Positions 1 through 47,255 of a stretch of DNA of 47,255 nucleotides are shown piece by piece. The notes beneath the pieces are model-generated. The model was not told where the DNA came from. It did no database searches and saw nothing but the letters and a program-made list of their open reading frames with translations. Numbering within the stretch: the first letter of the stretch is position 1; the number at the start of each line of letters is the position of its first letter. This DNA is from Truepera sp. (GTDB lineage Bacteria > Deinococcota > Deinococci > Deinococcales > Trueperaceae): contig JAGXSJ010000093.1 of assembly GCA_018333895.1 (NCBI GenBank), positions 1-47,255 on the forward strand. Direction: 5' to 3'. The position numbers and the translations under genes are program-made.

Positions 1-196
1 CCTCTGCTTGCCCGCCAAATCGTTTGAGCATGGTAGTTAGAACATTAATTAGGGTCGTCTTGCCCGCACCGTTCGGACCTAATAGCGCTACCGGCACGCC
101 TGGCTCAAGCTCCAAGTCTATGCCGGCTAGGGCTATCACCTTGCCGTAGCTGACGCGCAAGTCAGTTGCGGATACTGCCTTCGGACTTTGTTTCAC
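1..196 (-). CDS. ABC transporter ATP-binding protein, 5' part only (drug/antibiotic export type)
   Basis: Only the first 65 codons lie in the window; the gene continues past base 1. The frame opens with GTG at 196, preceded by a clear GGAGG at 205-209. Near residue 42 there is a Walker A, GPNGAGKTT, and before it the SYGKVIALAGIDLELEPG segment typical of ABC nucleotide-binding domains. The type of N-terminus and the TetR-like palindromes in the promoter suggest a DrrA-like efflux ATPase; the substrate is unknown. Confidence 0.8.
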   Translation of the reverse strand, partial: MKQSPKAVSATDLRVSYGKVIALAGIDLELEPGVPVALLGPNGAGKTTLINVLTTMLKRFGGQAE

Positions 197-217
197 CGGA
201 ACCACCTCCAAGCATAA

Positions 218-261
218 TTGACCGCATGGTCAATGATATCATCATCTGACCGCACGGTCAA
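218..261 (-). promoter_or_regulatory. Promoter with two TetR-type palindromic operators
   Basis: Reading the minus strand, TTGACC (261-256) and TATCAT (238-233) are separated by 17 bp and lie upstream of the ABC gene. Two palindromes of the same kind overlap it: TTGACCGCATGGTCAA at 218-233 and TGACCGCACGGTCA at 247-260. One covers the -35 box and the other lies just after the -10 box. Such TTGACC-n4-GGTCAA dyads are typical of TetR repressors of drug exporters. No TetR gene is in the window. A further half-site, TGACCGCAGGCA, is at 288-299. Confidence 0.65.
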
Positions 262-387
262 GGGGTGCTATTAGGCATGGCCTTGACTGACCGCAGGCAT
301 AACTCGGGTGCTGAGAAGCAAAAGGGACGGAGCCTTTTGCTTCACGGGGCAGCATTGCCGCATGTCGCGCTCCTCCGTCCCTCAGCG
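262..387 (+). promoter_or_regulatory. Probable CRISPR leader with alternative hairpins
   Basis: This gene-free stretch lies directly before the first repeat, on the side expected for a leader given the repeat orientation (GGGGATGAACCG end facing the spacers). It carries a perfect 11-bp inverted repeat, GAAGCAAAAGG (315-325) with CCTTTTGCTTC (333-343), loop 7 nt. A second perfect 9-bp pairing, GGGACGGAG (324-332) with CTCCGTCCC (373-381), cannot coexist with the first. No obvious -35/-10 pair was found. The leader role is inferred from position. Confidence 0.5.
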
Positions 388-2670
388 CTATTCCCCACGC
401 CTGTGGGGATGAACCGCTGCCATCGAGAGCGCGATCATGGACAGTGCTCTATTCCCCACGCCTGTGGGGATGAACCGCCAGAGCAACATCGTGCGCGAGT
501 TCGACGCCACTATTCCCCACGCCTGTGGGGATGAACCGGTTGATTCGCACTTGCACAATCGCGGCAGCGCCTATTCCCCACGCCTGTGGGGATGAACCGG
601 GTTGATCAGGGAAGATGTTGGAAGTGTCACCCTATTCCCCACGCCTGTGGGGATGAACCGCCGGCGCACTGGATTGGCGACAGAAAGCAGTCCTATTCCC
701 CACGCCTGTGGGGATGAACCGGCAACCCTCCTCTCCGGTATCTTCCCCGAGGCCTATTCCCCACGCCTGTGGGGATGAACCGATCCCTCCCGCTCCCGAA
801 TCCGCTGAACAACCTATTCCCCACGCCTGTGGGGATGAACCGGAACGGTCCATCAGCATACGGGTGACTAAAGTCTATTCCCCACGCCTGTGGGGATGAA
901 CCGTCCTTGCCGGTATCAGAGCCGTAGGGATAAGCCTATTCCCCACGCCTGTGGGGATGAACCGAGGTTGAGCAGGTGCCATCGGCGGCATACCCTCTAT
1001 TCCCCACGCCTGTGGGGATGAACCGTGGGGCTTGCGCTTGGCTCCTGGTTTGTGGTACTATTCCCCACGCCTGTGGGGATGAACCGTATCGGCCCTAGTG
1101 TTGGACTGCCGGACCATTCTATTCCCCACGCCTGTGGGGATGAACCCACCACGCTCCAGTCCGAGTGCGTAGCGGCGGTCTATTCCCCACGCCTGTGGGG
1201 ATGAACCGCGGTGATCGTTGGCCGCGCCCGGCACAACACTCTATTCCCCACGCCTGTGGGGATGAACCGCTCGAACACCACCCGATAGGCTCGAAATAAC
1301 CTATTCCCCACGCCTGTGGGGATGAACCGGCACCGCTTAGGCGAAGCTTCAACCCCACCCCCTATTCCCCACGCCTGTGGGGATGAACCGGTCGACGCTG
1401 ACCTGCTGCGCCGCGTCGATGCCTATTCCCCACGCCTGTGGGGATGAACCGTCAAGCCGCACCCCATTCTGAGCGCGCCTAGCCTATTCCCCACGCCTGT
1501 GGGGATGAACCGATACCGGGTCAAGGTCTTCCAAGGCGGAGTCACTATTCCCCACGCCTGTGGGGATGAACCGGAGCCAGTTGGTACGAGCCCCCGCTTG
1601 ATGCGCTATTCCCCACGCCTGTGGGGATGAACCGTACGGAGCTTGACACTCCCACGGCTAAAGCCTCTATTCCCCACGCCTGTGGGGATGAACCGATATG
1701 GGACAATCCAGACAAGATCAGGGTTAGCTATTCCCCACGCCTGTGGGGATGAACCGATTTAGGACGATATTGGCAATACCGCCTGCCGCTATTCCCCACG
1801 CCTGTGGGGATGAACCGGCCAGCTTAGGCGGGCGCGCGCCCGCCTGGGCTATTCCCCACGCCTGTGGGGATGAACCGCCGCCTTCGTGTTTGAGGGTGAT
1901 TTTTAGGGCCTATTCCCCACGCCTGTGGGGATGAACCGCGAAACACCCCCTTAGTCGTCTTGTTCTCGCCCTATTCCCCACGCCTGTGGGGATGAACCGA
2001 GCCAGGCTGCGGCTGTTACGTGCCAAACAATCTATTCCCCACGCCTGTGGGGATGAACCGCCAAAAGTCAAGGTCTCTCCTGAGGCATCCCACTATTCCC
2101 CACGCCTGTGGGGATGAACCGGAAACACGACATGGAACACTGGTTACATACGCCTATTCCCCACGCCTGTGGGGATGAACCGCCAGGGGGCAATGAATCA
2201 GCGCCGATCGGCACCTATTCCCCACGCCTGTGGGGATGAACCGACCCACATTGCGGAGTTCCCCAACGGCCCAGTCTATTCCCCACGCCTGTGGGGATGA
2301 ACCGCGATATGCCAGCCACATAATGAAATCGACGCCCTATTCCCCACGCCTGTGGGGATGAACCGAGGCCGAGCGGGCGCTAGGGATAGAGCACGTACTA
2401 TTCCCCACGCCTGTGGGGATGAACCGCGAATCGCGAGTTGATTTTGGCGGATACCGTACTATTCCCCACGCCTGTGGGGATGAACCGGCTAACGCCATGC
2501 CCGAGAGCCCCCGCGACCGCTATTCCCCACGCCTGTGGGGATGAACCGGACTGGTATGTCTACGTTCGAGAGAGCGGCGACTATTCCCCACGCCTGTGGG
2601 GATGAACCGAAGCGAGCTGTTAAAGCACGTCTATCGCAGGCCTATTCCCCACGCCTGTGGGGATGAACCG
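388..2670 (+). CRISPR. CRISPR array, 38 repeats of 29 bp, type I-E-like
   Basis: I counted 38 repeat starts from 388 to 2642 and 37 spacers. The repeat begins CTATTCCCCACG and ends GTGGGGATGAACCG; its CCCCAC/GTGGGG arms form the usual I-E stem. The period is 61 bp (32-bp spacers) except for three 31-bp spacers before the repeats at 814, 1301 and 1849. Repeats are almost invariant; the one at 1119-1147 ends in C instead of G. No spacer duplicates were noticed by eye. No cas gene is in the window, so the type call rests on repeat family and spacer length. The 38th repeat is perfect, and a degenerate 39th stands about 1.06 kb further on at 3733. Confidence 0.97.
1826..1845 (+). repeat. Perfect 20-bp palindrome inside a CRISPR spacer
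   Basis: AGGCGGGCGC is followed at once by its reverse complement GCGCCCGCCT. The palindrome occupies most of the 31-nt spacer at 1818-1848, between the repeats starting at 1789 and 1849. Confidence 0.95.
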
Positions 2671-3127
2671 GTCGCATCAAGCGCAAATCGAAGCGGAAGG
2701 GCTCGGATTCGCCGACCTTAAGCTTCGACATATCGGGGTGTTGGGGGTTGAGCAGGTAGTTGAATTGCCGCGGAATAACGACGCTGGGGACGCGCAGCAG
2801 CAGGCTGCGGCCCTCGGCTACCCAGCGGTCGCCGAGCGCTTGCGCCTGCGTGGGCGGCCTGAGCTGGTCCCAGCCCTCGGGGAGCGCGTCGCCGCTCACA
2901 GCTTCAACCAGCACCTCATCAAAGGTAAGCTCGAGCATCAGATAGTCCTGCAGATCCTCCTCCGAGCGAGTATGCACCAGGATTTCCAGGGCGGCCAAAG
3001 CAGGGCTGTCAGAGAGGTAAGCAACCCGCGTCCCTTTGCTGTTCCAGCGGCCACCAAAGCGCCGGGCGCCCTCTCCTTCGAGAGCGCCCGAAATGTAGCG
3101 CGCCTTGACAAGCCGGTAAGCCCTCAC
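2642..3127 (-). CDS. RES-domain toxin of a RES/Xre toxin-antitoxin pair
   Basis: 161 residues from GTG at 3127, overlapping the antitoxin stop by 4 nt (GTGA), so the pair is translationally coupled. The RES family signature is visible: an early Arg in VRAYRLVKARY, then GARRFGGRWNSKG, YLSDSPALAALEILVH, and the late motif containing PSVV and FNYLLNPQHPD. The family is known for NAD+-depleting toxins (ParT/Res/MbcT type). The natural C-terminus FRFDLRLMR is where RES proteins normally finish. Here the frame continues into the reverse complement of the CRISPR repeat, which supplies the last residues, about PVHPHRRGE, and the TAG stop at 2644-2642. Core motifs look intact, so the toxin may still work. 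Confidence 0.88.
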   Translation of the reverse strand: MRAYRLVKARYISGALEGEGARRFGGRWNSKGTRVAYLSDSPALAALEILVHTRSEEDLQDYLMLELTFDEVLVEAVSGDALPEGWDQLRPPTQAQALGDRWVAEGRSLLLRVPSVVIPRQFNYLLNPQHPDMSKLKVGESEPFRFDLRLMRPVHPHRRGE

Positions 3128-3546
3128 GTGATGACTCCGTGCGCCAGGCGCATGATCAGGTCCTCGACCTCCTCGGCGCCGATGTCGGTGTCCAGGTAGT
3201 CGATCGGCCGCTTGTACCCCAGGCCGCGCACCGGCTCGCGGAGCCACGTGCCCAAGCGGTGGCTGTGACTAAAAAGTTCCTCGCCACGAGCGACGATCCG
3301 GGCGAGGCGCAAGAGGCGTTGTGACTCCTCGAGGCTGAACTGCCCCTGCTTGTAGCGGCGCATCAGCGTCCGCTCGGGGATGCTCAATGCCTCGGCCAAG
3401 GCGCTGCGGGACCAGCCGAGGCGCTGTTGCAGAATCTCGAAGCTCCTTACCGGCAAGCCCTCACGCAAGGCGTCAATGAGCGCGTCGGTGTCTTGCACAG
3501 CGAGGCCGAGTACGTCGCTGGCACTGTAGACCGGGTTGGCCAGCAT
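3124..3546 (-). CDS. Xre/MbcA/ParS-type antitoxin of the RES toxin
   Basis: 140 residues. Start ATG at 3546 has AAAGGAG at a good distance, better than upstream starts in the same frame. The middle holds a helix-turn-helix (RLGWSRSALAEALSIPERTLMRRYKQG, about residues 45-70). The C-terminal half resembles the DUF2384 toxin-binding domain (LLRLARIVARGEELF, then GTWLREPVRGLGYKRPIDYLDTDIG). Antitoxin precedes toxin, the usual order for RES/Xre loci. Probably autoregulated through the dyads at 3565-3588. Confidence 0.88.
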   Translation of the reverse strand: MLANPVYSASDVLGLAVQDTDALIDALREGLPVRSFEILQQRLGWSRSALAEALSIPERTLMRRYKQGQFSLEESQRLLRLARIVARGEELFSHSHRLGTWLREPVRGLGYKRPIDYLDTDIGAEEVEDLIMRLAHGVIT

Positions 3547-3564
3547 GAACGCTCCTTTCCGCAC

Positions 3565-3603
3565 CTGGCAGCACCTTAACTGCCAGTTGCATAATTCAGT
3601 ATA
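3565..3603 (-). promoter_or_regulatory. Promoter and operator dyads of the RES/Xre operon
   Basis: On the minus strand a TATACT hexamer lies at 3603-3598, followed by overlapping dyads: CTGGCAG (3565-3571) with CTGCCAG (3580-3586), and AACT-n3-AGTT (3578-3588). They lie between the -10 box and the ribosome binding site, a fitting place for autorepression by the Xre protein. No convincing -35 was seen. The operator role is inference. Confidence 0.45.
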
Positions 3604-3626
3604 GGTCATGCCGAGCTGGGGAGCCC

Positions 3627-3732
3627 CTACGCTGCACCCGCCTCGCGCTTGGCGAGCGCGTACAGTTCGCGCCCCTCCTCCTTGGTGAGCAGCGTGAAGC
3701 TGGCGATGCGGTTCTTGGCACAACGGCTCGCC
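3627..3732 (-). pseudogene. 3' end of an unrecognised gene next to the RES/Xre pair
   Basis: A short open stretch ending in TAG at 3629-3627 encodes about 35 protein-like residues, including NRIASFTLLTKEEGRELYAL and KREAGAA. It has no start of its own; the frame stays open into the degenerate CRISPR repeat. It looks like the tail of a gene carried with the toxin-antitoxin pair and cut at the repeat border. Family not recognised. Confidence 0.4.
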
Positions 3733-3761
3733 CTATGCCCCACACCTGTGGGGATGAACCG
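3733..3761 (+). repeat. Isolated degenerate terminal CRISPR repeat
   Basis: This 29-bp unit matches the array consensus at 27 positions, in the same orientation. Differences are T to G at position 5 and G to A at position 12. It stands 1,062 bp after the end of the 38th repeat. A degenerate leader-distal repeat is usual in I-E arrays, so this is probably the original end of the array, now separated from it by the RES/Xre segment. Confidence 0.9.
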
Positions 3762-3810
3762 CAGATGTCGCGCTATTCCGGCGCCCCTGGCAGGGTGTTA
3801 GCATAGGGGC

Positions 3811-5208
3811 ATGGCGGCGATCTATCAGCAAGCCAGGCCGCACACCTTTGCGCAGGTAGTCGGCCAGGAGCACGTTAAAGAGGTGCTGGTCACGGCTATT
3901 GCCAAGGCGCGCCTGGGCCATGCCTACCTGTTTAGCGGCCCGCGCGGGGTGGGCAAGACCACCACCGCCCGGCTGTTAGCTATGGCGGTCAATTGCCAGG
4001 CGGCGCCTTCAGCCCGCCCCTGTGGCGACTGCGCCTCATGCCGGCTAGTCCGGCAAGGGAGCCATCCCGACGTCATTGAGCTTGACGCCGCCAGCAACAA
4101 CTCAGTCGAGGATGTGCGCGACCTGCGCGAAAAAGTCGGGCTGGCCGCGGCGCTCGGCGGCACGCGGGTGTGGATCTTAGACGAAGCCCACATGCTCAGC
4201 CGGGCCGCCTCCAACGCGCTGTTAAAGACGCTAGAGGAGCCGCCCTCCCAGCTGCTGTTCGTGTTGGCGACCACCGAGCCCGAAAAGCTCCCCCCCACCA
4301 TCCTCTCACGCTGCCAGCACTTCCGCTTCCGGCGCCTCAGCGAGGCCGAGATTACCGGCAAGCTGGCGCAGCTCTGCCAGCAGGCCGACGTTCCAGCCGA
4401 GCCGGGCGCCTTGCAGTTAGTAGCTAAGGCGGCTGATGGCGCCATGCGCGACGCCGAGTCACTGCTCGAGCGCCTGTTAGCGATCGGCGAAATCACCCAT
4501 CAAGCCGCCGAGGAGGCCTTGGGGCTCCCGCCACAGAGTCGGCTGTACCGCCTGGCCCAGCACTTAGCCGCGCGCCATGTGGGCGAGCTGCTCAGCAACG
4601 CCGCGGCGCTCTATCAGGACGGCTTCTCGCCGCGCAGCCTGTGCCATACTCTTAAACTGACGCTGCGCGAGGCGCTTTACAGCAAAACCGGGCTTACCCC
4701 CGACGGGCCAAGCCTTGACCTCTCTGAGGCTGAGCTGCTCCGGGCAATCCACACCCTGGATGACGAAGATGCCCGCTTTGTGCGCCGCGACGACCTGTTT
4801 TCGCTGGAAGTAGCGCTGATTAAGGTGCTCAACGCGCTGAGCCCTGCCACAGTGCCCAGCTCTGAGCCGCAGACCGTGCCCAACGAAGCGGCTCAGCCCA
4901 AACCGGTGCAGGCTATCGCAACGGCGCCCGGCGAAGCGGCCAAGCTCAACTGGCGCGACCTGCTCGCTCAGGCCGGCCCCCAGCTCAAGGCCTTCATGAT
5001 GCCGGCACAGGCGGATGTCGCTGAGGACCGCCTCACGCTGACCTTCCCGGACAGCCACCGGTTTCACTTTGAGCAGCTCAAGCGCCGTCAGGCCGAGCTT
5101 GAGGAGCTCGTCAGGAGCGTAGCCGGCAACGCCTGCATCGTCGTCATCCAGGGCCCTCAGGAAAGGTTCTCGCTGCGCTCGGAGCGTGACAGCCCAAAAA
5201 AGCCCTAG
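3811..5208 (+). CDS. dnaX: DNA polymerase III subunit gamma (short form, zero frame)
   Basis: 465 residues in the unshifted frame. Clamp-loader ATPase: Walker A GPRGVGKT (residues 43-50), zinc-binding cysteines in CGDCASC plus an earlier NC, DEAH-type Walker B WILDEAHML, sensor 1 ATTEPEKL, SRC finger ILSRCQHF. ATP-driven loading of the beta clamp at replication forks. TAGCAT at 3799-3804 ends 6 nt before the ATG, so the mRNA is probably leaderless. The TAG at 5206-5208 follows directly after an A6G slippery run, and a protein-like extension lies in the -1 frame, so this is one of two expected products. Confidence 0.95.
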   Translation: MAAIYQQARPHTFAQVVGQEHVKEVLVTAIAKARLGHAYLFSGPRGVGKTTTARLLAMAVNCQAAPSARPCGDCASCRLVRQGSHPDVIELDAASNNSVEDVRDLREKVGLAAALGGTRVWILDEAHMLSRAASNALLKTLEEPPSQLLFVLATTEPEKLPPTILSRCQHFRFRRLSEAEITGKLAQLCQQADVPAEPGALQLVAKAADGAMRDAESLLERLLAIGEITHQAAEEALGLPPQSRLYRLAQHLAARHVGELLSNAAALYQDGFSPRSLCHTLKLTLREALYSKTGLTPDGPSLDLSEAELLRAIHTLDDEDARFVRRDDLFSLEVALIKVLNALSPATVPSSEPQTVPNEAAQPKPVQAIATAPGEAAKLNWRDLLAQAGPQLKAFMMPAQADVAEDRLTLTFPDSHRFHFEQLKRRQAELEELVRSVAGNACIVVIQGPQERFSLRSERDSPKKP

Positions 5209-5459
5209 CGGGGCCTGTTCCTGGCGACGACCCGCCCGAAACAGCTGCCCCGCCATCCGATCTTTGGGCTGTCCCGGTCTCACCTACCGAACCGCTCTCG
5301 CGGCTAGGGGGGCTCGAGCGCGACCCGCGCTTCGCGGCCTTGCAGCGCCTGTTCCCCGGCCAGGTGGTGGATTTCCAACCGGCCATGACGACCCAAGAAG
5401 AGGTTACCGAAGAGCCGGATGTCGGCGAAGCGAAGGATCCTGACGAAGCGGAAGCTTAA
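3811..5459 (+). CDS. dnaX: DNA polymerase III subunit tau (long form, -1 frameshift)
   Basis: Zero frame through AAG at 5200-5202, then -1 from GCC at 5202 to TAA at 5457-5459: 549 residues. The extension beyond the short form is protein-like: proline-rich at first, then ERDPRFAALQRLFPG and an acidic end (EEPDVGEAKDPDEAEA). The +1 frame gives an Arg/Gly/Pro-rich sequence typical of non-coding. This is the Thermus arrangement (short form unshifted, long form shifted), the reverse of E. coli where frameshifting gives gamma. Whether the ribosome or RNA polymerase slips cannot be told from sequence. Confidence 0.8.
5181..5214 (+). promoter_or_regulatory. dnaX -1 frameshift signal
   Basis: The heptamer A AAA AAG (5196-5202), in the zero frame as written, is the same slippery sequence as in E. 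coli dnaX. A Shine-Dalgarno-like GGAG at 5181-5184 lies 11 nt upstream, near the spacing of the E. coli stimulator. GCCC (5202-5205) can pair with GGGC (5211-5214) around the short-form stop codon. An overlapping second heptamer, C CCA AAA, begins at 5193. Confidence 0.75.
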
Positions 5460-5491
5460 TCACGTTAAGATGGTGCTAGTGAGGAGCGACG

Positions 5492-5803
5492 ATGAACATT
5501 CAGCAATTGATGAAAGAGGCCCAGAAAGCCCAACGCAAGATGGCCGAGGCCCAGGAGCGCCTGGCCGGGCTAACGGTGGAAGGAACCGCCGGCGGTGGTA
5601 TGGTCACGGTCATGGCTAACGGCGCCGGGAGCATTAGCAAAGTCACCATCGATCCAAGCGTGGTCGATCCGCAAGAGGTAGAGCTGCTCGAAGACCTAGT
5701 CACCGCTGCGGTTAATGACGCGCAGCGCAAAGCTAAGGAGCTGCAAGAGGCGGAGCTAGGCGCGGCCATGGGCGGACTCGGCAGCATGGGGGGGCTGTTC
5801 TAA
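5492..5803 (+). CDS. ebfC: YbaB/EbfC nucleoid-associated protein
   Basis: 103 residues, the usual length. Begins MNIQQLMKEAQKAQRKM, the amphipathic helix of the family, with the GLTVEGTAGGGMVTV and ISKVTIDPSVVDP strands and a glycine/methionine-rich end. Binds DNA as a dimer and is almost always found between dnaX and recR, as here. GAGGAG at 5481-5486 is a good ribosome binding site. The gene follows the long-form dnaX stop by 32 nt and is probably co-transcribed. Confidence 0.95.
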   Translation: MNIQQLMKEAQKAQRKMAEAQERLAGLTVEGTAGGGMVTVMANGAGSISKVTIDPSVVDPQEVELLEDLVTAAVNDAQRKAKELQEAELGAAMGGLGSMGGLF

Positions 5804-5813
5804 CCATCTGGGC

Positions 5814-6404
<591 letters not shown>

Positions 6405-6406
6405 CA

Positions 6407-6434
6407 TTGACAACTCAGCGCCACTCTTTATAAT
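6407..6434 (+). promoter_or_regulatory. Near-consensus sigma-70 promoter of topA
   Basis: TTGACA (6407-6412) and TATAAT (6429-6434), both perfect, separated by 16 bp, right after the recR stop. Transcription would begin near 6441, giving a short leader with AAGGAGG (6447-6453) before the ATG at 6457. Confidence 0.85.
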
Positions 6435-6456
6435 GGCCTCCGTTGCAAGGAGGCTC

Positions 6457-9371
<2,915 letters not shown>

Positions 9372-9372
<1 letters not shown>

Positions 9373-9674
9373 TGGTAGCCTCAGTGTTAAATCTCCACCA
9401 CCTGGCCCGCAGCGGCGAAGGCCCAGTAAGCCTGCCGGGCACCGAGCTGTGGCTCAGCACGGTGGCAACACGCCAAGCGCTGATGCTGGAGCAGAGTTGC
9501 TGGCTGACACTGTTGGCTGGCGAGCTGATCATCGACCTGCCAGAGGGCGACTTCCGGGTCTTGAAGCTTCACGACTTCATCGTGCTTCAGCCTGGCCAGT
9601 ACGGCCTGGTGCCATTAGAGGCGTGCGTGGTACTTAGCTCCCAACTCTCATTAGCCGACCGGGCTGCTCACTAA
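9372..9674 (+). CDS. Small cupin-like protein of unknown function
   Basis: 100 residues. The ATG at 9372 shares a base with the topA TGA (TGATG), so it is translationally coupled. The sequence suggests a short beta barrel of cupin type (SLPGTELWLSTVA, WLTLLAGELIIDLPEG, HDFIVLQPGQYGLVPL). No metal-binding histidine pair can be placed with confidence. It might sense or bind a small ligand; its link to topA is positional only. Confidence 0.6.
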
Positions 9675-9714
9675 TGCCCGCGCGCTGACGGGGCAGGCCA
9701 AGCCCTGGGTTTCT

Positions 9715-9746
9715 GGCTACTCTTTCTGAGATTTCTGAGAGTAGCC
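9715..9746. terminator. Bidirectional terminator-like hairpin
   Basis: GGCTACTCT (9715-9723) and AGAGTAGCC (9738-9746) form a perfect 9-bp stem between the convergent topA/cupin and iron-transporter operons. The U-tract is weak on the plus strand. Confidence 0.55.
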
Positions 9747-10907
9747 TCAGTGTTCAATAAAATAGACCGCTTCATTGTCTGCGCTGTCGTAATCATGGCG
9801 CGCTAAGGTGACCGCTACCCGCGTGCCGAGGGCATAACTCCGGCTGTGATGTTGCACCGAGCGGATGGTAATACCGGAATGCAGCCTGACCCGATACAGG
9901 TAATGAAGCCCCTGGAAGACCCGATCCATCACCACCCCTACCCCCTCGGCATCCGGGTAGATCTCGGTAGAGTCGGGCCGCAGCACCGCTTTAACCTTGG
10001 TCCCCGCCGGTGGCCCCTCGCGCAGCGGCAGCCGTCCGAGCTCAGTCACGATAGACCGGTTTTGAATCTCTCCTGGGAGCAGATCCGCAATGCCGATAAA
10101 CTGGGCTACGAACGGAGTGGCCGGCCGATGGAAGATAACCTCCGGCCGATCGATCTGCTCGAGCTGCCCGGCGTTTAGCACCCCGATCCGGTCGCCCATC
10201 ACGAGCGCCTCCTCCTGGTCGTGGGTAACTAAGACCACCGTGGCGCCGGCACGGGTCAGGATCTCCTTGATCTCATCGCGCACCCGGGCACGCAGGCTTA
10301 CATCGAGGTTAGAAAACGGCTCATCGAGCAGGATCACCGCCGGCCCCGGCGCCAGGGCTCGAGCCAAGGCGACCCGCTGCTGCTGCCCGCCCGAGAGCTC
10401 ATGCGGATACCTCCCGCCCAGCTCAGCTAGCCCCACGAGCCTAAGCGCGTCCATGGTCTTCTTGCTGACCACCGGGCGGTTGCTGCAACGCACTCCGAAA
10501 GCGACGTTATCAAAAACCGTCATGTGCGGGAACAGGGCGTAATCCTGGAAGACGATCCCCACCCCCCGCCGCTCCGGTTGCACCCAGCTACTGCCGGCTA
10601 CTACCTTCTCGCCAATGGTGATGGTCCCGGAATCCGGCACCTCAAGTCCGGCGATTAACCTCAGCAAGGTGGTTTTGCCACAGCCTGAGGGCCCCAGCAG
10701 CGAAAGAAACTCCCCTTGGTCTACCTGCAAGCTCAGATTGGCGAGAGCCGTTACCGCGCCGAAACTTTTGGAGACCTGAGCAAGGGCTACATGGGGCGCG
10801 CTTAGACTAGCAGCAAAGCCGTTCGCCAGCTCCCGCCCGGCAGCCAATCTCGGCTCTTCGGTAATGACTTGGGTCTTAAGGCTAGGCAACATCGCATTCT
10901 CTCTCAC
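9747..10907 (-). CDS. fbpC: Ferric-iron-type ABC transporter ATPase
   Basis: 386 residues. Walker A GPSGCGKTTLL, Q-loop VFQDYALFPHMTV, signature LSGGQQQR, Walker B VILLDEPFSNLD, H-loop VTHDQEEAL, then a TOBE-type regulatory region. Member of the CysA/PotA/FbpC group. The GTG start at 10907 overlaps the permease stop by 4 nt; an alternative ATG is at 10892. The N-terminus before the ABC domain is about 40 residues longer than usual. Energises uptake by the two genes upstream of it on the same strand. Confidence 0.9.
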   Translation of the reverse strand: MRENAMLPSLKTQVITEEPRLAAGRELANGFAASLSAPHVALAQVSKSFGAVTALANLSLQVDQGEFLSLLGPSGCGKTTLLRLIAGLEVPDSGTITIGEKVVAGSSWVQPERRGVGIVFQDYALFPHMTVFDNVAFGVRCSNRPVVSKKTMDALRLVGLAELGGRYPHELSGGQQQRVALARALAPGPAVILLDEPFSNLDVSLRARVRDEIKEILTRAGATVVLVTHDQEEALVMGDRIGVLNAGQLEQIDRPEVIFHRPATPFVAQFIGIADLLPGEIQNRSIVTELGRLPLREGPPAGTKVKAVLRPDSTEIYPDAEGVGVVMDRVFQGLHYLYRVRLHSGITIRSVQHHSRSYALGTRVAVTLARHDYDSADNEAVYFIEH

Positions 10908-12559
10908 TGGTTGGACTCCGAACCGCTTTTGGCTGCGGTGATCCGCAGTAGCAGTATAACCGGTAGCACCCCCACCGCCACAATGGTCAGAGCAGGCAGC
11001 GCAGCTCCAGCCCAGAGCGACTCCGCCGCCATCTGCCAGACCCAGATGGCGAGGGTGTCATAGCCGAACGGGCGGAGGATCATGGTAATGGGCAGCTCCT
11101 TCATCACATCGACAAAGACCAGGATCGCTCCGGCCAGCAGGCCGGGGGTAATCAGCGGCAGGTGAATCTGCCACAACAGTCGGCGGGGCGAGGCTCCCAG
11201 GGTCCTAGCGGCCAGGCTGATATTGGGGGTGACCTTCTCTAAGCTTGACTCAACACTGTTATAAGCCACGGCCATGAAGCGTACCACATAGGCGTAGATT
11301 AGCCCTACCAGCGAGCCGGTAAGCACCAGGCCGATGGTAATGCCCCGCCACCCCTCGAGCAGGTCGTTTAGCGCATGATCGATGGCGGAGAGCGGCAACA
11401 AGATGCCGACAGCGATGACCGCTCCCGGAATAGCGTAGCCCGTAGAGGCCAGGCGGGCAATAGCGCGAGTCAGCCAGCCACCACTGCCCCCCATCCGAAC
11501 GCCGTTAGAGACCACCACCGCCACGATGATGGCGACTCCGGCCGCTAACCCAGACAGCAGCAAGCTGTTGCCGGCCAAGCGCCAATATGCTGCCAACGTG
11601 GACGGACCGGCTTGAACGAGATCGCGTACCGCCCAGAGAGCCAGCTGCAACACCGGCACCAAGAAGGCTATCGCCAGCACTAGTCCGCACAGGCCGGCGG
11701 CGCCCCAGCCGCGCCAACCCGTGAGCCGTACCCGCCCGATGCCGGGAGAGTAGCCACCGGTCTGAAAATAGCGGGCACGTCCGCGCAGCAACCTCTCCAA
11801 GGCGATCAAGGCTAGGGCAAAAAGCAGCAACACCCCAGCCAACTCGGTGGCGGCCCGCAGGTCCATCATTCCATGCCAGACGCGAATAATCCCTTCAGAA
11901 AGGGTGGGGAAATTGAAGAAGCGGACGGTAGCAAAGTCGGTCAGCGCCTCCATTAGCGCCAGGGCCACCCCGGCCGCTAGTGATGGTCGCGCCAGGGGTA
12001 GGGCGAGGCGGAAAAAAGCGCTAGTTCGGCTGTAGCCCATGGCTCGAGCCGCTTCAAAGGTGTTGCGCGCTTGCTCTTGGAACGCCGCCCGTGCCAGCAG
12101 ATAGACGTAAGGGTAAAGGACCAGGGTCATCACCAGTACGGCCCCACCACCGGAGCGGATCTCGGGGAACCAGATGCTGCCAAACAAGCCCCGCAGAGTT
12201 GACTGCACTGGGCCAGCAAAGTCCAGCGTGGCCATGTAGACATAGCCCATGACAAAGGTGGGAACGGCCATGGGCAGTAGCAACAGCCAGTCAAAGGCGG
12301 CCCGGCCAGGGAAGCGGTAGGCGACCGTCAGCCAGGCCAGCCCGGTGCCGAGCAGCAGCGTGCCTACCCCCACGCCTAAGAGCAGCACCAGGGTGTTGCC
12401 GATCATCTCCGGCAGGATAGTAGCCCACAGATGCCCCCAGATCTGTGGGGTAGGGGTAAGCAGCGCTGAGAGGACCACCACCACCGGTAGGACGATGAGC
12501 CCACCGATCAATAAAATAGGCAGCGCGGACAACACTGACTGTCCGCGCTTGACCATCAT
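10904..12559 (-). CDS. fbpB: Ferric-iron-type ABC transporter permease (fused dimer)
   Basis: 551 residues, about 12 predicted membrane segments, in two homologous halves as in FbpB/SfuB. EAA-type loops are recognisable (FEAARAMGYSRTSAFFRLALPLARP in the first half, AARTLGASPRRLLWQIHLPLITPG in the second). Forms the channel for Fe3+ delivered by the binding protein. ATG at 12559 or 12556. It lies 18 nt downstream of fbpA in one operon. Confidence 0.9.
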   Translation of the reverse strand: MMVKRGQSVLSALPILLIGGLIVLPVVVVLSALLTPTPQIWGHLWATILPEMIGNTLVLLLGVGVGTLLLGTGLAWLTVAYRFPGRAAFDWLLLLPMAVPTFVMGYVYMATLDFAGPVQSTLRGLFGSIWFPEIRSGGGAVLVMTLVLYPYVYLLARAAFQEQARNTFEAARAMGYSRTSAFFRLALPLARPSLAAGVALALMEALTDFATVRFFNFPTLSEGIIRVWHGMMDLRAATELAGVLLLFALALIALERLLRGRARYFQTGGYSPGIGRVRLTGWRGWGAAGLCGLVLAIAFLVPVLQLALWAVRDLVQAGPSTLAAYWRLAGNSLLLSGLAAGVAIIVAVVVSNGVRMGGSGGWLTRAIARLASTGYAIPGAVIAVGILLPLSAIDHALNDLLEGWRGITIGLVLTGSLVGLIYAYVVRFMAVAYNSVESSLEKVTPNISLAARTLGASPRRLLWQIHLPLITPGLLAGAILVFVDVMKELPITMILRPFGYDTLAIWVWQMAAESLWAGAALPALTIVAVGVLPVILLLRITAAKSGSESNQ

Positions 12560-12577
12560 CTCAGCCTCACTCTATCA

Positions 12578-13594
12578 TTAGCGGTAGCCAGCACGGTCGA
12601 GCAGGGCTACGGCAGCAGCTTGCAGACGCCCGTATTCGGCCAGGCTAAGCGGATCTGTCAAGAACGGGCCAAAGTCGGCGACCAGGGGGTGCGGAGCCAC
12701 CGCAGGGTTCACCGGATATTCAAAATTTGAATCGGCGAACGACCGTTGACCGGTTGCGCCGCTCAACCATTCCAGGAACTTAATGGCGTTATCGCGATTG
12801 GGGGCGTGCGCAGTTACCCCGGCCCCGCTGATATTGACGTGCGCGCCGCGGTCGTCCTGATTAGCCCACCAGATGCGGACGGGGAAGTTCGGGTCGGCGT
12901 TGAGCAGGCGCCCGAGGTAGTAGTGATTGGTAATGGCTACATCCCCACCACCGGCGGCCAAGGTCTCCAGAATGCGGGTATCGCTGTCGATCAGCGTCGG
13001 CTCATTGGCCACCCAGCCGCGCACGATCTCTTCGGCTCGAGCTTCGCCGTGTGCAGCGATCAGGCTGGCTACTAGCGACTGCGTGTAAACATGGGTCGCC
13101 GGACGCATCACTAGGCGCCCCCGCCACTGGGGATCGGCCAGCGCCTCGTAGGTGGTGATCTCGCTGGGATCGACGCGGTCGGGGTGATACAGAATAGTCC
13201 GTACCCGCTTGGTCAAAGCGAACCAGCGACCCTCAGGATCCCGCAGCGCGGCAGGCACATTCTGTTCCAAAACCTGGCTCTGGACTGGCTGCAGGAGGCC
13301 GTCTTGCGCGGCTAGCCAGAGGCTGCCGGCATCGATGGCGAGCAGGACATCGGCTGGGGTGTGGCGCCCTTCGGCCCGCAGGCGCTCGCGTAGCGCCGGA
13401 TCGGAGGCGGAGGTGAAGCGGACCTCGATCCCTGTCTCTTGCGTGAATTGGGTAAACACCGGCTCCACTCCATAGTGGCGTGCGGTGTAGACATTAACCA
13501 CCCCTGCGCCTTGCGCTAGGGCCGTACTAGCGATAGCCAACATTGCGCCCCAGATCAACGCTAACAGGGTCGACTTTAAGAACTGGCGATACAT
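12578..13594 (-). CDS. fbpA: Ferric-iron-binding periplasmic protein
   Basis: 338 residues. Signal peptide about 1-27 (basic start, LLALIWGAMLAIASTALAQG). Mature part starts VVNVYTARHYGVEPVF, typical of Fe3+-binding proteins, with the paired iron-ligand tyrosines in AITNHYYLGRL. AGGAG at 13602-13606 lies 7 nt before the ATG. First gene of a three-gene iron operon read leftward. The family also includes binding proteins for other ligands, but the YY motif favours ferric iron. Confidence 0.9.
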   Translation of the reverse strand: MYRQFLKSTLLALIWGAMLAIASTALAQGAGVVNVYTARHYGVEPVFTQFTQETGIEVRFTSASDPALRERLRAEGRHTPADVLLAIDAGSLWLAAQDGLLQPVQSQVLEQNVPAALRDPEGRWFALTKRVRTILYHPDRVDPSEITTYEALADPQWRGRLVMRPATHVYTQSLVASLIAAHGEARAEEIVRGWVANEPTLIDSDTRILETLAAGGGDVAITNHYYLGRLLNADPNFPVRIWWANQDDRGAHVNISGAGVTAHAPNRDNAIKFLEWLSGATGQRSFADSNFEYPVNPAVAPHPLVADFGPFLTDPLSLAEYGRLQAAAVALLDRAGYR

Positions 13595-13616
13595 GAGAGT
13601 CTCCTGGTTAATATGT

Positions 13617-13682
13617 ATAAATCCGAGTATGTGGATCGGATTTATCGGATTAACTATATTGGATCACAATTCTACCTGTCAA
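13617..13682 (-). promoter_or_regulatory. Iron-operon promoter with a dyad operator
   Basis: On the minus strand TTGACA (13682-13677) and TATAGT (13658-13653) are 18 bp apart. Immediately downstream of the -10 box lies a perfect 9-bp inverted repeat, CGGATTTAT (13637-13645) and ATAAATCCG (13617-13625), with ATCGGAT repeated at 13635 and 13645. The position suits a repressor site, plausibly for an iron-sensing regulator, but the sequence is not a consensus Fur or IdeR box that I recognise. Confidence 0.55.
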
Positions 13683-13736
13683 GTGGGCTGGGCCAGCGCT
13701 GGCATTGGGCAATACTCTCTTTAGGGGAGCGTCCTG

Positions 13737-13742
13737 TATACT
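13737..13742 (+). promoter_or_regulatory. -10 box of dnaJ
   Basis: TATACT ends 9 nt before the dnaJ ATG, so the transcript is leaderless or nearly so. No consensus -35 was found. Confidence 0.5.
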
Positions 13743-13751
13743 GCCAAGCTG

Positions 13752-14864
13752 ATGACGAAATTATCGGGCGAAGCCTCCTACTATCAGCTCCTTGAGGTGC
13801 CTAGTGATGCCGACCAGGCCGCGATCAAAGCGGCCTATCGCAAACTGGCCCTGAAGTACCACCCCGACCGCAACCCCGGTGATAAGAGCGCTGAGGAGCG
13901 CTTTAAGCAGATCAACGAAGCTTATGCCGTGCTGTCTGACCCTGACAAACGGAGTCGCTACGACCGCTACGGCCACGCCGACCCGCAGGTGCAGTTCAGC
14001 GGCGATATTTTCGATATCTTTAACGCTGTCTTCGGTGGCGGCTTCACGGCTGGTAGCCGGGTGCAGCGCGGCCACCCCGGCGAAGACCTGGAGACCGACC
14101 TGACCATTGCCCTCGAGCAGGCCCGCGCCGGGGCTACCGTGGAGGTCGAGCTCGAGCGGCTCGGGCTGTGCCAGCACTGCCACGGCGAGCGGGCCGAACC
14201 CGGTACCGGGCGGCAAACCTGCCCGACCTGCCGGGGGGCGGGGCAGGTGCGGATGCAGACCCAGTCGTTCTTCGGCACCATGGTCAGCCAGCAGCTCTGC
14301 CCGCAGTGCCGCGGCCAGGGCGAGATCATCGCCTCGCCTTGCAGCCGGTGCGACGGCCAGGGGCGGGTGCGGGTACGCGAAACGGTACCGGTGAACCTGC
14401 CCAAGGGGATCGATGGCGGCTACCGGCTGCGCGTGCCGCAACAGGGGAATATCGGCCTAGACGGCGGGCGGCCCGGCGATCTGTACGTCTATATCACCCT
14501 GGCCCCGCATCAGCACTTTATCCGCGACGGCGACAACCTGCGCTACCGGCTCAAGCTCGGTTTCGCTCAGGCGGCCTTGGGCAGCGCCTTCGAGGTGCCC
14601 ACCTTAGACGACCCCGAAGTCATAACTATCCCCCCCGGCACGCAGCCGGGCCAGGAGTTCCGCCTGCGCGGCAAGGGCATGCCGCGTCTGCAACAGACCG
14701 GCTACGGCGACCTGATCGTCACTGCCGAGGTAGTAGTGCCCAGCAAGCTCAGCCCCAAAGCTCGCGAGCTGCTGCGTGACTACGCCGCCGAGATGGGCGA
14801 GAGCCTAGAGGAGTCCGAGTCGCTGCTCGATAAGGTCAAGGGCCTGTTTAGGAAGCGCGCTTAA
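13752..14864 (+). CDS. dnaJ: Chaperone DnaJ (Hsp40)
   Basis: 370 residues. J domain 9-75 with the HPD motif (KYHPDRNPGDK), a short F-rich stretch (DIFDIFNAVFGGGF) replacing the long G/F region, then the four zinc-binding repeats CQHCHGE, CPTCRGAG, CPQCRGQG, CSRCDGQG, and the C-terminal substrate domain. Stimulates the DnaK ATPase and delivers unfolded clients. It is divergent from the iron operon and has no dnaK/grpE neighbour here, so it may be a second copy. Confidence 0.95.
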   Translation: MTKLSGEASYYQLLEVPSDADQAAIKAAYRKLALKYHPDRNPGDKSAEERFKQINEAYAVLSDPDKRSRYDRYGHADPQVQFSGDIFDIFNAVFGGGFTAGSRVQRGHPGEDLETDLTIALEQARAGATVEVELERLGLCQHCHGERAEPGTGRQTCPTCRGAGQVRMQTQSFFGTMVSQQLCPQCRGQGEIIASPCSRCDGQGRVRVRETVPVNLPKGIDGGYRLRVPQQGNIGLDGGRPGDLYVYITLAPHQHFIRDGDNLRYRLKLGFAQAALGSAFEVPTLDDPEVITIPPGTQPGQEFRLRGKGMPRLQQTGYGDLIVTAEVVVPSKLSPKARELLRDYAAEMGESLEESESLLDKVKGLFRKRA

Positions 14865-14873
14865 CCGCCGCGA

Positions 14874-15743
14874 CTAGCTGGGCCGCCGATAGCCATCGGC
14901 CTCGATCAGCACCACTCCCGGCTCGCGCCTAAACCAGGTGCGCTGGCGTTTGGCGTACTGCACGGTAGCCTGTGTGACCCGTTCCTGAACCTGCTCCAGC
15001 GTCCCGCGCCCGCGCAGAAACTCCACCACCTCCTTGTAGCCGATGGCTTGCAGCGCGGTAGGCTGCTCGGGATATCGGCGCAGCAGCTCATAGACCTCCG
15101 TTATCAGCCCGGCGGCGAACATCTGTGCCGTGCGTGCCGTAATGCGGGCCTGTAAGGTGGCGACTGAGGGGAGCAGCACACACTTGCGGTAGCTAAAGCG
15201 GGGGGCACGGGGCGGGAAGCTGCTAGGCGGGCGACCGGTCCGGCGCAAAATCTCCAGCGCCCGCACTATCCGGCGAGGGTTGCGCTGGGCTCGAGCCTCA
15301 TCTAGCGGGCTAGCCCGCCTTAGCTCGTCAAGCAGCGGCTCGAGCCCCTCTGCCTCAAACACCCGCCACAGCTCGGCCTGGACTGCGCCATCGGCAGGAG
15401 GGACGGTAGGCAGCCCTTCAGTGAGCGCCCGGATATAAAACCCGGTCCCCCCTACCACCAGCGGCAGGCGGCCCCGCGCCTGTACCTCAGCGATAGCCGC
15501 TTCGGCCAGCCGGACGTAGTCCGCCACGCTAAAAGGCTCTGCCGGAGTGACTACGTCGATCAAGTGATGCGGCACCCGCTGCCGCTCGAGCGCTTTCGGC
15601 TTGGCGGTGCCGATATCCATCCCCTGGTAGACCAGCATGGCGTCGGCGGAGATGATCTCGGTGGGTATCAGGTCGGCCAGCGCCAGCGCCAGCTCGCTCT
15701 TGCCGGAGGCGGTAGGGCCGGCCAGAACCAGAATACTCTCCAT
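14874..15743 (-). CDS. miaA: tRNA dimethylallyltransferase MiaA
   Basis: 289 residues. P-loop [12 protein letters not shown] at 8-19, the [18 protein letters not shown] substrate segment, [15 protein letters not shown], and the C-terminal [10 protein letters not shown] tRNA-contact motif. Prenylates A37 in tRNAs reading UNN codons. The ATG overlaps the upstream stop (TAATG), so translation is coupled to the eRF1-like gene. Converges on dnaJ with a 9-nt gap. Confidence 0.95.
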
Positions 15744-16909
15744 TACCAGCGCGTCAAAGCGGCGATCCCTCCGAGTTGATTAAGCTCCGCTTCGGCCTCA
15801 CCCCGCACAAACTCTAGTCTTATCCCGTGCTGGACGGCTAGCTCAGGGAGCAGATCCTTTAGGGGGACAACCGCGTGCGGCTCATCGGGGCAAAGATGGG
15901 CAGCCGCTAGCGCGTTACTAGTCAGCAGCCCGCTCGGCTCACAGCGGTAGACGGTCATATCCAGTCGCCAGGGGACCGCCAGCAGGTAGAGGCGCCGGGC
16001 CTGAATCGCCTCCAGCACCGCCTCGAGACCGTGGAGGCCGCGCTCGCGCAGCTCTGCTAGGAGCCTCCGCTCGTGCTCGCGCTCGGCGCGTTCAAGGCTG
16101 GGCGTCACCAAGGTGAGCACTTCGCTGGCTGGCAGCGCCGGGTGAGGCAGTGGCAGGCGGTCGACAATCAGCGCCTTGAGCCCGCTCGGCATTGCTGCCT
16201 CAAACTCCTGCCAGCGTTCGGTAGGGCCGAGCAGGATCAGCCGGTTAACCGGGCGCGCTATTAGCGTCTGCTTAAGCAGCTCAGCAGCCTCCTTATAAAA
16301 GCGCTGCGTCCAGGCTTCTAGGCGGCGGTTAAACTTATCCTTGCCCGCCCCGCCCCGCGCCGGCACGCCGGGCGGGGTGCCGGTCTGCCCCTCGGCCAAG
16401 TCGCGCCACGCCTCGGGGTTAACGGCCCTGAAGGCATCCTGCAACTCCTCGATCTCGCCCAGGTAGACCTCGAAGTAGCGCCAACGCTCCTGATCGAGAC
16501 AGATCACGCCGTAACGCTCCTGCTCGTCCAGAGCAGCCAGCAGCGGGGTCACGTAAGGCGTCCCCCAGCGCGCGATGGCGCCATCGCGCAGCTCTAGTGT
16601 CGGCACTTCGGTCTGGAGGTAGTAGGTCTCAAACAGGGCGCTCAGGTCTGCTCCGGCAAAGACCACCAGGGTGCGCCCCTGCGGGATGACATGCTCGAGC
16701 TTAAGCCGGGTCAGCACTTCGTTGGCGTACTCCTTGGGCACGCCCTGCCCTGCTAGCGCCTCACGGGCGCGCAACACATAGGCTTTGCGGGCGTTATCGG
16801 GATTGGCGGGGTTAACATCCAGATAGAGTGACAGCACCGGCGCCGGGTACGGCGCGATCACCTGGCGTAAACGATCGATCACGGCAGGGTCCAGCACGGC
16901 GATCACCAC
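15743..16909 (-). CDS. Bacterial archaeo-eukaryotic release-factor-like protein (baeRF family)
   Basis: 388 residues. Recognised from the N-terminal [20 protein letters not shown] pattern shared by bacterial eRF1/Vms1-like (VLRF1) proteins, followed by an RF1-domain-2-like middle ([11 protein letters not shown] region) and an eRF1-domain-3-like end with the RRLYLLAV strand. Related proteins act in release or rescue of stalled ribosomes. Start is GTG at 16909 or the adjacent GTG at 16906, with GAAGGG just upstream. Coupled to miaA. Exact function not assigned. Confidence 0.7.
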
Positions 16910-17046
16910 CCTTCAGAAGTCGGCTGTGGGCGGCGAGGACTAGCCTCACACCCACCATCACACCGAAAGCCGGACGATAAGCATACCACTCCCCAGGGCC
17001 GGGTTCCTGAGCTTGTTAGCTGAACAGCGCTGGATCCCCTGTCCAT

Positions 17047-17379
17047 TTAAGAGCCCTTAGCGACTTCGCTTAGCACTCGGTCATAGAACGTGACGCCCAG
17101 CCGCCTGATCTGGCCGATCAGCTCGGCATCGGCAAGATGATGGAAGATCGACAGGTCGAAGGTATAGGGTAAGAGCAGCTTGTCGAGGTCGTCCATGATC
17201 CGGCTCAGCACGCTCAGGGTCAAGTCATCGCCGCCTAGCAGGGTCAGATCGATATCTGAGCCGTGGCGGTAGAGCCCGGTAGCGCGCGAACCGTAGAGGA
17301 TGGCCTGGTCCACCTGGGGATAGCGGGTCAGCACGGCGCGGATCTTCTGGATGACGGCTTCGGTCAGGCCGCAGTTCAC
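17047..17379 (-). CDS. MNT-type nucleotidyltransferase antitoxin
   Basis: 110 residues. The minimal nucleotidyltransferase motif GSRATGLYRHGSDIDL (GS...D-x-D) is intact at about 31-46, with a third acidic residue in FDLSIF. In HEPN/MNT pairs this enzyme inactivates the HEPN partner by adding nucleotides. The GTG start overlaps the HEPN stop by 4 nt. Confidence 0.85.
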   Translation of the reverse strand: MNCGLTEAVIQKIRAVLTRYPQVDQAILYGSRATGLYRHGSDIDLTLLGGDDLTLSVLSRIMDDLDKLLLPYTFDLSIFHHLADAELIGQIRRLGVTFYDRVLSEVAKGS

Positions 17380-17789
17380 ACCGCTTCTCCGGACTTAAGA
17401 TCGGTTAACACCTCCAGGAGCCGCTCGAACTCCACAAAATAATCGTTGCTGATGGCGCCAGCGATAGCTTTAGCGACCTCTTCGTTATACGTGTGCGAAG
17501 TTAAGTTGCGACTCCTGATCATCTCCATCCAGGCCTCGCCATTAGCGATCAGGCCTTGCCTAAAGGCCTCCCGGGTGGTGTCTTTCGAGCCGTAGAGGCC
17601 ACTGACACCACGGCTTGCCAGAAAATCCTTCACGGTGTTCCAGGCCAACTCATGGGTAAACTCAAAGGCCTGAATCAGCCCCTGCTCTTCCAAATCAGTG
17701 AGCGGACGCCTGTGCGCTAGTTCGACGGCCTCTCGCAAGCGCGAGAGCGCTTTAGTAAACACCCAGCGAATCTCTTCTTGATGGCCCAT
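17376..17789 (-). CDS. HEPN-domain protein (HI0074 family), partner of the MNT
   Basis: 137 residues, all helical. The HEPN RNase motif RNLTSHTY (R-x4-H-x-Y) is present near residue 96, with the family's TDLEEQGLIQAFEFTHELAW segment. First gene of the two-gene module, with the nucleotidyltransferase coupled behind it. Either an RNase toxin or the inert substrate-binding form; the intact motif favours activity. Confidence 0.85.
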   Translation of the reverse strand: MGHQEEIRWVFTKALSRLREAVELAHRRPLTDLEEQGLIQAFEFTHELAWNTVKDFLASRGVSGLYGSKDTTREAFRQGLIANGEAWMEMIRSRNLTSHTYNEEVAKAIAGAISNDYFVEFERLLEVLTDLKSGEAV

Positions 17790-17894
17790 TGGCTCTCTCC
17801 GTAAGCCTTGACCTGCCTCGGTCGTGTCGAGCGCCGCCTGTCAACCGTGCCCAAGCAGCACGCCCTTGGTGTGAGTATATAATCAAGGGGCTAT

Positions 17895-18560
17895 ATGCAA
17901 CGTTTCAAGGATCGGCGAGAAGCCGGCAAGCTGCTAGCCAAGGCGCTTTACTCCTATCAGGGCCGTGAGGACGTGCTGGTGCTGGCTCTGCCGCGGGGTG
18001 GCGTGCCGGTAGCCTTCGAGGTAGCCAGTGCGCTCGGTGCGCCGCTCGAGCTGTTGATCGTCCGTAAGCTGGGCGTCCCCGGCCACGAAGAGCTGGCCCT
18101 GGGGGCCATCGCCTCGGGTAACGTGCGGGTGCTCAACCAGGAGGTCATGGCCGCGCTGGGCATCCGCCCGGAGACGGTAGAGGCGGTAGCCGCGCGTGAA
18201 GCGCTCGAGCTAGCACGCCGTGAACAGCTCTATCGCGGTTCGCGCCCCATGCTGCCGGTAGCTGGACAGTTGGCCATAGTGATCGACGACGGCATCGCTA
18301 CCGGCGCCACCATGCGGGCGGCCGTGCGGGCCTTGCGCCAGCTCGGGGCGGCGCGCGTGCTTGTAGCTACGCCGACTAGCGCCCGTGACAGCGCCGAGAT
18401 GCTGCGCCACGAGGCCGACGAGGTGGTCTGCCTGGCTACCCCTGAGCCCTACCACGCGGTGGGCCTGTGGTACGAGCAGTTCGAGCAGATCAGCGACAAC
18501 GAGGTGCGGCAGCTGCTGGAGTTAGCCGTGAGGCACAGCCGGAAGTCTCATGAGGCGTGA
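17895..18560 (+). CDS. Type I phosphoribosyltransferase family protein
   Basis: 221 residues. PRPP-binding motif VIDDGIATGATM (about 136-147), early LALPRGGVPVA loop and VRKLGVPGHEELALGA hood. Substrate unknown; this family (like Mycobacterium Rv0571c types) is often fused or adjacent to a dienelactone-hydrolase-like protein, as here. TATAAT at 17878-17883 and AAGGGG at 17884-17889 precede the ATG. Confidence 0.85.
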   Translation: MQRFKDRREAGKLLAKALYSYQGREDVLVLALPRGGVPVAFEVASALGAPLELLIVRKLGVPGHEELALGAIASGNVRVLNQEVMAALGIRPETVEAVAAREALELARREQLYRGSRPMLPVAGQLAIVIDDGIATGATMRAAVRALRQLGAARVLVATPTSARDSAEMLRHEADEVVCLATPEPYHAVGLWYEQFEQISDNEVRQLLELAVRHSRKSHEA

Positions 18561-19167
18561 GGTTACCGTCGCACTCAAGGCCGGCAGACTGCCCGGCTCC
18601 CTGGTGTTGCCACCAGGCGCGACCGGGCTGGTGTTGTTCGCCCACGGCAGCAGCAGCAGCAGCCATAGCCCGCGCAACCGCTTCGTGGCCGAGCGGTTAA
18701 ACAGCGAGCGACTCGCTACCTTGCTGGTCGACCTACGGCAAGAGGCTGAGGACTCCCAGGCCCGCTTCGACATCTCCCTGCTGGCCGAGCGGCTGCTGGC
18801 GGCGATGGCCTGGCTAGGCGTGCAGCCGGATACCCGGCAGCTCCCGCTAGGGCTGTTTGGTGCCAGCACCGGCGCGGCGGCAGCGCTCGACGCGGCAGCA
18901 CAAAGCGACGTGGTCAAGGCGGTTGTCTCCCGCGGTGGGCGGCCCGACCTGGCGGCCAGTTTGGTGATGGTGCGCGCCCCTACGCTGCTGCTCGTGGGCG
19001 CCGCTGACCCGGTGGTGCTGGAGCTCAACCGCACGGCGCTCGCCAAGTTGGACTGCGAGAAGGTGCTCAAGGTGATCCCCGGCGCCGGCCACCTGTTCGA
19101 GGAGCCCGGCGCTCTGGAGCAGGTTGCGGCGCTGGCCAGTGACTGGTTTAGGCAGCACCTCGCCTAG
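18550..19167 (+). CDS. Alpha/beta hydrolase (dienelactone-hydrolase-like)
   Basis: 205 residues. Oxyanion segment LVLFAHGSSSS, nucleophile elbow GLFGASTGA, acid in LLLVGAADPVV, catalytic His in PGAGHLFEEPG. Overlaps the phosphoribosyltransferase by 11 nt, so the two are co-translated; elsewhere the two domains occur as one protein. Substrate unknown. Confidence 0.85.
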   Translation: MRREVTVALKAGRLPGSLVLPPGATGLVLFAHGSSSSSHSPRNRFVAERLNSERLATLLVDLRQEAEDSQARFDISLLAERLLAAMAWLGVQPDTRQLPLGLFGASTGAAAALDAAAQSDVVKAVVSRGGRPDLAASLVMVRAPTLLLVGAADPVVLELNRTALAKLDCEKVLKVIPGAGHLFEEPGALEQVAALASDWFRQHLA

Positions 19168-19785
19168 AGCGTGTTATGCGCTTCCCGTCAACTGTCCGGG
19201 ACAGACAGCAAGGTCTCGGCTATCCGCCGGGTCTGCCTGGCCATCCCTCTCGCTTCGCTTTCCGAGAAAGTCTGCCAGCAACTGGGCAGGCGCCACAGGA
19301 CGCCGGTAGAACTGGCTTCGCTCCCTTCGACTCCGCTCTGTATAACTTGAGGAGAGATGCGGGGTGTTGCTCAGCTTCGCTCTGCCTTAGTGGCCTAGCC
19401 CTGAACTGCACACCCCACATCCTCATTGGGCAGTTCTGTCGCCAGATACCAGGGTGCCTACCTGGCCTCATCCCTACAGAGATGTGCAGAATCTGCCCGC
19501 CACCTAAGCTTGTAGTGAGCTTGTCGAACCTAGAGGCGGTTATGATCATTAGCTGCCCTTGATGAAAACCGGACCGTACTGGGGCATCCCTCGTGTTACT
19601 CGGGACAGCGTCTCGCGGTGGCCAACGATGCGCAAGGGCTTAGGGAGTTGCAGCAGTGGGCAGTCCACTTCCCCGAGCGCTGCTGGGCCATCGAAGGGGC
19701 CCGGCCCTAGCTCGCTAACGTTGCACCCAAAACCCCGACGGTTTGGCTGCCAGCCCGGCGGTGTCGGTCATCTTTCAGCCAGGGC
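19168..19785. other. Gene-free region with repeat fragments and IS debris
   Basis: The open frames here (both strands) have low protein character. Two motifs resemble dispersed intergenic repeats seen in other bacteria: CCTTCGACTCCGCTCTG at 19324-19340, and GTGAGCTTGTCGAACC at 19516-19531. The right part holds the transposase remnant listed separately. Confidence 0.5.
19581..19710 (+). pseudogene. Possible IS110-family transposase remnant
   Basis: One frame reads SGQRLAVANDAQGLRELQQW, then AVHFPERCWAIEGARP and a TAG at 19708-19710. The AVANDAQGLR...WA...WAIEGA pattern resembles the N-terminal DEDD domain of IS110 transposases. No start codon, no C-terminal half. Assigned by eye from a short stretch. 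Confidence 0.4.
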
Positions 19786-19817
19786 TTGACTCTGTACTAT
19801 ACTACAGGGTCTATAGT
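19786..19817 (+). promoter_or_regulatory. MerR-type promoter-operator upstream of merR
   Basis: TTGACT (19786-19791) and TATAGT (19812-19817) are separated by 20 bp, the stretched spacing MerR-family activators correct. The spacer region holds the dyad ACTCTGTA (19789-19796) / TACAGGGT (19803-19810), 7 of 8 positions complementary. The merR ATG lies 180 nt downstream. Confidence 0.75.
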
Positions 19818-19999
19818 GGCTCTCAAGAAAGGAGGAGATCCCGTCCGACCTAAAGAAGTGTGGGAAAGGTGACCTCATCTCCTTTACAGGCTCAGTGCCA
19901 AGGGGTATGAACAGGTTCATCCTTCCCCAAAACTCAAGCGTCCCTGAGTCAGTCAGGGGTTCCCCTAACTGAAGAAAGGATACAAGGGTTTGTTCGACA
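19818..19999 (+). promoter_or_regulatory. Long leader of the merR transcript
   Basis: A strong ribosome site AAGGAGGAG (19829-19837) opens onto a 44-codon frame without a standard start (ends TGA about 19970), so it may be a decayed small gene. Two overlapping small stem-loops lie near the end: CCCTGA/TCAGGG and AGGGG-TT-CCCCT (19955-19966). They could attenuate or process the leader. Function unknown. Confidence 0.35.
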
Positions 20000-20413
20000 A
20001 TGGCGCTCACCAGAGGCCAGGTTGCCCACCTGTCAGGTCTGGACATCGAGACCGTCAGGTTCTACGAAAAGCAGGGCTTGATTGATGAACCGCCCCGCAG
20101 CGACTCAGGCTACCGGCAGTATTCCGAACAGGACGTGTCGCGGCTTCGGTTAATCAAACGGGCCAAGGAGCTTGGCTTCTCGCTCAAGGAAATCGCCGAC
20201 CTCCTTGAGTTGCAGGTAAATCCCAAGACAGGGAGCGCCGAGGTGCGAGCGCAAGCCGAAGCGAAGATTGCCGACATTGACGAGAAGATTGCCGACCTCA
20301 CGAAGATGAGAGCAACGCTCGCCACGCTGACAGAGGCATGTAGTGGCGAGGGGGCTACCACCGAGTGCCCCATTATCGAAGCGCTCAACGCGCCGGACGG
20401 AGGAGTGACATGA
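20000..20413 (+). CDS. MerR-family metal-responsive regulator
   Basis: 137 residues. N-terminal winged HTH (TRGQVAHLSGLDIETVRFYE, then GYRQYSEQDVSRLRLIKRAKE), long dimer helix, and a C-terminal metal loop ACSGEGATTECPI with Cys-x8-Cys as in MerR (C117/C126). The third mercury ligand of classical MerR (C82) appears to be a Ser/Gly here (NPKTGSAEV), so the metal could differ from Hg(II). Overlaps the next gene by 4 nt. Likely activates the promoter at 19786 and perhaps that at 20753. Confidence 0.85.
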   Translation: MALTRGQVAHLSGLDIETVRFYEKQGLIDEPPRSDSGYRQYSEQDVSRLRLIKRAKELGFSLKEIADLLELQVNPKTGSAEVRAQAEAKIADIDEKIADLTKMRATLATLTEACSGEGATTECPIIEALNAPDGGVT

Positions 20414-20676
20414 ACGCGAAACGCAAGGTAGAGGTGTTCACAGCGGGATGCCCTGTATGTGACGAAACCGTGCAACTGGTTAGAAGCATCGCCTGTGAGT
20501 CGTGCGACGTGACGGTGCTCAACGTGAGTGCGCCCCACGTGGCGCAGCGGGCGAAGGTTCTGGGTATCCGCAATGTCCCGGCTGTCGTGGTGAATGGGCA
20601 ACTGGCAGGCTGCTGCACGGGTCGTGGCCCAAATGAGCACGACTTGCTAAGTGCAGGAGTCGGTCGGGCAACTTAA
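20410..20676 (+). CDS. Small thioredoxin/glutaredoxin-like protein
   Basis: 88 residues. ATG overlaps the merR stop (ATGA), with GGAG 4 nt before. Active-site motif GCPVCDET near residue 14, a further CESC pair, the cis-Pro strand VPAVVVNGQL and a CC pair near the end. Redox or metal-thiol protein, probably linked to the metal response of the adjacent regulator. The extra cysteines suggest metal binding. Confidence 0.75.
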   Translation: MNAKRKVEVFTAGCPVCDETVQLVRSIACESCDVTVLNVSAPHVAQRAKVLGIRNVPAVVVNGQLAGCCTGRGPNEHDLLSAGVGRAT

Positions 20677-20700
20677 CACCATCCTGACGCACCGCTGTTT

Positions 20701-20725
20701 AAGGATGGGAAGCGTTCCCGTCCTT
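20701..20725 (+). terminator. Stem-loop after the thioredoxin-like gene
   Basis: AAGGATGGGAA (20701-20711) pairs with TTCCCGTCCTT (20715-20725), 11 bp with one T-G wobble and a 3-nt loop, followed by a modest T-rich stretch. It separates the merR unit from the next MerR-type promoter. Confidence 0.6.
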
Positions 20726-20752
20726 GTTGCTGCTGTGGGCGGGCAAGCGAGC

Positions 20753-20784
20753 TTGACTCTCCTCCCAAGGGGAGACTTTACCCT
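20753..20784 (+). promoter_or_regulatory. Second MerR-type promoter-operator
   Basis: TTGACT (20753-20758) and TACCCT (20779-20784), again 20 bp apart. The spacer holds TCTCCTC (20758-20764) and GGGGAGA (20769-20775), a 7-bp dyad with one wobble. Transcription would begin almost at the ATG at 20792, giving a leaderless mRNA. Confidence 0.7.
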
Positions 20785-20791
20785 AGCAGGC

Positions 20792-21106
20792 ATGACCGAC
20801 ATCCAACACTGTCCCACCTGTATCGATCTCCTTTACTTCGACGGCTGTCCCTCCTACCAGCGTGTCTGGCGCGACTTGGCCGAGGTCATCGCCGAAGCGA
20901 ATCTGGACGCCTGCGTGAGGCTCGTTAAGGTTGACACGTCAGAAAAGGCCGATGCGCTGCACTTTGCCGGGTCCCCCACCGTCAAGGTCAATGGGCGCGA
21001 CCTTGAAGGCTACGACGGGCCGGGGGTGATGGCCTGCCGGGTGTACCGGGAGAACGGCGGCAAGGGCTGGCCGAGTCGCGAGCAGCTCGCACGCGCCAGC
21101 CGATAG
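20792..21106 (+). CDS. Thioredoxin-fold protein, metal-cluster associated
   Basis: 104 residues from ATG 20792, chosen because the 20-bp-spacer promoter ends just before it; a longer frame upstream is non-coding in character. Cysteines at HCPTC near the start and in FDGCPSY; later the thioredoxin cis-Pro strand FAGSPTVKVNGRDLEGYDG and a Cys in MACRVY. Similar proteins accompany mercury- and arsenic-responsive regulators. Substrate not known. Confidence 0.75.
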   Translation: MTDIQHCPTCIDLLYFDGCPSYQRVWRDLAEVIAEANLDACVRLVKVDTSEKADALHFAGSPTVKVNGRDLEGYDGPGVMACRVYRENGGKGWPSREQLARASR

Positions 21107-21146
21107 ACTAAGGGGCGGAAGCCGACGTCGTAATAGTCATATATAG

Positions 21147-21200
21147 TCAAACTCCTCCCCTTGCCACTCGAGCTCTCCGTTCAGCGAGGAGGAGCTTCAC
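21147..21200 (-). pseudogene. Truncated VapC/PIN toxin start
   Basis: GTG at 21200 overlaps the antitoxin stop, and the peptide starts VKLLL as VapC proteins do, but departs at once (AERRARVARGGV) and stops at 21147. The catalytic acidic residues are absent. Confidence 0.45.
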
Positions 21201-21424
21201 ATATAATCCTCGAAGTCTTCTAGGGGCGCGTCGAAGTCCTCGACGATATAGGTGACGAGGCCTTTAGCCATGCCGATCCGGCGTTGTGGGCGCGCTTCGG
21301 GCAAGGCGAGAAGCTTGACGAGAGGCTTGTTGCCTTTGGCGATGACGATCTCTTCGCCTTCCAGCGCCCGTTAGATCAGCCTGGAGAGGTGGGTCTTGGC
21401 CTGGTGAATGTTCACTTGCGCCAC
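21197..21424 (-). pseudogene. Phd/YefM-type antitoxin broken by a stop codon
   Basis: Reading from GTG 21424 gives VAQVNIHQAKTHLSRLI, then TAA at 21373-21371, then RALEGEEIVIAKGNKPLVKL and a normal Phd tail ending DFEDYM. Apart from the single in-frame stop the frame matches the family over its full length, so a point mutation is the simplest cause. The toxin behind it is truncated, so the whole module appears dead. Confidence 0.75.
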
Positions 21425-21651
21425 AACCCCACTTTAGCTAAGCTCCATGACTAAGTCAATCTCGGCTTCTGCTCGCGATGACCAGGAGGTGCCCAGAGTT
21501 TTCCCAGCGCTGGCCCACCCTGGAGCCACTTTTGAGGACACTCCTTCAGAGCTTCGCCAGCAGCTCCAGCATGACGTGGTAGACCGACACCTGCACCTCC
21601 TGGATGCGGCGCACTCGCTGGCCGCTTCCGCAAAGGCAGCTGACCCTCCCG

Positions 21652-21732
21652 AACCCCGAAAGCGGCGCGGGTGCGCGTCACCCCGACCCGCCCGGCAAAG
21701 GCCGTGACTTCAGTGTCTAACATGCTGATCAC
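21652..21732 (-). pseudogene. Truncated IS3-type transposase OrfB start
   Basis: The frame overlapping the orfA stop begins MISMLDTEVTAFAGRVGVT and continues TRAAFGV, which resembles the first residues of IS3-type OrfB, then loses similarity. A second protein-like piece in another frame (RVRRIQEVQVSVYHVMLELL, stop 21546) follows, so the insertion sequence seems fused to unrelated debris. The DDE catalytic domain is missing. Confidence 0.45.
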
Positions 21733-22154
21733 TTCGCCTCGTCGCTCTTGCAGGATATCCCTCGCAAGAGCGTAAAGGCGTTTCTCAGCGCCTCAATCAG
21801 CTCCTCCGCCTTACCAAGCCGTTCCGCTAAGAGAGCTAGCTGCTCCCGCAACCGCTTATTCTCAGCTGCTAGCTTGTCCGTCTTCGGACCACGCTGCTTA
21901 CCACCCATCGCCTCGAGCATGCCCCTTTCGCGTTGCCGCCGCCATTCGGAAATCAAGCTGGAGTAAAGACCTCCCCGGCGTAGAATCTGGCCGGCCTGAT
22001 CCTTTTGGGTGACCGCCTCGATCTCCACGAGAATCCCCAGCTTGTACTGCGCTGAGAACCTTCTCGGCACAATCACCTCTGACTCGTCTGCTTCCTCTGC
22101 ATCATGTGCTCTCTTCTGCCCTCTGCTCAAAAAACTTTTGGGGATGAGCGGCAA
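21729..22154 (-). CDS. IS3-like transposase OrfA
   Basis: 141 residues from a TTG at 22154; a start near VIVPRRF is also possible. HTH of the orfA type (RRFSAQYKLGILVEIEAV, GGLYSSLISEWRRQRERGML), then a GPKTDKLAAENKRLREQ leucine-zipper helix as in IS3-type OrfA proteins. The DDE partner is truncated, so the element is probably immobile by itself. No terminal inverted repeats identified. Confidence 0.7.
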   Translation of the reverse strand: MPLIPKSFLSRGQKRAHDAEEADESEVIVPRRFSAQYKLGILVEIEAVTQKDQAGQILRRGGLYSSLISEWRRQRERGMLEAMGGKQRGPKTDKLAAENKRLREQLALLAERLGKAEELIEALRNAFTLLRGISCKSDEAK

Positions 22155-22271
22155 CCATCATTCTGGCATAGAGGGACCATGCCTACTCCCTCATTCCCTT
22201 TGAGTCAAGTCCTTTCCCGAATTGGCGTCACGTTTAAGCAGCTTCATACTGGCGGAAACTATAATGGTGTC

Positions 22272-22583
22272 ATGCCTCGTGATCCCCTGGTCGCCATTGT
22301 CCTGCTTCTTTTCTTGCTGTTGATCGCGGTGCTGCTCACCTTGTGGCTAGCGCTGACTAGCACCACACGCACCAGGCAGCGCGAGGCAACCAGCAACCCC
22401 AATCCGGTCACCCCCAAACTGGCGCTATCGAATGACCAGGTACGCGGCGCTAAGGCTACCAAGCCTTCGGAATTGTCGGGCGAAGCCTTATTGTCGGGCG
22501 AAGCCTTAAGCAAGGGGTCTAGCAAGCAAGAGGACGCCTTTGAACGGTTCCTAAAGGCCAAGAACGACGACTTAGATTTCTGA
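22272..22583 (+). CDS. Small single-pass membrane protein, unknown
   Basis: 103 residues from ATG 22272; TATAAT at 22260-22265 lies 6 nt before it, so a leaderless start fits. One strong hydrophobic helix (residues 6-28, rich in Leu/Val), then a Ser/Thr/Lys/Glu-rich tail ending in an acidic KNDDLDF. An exact 18-bp tandem duplication encodes LSGEAL twice. No family recognised. Confidence 0.6.
   Translation: MPRDPLVAIVLLLFLLLIAVLLTLWLALTSTTRTRQREATSNPNPVTPKLALSNDQVRGAKATKPSELSGEALLSGEALSKGSSKQEDAFERFLKAKNDDLDF
22473..22508 (+). repeat. 18-bp tandem duplication
   Basis: Two exact copies, 22473-22490 and 22491-22508, each beginning TTGTCGGGCG and ending AAGCCTTA. In frame within the small membrane protein gene, hence a recent slippage event. 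Confidence 0.95.
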
Positions 22584-22610
22584 TGCAAAACCTGGCCACA
22601 AGCCTACAGA

Positions 22611-22680
22611 ATGTAGGAAGTAGGTTGTGGGTGGTGGGGGTTTCCTACTACCTATATCCCACGACCCACATCCCATTTGG
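22611..22680 (+). terminator. Large imperfect stem-loop after the membrane protein gene
   Basis: TGTGGGTGGTGGG (22626-22638) is complementary at 12 of 13 positions to CCCACGACCCACA (22658-22670). GTAGGAAGTAGG and CCTACTACC around 22613-22652 offer a competing pairing. Could be a terminator or an intergenic repeat. Confidence 0.45.
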
Positions 22681-22690
22681 AACCGCTTGC

Positions 22691-22778
22691 TATACTATTG
22701 TGTGCGTTTTAATTACCAGCAGATGATCCTGAGCCCTCAGGGTAGGGTCGGGATGATCCCGCTCGAGCGGAGCCCTTA
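22691..22778 (+). promoter_or_regulatory. Promoter and leader of the HerA-like gene
   Basis: TATACT at 22691-22696, then an 80-nt leader rich in dyads: CCTGAG/CTCAGG (22728-22741) and the palindrome CCGCTCGAGCGG (22759-22770). A possible 18-codon upstream frame (ATG 22723) ends in TAATG, overlapping the HerA start, but lacks a ribosome site. Confidence 0.4.
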
Positions 22779-24626
22779 ATGCAATCCGTCGGCATGGTGC
22801 TTGGCACCCAGGATGCCACCCCCTTACAGTTCTGGTTTGCGGTGGCCGCGGGGGCCAAAGTCCAGCTTGATGACATCGTTGCCATAAAGGTCCAAGATCC
22901 CGCTAACGCCAACGCGGTAGTGCATTTCTACGGCGTGGTTGACGAGGTGCGCCGCCGCCTCGAAGGAGTGCAGTTTGACGGCGATACCGAGCTGGTGGCA
23001 CAGGGTCTCATGCCGGCGGGTGTCAGCTACGCCGCCCATGTGCTGGTGACGCGGGTCGAACCCGAGGAGTTCATACCGCCCGGCCCCGGCGATGCGGTCT
23101 ATCTGGCCTCCGGTGAAGCGCTCGCGAAAGCCCTCTATCTTGACAACATGGAAGCGCCCCTGCCCGCAGGGGTGCTGCGCAACGGCGAGCCGGGCTACCT
23201 CAACTTCGATTTTATCAGCGGCCAAAAGGGGGCGCATATCAACATCTCGGGCATCTCCGGCATCGCTACCAAGACGAGCTATGCGCTATTTCTGCTCTAT
23301 AGCATCTTCAACGCCCTTAATCGCAAAACTGGCCAGCCGCTGGTCCAGGCCAACACCAGCAAGGCGATCGTCTTTAACGTCAAGGGTGAAGACCTGCTCT
23401 TTTTGGACCGGCCCAACAAAGACTATCCCACCGCTGAGCAGGCCTGGCAGAACAAGCGCCGCAGCAAGGTCAGCCGCTACGCCCTGTGCGGCCTGCCAGT
23501 CAGCGCCTTTAGCAGTCTCAGTGTAAGCGCCCCGGCGCGTGAGGGGCGCGCCTTGATGGCCGAGGCCGCCTCGCGTGAGGGGGTTAAGCCGTACCTCTGG
23601 ACGCTACAGGCGTTTGCGGCCGAGCGCATGCTCTCGTTTGCCTTCGTTGACCGTGACGCCATGACCAACTTGGGCTTCTTGCTGACACATGTGGAGGAGC
23701 GCCTAGTCAACTTAGCCGCCGGACAGTCTGGGCCGCATCTCGAAGTGGAACGCTTTAGCCACTTGCTTACGCCCTCGCCCAATGAAGCGTCAGCTAGCGA
23801 CTTTACGCCGCTCTCTGCCGAGGCACTTTTTAGTGATAGCCGCCGCAGCGAGCTGCGCGGCGATACCGAACGGCTGATGACCTTTTACGATCTATTGCGC
23901 TATCTCCGCTTCAAGCTACTTGGCACCGGCCTAGATGACTACAAGGATGGCGACCCTAGTTGGGTGGCCAATATGCACCGGGGGACGCGCGAGGCCTTTA
24001 TCCGCCGACTAATGGGAGCTGCCAAACATCTGGCGCGGCTAGTGCGCGGCGACTTGAGCGAGCGCGAAGTGGCGCGGGCCCGGCTCGATATCTTGACCAG
24101 CGAACAACAGGTGCATGTGGTCGATATCCACAGCCTAGCGCCGCTAGCGCAGATGTTTGTGGTAGGCGTACTGTTGCGCCAGGTGTTCGAGGCCCAGGAG
24201 GCACGCCACAGCCGCAGTCAGATCTTCGTTGTGCTAGACGAGCTTAACAAGTACGCCCCGGCCGAGGGTGACAGCCCCATTAAGGACGTGCTATTAGACA
24301 TCGCCGAGCGCGGGCGGAGCTTGGGCATTATCTTAATCGGCGCGCAACAGACCGCTAGTCAGGTCGAGCGGCGGGTGGTGGCCAACGCCGCTATCCGGGT
24401 GGTCGGGCGCCTTGATGCTGCCGAGGCCGAGCGGCCTGAGTACCGCTTCATGCCGCGGAGCTTCGTAGGGCGCTCGACTATTCTGGCGCCGGGCACTATG
24501 ATCGTCCAGCAACCGGACGTGCCGCAGCCGATGCTGCTCAACTTTCCCTTCCCGGCCTGGGCTACCCGCAAAAAGGAAGCCCTTGAGGACGCCAGCGACG
24601 CGCGGGCACTCGAGGTGTTGGAGTGA
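22779..24626 (+). CDS. HerA/FtsK-like ATP-binding protein
   Basis: 615 residues. N-terminal beta-barrel (MQSVGMVLGTQDATPLQF, AIKVQDPANANAVVHFYGVV), then a modified P-loop SGISGIATKTS near 157-167 in which the usual GxGKS glycine is replaced, a Walker B FVVLDELNKYAP near 482-493 and a sensor-like LIGAQQTASQVERRVVANAAIRVVGR. HerA-family hexamers translocate DNA, in repair with NurA or in anti-phage systems. No nurA or other partner is adjacent, so the role is open. Start ATG 22779 has no strong ribosome site. Confidence 0.75.
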   Translation: MQSVGMVLGTQDATPLQFWFAVAAGAKVQLDDIVAIKVQDPANANAVVHFYGVVDEVRRRLEGVQFDGDTELVAQGLMPAGVSYAAHVLVTRVEPEEFIPPGPGDAVYLASGEALAKALYLDNMEAPLPAGVLRNGEPGYLNFDFISGQKGAHINISGISGIATKTSYALFLLYSIFNALNRKTGQPLVQANTSKAIVFNVKGEDLLFLDRPNKDYPTAEQAWQNKRRSKVSRYALCGLPVSAFSSLSVSAPAREGRALMAEAASREGVKPYLWTLQAFAAERMLSFAFVDRDAMTNLGFLLTHVEERLVNLAAGQSGPHLEVERFSHLLTPSPNEASASDFTPLSAEALFSDSRRSELRGDTERLMTFYDLLRYLRFKLLGTGLDDYKDGDPSWVANMHRGTREAFIRRLMGAAKHLARLVRGDLSEREVARARLDILTSEQQVHVVDIHSLAPLAQMFVVGVLLRQVFEAQEARHSRSQIFVVLDELNKYAPAEGDSPIKDVLLDIAERGRSLGIILIGAQQTASQVERRVVANAAIRVVGRLDAAEAERPEYRFMPRSFVGRSTILAPGTMIVQQPDVPQPMLLNFPFPAWATRKKEALEDASDARALEVLE

Positions 24627-24771
24627 TATTAGACGCGCTGTGAGAAATGAGAAAAGAGGAATGAGAAAAGAGTACCTGGCACCGAGCGTGACGCGACTTA
24701 CTAGGTGCTTATCTACCCCTACTTGAATACTGGCTACTTGTCTACTTGACTACTGCCGCTAGGAGGCTACC
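24627..24771 (+). repeat. Short direct repeats before the dipeptidase
   Basis: AATGAGAAAAGAG occurs twice (about 24645-24672) and CTACTTG-type units recur four times (about 24718-24752), just before the AGGAGG site at 24761-24766. The latter resemble the repeats before guaA at 44600-44636 on the other strand. Confidence 0.6.
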
Positions 24772-25812
24772 TTGACCACACCCATCTTCGACGGCCACAA
24801 CGACACCCTGCTCAGCCTCTGGCGCCCCAAAGAGGGCGAGGCGCGGAGCTTTCTTGAGCGCAGCGACTACGGTCATCTCGACCTGCCGCGGGCGCAAGAG
24901 GGCGGCTTAGCGGGCGGCTTTTTTGCGGTGTTCGTGCCGCCTGCTACCAAAGAGGAGACCAAGCTCCCTAGCGAGCCGCCGTTTGAGCTGCCGCTGCCTG
25001 AGCCCTTAGAACTCGCCTACGCGCAGCAGGCGACTATGGCGATGCTGGCCATAGCGTATAGGCTCGAGCGCGCCGGGGCATTAAAAATTGTGCGCAGCGC
25101 TGCTGAACTAGGTCCTTGCCTTAACCAGGGGGTGCTGGCGGCGGTGCTCCACCTTGAAGGGGCAGAAGCCATCGACCCAGATTTAACTGCCCTGGAGGTC
25201 TTCTACCAGGCCGGCGTGCGCTCCCTGGGGCCGGTGTGGAGCCGCCCTAACGCCTTTGGCTGTGGGGTGCCGTTTAAGTTTCCCGGCTCGCCGGATACCG
25301 GCCCTGGCCTTACCGCCGCGGGCCAGGCGCTGATTGCGGCCTGTAACGAGCTAGGTATCATGATCGACCTCTCACACCTCAACGAGCAAGGCTTTTGGGA
25401 CGTGGCCAAGCTCAGCCAAGCCCCGCTAGTAGCAACCCATTCCAATGTTCACGCGCTCTGCCCCTCTAGCCGCAACCTAACCGACCGCCAGCTTGACGCC
25501 ATCAAGGACTCAGGCGGTATGGTCGGCCTCAACTTTGCGGTGAGCTTCCTCCGCGCTGACGGCAAGAACGACGCCGACACACCGCTTGAAGTGCTGGTGC
25601 GGCACCTCGACTACTTAGTTGCGCGGTTGGGGATCGACCATGTCGGCCTTGGCTCGGACTTCGACGGGGCCACCGTGCCTCGCGACATCAAGGATGTGAC
25701 GGGCCTCCCGAAACTCCTTGAGGCGCTGCGCGCGCACGGCTACGATGAGGCCAGCCTACGCCAGGTAGCTTATGAGAACTGGTGGCGGGTGCTGCGGCTG
25801 AGCTGGCACTGA
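24772..25812 (+). CDS. Membrane-dipeptidase family (M19) peptidase
   Basis: 346 residues. TTG start at 24772 with AGGAGG 5 nt before. Zinc ligands in FDGHNDTL (H-x-D), Glu in HLEGAEAI, His in MIDLSHLNEQGF and VATHSNVHAL, Asp in HVGLGSDFDG. M19 enzymes hydrolyse dipeptides, including D-residue ones. No signal peptide, so cytoplasmic. Stands alone between the HerA-like gene and convergent tatD. Confidence 0.93.
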   Translation: MTTPIFDGHNDTLLSLWRPKEGEARSFLERSDYGHLDLPRAQEGGLAGGFFAVFVPPATKEETKLPSEPPFELPLPEPLELAYAQQATMAMLAIAYRLERAGALKIVRSAAELGPCLNQGVLAAVLHLEGAEAIDPDLTALEVFYQAGVRSLGPVWSRPNAFGCGVPFKFPGSPDTGPGLTAAGQALIAACNELGIMIDLSHLNEQGFWDVAKLSQAPLVATHSNVHALCPSSRNLTDRQLDAIKDSGGMVGLNFAVSFLRADGKNDADTPLEVLVRHLDYLVARLGIDHVGLGSDFDGATVPRDIKDVTGLPKLLEALRAHGYDEASLRQVAYENWWRVLRLSWH

Positions 25813-25825
25813 TATCGGTGTATCC

Positions 25826-26617
25826 TCAATTCAAGACTCTCGACAACGCCTGGCCTCCTGCAACAGGTAGCCCAAAAAGCCGCGTAGCGTTGCGGTCGGT
25901 TACAGCCTCAATCTGTTCGCTGGTTTCGCCGCGCAGCGCAGCCAAAAACGCTGCCGTATAGCGCACGTTAGCCGGAACGTTGCGCTGACCGCGCTTCGGC
26001 ACTGGGGTCATAAACGGGCTATCGGTCTCTACTAGCAACCGGTCGGCAGGCAGGGCCTTGGCCACCGCGTGCAGCGCCTGAGCACCGGGGTAGGTCAGGT
26101 TACCGGCAAACGACACCGACCAGCCTAGCGTAAGTCCTGCTTCAAGCAGCTCAGGGTGGCCGTTAAAGCAGTGCAGGACACCTTTATGCCAGCCTAGTTC
26201 GCGTAACATAGCCGCTGCTGCTTTTGATGACTGCTCGCCGTTCTGCTTGTCGCGCACGTGTAAAATCAGCGGCTTATCAAGCTCGGCAGCTAGCTCGGCT
26301 TGCCAGCGCAAGCTCTGGCGCTGCGTCGCCTGATCGACCCGGTCCCAGTAATCATCAAAGCCGCTCTCGCCAATAGCGACTACCTTCGGGTGACGGGCCA
26401 ACGCAGCGATTTCGGTCCGCACCTCGGCCTCTTGGGCTTCAAAAGCGTCGTTGGGGTGAATGCCGACTACCGCCCACACGTTAGCGAATCGCTCGGCCAG
26501 CGCCACGGTGGCGCGGCAGCGCACCAGCGTCGTCCCGACACTGATGATTGCCGTCAGGCTAGGGTCAACAGCTAGTGGATCATCGCAGTAGTCGAGGTGG
26601 CAGTGGCTGTCGATCAC
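25826..26617 (-). CDS. tatD: TatD-family metal-dependent hydrolase
   Basis: 263 residues. Metal-binding set visible: MIDSHCHLD, AIGESGFDDY (family usually GEIGLDYY), LILHVRD, LHCFNGH and VETDSPFM. TatD proteins are 3'-5' DNA/RNA exonucleases or deacylases. The C-terminal GQRNVPANVRYTA is typical. Convergent with the dipeptidase gene. Confidence 0.92.
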   Translation of the reverse strand: MIDSHCHLDYCDDPLAVDPSLTAIISVGTTLVRCRATVALAERFANVWAVVGIHPNDAFEAQEAEVRTEIAALARHPKVVAIGESGFDDYWDRVDQATQRQSLRWQAELAAELDKPLILHVRDKQNGEQSSKAAAAMLRELGWHKGVLHCFNGHPELLEAGLTLGWSVSFAGNLTYPGAQALHAVAKALPADRLLVETDSPFMTPVPKRGQRNVPANVRYTAAFLAALRGETSEQIEAVTDRNATRLFGLPVAGGQALSRVLN

Positions 26618-26840
26618 CGGCCCAGTTTAGCTAATTTGGCCTTGCGGGGTGCATCTCATCTGACGGGGAGACGATAAAGCAGGGGATGAAGCAACGACCG
26701 AACTGGCCGGTAGAAGCGCGAGCATCGCGGATATTGCGACTCGGAGGCAAAGCCGAAGGGGAAGCGATCTCAGGCAGGGCGCGCACAAGCTAGCGCGATT
26801 AATGATGTTTGATAATCTGTTTTAAGGAGACGAAAATGCC
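26618..26840. other. Intergenic, no gene supported
   Basis: A 35-codon frame from an ATG at about 26686 has no ribosome site and no recognisable similarity. AAGGAG at 26825-26830 precedes an ATG at 26836, but that frame stops after 12 codons; it may be the displaced start of the PIN-domain stub that follows. Confidence 0.4.
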
Positions 26841-27092
26841 AGATGCTGCCCATCCCTCAACCGGCTGTTTTTAGAGGATTTGCTTGACTCTGTGGTCGTC
26901 GCGGAGACAACTCCCGAAGCAGCACGTCAGGCGCTGCGGTTGCAGATGCGTGATCTGGAGGACGCCTTTCAGGCAGTTTCAGCGCTGCACTGCAAGGCAG
27001 GCTACATCGTGACCCGAAACACAAGCGCTCATCGGTGTTCGCCCGTTCGGGCAGTCAGCCCAGCTCAGTTTATCGCCCTGACGTCTGACTAG
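26841..27092 (+). pseudogene. PIN-domain (VapC-like) toxin, C-terminal stub
   Basis: The frame reads RLFLEDLLDSVVVAETTPEA, then LRLQMRDLEDAFQAVSAL, GYIVTRNTSAHRCSPVRAVS and PAQFIALTSD, stop 27090-27092. MRDLEDAFQ...A...IVTRN...SPV...SPAQF is the C-terminal half of PIN toxins. The N-terminal half with the first catalytic Asp is absent, and the only good start lies in another frame. A dead toxin. Confidence 0.7.
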
Positions 27093-27286
27093 GTGGCTTT
27101 GCCCCACGGCGCTATGCCACCGGGATGACTACGCTGCTACACCGCGGCTACCCGCGATGGCTCTATCGCCGACGCCCGCTCATTCGTCTTCGTAACCGAG
27201 GGCAACCCCCAAGGTTGCAAGCTGCTGCCGGTGACTACCATGACCGGTATAAGGTAGATTGGGGTACATGGGAGCGGACGTCAGAC
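27093..27286 (+). other. Junction region with a short protein-like stretch
   Basis: One frame reads RDGSIADARSFVFVTEGNPQ and continues GCKLLPVTTMTG before a stop near 27256. It looks like the tail of a gene, but no family was recognised. From about here the base composition falls below that of the flanks, suggesting a transfer boundary. Confidence 0.3.
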
Positions 27287-27526
27287 ATGCTGGTTGAACT
27301 ACGCTTCGACAATGTTAGCTATAGCTTTAGCGGCCATGAGACGTTTCCCTTACGTTACGCGTGGCTTTCAAAGGCTGTACAGCACTTGCAATCATCCCCC
27401 GAATCTATTCTTGCGAGATGGGACGATGGTTCCTCCGCTTTGCTTGACGGCTGGTTCCTGACGAAGCCGGTGCTTGAGGGTACATGTTTTGCTGATCAAC
27501 AATGCATCACATTAGCCGCGTTCTAG
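27287..27526 (+). pseudogene. Truncated DUF4007-like protein
   Basis: 79 residues. The start (VSYSFSGHETFPLRYAWLSK, AVQHL) matches the opening of DUF4007 proteins, which run to about 300 residues and often sit beside PAPS-reductase-like and cysteine-desulfurase genes of DNA phosphorothioation loci. After about residue 35 the sequence no longer looks like the family. The HNH gene starts inside its 3' end. Assignment from memory of the motif, moderate. Confidence 0.5.
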
Positions 27527-28656
27527 GGAGTATTCTTCGGCATGATGCCAAGCTAAACACGGCCAAACTTGCCTTGCTGCGCTCACTCAACGATGTTGTC
27601 CTTGCGTATGCTGGAATAGAGCTGCACGGAAAAGGCGTTGTTGTTCCGCTGCGAATACTGGCGGAGTTTTGGGTGGCGTATTACTGGGCCTTTATGGACG
27701 AGGAAAGGCCTATTTTCCAAGGGCCAAGGGCGCGACGGAGTGGGAAGGTTTGGAATGATTTTGCTTTTCGCGAAGAACTGACCGCGTTGAAGCAGTACTG
27801 GTTGACAACTCCTTTTGGTTCAAGGCGCCCTTCGGATGGCTTTGTGGTCGTTGCGGAGATGAAGGCTTCTCGTGCTACAGAGATTTATCCGTCAGACTTT
27901 ATTAGTCTGTACAGGCGAGTGATCAAGAGAATCGTCGGTGTCATAAAATATCCCATTCAGTACGCCGGTCCAAGTAACCAGTACTACAGCGTGTTTTCAC
28001 GTCCAGCTTCAGCAAGCACTTGGACAAATGCTGTATGGCTGCCAACCACCGTGCCGGTAGAGCAGTGCCTACTCCTTTCCAACGAGCTTTGGCAAGGCTT
28101 CAAGGATCTATCCCTGTGGATCGAAGCGCTTTGCATTCATGAATGGAGCCTGTTCACAGAAAGGATTCGGGACGAAAGGGGTGCAAGTGTGAGCAGGGGG
28201 GAAGTGTATACCCTTTTGACGGAGCGTCCCGATAACCGCCGTCCACTTACGTGGGAACGTAACCAGATCGATATCTTGCTCATGGAAGGTCGTCAATTTT
28301 CGTGCCCCTGGACAGGGAAAAGGCTAAAAATTGGCTCCTATGACCTTGACCACATCATTCCAGTCTCAATCTATCCCATTAACGAATTGTGGAACCTTGT
28401 ACCTGCCGACCCGTACTTTAACTCGCACCGAAAGAGGGCTAGGCTGCCGAACACGAAGATGTTGGAAAGGGCACGTCCTGCATTTTCCTCGACCTATGTT
28501 AACTACCGCAACTCTCAAGTTCTGTCGCGGGTCTTTAATCAGGATACGTTCTTGCGCTCTGGTTTGGATCAGAACACCGAAGAGGATGTTATTGCTCTGG
28601 CCGTAACCAACATAGTGGCAGCAGTGGCGGACTCAAGAAATGTAGCCCAGTTTTAG
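27502..28656 (+). CDS. HNH endonuclease
   Basis: 384 residues. The C-terminal HNH domain is intact: CPWTGKRLKIGSYDLDHIIP, then LWNLVPADPYFNSHRKRARLP (DH, N and H positions present). The N-terminal 250 residues (LALLRSLNDVVLAYAG, RILAEFWVAYYW) look like a sensor domain found with this nuclease type. Lower GC and different codon use than the housekeeping genes. ATG 27502 is assumed; a slightly later start is possible. Probable restriction-type defence nuclease. Confidence 0.8.
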   Translation: MHHISRVLGSILRHDAKLNTAKLALLRSLNDVVLAYAGIELHGKGVVVPLRILAEFWVAYYWAFMDEERPIFQGPRARRSGKVWNDFAFREELTALKQYWLTTPFGSRRPSDGFVVVAEMKASRATEIYPSDFISLYRRVIKRIVGVIKYPIQYAGPSNQYYSVFSRPASASTWTNAVWLPTTVPVEQCLLLSNELWQGFKDLSLWIEALCIHEWSLFTERIRDERGASVSRGEVYTLLTERPDNRRPLTWERNQIDILLMEGRQFSCPWTGKRLKIGSYDLDHIIPVSIYPINELWNLVPADPYFNSHRKRARLPNTKMLERARPAFSSTYVNYRNSQVLSRVFNQDTFLRSGLDQNTEEDVIALAVTNIVAAVADSRNVAQF

Positions 28657-28664
28657 GAGTGGAT

Positions 28665-28985
28665 ATGCGAAAGTATTTTAACAAACTTGTTCGGGATCGC
28701 ATTCCCGAGATCATTCAAGCAGAAGGAAGAACCTTTCAACTCGAAACACTGGATAATGGGGCGTATCTTGCGGCGCTTATGCAGAAGCTCATTGAAGAAG
28801 CGGAAGAGTTGGCAGCAGCATCACCCGAGAAACGAAAGGAGGAGCTGGCAGACATTCTTGAAGTCCTGGATGCAATCGTTGTCACTCTCGACTATGACCG
28901 GGTGGAAATTCTGGCAGAGCAACGACGAAGACGGGCAGAACGTGGCAGCTTCTTTGAACGGATCAAGCTGCTTTGGGTTGAGTAG
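28665..28985 (+). CDS. MazG-like NTP pyrophosphohydrolase
   Basis: 106 residues. ATG 28665 has AGGAG at 28655-28659; a GTG at 28659 would overlap that site. Opens YFNKLVRDRIPEII; the metal-binding EEAEEL...EELADILEV pattern of all-alpha NTP pyrophosphatases is intact. Members clear non-canonical nucleotides, and several occur in phage-defence islands. Its ribosome site overlaps the HNH stop, so the two are one operon. Confidence 0.8.
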   Translation: MRKYFNKLVRDRIPEIIQAEGRTFQLETLDNGAYLAALMQKLIEEAEELAAASPEKRKEELADILEVLDAIVVTLDYDRVEILAEQRRRRAERGSFFERIKLLWVE

Positions 28986-29159
28986 ATGACGCCCTCTTAC
29001 GTGCTTCAGGCGATTGGGTTAAGTCGGGAAGAGGCGTACAACACGATCCGCGTCGGTCTCGGGCGGTTCACCACACAGCAAGAGATCCACCAAGCGATTC
29101 GTTCCATGACCACAGCCTATCGGCATCTTCAGCAGATGGATCGTGGCCAATCAGGGTGA
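28986..29159 (+). pseudogene. C-terminal fragment of a cysteine desulfurase (IscS/DndA-like)
   Basis: The 57 codons from ATG 28986 correspond to the end of a roughly 380-residue enzyme: PSYVLQAIGLSREEAYNTIR, then VGLGRFTTQQEIHQAI. The (S/T)IR-x-xLGRFTT motif is diagnostic. The PLP lysine and active cysteine regions are missing. In phosphorothioation (Dnd/Ssp) loci this enzyme donates the sulfur. It directly follows the MazG-like stop. Confidence 0.75.
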
Positions 29160-29233
29160 GGTTGTGATGGTGCTAGCAGCCGACTCGCTCAACAAAGAGG
29201 TCTTAAAGCAGCCGCATCACGCCGTCTTGGGTC

Positions 29234-29821
29234 TTGGTCGTGCTTAGAACGGTCGTTCTCAGCCCGCATCCATCGGGGTTTCACTATCCGAAAGGCCTCA
29301 TCGTCACCCCAAACCCTCGCGCGGCCGAAGCGTTCGAAGCGAAGTTCACGTCGCTCGACAGGCTCGCGCGAAAGGTCTTGCAGGAGGCGGGTCTTTTGGT
29401 GGCTTCGGAGATCGTCGCCTACCGCACGCTGATGCAGGCCGTCGCCGAGGTGATTGACCCGCAGGATGTGCCGGGGACCACCCGCCTGCTGCAAGGGGCG
29501 GTGCGCGAGCTGTTGCGCGCTGGTTTGAGTAAACCTGCACGCTTACCAGGCAAGGTGGCGGCTTTGCTCGAGCTCTCCGCACGCTACCGAGCGCTTCTGG
29601 ACGCGGCGAAGCTCGTCGATCCCGCCGAGGTCACCGCCCGCGCTGCAGCAATGAGTCCGGCACGGTTGGTGGTGCAGGTTCGCGGCTATCCGCGCCTCGG
29701 CTGGAGTGAGTTCGACTTTCTTGACGCTATCGCGGACAAAGGCAGCCTGCTGGTGTTGCCCGTTCAGGCGAGCGGGCTTTTCAGCGGCAACGAGGAGAGC
29801 GCGGCCTACCTTACAGGCTGA
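29234..29821 (+). pseudogene. AddB-like N-terminal fragment
   Basis: 195 codons ending abruptly at 29821. KGLIVTPNPRAAEAFEAKFT, then SLDRLARKVLQEAG and RLLQGAVRELLRAG match the N-terminal region of AddB/RecB-type exonuclease subunits of Deinococcota. No Walker A (it should read GxGxGKT-like), no C-terminal nuclease domain or Fe-S cysteines. Clearly partial. Confidence 0.55.
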
Positions 29822-30272
29822 GGGTGCCGTGACGCTGATGACCGTTCACCGCGCCAAAGGGCTCGAGTGGCCGGTGGTGATTCTGGCCGACTTCGATTAC
29901 TCGCCGGGTTCGGCAAGCCCGCCGGTGCTGATGGACCCGGCGCTGGGCCTCGCTCTCAAGGTCGAAGACGACGAAGGCGAGGCCGTAGAGCCTGTCCTCT
30001 ACGCGGAGCTTTTTGCGCTGTCTGAAGATGAGCGCTGGCTGCCTCTCTTGAAAACGCTCGAGACGGCAGGCATCCGACCGCCCGACTTAGACGCCTGTCT
30101 GGCACCGCTGACTCGCGCGGGCACACCGGCGCCCGCTCAAACGGTCCTCGCCTGGGACCATGTGGCGCTGGCCGAGCGCGGCACCCCCGCAGAGAGCTTC
30201 GTAACCGAGGACGACCCGCAAGGTGCGCTCGAGGCGCTGAGGCCTTATCTTGATCTTGGAGACGTGCCATGA
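29811..30272 (+). pseudogene. UvrD/AddA-like helicase C-terminal fragment
   Basis: In the next frame the sequence continues AEGAVTLMTVHRAKGLEWPV, VILADFDYSPGSA, then PPVLMDPALGLALKVEDDEG: helicase motif V and the following insert of AddA-type proteins. Motif VI and the nuclease domain are missing or jumbled. The stop overlaps the next start (ATGA), so this tail may have been co-translated with the following helicase. Confidence 0.6.
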
Positions 30273-32350
30273 GGTTCTTGATTGCGGACAGCTTCACCAA
30301 GAGCTTGGCTCATTTGAGCCAGGACCTGCAAAACCAGGTCAAGCAGAGCGTCTTCGACTTCCAGACCGACCCGCAGCGCCCGAGCCTGCAGTTTCACCGC
30401 GTGGATCGTGCCAGGGACAAGGGCTTCTGGACCTTCCGCGTGAATGACGACATCCGCGTGGTGGTCCACCGGCAGGGCGAGGACTTCGTTTACTGCTACG
30501 CCGACCATCACGACAAGGCCTACCGCTGGGCGGAGACGAGGCGGATGGAGATCCACCCGAGTACCGGCGCGGCGCAGCTCGTCGAAATCAAAGAGCGCGT
30601 CGAGGAAGTGGTCAAACACGTCGTTCAGAAGGTGCCCCAGGAGCCGCCGCTGTTTGCCAGGTACGATCCGCAGTACCTCTTAGCGCTCGGCGTTCCGCCG
30701 GAGTGGCTCGGCGCCCTGAAGTACGTCGGCGAGGAAGGCTTCTTGAAGCTCACCGACCACCTGCCGCAAGAAGCGGCGGAGAAGCTCATGCTCCTCGCTG
30801 AAGGGCATCCCGTGCCGACGCCGACACCTGTCATCGGCGATCCCTTCTTGCATCCGGATGCGCAGCGGCGCTTTGCGGTGGTGAGTCACAGCGAAGCGGC
30901 GCTTCACCAGGCGCTCGCCTACCCGCTTGACCGCTGGATGGTGTTCTTGCACCCGACCCAGCAGGCTTTGGTCGAGAAGGACTACGCAGGTCCCGCCAAG
31001 GTCTCGGGAGGTGCGGGCACCGGCAAGACGGTGGTGGCGCTGCACCGCACCGCGCAGCTGGCACGTCGCGGTAAGTCTGTGCGCATCCTGCTCACTACCT
31101 TCTCACGTTCGCTCGCCACGCGCCTGGCCCACGGCCTCGACCGACTCCTAGGCGAGACGAGCGCGGAACGCCAGCGCGTGCGCGTGACGAATCTGCATCA
31201 GCTCGCGCGAGAGCTCTACCAGGTGTCGACCGGCAAACCCTTTACGGCCCTCACGGCGTCCGCGCTCCGCGACGAAATCGAGAGGGCGCTGCGGGCAACG
31301 GGCGAACGGGGTTTCTCCGCCGGGTTCCTGGCGAGCGAATGGCAGCAGGTCATCGACGCGCACGGGATCGACGACTTCCCTACCTACCGCCGCACTCCGC
31401 GCGCCGGCCGCGGCACAGCGCTCGGGCTCGAGCAGCGGATGCGCGTCTGGAAGGTCCTTTCCAAGGCAAAAGAAGCTCTTGAGCAGCGAGGCTTGATGAG
31501 CTTCGAGCGGCTTTGCCACGAGGTCGCCGAGCAGCTTGATGCGCAAGACGGGAGGCCTTTCGATCACATCGTCGCCGACGAGATCCAAGACTTCGGGTCG
31601 GCTGAACTGAGGCTGCTACGCGCCCTGGTTCCTCGAGGTACCAACGACATCCTGCTGGTAGGGGACGACGGCCAGCGCATCTACAAGGCGCGCTCGAGCC
31701 TTCGGGCCTCGGGCCTCGAAGTAGTGGGACGCTCGAGTATCCTCCGTCTCAACTACCGCACCACCGAGCAGATCAGGCGGCATGCCGACGCACTCTTGCC
31801 CAAGGCGCTCGTGAGTGCCGCCGGCATGAGCGAGACCCGCACCGCCGTCTCCCTGTTGCGCGGCCCCGACCCTGAAGTCGTGGGTTTTGCCGGTCCTGAA
31901 GAAGAGGTGCGAGCCGTAGCCGAGCAGATCGGTTACTACCTCACTAATGGCTTCGAGCCGCGCGACATAGCCATCTTTGCCAGGACCACGCAGCTCCTTA
32001 GGGAGCGCGCCGAAGCTGCCCTCGACCTGTGTGGTTACAGGGGACATCACCTGAGCGAAGATGCCCCACCCGATCATGCTTGCGTGTCGCTCGGCACCAT
32101 GCACCGGGCCAAAGGGCTCGAGTTCAAGATCGTCATCTTGATGGGCTGCGAGGCTGGCGTGCTGCCCTTGCCGGCAGCCCTTGCCGCCGCACCGGACGAA
32201 GGGGAGCGCAAGCTCGCCTTCGAGCAGGAGCGGAACTTGCTCTACGTCGCTTCGACCCGCGCCAGGGAACACCTCGTCATCACCTTCGCGGGTGTCCCAA
32301 GCGAGCTTTTGGGGGTCTGGCGGATGGAGGAACGCCCTCGTGATGCCTGA
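30269..32350 (+). CDS. RelE-like domain fused to a UvrD-family helicase
   Basis: 693 residues. Residues 1-95 form a RelE/ParE-type fold (FLIADSFTKSLAHLSQDLQN, GFWTFRVNDDIRVVVHRQG, YCYADHHDKAYRWAETRR). A linker follows, then SF1 motifs: Walker A GAGTGKT at 249-255, Walker B variant DEIQD at about 437, GDDGQRIYKAR, LNYRTTEQI, TMHRAKGLEFK, LLYVASTRAREHL. Complete and in good frame, unlike the genes to its left. Similar fusions exist in other bacteria; the role is unknown, perhaps RNA cleavage coupled to DNA unwinding in stress or defence. Confidence 0.85.
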   Translation: MRFLIADSFTKSLAHLSQDLQNQVKQSVFDFQTDPQRPSLQFHRVDRARDKGFWTFRVNDDIRVVVHRQGEDFVYCYADHHDKAYRWAETRRMEIHPSTGAAQLVEIKERVEEVVKHVVQKVPQEPPLFARYDPQYLLALGVPPEWLGALKYVGEEGFLKLTDHLPQEAAEKLMLLAEGHPVPTPTPVIGDPFLHPDAQRRFAVVSHSEAALHQALAYPLDRWMVFLHPTQQALVEKDYAGPAKVSGGAGTGKTVVALHRTAQLARRGKSVRILLTTFSRSLATRLAHGLDRLLGETSAERQRVRVTNLHQLARELYQVSTGKPFTALTASALRDEIERALRATGERGFSAGFLASEWQQVIDAHGIDDFPTYRRTPRAGRGTALGLEQRMRVWKVLSKAKEALEQRGLMSFERLCHEVAEQLDAQDGRPFDHIVADEIQDFGSAELRLLRALVPRGTNDILLVGDDGQRIYKARSSLRASGLEVVGRSSILRLNYRTTEQIRRHADALLPKALVSAAGMSETRTAVSLLRGPDPEVVGFAGPEEEVRAVAEQIGYYLTNGFEPRDIAIFARTTQLLRERAEAALDLCGYRGHHLSEDAPPDHACVSLGTMHRAKGLEFKIVILMGCEAGVLPLPAALAAAPDEGERKLAFEQERNLLYVASTRAREHLVITFAGVPSELLGVWRMEERPRDA

Positions 32351-32486
32351 CGCCAGCACGCTTTGCGCTATTGTTGCGGACCTCGCCCTTACTGGCCACA
32401 TGATCGGCACGCCCGGCCACGAGCGGGCAAAGACCTGCCTGCTGGGCCGCATGAACGACGAAGGGCTCGAGCAACGCTGCGCTTGA
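32343..32486 (+). CDS. Small hypothetical protein
   Basis: 47 codons from ATG 32343 (or GTG 32340), overlapping the helicase stop in another frame. Peptide MPDASTLCAIVADLALTGHM... ends RCA. Could be a coupled small gene or the start of a lost larger one. No family recognised. Confidence 0.35.
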   Translation: MPDASTLCAIVADLALTGHMIGTPGHERAKTCLLGRMNDEGLEQRCA

Positions 32487-32610
32487 CTTGGCCATCTCTT
32501 CTCGCCTCCTCCTGGCCCTGTCAGCTCTCAGGGCACGTGAGGTGCAGCCGACCTTGTGAGAATTTTGTAAGAGTTCTCCTGCTACCCTAGGACCGAGGAA
32601 GGCCGTAAGG

Positions 32611-32799
32611 ATGAAGCGAGGTCTGTTTATGATTCAAAACGTGCAGTTGATCGATAAGCTTCCTAGCCTCTCCAACCAAGAGCTACGCGACATCATCTCC
32701 GAGTGCGAGAGCGAGATCTGCGAGGGCACTGCCAAGATCGAGGATTATGAAGCGTTTGTGCTGTGCCAGCAGGAGTTGGTGCGCCGGACCTGGAGCTGA
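32611..32799 (+). CDS. Small hypothetical protein
   Basis: 62 residues from ATG 32611, with GAGGAAGG at 32595-32602; a later ATG (32629) is possible. Predicted helical: LPSLSNQELRDIISECESEI, then CEGTAKIEDYEAF. TACCCT at 32583-32588 may be its -10 box. No family recognised; could be a small regulatory partner. Confidence 0.55.
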   Translation: MKRGLFMIQNVQLIDKLPSLSNQELRDIISECESEICEGTAKIEDYEAFVLCQQELVRRTWS

Positions 32800-32860
32800 C
32801 TCCGGCTGAGCTGTAGCTCTGACTCAGATGGGTCATGGGAGGCCGCACTCCAAGCTCCAC

Positions 32861-32886
32861 ACCCCTTGCCAATAACGGTAAGGGGT
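32861..32886 (+). terminator. Stem-loop between the small gene and rlpA
   Basis: ACCCCTTGCC (32861-32870) pairs with GGTAAGGGGT (32877-32886), 10 bp with one wobble, loop AATAAC. The tail is only weakly T-rich, so termination is likely but not certain. Confidence 0.6.
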
Positions 32887-32938
32887 ATCTCGTTGCCCCT
32901 GGTGGTCTTCCCCCGGCAAATCGGGTAGCATAGGCGCA

Positions 32939-33580
32939 GTGCGGTGGTTGTGGATCATCCTAGTGATATTGCTGGCCTCATGCCTGCCAGCCTTGCCACC
33001 CGCGCCCCGGATGCAAGCGGCGCAAGGCGTATCAGCTCGAGCCCTAGGGCTTCCGGCTGAGGGGGTAGCCTCCTGGTATGGCCCGGGTTTTGCCGGTCGC
33101 CGCACCGCCAACGGCGAGATTTTCGACCCTACGCAGCTTACCGCTGCGCATCGCACGCTCCCCTTTGGCACTCAGGTGCGGGTAACCCATCTAGCCAACG
33201 GCCTGAGCGTGGTGGTGCGGATCAACGACCGCGGGCCGTTTAGGGCAGGCCGGATCATCGATCTGTCGCGCGCTGCTGCCGAGCGTTTGCGCATGATCGG
33301 CAGCGGTACCGCCACTGTGCGGCTCGAGCTGGTGCAGCCCGGCGAAACCCCCATCTGGACGGCGCTAGCCGATGCCAGGCTGGGCGGGTTTGATATCCTC
33401 TCGCGCTTTCACGAGCGAGGGGATCTGCTCTTTTTGACCTCGGCCACCGTCAGCGACCCTATCTTGGTACGGGTCATCGGCAACGACATCCCGCCCGAAC
33501 AGAACGCCGATCTGCTACTACCACCCGAGGTCTTTGCGCTCTTAGGAGGGCGCGTCTACGCCGCGCCCCCGCGCCAGTAA
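32939..33580 (+). CDS. rlpA: RlpA-like septal lipoprotein
   Basis: 213 residues from GTG 32939. Lipoprotein signal: basic start, hydrophobic core, lipobox LASC with Cys 15. Then the double-psi beta-barrel: [59 protein letters not shown]. The catalytic Asp of RlpA transglycosylases is present in NDRGPF. No SPOR domain; an unrelated C-terminal 80 residues instead. TAGCAT (32926-32931) lies 7 nt before the start: likely leaderless. Confidence 0.9.
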
Positions 33581-33583
33581 GCC

Positions 33584-34366
33584 CTAGCTGCGCCGGCAAC
33601 CCTCGGCGATAGCGCGGGCCAGCGCCAGCACGTCGCCGCCAGTAGCCAGGGCATCGATCAGCGCCGAGCCGACCACCACCCCGTCGGCCACCTCAGCTAC
33701 CGGCCTAGCGGTGGCCGCGTCGGCGATGCCGAAGCCGACCGCTACCGGCAGCTCGGTCACGGCCTTGGTGCGCCGTACTAGCTCGCTAACTTCGCTGGGA
33801 AGGCGTTGCCGCACTCCAGTCACGCCGGTCACCGACACGGCATAGACGAAACCACGGCAGGCCGCTGTGACTAAGCGCAGCCGCGCTTCGGTGCTAGTCG
33901 GCGCGACCAGGAAGATGGTGTCAAGCTGATGCTGCCGCGCTGCTGCCAGCAGACTCTCCCCTTCGTCGGGCGGGAGGTCGGGGAGGATTAACCCGTCGAC
34001 GCCGGCAGCTTTGACATCGGCCACGAAGCCGGCCTCCCCTGCGGGGTAGCACAGGATGGGGTTGTAATAGGTCATGATGACCAGCGGTTTGTCGCTCTGC
34101 TCCCGCAGGGTGCGGATTAGCGCCAAGACCTCCGGCGTGGTGATACCCTGGCCGAGTGCCGCTTCAGAGGCGCGCTGGATGGCCGGTCCGTCCCCTAGCG
34201 GATCGGAAAAGGGCAGGCCGAGCTCGAGCGCGTCAGCAACGTCAAGTAGGGTGCTGGCGATTTCTACAAAGCGCTGACGGTCAGGGAAGCCTGCCGTCAG
34301 GTAAGGGATAAAGGCGGCGCGATTGTCAGCCTTAGCGCGCGCAAAAGCCTGCTCAAGACGGGTCAT
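33584..34366 (-). CDS. trpA: Tryptophan synthase alpha chain
   Basis: 260 residues. Catalytic Glu in [20 protein letters not shown], Asp in [14 protein letters not shown], then TTE-like [18 protein letters not shown] and [11 protein letters not shown]. Cleaves indole-3-glycerol phosphate and channels indole to TrpB. Overlaps trpB by 4 nt. Converges on rlpA. Confidence 0.97.
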
Positions 34367-35568
34367 GACCGGCCTCCGGCCAGCTGCATAACTTCACTCA
34401 CATCCTTATCGCCCCGGCCTGAGAGGTTAATGACGATGATCTGCTTAAGCTTCATAGTGGAGGCGAGCTGCATGGCGTAGTAGACGGCGTGGCTGGTCTC
34501 TAGCGCGGGGATGATCCCTTCGCTCCGACTCAGCACCTCAAAGGCGGCTAGCGCCTGCCAGTCATCGACTGCCACGTACTCAGCGATGCCGGCATCGGCA
34601 AAGTAGCTGTGCTCCGGCCCCACCCCAGGATAGTCGAGCCCGGCTGAGATCGAGTGGGCCGGGCTAATCTGACCGTGGTCGTCCGATAGCAGGTACATCA
34701 GCGCGCCGTGCAAGACGCCGCGCTTGCCCCTGGTGATACTGGCGGCATGTGCGCCGCTCGCTAGCCCGTGCCCCGCCGCCTCAACGCCGATCAGCCGGGG
34801 GCGCTCGGCAGCAGGCAAGTAGGCATAGGGCGCAAAGATACCGATAGCGTTAGAGCCGCCGCCGATGCAGGCTACTACCGCGTCCGGACAACGGCGCCCT
34901 TCAACCTGCTGCAACTGCTCCTGGGTCTCAAGACCGATCACGCTCTGAAAGTCGCGCACCACCATCGGATAGGGGTGCGGCCCCACCACCGAACCGATCA
35001 GGTAAAAGGTATCGCGCACGTTGGTGACCCAGTCACGGATGGCCTCATTGATGGCGTCCTTAAGGGTGCGGGTGCCGATCCCGACCGGCTTCACCTCGGC
35101 GCCTAGCAGCTTCATGCGATAGACATTCAAGGCCTGGCGCCGCATATCCTCTTCGCCCATGTAGACAACGCACTCCAGCCCCAACAGCGCCGCCGCGGTG
35201 GCGGTGGCCACGCCGTGCTGGCCGGCACCAGTCTCGGCAATCAGGCGCTGTTTGCCCATCCGTTTGGCCAACAGCGCCTGGCCGATAGTGTTGTTGATCT
35301 TATGCGCACCGGTGTGGTTTAAGTCCTCGCGCTTGAGGTAGATCTTGGCGCCGCCACACCGCGCCGTGAGGTTCTTGGCCAGAGTGAGCGGGCTGGGGCG
35401 GCCCACAAAGGTCTTGAGGTAATGGTTCAGCTCGGCCTGAAAGGCGGGGTCGGCCTTGGCCTCTTGATAAGCGGCGGTCAGCTCGTCGAGCGCAGGGATC
35501 AGGGTTTCGGGCACATAGCGCCCGCCGTAGGCGCCGTAGCGGCCACGTGGGTCGGGGAGAGGAAACAT
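34363..35568 (-). CDS. trpB: Tryptophan synthase beta chain
   Basis: 401 residues. PLP lysine in [41 protein letters not shown] phosphate loop, and [16 protein letters not shown]. First gene of trpBA; GGAGG 6 nt before the ATG. No trpEDCF genes are nearby. Confidence 0.97.
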
Positions 35569-35864
35569 CTAACCTCCAGGGTTGTTTACCGGAACGTGTG
35601 AGGTGTGAGGTGTAAGGTGTGAGGGGCTGCATACGCAGAGGATAGCGCTGGCTTATCGCCAGCGTTGGTGCTTGATCTTAAAGGTGCGCGGGGTACGCAC
35701 GCGCGGGCGCGGCTTCACGGATCGAGTCTAGCTGACCGTAGCAACCATGTCTAGCGCGTTCGGCGCCGCATCCTGCACGCTTGCGCTGCAGGACTCGCTG
35801 AACAGGTCCTGGCGACCAAACTCGAGCGCCTGGTACATTAGCCGTCATCACTGCCACGGCTCGG
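35569..35864. other. Intergenic upstream of trpB with repeats and a hairpin
   Basis: GTGTGAG-type tandem repeat at 35596-35624; stem AGCGCTGGC (35644-35652) / GCCAGCGTT (35658-35666). No Trp-rich leader peptide was found, so classical attenuation is not supported. A 36-codon minus-strand frame (MYQALEFGRQDLF..., about 35840-35730) is protein-like but lacks a ribosome site. Confidence 0.45.
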
Positions 35865-36779
35865 TCAAGGTGGCGAGTCACGCTTACTTGGATCGACCGG
35901 CTCCAGCTGCTTTATCTGTTCAACGTAGGCTTGAACGCGCTGATGCAGCTCGTCGGGATAGACATACCCCAAGTGCGCGCCGACCTCCTGAGCAACCTGC
36001 CGAAATAGCGTCATGGTGTGCGCCAGCGCCGTCCAGTTGTCTGCGATTGCCGCGCCGGCATAAGCCTGCTCCACTTGAGCCCAGAGGTCTGGGGGCAAGC
36101 ACTTCTTCAGCCCTTTCCCAAGCGAACCTAGCGCGACTGACCAGCCGTAGGCTATGCCTATGCGCCACTCGAGCATCTGCCGCAGATAGATCTGCTTCAT
36201 ATCGTAGTCTAGGCACCACTTGGCGGGGAACAGCTCGTCGCGCCAGAGGCACTTGGCCACGTACGGCGCATCGGTCAAGAAATCATTGATGGTGGCCTGG
36301 TAGGTTGCGAGGGACGGCGGCTTTGGCAGATAGGCGGTATACGTCGGTGGCGGCATGGTCTTGGTCAGCCGATCCTTATCGAGCAGAACGCGATAGCCAG
36401 CGTCTAGTTCGGCGTCTAGCACGGGGGCAGCTACGATCTGCTGGAACAGCTCAACCGGCCACAGGGTAAAATCGACCTTGAGGCCATCGGCATATTGGGT
36501 TACGTTGCCACACTGCTCAATCCCGAAGGCTGGATGGGGCTGGATTGGATCCCAGTAGACCACCAGCACCTCGCCAAAGTTGTTCAGCCAAGTGCGATCG
36601 GCCACCAACGGGTGGATATCTTTCACAATCAGAATCACGTCATAGTCCGACAAAACATCGACGGGAGCATTCGGAATTGCCCGCGTGCTGGTGAGCAGCA
36701 TGGCGCGAATGAGGTCGCGTGCCGTCGCCCATTGGATAAGCGTAGGGATAAGGTCAGGGATTGCTTGGCTGATGATCAC
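35865..36779 (-). CDS. Aminoglycoside 6-adenylyltransferase (streptomycin-type)
   Basis: 304 residues. ANT(6)/AadE family: nucleotidyltransferase core VLSDYDVILIV, CGNVTQYADGLKVDFTLWP, and the C-terminal helical domain with LFPAKWCLDYDMKQ, LRQMLEWRIG. Typical members are about 290 residues and adenylate streptomycin. Chromosomal homologues are common and may lack resistance activity. Overlaps the RibD-like gene by 4 nt. Confidence 0.85.
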   Translation of the reverse strand: MIISQAIPDLIPTLIQWATARDLIRAMLLTSTRAIPNAPVDVLSDYDVILIVKDIHPLVADRTWLNNFGEVLVVYWDPIQPHPAFGIEQCGNVTQYADGLKVDFTLWPVELFQQIVAAPVLDAELDAGYRVLLDKDRLTKTMPPPTYTAYLPKPPSLATYQATINDFLTDAPYVAKCLWRDELFPAKWCLDYDMKQIYLRQMLEWRIGIAYGWSVALGSLGKGLKKCLPPDLWAQVEQAYAGAAIADNWTALAHTMTLFRQVAQEVGAHLGYVYPDELHQRVQAYVEQIKQLEPVDPSKRDSPP

Positions 36780-37369
36780 GAGCTTTGGCCAGCATGGCTA
36801 TGATAGTGGGAGGGGAGCGCTGGTTGGGCAGCATTCTCCACGGTGTACCTGACCTGCACAAAGCCATTGCTGAAGGGCGTTGTTTCGAGAAGTTTCAATG
36901 GCGCCTCGATATTGGTGGAACCAAACAGAGAGATCCCAGCGCCGAGCAAGACAGGGATGAAGGTAACAGTGATCTCGTGAATCAACCGCGCTTGCAGAAA
37001 GTGCTGGATGGTTATGCCGCCATCGACATATAGATGCCGCATCCCTTCGGAAGCGAGTTGTTGAACGAGCTCTTGCGGTGGAGAAGCCTTCAGCCTTACC
37101 TTTCCTCGCAAATGGCTAGGTATCTCAATGGTTCTTGTAGTCAGCACGACAACCGGGACCGCGTAGGGCCATTCCTTAAAGGTCAACACCTTCTCAAACG
37201 TGTTGCGCCCCATGACCAGTGTGTCCACTGTGGCGATGAACGCTTCATAGCTCAGGCCGGCTTTCTCAGGCATGAAACGCTCGGACTGAAGCCACTCGAT
37301 ATCGCCATCAGGTCTGGCCAGGAAGCCATCGAGGCTGGTACCACAGTACACCGAACACTTGATGGTCAT
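36776..37369 (-). CDS. RibD C-terminal/dihydrofolate-reductase-like protein
   Basis: 197 residues from ATG 37369, GGAGC 4 nt before; an in-frame upstream start lacks such a site. Motifs SVYCGTSLDGFLARPDGDIEWL, DTLVMGRNTFEKVLTF, LYVDGGITIQHFL, PVLLGAGISLF. NADPH-dependent reductase fold; substrate unknown. Two-gene operon with the adenylyltransferase. Confidence 0.85.
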   Translation of the reverse strand: MTIKCSVYCGTSLDGFLARPDGDIEWLQSERFMPEKAGLSYEAFIATVDTLVMGRNTFEKVLTFKEWPYAVPVVVLTTRTIEIPSHLRGKVRLKASPPQELVQQLASEGMRHLYVDGGITIQHFLQARLIHEITVTFIPVLLGAGISLFGSTNIEAPLKLLETTPFSNGFVQVRYTVENAAQPALPSHYHSHAGQSS

Positions 37370-37439
37370 GCTAGCTCCTTCAATGCCGCTCAACGGCCAA
37401 GCTCAGCGGCGCTGGCACCGCGTCCGCAGCAGCGCCCGG

Positions 37440-37655
37440 TTAGGCAGCACGAACCTCCACAAACTCGCTTGACGTCTGGGGCTTGGGGATGTCAGACCCT
37501 TCGGCCCGTAAACCCTCAAGGTGAAGCTCGATGGCCTCCGCTATCTGCTCAAGGACTTCAGCACGCGTTTCGCCGACAGCAATACAGCCCGGCAGATCTG
37601 GCACATAAGCGCCAAAGCTCGTTGGGCCTTCCTCGATGACGATCAAGTATCGCAT
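37440..37655 (-). CDS. hicB: HicB-family antitoxin
   Basis: 71 residues. YLIVIEEGPTSFGAYVPDLP, GCIAVGETRAEVLEQIAEAI is the partial RNase-H fold of HicB. No DNA-binding domain is appended, so regulation would need another protein. Starts 2 nt after the toxin stop. Confidence 0.9.
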   Translation of the reverse strand: MRYLIVIEEGPTSFGAYVPDLPGCIAVGETRAEVLEQIAEAIELHLEGLRAEGSDIPKPQTSSEFVEVRAA

Positions 37656-37657
37656 AG

Positions 37658-37846
37658 CTAACCTTTCAAGCCCGCCTGTTTTAGGATATTGTTCAGCGTT
37701 CCTGGGGGAACATCGACACTCGGCCTGCCGGCAACGGTGACCAAGCCAGCTTTGGACGGATGCTTAAACTGTCTGTGACTACCCCTTATGCGCACTTGAA
37801 CCCAACCATCGCTTTCAAGGAGCTTGATAACCGCACCGACTTTCAC
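37658..37846 (-). CDS. hicA: HicA-family mRNA interferase toxin
   Basis: 62 residues from GTG 37846. VIKLLESDGWVQVRIRGSHR, QFKHPSKAG, VTVAGRPSVDVPPGTLNNIL; the catalytic His is in GSHRQF. Toxin precedes antitoxin as usual. TATACT (37857-37852, minus) ends 5 nt before the start, a leaderless arrangement, which argues against the longer frame upstream. Confidence 0.9.
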   Translation of the reverse strand: MKVGAVIKLLESDGWVQVRIRGSHRQFKHPSKAGLVTVAGRPSVDVPPGTLNNILKQAGLKG

Positions 37847-38019
37847 GTGCCAGTATACACCATCGACCTTGTTGCTGCCCAACGGCAGCACTCAGCCGCG
37901 ACCCTGGGGCGGCGAAGCCATCGAGCCCCATCATTGCGGCAGGTTGCCCAAAGCGTAACCTTACTGGGTCTGCTAAGCGGTTAGTGCTAGCTGCTCCGCG
38001 GACTGCGCTGCGGTCTTTG

Positions 38020-38712
38020 CTAGAGGCGGCGCAGGATCTGGCGCACCACCTGCACGGCACGCTCGGCGGCCAGCGGGGTGAACTCGCGAAAGTCGAGGCT
38101 GGCGCTGTGGTCGGCAGTGTCGCTGATGCTGCGGATAATCACAAACGGTACCCCCCACTTGGCGCAGACCTGGGCCATGGCGGCCCCTTCCATCTCCACA
38201 CAGGTAGCTTGCAGCGACTCACGGAGCCAGCGCACCCGTTCGGTACTAGCTACGAACTGATCGCCCGAGGCGATCCGACCGAGCACGGCCTTAACCCCCG
38301 GGAGGCTCTGCCCGGCCTCGAGCGCGAGAGTCTGCAAGTACGGGTCGGCGGGCCAGTAGAGCGCTTCGCCCGGCACCTGACCTAGCTCGTAGCCCAAGGC
38401 AGTGACGTCAAGGTCGTGTTGCACGGCGTCGCGGCTGATGACTAAGTCGCCGACCGCTAGGCCGGAGTCGACCGCCCCTGCTACCCCGGTGAAGATCAGG
38501 CGCTTGGCCCCCTTGAGGATCAGCAGGGTGGTAAGGGCGGCGGCGTTGACCTTGCCGATGCCGCACTGGGCAACCAGGACCGGGTGGCCGTCGAGCTGGC
38601 CTCGGGTGAGGGTAAACGCGCCCTCCTGGCTGCGGGTTGATTGGCTGAGGGGCTTAAGCAGCGCTGCTAGCTCCTCCGGCATAGCGCCGATGATGCCGGT
38701 CAGGTCAGCCAT
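38020..38712 (-). CDS. mtnN: 5'-methylthioadenosine/S-adenosylhomocysteine nucleosidase
   Basis: 230 residues from ATG 38712. LTGIIGAMPEELAAL, CGIGKVNAAA, FTGVAGAVDSGLAVGDLVI, GDQFV, CVEMEGAAMAQVC, IRSISDTADHSA. Removes adenine from MTA and SAH. An in-frame ATG at 38766 lies upstream of the predicted transcription start, so it is rejected. A terminator-like hairpin lies between promoter and ATG. Confidence 0.93.
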   Translation of the reverse strand: MADLTGIIGAMPEELAALLKPLSQSTRSQEGAFTLTRGQLDGHPVLVAQCGIGKVNAAALTTLLILKGAKRLIFTGVAGAVDSGLAVGDLVISRDAVQHDLDVTALGYELGQVPGEALYWPADPYLQTLALEAGQSLPGVKAVLGRIASGDQFVASTERVRWLRESLQATCVEMEGAAMAQVCAKWGVPFVIIRSISDTADHSASLDFREFTPLAAERAVQVVRQILRRL

Positions 38713-38719
38713 CTGGGGC

Positions 38720-38745
38720 AAAAAAAGAAGCGCGTCTGGCGCGCT
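38720..38745 (-). terminator. Intrinsic terminator in the mtnN leader
   Basis: On the minus strand AGCGCG, loop CCAGA, CGCGCT, then TTCTTTTTTT ending at 38720, 8 nt before the ATG. It can terminate transcripts from the gene upstream, or act as an attenuator of mtnN itself. Confidence 0.8.
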
Positions 38746-38754
38746 GATACTTCT

Positions 38755-38783
38755 ACTGTACCCCAAGATGCAGGATTCGTCAA
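38755..38783 (-). promoter_or_regulatory. Promoter of mtnN
   Basis: TTGACG (38783-38778) and TACAGT (38760-38755) on the minus strand, spaced 17 bp. Predicted start about 38748, immediately before the terminator hairpin. Confidence 0.65.
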
Positions 38784-38835
38784 GAGGATACAGACGAATG
38801 TGGTTGAGCGGTCGCTAAACGGCAGGTTCACGGCG

Positions 38836-39327
38836 CTACTTTTGGGCTTGTAGATAGAGGGCTTTGGCGATCCAGGCGCCGATTAGCAGGCCTGGGACAG
38901 CAATTAGCACCCGTATCGGGTCGGTGGTGGCGACTTGCAGGTACTTGGCCAGCTCGATGCTGGCACCTAGCAGCGTGCCGATCCCGACCGTAACCAGAAT
39001 TGCCCGCGGCACCGTTCTTCGCAGCAGAAAGAGGCTGAAGAAGTAGCCAAAGATCACAAAGAAGAGGGCGTCCACAATGCTGGTTAGGGTAGTGCGCTCG
39101 AGCTGCGGCGCTACGGCTTGCAGGCTCATGATCACTGCGCTGGCCAGGGCCAACCAACCCGCATAGCGCCCCGGTGAGCGGGCCGTGGGTGGGCCGGGCA
39201 CCCGGTTACTGCGAGCCTGACGCGCGGCTTGGCGGGCTACGGCGCGGGCCTCCTTGCGCTTTTGCTGTTCGCGTTCTTGCTTTTTGTCGGTCTTGCCAGA
39301 AGCCCGACGGAGCTGGCGGTTCATCAT
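38836..39327 (-). CDS. Membrane protein of unknown function
   Basis: 163 residues. The first 50 are very basic (Lys/Arg/Gln), then about four hydrophobic helices (LALASAVIMSLQ, DALFFVIFGYFFSLFLL, ILVTVGIGTLLGASIEL, VLIAVPGLLIGAWIA). TAGCCT lies 6 nt before the ATG (leaderless). Family not recognised. Confidence 0.65.
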   Translation of the reverse strand: MMNRQLRRASGKTDKKQEREQQKRKEARAVARQAARQARSNRVPGPPTARSPGRYAGWLALASAVIMSLQAVAPQLERTTLTSIVDALFFVIFGYFFSLFLLRRTVPRAILVTVGIGTLLGASIELAKYLQVATTDPIRVLIAVPGLLIGAWIAKALYLQAQK

Positions 39328-39339
39328 GGTTTTAGGCTA

Positions 39340-40677
39340 TCACGCTTCGGCTAAGGCGACATTAGCCGCTAGCAGCAAGGCATCCCAGACGCCGCTAAAG
39401 GGTGGGGCGTAGGCCAGGTCGAGGTCGGCTAGATCTTGGATGGTCGCCTGCTTAAAGAGCAGCGCCGCTAAGACGTCGATCCGTTTGACGGCGTCGCCGT
39501 GGCCTACGATCTGGCCGCCCAGTAGCCGCTGGCTGGGGCCGTCCCAGAGCAGTTTGACCTCCAGTGGGCGCTTGTCGGGGTAGTAGTGGGCGTGATCGGT
39601 GGCGCTCACGCGGGCGCTCCTAAAGTCAAAGCCTGCCGCCACGGCCTCCTGGCTGCTCAGGCCGGTGCGGGCCAGCGCCTTGTCGAAAACTTTGACGATG
39701 GCAGTGCCTAGTACGCCCAAAAAGCGCGCCTCTTTGCCCGCGATGACCGTTCCAGCCACCCGTCCCATCTTGTTGGCGGTATCGCCTAGCGGCAGCCAAA
39801 CCGTCTGGCCACTGACCAGGTGCCGGGCTGCCGCTACGTCGCCCGCAGCATAGACGCCGGGAAGGTTAGTGCGCATTTGCGAGTCGGTCAGGATAGCTCC
39901 CTGCGGGCTTAGCGCCACCCCGATAGCTTGCGCTAGCTCGCTGTTGGGCGCCACCCCGACCGACAGCAGTACCAGCTCGGCGGGTAAGTCGCCGGACTCG
40001 GTGTGTACTACCTCCACTGTGCCATTTCCACTAAAGCCCAACACCCGGTCGCCAAGCCTGACCCCCACGCCGTGTGCCGCAAGCTCCTCCTGGGCCAGAA
40101 CCGCTATATCTGGGTCGAAGTTGGCCAAGAGCTGCGGCAGTAACTCCACCACCGTGACGTTAAGCCCGCGCTGGCGCAGCGCCTCGGCCATCTCCAGGCC
40201 GATATAGCCGCCCCCCACAATGACCGCCCGCTGGGCGCTGCCAAGCCGCGCCTCGATGGCGGCAGCGTCCGCTAGGCTTTTAAGGGTATGCACGCCGGGT
40301 AGCGTGATGCCCGGCAGCGGCGGTCGCACCGCCCGGGCACCGGTAGCAAAAACTAGGGTGTCGTAACTATCGGTCAATAGCTCGCCGGTGATGAGGTTTT
40401 TGACAGTGATCTGCCGCCCTGCCTGATCGACAGCAATAACCTCGTGCTGCACATGGGCTGTCACCCCTTCCCGGGCCATTCGCTCGGGGGTGCGGGCGAT
40501 GAGCTTGCTAAGCGAGGGGATGACCCCCTCCAGAACGTAAGGCATGCCGCAAGCGCCGTAGGAGATATGCTCAGTGCGCTCGTAGACCACTACTTCGAGT
40601 TCAGGGTTTTCACGCTTAGCTTTGGCGGCGGTGCTCATACCGCCTGCCACGCCGCCGATGATCAGGAGTTTGGCCAT
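39340..40677 (-). CDS. CoA-disulfide reductase-like FAD oxidoreductase
   Basis: 445 residues from ATG 40677. FAD motif LLIIGGVAGGMSTAAKAKR, single redox Cys in YGACGMPY, NAD motif VIVGGGYIGLEMAEAL, C-terminal FAD motif GVYAAGDVA. One-cysteine group: CoA-disulfide reductase, NADH oxidase or peroxidase; substrate not decided. TACAAT (minus, 40688-40683) lies 5 nt before the ATG. Divergent from lysA. Confidence 0.88.
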   Translation of the reverse strand: MAKLLIIGGVAGGMSTAAKAKRENPELEVVVYERTEHISYGACGMPYVLEGVIPSLSKLIARTPERMAREGVTAHVQHEVIAVDQAGRQITVKNLITGELLTDSYDTLVFATGARAVRPPLPGITLPGVHTLKSLADAAAIEARLGSAQRAVIVGGGYIGLEMAEALRQRGLNVTVVELLPQLLANFDPDIAVLAQEELAAHGVGVRLGDRVLGFSGNGTVEVVHTESGDLPAELVLLSVGVAPNSELAQAIGVALSPQGAILTDSQMRTNLPGVYAAGDVAAARHLVSGQTVWLPLGDTANKMGRVAGTVIAGKEARFLGVLGTAIVKVFDKALARTGLSSQEAVAAGFDFRSARVSATDHAHYYPDKRPLEVKLLWDGPSQRLLGGQIVGHGDAVKRIDVLAALLFKQATIQDLADLDLAYAPPFSGVWDALLLAANVALAEA

Positions 40678-40713
40678 GCCGCATTGTACGCCAGGTGCGC
40701 TATCATCGGTTGC

Positions 40714-41874
40714 GTGAGCCTGTCTGATGCTTTGTTGCAGCGCGTGGCTGAGCAGTACGGCACGCCGACGTATATCTACGATCTTGAGGCGATTGGCCGC
40801 GCGCTTGGCCGCCTGCGCCGGGCGCTGCCGGAGGCGCGCATCCACTACGCCGTCAAGGCCAACCCCAACGGGGCGGTGTTGCGCCATCTGGCGGCAGCGG
40901 GGGTGGGCGCCGAAGTGATCACCCTGGGCGAGTTAAGGCGGGCGCTAGCCGCTGGCATTCCTGCCAAGAGGGTGTTATTGGGTGGGCCGGGGCAGGACAC
41001 CGCGCTGATCCACCAGGCTCTGGGCTGCGGTGTGCGGCAGGTAAGCCTCGACAGTTTGTCGCAGTGGCGACTCTGGCAGGCCGAGGATCCCCAGGTCGGC
41101 TTTCTGGTGCGCCTCAACCCGGCGCTCGATCCGCGTACTCACGAGCATCTGGCCACCGGCGCGGCTTCGTCGAAGTTTGGGATGCCGCTTGAAGAGGCCG
41201 GGCAGCTCGCTGAGGAGTTGGCGGCGCGAGGGCAGCTGTTGGGCTTTCACGTTCACGCCGGTTCGCAGATCGGTGAGCTGGCGGTCTACGAGCAGATCCT
41301 GGCGCAGCTTGCGGAGCTTTATCAGCAGTTCCCGGCCGGACTGCTCGATATCGGCGGCGGCTTCGCGGTGCCCAATTTCCCGCTGGCGGAGTTCGCAACG
41401 CGCTTGCGCGACTTTATCAGGCGCTATGACTTGCAGCTCGTGCTCGAGCCAGGCCGCTACCTGGTAGCCGAGGCCGGGTTCCTGCTGACGCGGGTCGTAC
41501 AGGTCAAGGCGGGGCCAGTTAACCACGTTATCGCCGACGCGGGGATGGCCGATCTGCTCCGCCCGGCCCTATACGGCGCCCTACATCCCATCCGGCTGAT
41601 TGGCGTGACAGAGACCGATCGACCGCTGGTTATGGTCGATATCGACGGGCCGCTGTGTGAAAACGCCGACCGGCTGGGGCGAGCGCGCACGCTGCCAAGC
41701 CCGCGGCGCGGCGATCTGCTGCTGGTCGAACAGGCTGGGGCTTATGGCTTTACGATGGCCTCGAACTACGCTTCCAGCCTCCGTCCGGCTGAGGTGGCTG
41801 TCCGGGACGGTGGGCTGATCCTGGCGCGGCGCCGCGAGACCGTGGAAGACTTACTGAGGTTGGAGGATGCGTGA
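40714..41874 (+). CDS. lysA: Diaminopimelate decarboxylase
   Basis: 386 residues from GTG 40714; TATCAT (40701-40706) ends 7 nt before. PLP lysine in HYAVKANPNG, FHVHAGSQI, DIGGGFAVP, LEPGRYLVA, and Cys-containing DGPLCENADRL. Last step of lysine synthesis, meso-DAP to lysine. Longer upstream starts run through the divergent promoter and are rejected. Confidence 0.94.
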   Translation: MSLSDALLQRVAEQYGTPTYIYDLEAIGRALGRLRRALPEARIHYAVKANPNGAVLRHLAAAGVGAEVITLGELRRALAAGIPAKRVLLGGPGQDTALIHQALGCGVRQVSLDSLSQWRLWQAEDPQVGFLVRLNPALDPRTHEHLATGAASSKFGMPLEEAGQLAEELAARGQLLGFHVHAGSQIGELAVYEQILAQLAELYQQFPAGLLDIGGGFAVPNFPLAEFATRLRDFIRRYDLQLVLEPGRYLVAEAGFLLTRVVQVKAGPVNHVIADAGMADLLRPALYGALHPIRLIGVTETDRPLVMVDIDGPLCENADRLGRARTLPSPRRGDLLLVEQAGAYGFTMASNYASSLRPAEVAVRDGGLILARRRETVEDLLRLEDA

Positions 41875-41926
41875 GGCCCTGACTCCACAGCTTGCCTACC
41901 GCTCTAGGGCTGATCAGTCCAGCACT

Positions 41927-42400
41927 TCATCCCTCCTGAGGCCGGTCGGCGAGCGCTACTATGGCCTGGTACTCGCTCGCGCGCAGCGGCATGACGCTCA
42001 GGCGGCTGCCGCGTTGCAAGAGTCTAGGCTCGAGCAAAGCGGGCTCGGCGCGGAGTTCTGATAGAGCCACTAAGCGAGGAAGGGAGCAGGCGGCTCGCAG
42101 ATCGACCGCCACCCAGCGCGGCTTGGCCACGGTGCTCTGAGGGTCGAAATAGCGGCTAGCGGGTTCGAACTGGGTAGGGTCAGCGTAATGGGTGCGCACC
42201 ACCGTAGCCACACCGGCCACCCCTGGCACCTTACAGCTCGAGTGATAAATCAGCACCCGGTCGCCGAGCGCCATGGCCTTGAGGTAGTTGCGCGCCTGGT
42301 AGTTGCGCACTCCGTCCCAGCTTGCGGTCTGCTCTGGCGCCGCGAGCAGGTCAGCAAAGCTAAAAAGCTCAGGCTCAGTTTTGACTAGCCAGGAGTTCAT
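41927..42400 (-). CDS. EVE-domain protein
   Basis: 157 residues from ATG 42400, AGG-rich site weak. WLVKTEPELFSFADLL, WDGVRNYQARNYLKAMALGD, VLIYHSSCKVPGVAGVATVV: the PUA-like EVE fold, thought to bind modified bases in DNA or RNA. Complete; four nt downstream of the YczE-like gene. Confidence 0.92.
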   Translation of the reverse strand: MNSWLVKTEPELFSFADLLAAPEQTASWDGVRNYQARNYLKAMALGDRVLIYHSSCKVPGVAGVATVVRTHYADPTQFEPASRYFDPQSTVAKPRWVAVDLRAACSLPRLVALSELRAEPALLEPRLLQRGSRLSVMPLRASEYQAIVALADRPQEG

Positions 42401-42404
42401 CGGC

Positions 42405-43037
42405 TCAATCCGCCGGGCTAGCCGCTGGCGCAACCGGCCCGTGCTGGTAGCGGAACAACCTTAAAGAGCGCTGCATGAAGTAGCCCACAGTGATAGCGAA
42501 AAGCACCGTGCCTAAACCGAGTGGGCCGCCCAGCAGAAAACCGCTAACCAGCACCAGCAGCTCGAGCCCGCTGCGAGTCAGCCTTACGCTCAGCCGTAAC
42601 CTGAGAGATAGCCCCAGTACAAAGCCGTCGCGGGGGCCGGCGCCGAAGCGCGCCGCGATGTAGAGGCCGCTGGCCAGCCCGACCAGCACTACGCCAGCCA
42701 TGAACTGAAGCACCCCCCACAGCCACCCCTCGGCGGTCGGCAGCCAGGCCTGAGCGCGATAGAAATCGACCCACGGGCCGACTAAGAGCATGTTCAAAAC
42801 GGTTGCTAAGCCTGGCTTCACGCGCAGCAGCGCGAAGCTCAGGGCGATTAACAGCACGCCGGTAAGCTGCGTGACACGGCCAAAGCTGAGCCCGGTCTGG
42901 TTGGCTAGCCCTTCGTGAAAGACCGACCAGGGGTCAAGGCCGATCCCGGCCTTAAGCATCAGCGCGATGCCGAGGCCGAACAGCATCAGCCCCAGGTTGA
43001 GTTGCAGCAGGCGGCGCCAGAAGCCAGGAGCGAGCAC
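42405..43037 (-). CDS. YczE/YitT-type membrane protein
   Basis: 210 residues from GTG 43037, about five membrane helices. LMLFGLGIALMLKAGIGLDP, WSVFHEGLA and GAGPRDGFVLGLS are characteristic of the YczE family. Function unknown. Lies between guaA and the EVE gene, all on the minus strand. Confidence 0.8.
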   Translation of the reverse strand: MLAPGFWRRLLQLNLGLMLFGLGIALMLKAGIGLDPWSVFHEGLANQTGLSFGRVTQLTGVLLIALSFALLRVKPGLATVLNMLLVGPWVDFYRAQAWLPTAEGWLWGVLQFMAGVVLVGLASGLYIAARFGAGPRDGFVLGLSLRLRLSVRLTRSGLELLVLVSGFLLGGPLGLGTVLFAITVGYFMQRSLRLFRYQHGPVAPAASPAD

Positions 43038-43062
43038 AGGGTAGTTTACGCCGGGCGGCGGG

Positions 43063-44583
43063 TCATTCCCACTCGATGGTGGCCGGCGGCTTGCTGGTGA
43101 TGTCGTAGACTACGCGGTTGACCTCGGGCACGCTGCCCACGATGCGGTTGGCGACGGTGGCCAAAAACTCGTGAGGGAGGCGGGTCCAGTCGGCGGTCAT
43201 GCCGTCAACGCTGGAGACGGCCCGCAGCGCCACGGTATGGGCATAGGTACGCCCGTCGCCCATCACCCCGACCGAGCGGAGCGGCGTTAAGACCGCTAGC
43301 GCCTGCCAGGTCTCGTGATAGAGGCCGAACTCGCGCAGTGCGCTGATGAAGATGTCGTCCACGCGCCGCAGCACAGACAGCCGCTCGAGCGTGACCTCGC
43401 CGATGATGCGAACAGCTAACCCCGGCCCGGGAAAGGGGTGGCGGTCGCGCAGGTGAGCGGGCAGCCCGAGGGTGTGAGCGATCTCGCGCACCTCGTCCTT
43501 GAACAGGGTGCGGAAGGGCTCGAGCAGCGTAAAGCCTAGCTCCTTGGGCAGCCCACCCACATTGTGATGCGACTTGATCTTGGCAGCGCCATGCCCGCCC
43601 GCCGACTCGATTACGTCGGGATAGAGCGTCCCTTGGGCCAGGAACTTAAACGGCCCCTGGTGCTTGGCTTCGTTAGTGAACACCGCGATGAACTCACGGC
43701 CGATTATTTTGCGCTTCTCCTCGGGGTCGGTCACCCCCTTTAAGGCCGTCAAAAAGCGCTCCGAAGCCTCAACTACCGTCAGGTTGACGCCTAGCTCGCG
43801 CAACGCCCGCTCGACCTCATCGGCCTCACCAAGCCGTAGCAGGCCGTGATCGACGAATACCGCCGCCAGCTGAGGGCCGATGGCGCGGTGGAGCAACAGC
43901 CCCAGCGTGCTCGAGTCTACTCCGCCGGAGATGCCGAGCAGGACGCGCTCTGATCCTACCTGCTGGCGCACCTCGCGGATCAGCCGCTGGGTGATATGTT
44001 CCGGCGTCCAGTCGCGGCTCAGGCCGCAGCGAGCCAGAAAGTTCTCCAGCAGCACACTTCCCTTGGGGGTGTGGCGGACCTCGGGGTGGAACTGCAAGCA
44101 GTAGATGCCGCGCTCGGCGTCCTCCATGGCAGCAATGGGAGTACTGACGGTAGCAGCAGTTACCGCAAAGCCCGGCGGAGCGGTCTCAACCGAGTCGCCG
44201 TGGCTCATCCAGGCCACAAACTCGCCTTCAACATGCTTGAACAGCTCGCCCTGATAGCTTTTCAAGCCTACCTTGCCGTACTCGCGCAGCTGGCTCGGCT
44301 TAACCGTGCCGCCGACCGCCTGGGCGATTAGCTGCATCCCGTAACAGATGGCCAGGATCGGCCAGCCGGCCTCTAGCAGCCCTGCAGGGAGTCGCGGGGC
44401 GCCCGCAGCGTAGACGCTCTGCGGGCCGCCGGAGAGGATGATGCCTTTGGGCTCTTGCGCCGCTATCTGCGCCAAGTCGCTAGTGCCGGACAAGATCACC
44501 GAATAGGCGTTGAGTTCACGCAGGCGCCGGGTGATCAACCGGGTGTACTGCGAGCCGTAGTCGAGAACAACGATGCTGGCCAA
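43063..44583 (-). CDS. guaA: GMP synthase (glutamine-hydrolysing)
   Basis: 506 residues. TTG start at 44583 with GGAGG 5 nt before. GATase Cys in AICYGMQL, His/Glu in [13 protein letters not shown]-PPase loop [12 protein letters not shown], and the C-terminal [15 protein letters not shown] to TIEWE dimer domain. Amidates XMP to GMP. Confidence 0.97.
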
Positions 44584-44598
44584 GGTTCCTCCGAAGAT

Positions 44599-44640
44599 CA
44601 GTGGTCAAGTATTCGAGTATTCAAGCATTCGAGTAGTCAG
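44599..44640 (-). repeat. Short tandem repeats before guaA
   Basis: Units like AGTATTCGAGTATTCAAGC recur at 44606-44636. Read on the minus strand, CTTGAATACT and ACTTGACCACTG precede the GGAGG site, closely like the leader of the dipeptidase gene. Confidence 0.7.
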
Positions 44641-44648
44641 CCTCCAGG

Positions 44649-46016
44649 CTACGGTGCATCGGGTTCACGGAGCGTAATGGTGATGGCGCGTTCGTCTGGA
44701 ACGCGCACCACCACGACCTCCGAGGTAAGGTTCTGGAAGCGGGCTTGCAGCCGCCACAACCCTGCCCGGTCGAGCACCGCCGGGCCAGGGACGGTGGCAA
44801 CCTCATTGCCAGGGCGCAGGCGCGACCCGGCTGGACTCTCGACTACTACCAGGCGCACCTGGCGCAGGTCGTCAGGTTCAACTCCGACATTTACGATGAA
44901 GCGCACCACCGGATTGATCCCAGGCCCTAAGGCGTTGCCGAATCCCTGGCGCCAAAAAGCAAGAAAAGCTAGGCCGGTAGCCAGAACTAGCAGCAGAGCG
45001 AGGAGCACCAGGCGGCGGTAGGCCCGCTCTCGCTGGCCCAGGTCGATGGGCGCTTCGCGCGGCTTCCGAGCCGCAGGTGAGAACGCTAAGATGGGTGCGG
45101 CGGGGCGGCCATCGCCGCTGACGGTACGGTAGGTAGCACCCGGCGGCGGCATCTTCACAAATCCTGGCGTCTCGGGCTCTGGTGCAACCTTCTTGCGTAA
45201 CAGCGGCTCGGCGGATGGAAAGTCTCCAGCAGTGCGCAGCTCTGGCCGATCTGGGCGAGCAGCAGCTAGTGGTTCGCGTTCAGATGGCTGGGGACGCGCC
45301 ACCACCGGCGGCTGACTGAACGGCGTAGCGAGCAGGTCGTCGCTAAGCGACAGCTCGAGATCGAACTGATCGAAGGCGGTAGTGGGTGCGGTAGTGGGTA
45401 TGGTGGTCTTGGGAGGCGGCCAGGCGGCGATGGCCTGATACAGTTCATTGGCCAGCGGGCGCGCCTCGGGCTCACCCAGACACCGGCTCAGCAGGTTACC
45501 GGCCTCAGCAGGGAGATGAGGGCCGCACAGAAATAGCAGTGACTTGGCCCACGAAAAGACATCGCCGGCGTAGCTAGGGCTGGGCTCGGGCGGGCTGTAG
45601 CTCGAGCGTTGAGGTATCCAGCGCACGCCATAACCTTCGATAAGATGGTGCTGACCGGCTCGCAAGAATCGCTCAGGACGCAAGTCGCCGTGTACCACAC
45701 CCGCTTCGGCAGCGTCGCGCAGGGCCCTGGCGCTATCTAGCAGCAGCGGGAGGACACCGTCGGCTTCGACCGGTTGGCGTAACGGCTGGTATTGGCGCGA
45801 ATAGGCTACCACCAGCTGACCCTCTTTACCGTCGTAGCTGCTAGCTAGGATGCCCGGAATGTTGTCTGAGGCCAGGTCGCCCACGCCTAGCAAGGGCTTA
45901 CCGGGGAAAGTGTAGAGCAGCACCGGCAGGCCGGTGAGCGGGTCGAGGCCTTGATGGGTAGTAACCGGGCCATGTTGGGCATAGATGGCTTGGGTCTGAT
46001 AGCGCACCACTGACAC
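44649..46016 (-). CDS. Membrane-anchored protein-kinase-like protein (probable pseudokinase)
   Basis: 455 residues from GTG 46016, TAGACT 6 nt before. Residues 1-205 resemble a Ser/Thr kinase C-lobe: VVHGDLRPERFL replaces HRDLKPxN, LIEGYGVRW replaces DFG, DVFSWAKSLLFLC matches the helix-F DxWSxG region. No glycine loop or VAIK lysine is visible. Then a Pro-rich linker, one membrane helix (VLLALLLVLATGLAFLAFW, about 338-357) and a 95-residue extracellular beta domain. Activity unlikely; scaffolding possible. Confidence 0.75.
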   Translation of the reverse strand: MSVVRYQTQAIYAQHGPVTTHQGLDPLTGLPVLLYTFPGKPLLGVGDLASDNIPGILASSYDGKEGQLVVAYSRQYQPLRQPVEADGVLPLLLDSARALRDAAEAGVVHGDLRPERFLRAGQHHLIEGYGVRWIPQRSSYSPPEPSPSYAGDVFSWAKSLLFLCGPHLPAEAGNLLSRCLGEPEARPLANELYQAIAAWPPPKTTIPTTAPTTAFDQFDLELSLSDDLLATPFSQPPVVARPQPSEREPLAAARPDRPELRTAGDFPSAEPLLRKKVAPEPETPGFVKMPPPGATYRTVSGDGRPAAPILAFSPAARKPREAPIDLGQRERAYRRLVLLALLLVLATGLAFLAFWRQGFGNALGPGINPVVRFIVNVGVEPDDLRQVRLVVVESPAGSRLRPGNEVATVPGPAVLDRAGLWRLQARFQNLTSEVVVVRVPDERAITITLREPDAP

Positions 46017-46242
46017 CTATTCAGTCTAACGTGTTATAGCCTATCGCGTTACACTCTATCGCGAAAGGCGGGCTATTGCTAACCGCGCTCTCCCCTATTG
46101 GGCCTCCCACGTAGAGCGTTATATGTTCTGGACGCCAATGATAGCTGTCCATCGGCTCCGCAACCGGGATAAGGCCCCGCTAAACCTCTGCCAGTTACCG
46201 GTACCAGGGTGGCCGGTCATCTGACATGCTATTTTGTGGGGC
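46017..46242. other. Intergenic between the pseudokinase and mrp
   Basis: CTATCGCG occurs twice (46041, 46057 regions) among short TA/CG-rich repeats. TATTTT (46230-46235) with an upstream TGC extension precedes the mrp ATG by 7 nt, a probable leaderless promoter. No gene seen. Confidence 0.5.
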
Positions 46243-47255
46243 ATGGCTAATGCGCTCACCGAAGCCGCCGTGATCGAAGCTCTGCGCGGCGTTAACGACC
46301 CGGAGTTACACCAGGACTTAGTCAGCTTGGGCATGGTCAACAAGGTAGTAGTCTCGGGTGGACTGATTGAGCTAACTATCGACCTTACCACGCCGGCCTG
46401 TCCACTCAAGGGCCAGATCGAGGCCGATATCAAGGCGGCTCTGCACAAACTTGCCGGTGTCGAGGCGGTGCGTATCACCTTCGGGTCACAGGTGCGCAGC
46501 ACCACGCAAAACGCCGTGCCGGGCGTCAAGAATATCGTGGCGGTCGGTTCGGGTAAGGGCGGGGTTGGCAAATCGACCGTCGCTGCCAACTTGGCTGCCA
46601 GCCTGGCGCTAGAGGGTGCTCAAGTAGGGCTGCTTGATGCCGATATCTACGGCCCCAGCCAGGCTAAGATGTTCGCACTCGACGGCCAGCGCCTAATGGC
46701 GGACGGCGCCAAAAACATCATCCCCCTGCGCAACTACGGCGTCAAGCTGATCTCCATTGCCAACTTAGTTGAGGACGGTCAGGCGCTCACCTGGCGCGGC
46801 CCGATTCTGCACGGCACGCTCACGCAGATGCTCCAGCAGACGGTGTGGGGCGAGCTTGATTATCTCATCGTGGATCTGCCGCCAGGCACCGGCGACGTGC
46901 AGCTCTCCTTGTCTCAGCTCGTCCCGCTTACCGGCGCCGTGCTAGTGACCACCCCTCAGGAGGTGGCGCTGTTGGACGTGCGGCGCGCTTACACCATGTT
47001 GCGCAAGATTCATGTGCCGGTCTTGGGCGTGATCGAGAATATGGCTTACTACCAGCTTCCGGACGGCACCCGAGATTACATCTTCGGGCAGGGCGGGGCG
47101 GCTCGGCTAGCGGCTAAGGAGCACCTGATCATATTAGGTGAGATTCCCATCACCCGCCGCCTGCGCGAGAGCGGCGATAGCGGCAAGCCGATCGTGCTAG
47201 CCGATCCTGACAGCCCTGAAGCGCTGGCGCTGCGCCGCGCCGCGCGCATGCTGGC
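46243..47255 (+). CDS. mrp: Mrp/ApbC Fe-S cluster carrier ATPase, 3' end missing
   Basis: 337 codons in the window; the frame is open at the right edge. MIP18-like N-domain (VIEALRGVNDPELHQDLVSL, TPACPLKGQIE), then the deviant Walker A GSGKGGVGKST near 106-116, LLDADIYGPS, DLPPGTGDVQLS, VTTPQEVALLDV and VIENMAYY. The CxxC of the C-domain (usually near CPHC) is not seen in the IENMAYYQLPDG segment, where many homologues have Cys. Confidence 0.95.
   Translation, partial: MANALTEAAVIEALRGVNDPELHQDLVSLGMVNKVVVSGGLIELTIDLTTPACPLKGQIEADIKAALHKLAGVEAVRITFGSQVRSTTQNAVPGVKNIVAVGSGKGGVGKSTVAANLAASLALEGAQVGLLDADIYGPSQAKMFALDGQRLMADGAKNIIPLRNYGVKLISIANLVEDGQALTWRGPILHGTLTQMLQQTVWGELDYLIVDLPPGTGDVQLSLSQLVPLTGAVLVTTPQEVALLDVRRAYTMLRKIHVPVLGVIENMAYYQLPDGTRDYIFGQGGAARLAAKEHLIILGEIPITRRLRESGDSGKPIVLADPDSPEALALRRAARML

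Follow-up and report, generated by a model that had tools for sequence, protein, structure and literature searches.

The window analysed here is the whole of contig C93 (47,255 nucleotides) from a draft genome of Truepera sp., an assembly of 2.84 Mb in 178 contigs that is 98% complete and 8% contaminated. Near its left end lies a type I-E CRISPR array (388..2670, plus strand, leader side left) with 38 repeats of 29 bp and spacers of 31-32 nt. The repeat, CTATTCCCCACGCCTGTGGGGATGAACCG, is perfect in 37 of the 38 copies found from 388 to 2642; the sole imperfect one, at 1119, has an altered last base. A further copy on the same strand, at 3733..3761, stands 1,062 bp beyond repeat 38 (2642..2670) and bounds a terminal inter-repeat segment at 2671..3732. 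This degenerate terminal repeat, CTATGCCCCACACCTGTGGGGATGAACCG, differs from the array repeat at 2 positions (27/29 identical) and keeps the hairpin CCCCACA/TGTGGGG. By simple counting, a 27/29 match would occur by chance about 1e-7 times per genome, which is negligible. No extra copies were found in the window at up to 9 mismatches, so the 1,062 bp are free of decayed repeats. The repeat scan thus bears out what had been read from the letters alone, namely 38 repeats reaching 2670 and a degenerate same-strand repeat at 3733-3761.

Across the genome, the repeat is confined to two contigs, with 39 copies in C93 and 23 in C19. The 23 copies directly follow a complete type I-E operon (cas3, cas8e, cas11, cas7, cas5, cas6, cas1 and cas2), whose genes were named by reading frames and gene order, without a family search. 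The intact cas operon, including I-E cas1 and cas2, is therefore located on a contig other than that of the window. In a relative (G036), arrays keep a spacing of 31-33 nt right to the terminal repeat, and the last repeat of one array is decayed, in agreement with the earlier view that a degenerate leader-distal repeat is normal. Two I-E-type arrays lie in the G036 region C1:2489900-2507600; they face opposite ways, roughly 13 kb separates them, and their repeats differ in the loop. Searches returned no phage targets for the spacers and no RNA families in the window or in C19, and PADLOC reported no system.

The terminal segment carries a RES/Xre toxin-antitoxin pair on the minus strand. The RES toxin (2642..3127) has 161 codons plus a stop, with a GTG start at 3127 and a TAG at 2644-2642, and its domain is complete: it matches NF049844 over 147/147 positions (172.7 bits, cut-off 110, E 3.8e-51) and PF08808 with 115.7 bits (cut-off 23.2). 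Residues R27, Y37 and E48 are invariant in an alignment of 11 sequences, and we take them to be the catalytic Arg, Tyr and Glu of the RES pocket, following the residue roles in ParT, Res and MbcT. Among solved structures, ParT (6d0h) and other RES toxins are the closest. An AlphaFold model built from the 11 sequences has a mean pLDDT of 83 and finds its best fold match in ParT (TM 0.79); pLDDT falls below 50 only in the loop at 21-28 and in a tail at 155-161 that derives from the CRISPR repeat. We infer that the fused toxin would still fold and work.

The Xre antitoxin (3124..3546, 140 aa) combines an Xre-like HTH with an MbcA/ParS toxin-binding C-terminal domain, as indicated by PF20432, PF09722 (52.8 bits, cut-off 24.5) and NF049845 (113.1 bits, cut-off 90), and its stop overlaps the res start by 4 nt. 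Just upstream of xre, an inverted repeat with 11-bp arms, GCACCTGGCAG-N8-CTGCCAGTTGC (3561..3590), is likely to be the operator for autoregulation; for xre, no sigma-70 promoter of strict, canonical form was found. The pair is probably functional. RES would degrade or transfer NAD+ as in ParT, Res and MbcT, and Xre would bind RES and repress the operon at its own operator, with CRISPR taking no part in this control.

The pair is an ordinary member of the known ParT/ParS kind of family. Its closest counterparts are ParT/ParS (6d0h), Res-Xre of P. putida (6gw6, 9r35), VPA0770/0769 of V. parahaemolyticus (8gug) and MbcT-MbcA of M. tuberculosis (6fkg), with which it shares the antitoxin-then-toxin order, the overlapping genes, the RES fold, the R/Y/E set, the ParS/MbcA-type toxin-binding domain and an operator-like palindrome. 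Unlike in that group, the pair here lies between two CRISPR repeats, and the toxin has no stop of its own, its last 9 residues and stop being supplied by a repeat. RES/Xre pairs are widespread: within the order, 56 of 111 genomes have them, this genome carries six, and they occur on 1,805 plasmids. The nearest RES is about 53% identical to the one described here and the nearest Xre 66%.

Both borders of the segment appear to cut a gene. On the left, the RES reading frame runs through repeat 38, which, read backwards on the minus strand, encodes residues 153-161 (PVHPHRRGE) and the stop; residue 153 shares base 2671 with the segment, and the TAG corresponds to the first three bases of the repeat. 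Homology to other RES proteins extends to residue 152 (base 2672), at most 1 nt before the edge of repeat 38 at 2670. Most homologues end 0-12 residues past the equivalent of residue 152, one of them (L006) ends in RP, matching the reading in the window, and ParT itself, in the 6d0h chain, stops at the counterpart of R152. Since homologues end near this position, the native RES stop has been lost, and repeat 38 has provided the 9-residue tail and the TAG. It is unusual for a toxin reading frame to end within a CRISPR repeat, and the case described here is a single locus in one draft genome. The repeat-derived tail also offers a clean test of how far a RES toxin tolerates C-terminal extension.

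On the right, a gene stub (ASRCAKNRIASFTLLTKEEGRELYALAKREAGAA, 3630..3731, minus strand) represents the 3' end of a gene that stops at 3627-3629 and was apparently truncated by the degenerate repeat. Its frame stays free of stops as far as 3731 and scores highest of the six for codon use (14.7 bits, the next being 4.5), and the region shows the GC pattern of a gene. No convincing match to the stub came from 111 genomes across the phylum, from phage and plasmid sequences or from NCBIfam, and a 30-aa version gave no match in Pfam. The right border is likely to fall at the repeat edge, judging by this reading frame; because the stub has no homologues, its exact position there is supported, not proven. 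The sequence-only reading, which had placed the RES/Xre pair and the stub exactly between the two repeats, consequently stands to within 1 nt on the left and is supported, though unproven, on the right.

The resident gene at this site is dnaX (3811..5208, plus strand), whose extended -10 element (GTGTTAGCAT, GTGNTAGCAT; 3795..3804, plus strand) is shared by most members of the family and lies 33 bp beyond the degenerate repeat. We found dnaX in 35 of 39 family genomes and inspected the loci of 29 relatives together with seven longer ones. None of these loci has RES, Xre or a CRISPR array upstream of dnaX, so the array and the toxin-antitoxin pair both appear to be later arrivals at this site. 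An ancestral RES/Xre neighbour of dnaX, the arrangement that would have contradicted the sequence-only reading, was looked for in these loci and is rejected, and the arrays of G036, normally spaced to their ends, likewise agree with its preference for insertion over ancestral order. No array was found beside other RES loci among those examined; one candidate near a RES locus (L051) turned out to be an irregularly spaced tandem repeat that is probably coding and not CRISPR. Since no relative carries the pair or an array at dnaX and no array accompanies the other RES loci, the pair seems to be a derived insertion, neither an ancestral neighbour of dnaX nor a conserved companion of CRISPR. No donor or second copy of the segment was found in the same genome, in plasmids (DNA), or in phages and IMG/VR (protein pattern), and no empty site was found in a comparison that had only one genome for the genus; the case for insertion is therefore drawn from absence.

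Taken together, we lean towards a reading, with somewhat better than even confidence, in which the RES/Xre operon and the fragment of a neighbouring gene are passengers, inserted as a 1,062-bp piece into the oldest slot of the array. The array itself would first have become established in front of dnaX. An entire RES/Xre operon of type II, together with the fragment of its former neighbour gene, would then have entered the leader-distal, and hence oldest, inter-repeat position, one insertion event presumably creating both borders.

Two other origins for this layout have to be weighed. The array could end at repeat 38 beside a chromosomal RES/Xre pair, with 3733-3761 as an orphan repeat that stayed behind from a different array or a previous locus, and with no entry into a spacer slot. 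Orphan repeats do occur in the family (a lone copy stands in G028), RES/Xre pairs are frequent, and the two arrays of this genome, with rearranged flanks and shared elements of 25-70 bp, point to probable breakage at array edges. However, unrelated neighbours would not need genes cut at repeat edges on both borders, as suggested by the lost RES stop and the apparently truncated stub, and the last repeat has retained its strand and 27/29 identity, so we regard two separate features as a possible but doubtful explanation. It is also conceivable, though unlikely, that the assembly has joined unrelated pieces at the common 29-bp repeat. A draft of 178 contigs with 8% contamination invites such errors, and a repeat-caused misjoin would place the joins exactly at repeat edges. 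Yet all 62 repeats are internal to the two contigs and no contig ends in a repeat, unlike the loose ends that a misjoin leaves, which makes a chimera less likely; moreover, the second junction falls at a repeat with two unique changes, and the GC content of the segment (64%) is close to that of the contig (62%).

If the segment did enter as one piece, two routes come into question, each of which we would tentatively credit with near one third. The first is an aberrant integration of the Cas1-Cas2 type that took up an overlong fragment. As in type I-E acquisition, the DNA is enclosed by a pair of repeats, whose edges its ends seem to meet, and the genome encodes I-E cas1 and cas2; flanking repeats are the product expected of Cas1-Cas2 integration, yet the segment, gene-sized at 1,062 bp, is 33 times the normal length, unlike type I-E spacers of 31-33 nt. 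The second is recombination between repeat-bearing DNAs, which would leave flanking repeats but requires a donor that already had such a layout. A segment that seems to start and stop at repeat edges, with repeats flanking it and genes cut at its two ends, fits Cas1-Cas2 integration and recombination about equally well. Transposition into CRISPR loci is comparable in that foreign DNA interrupts the locus, and IS insertions in cas genes have been reported (PMC10359306). The segment differs from such cases because the CRISPR repeat is the only sequence common to its two sides, and it shows neither a transposase nor terminal inverted repeats, nor any target duplication apart from that repeat.

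The literature searched contained no insert of such gene size in a spacer position. Entry in one piece at repeat edges, if true, would be a naturally occurring example of a spacer position filled by gene-sized DNA and would bear on how strictly Cas1-Cas2 measures length and whether arrays can take up whole genes. If recombination or two neighbouring features account for the locus, it would represent an ordinary passenger toxin-antitoxin pair adjoining an array. A more speculative extension, which we consider improbable, is that Cas1-Cas2, maybe through two half-site events, took up a gene-sized piece with an intact plasmid-type RES/Xre operon as the first 'spacer' of the array, with Xre serving as an anti-addiction module against plasmids that carry the cognate RES. 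Stored Xre would, in that case, let CRISPR clear such plasmids without post-segregational killing. Chromosomal toxin-antitoxin pairs are known as anti-addiction modules (review PMC12548467); one stored within an array would be new.

The sequence-only reading had further suggested that the pair could penalise loss of the array, as CreTA does. In CreTA (type VIII), the CreA RNA is a guide that recognises the toxin promoter by a spacer-like match beside a PAM; the classical toxin is likewise an RNA (PMC9458426, PMC8501985). Like CreTA, the toxin here adjoins CRISPR with a degenerate repeat nearby, and a pair within an array would be lost together with it. A set of 62 guides, one of them the sequence that follows the degenerate repeat, was compared with both strands of 2600-3812, and none combined a full seed with an AAG PAM at the xre promoter. 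Full-seed matches numbered 16, against about 9 expected by simple counting, and the sole AAG-flanked one lies inside res with 13/32 bases matching, which is at chance level. The scan thus gives no CreTA-type guide at the xre promoter, and the analogy fails on its defining feature. Also unlike CreTA, whose RNA antitoxin acts through Cascade, the antitoxin here is the Xre protein, part of a protein pair with its own putative operator, and the intact cas genes are on another contig. The arrangement does not recur either, the other RES loci examined having no neighbouring array. A CRISPR-linked guard that penalises loss or inactivation of the array is thus very improbable, and this part of the earlier proposal is not upheld; in a weaker, generic form, a toxin-antitoxin pair might still hinder the loss of DNA to which it is linked.

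The flanks of the array have features of their own. A 70-bp element (315..384) with an internal inverted repeat directly precedes the first repeat, and its other genomic copies lie only beside the C19 array. A 94% copy is located 1.27 kb past that array (L087 705-777, minus strand), and the last 25 bp of the element (L087 1973-1997, minus strand) directly follow its final repeat; all three occurrences in the genome, whole or partial, are array-adjacent. These shared elements of 25-70 bp and the rearranged flanks indicate that breakage near array edges has probably occurred in this genome. The left flank of the window (1-387) has no similarity to the cas2-side leader in C19, so the 38-repeat array may lack a working leader. 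One C19 spacer seemed to match a further site in the window (reverse index 44985), which proved to be the window array itself. C19 starts at the start of a tetR gene and the window contig opens within an ABC transporter gene that has TetR-like boxes (TGACCGCAYGGTCA), which suggests that the two contigs may be adjacent in the genome. Directly behind the degenerate repeat, ATGTCGCGCTATTCCG (3762-3780) shares 14 of 16 bases with the motif preceding the first repeat of the array, and a near-identical motif follows the last repeat of the C19 array; it is possibly a shared array flank.
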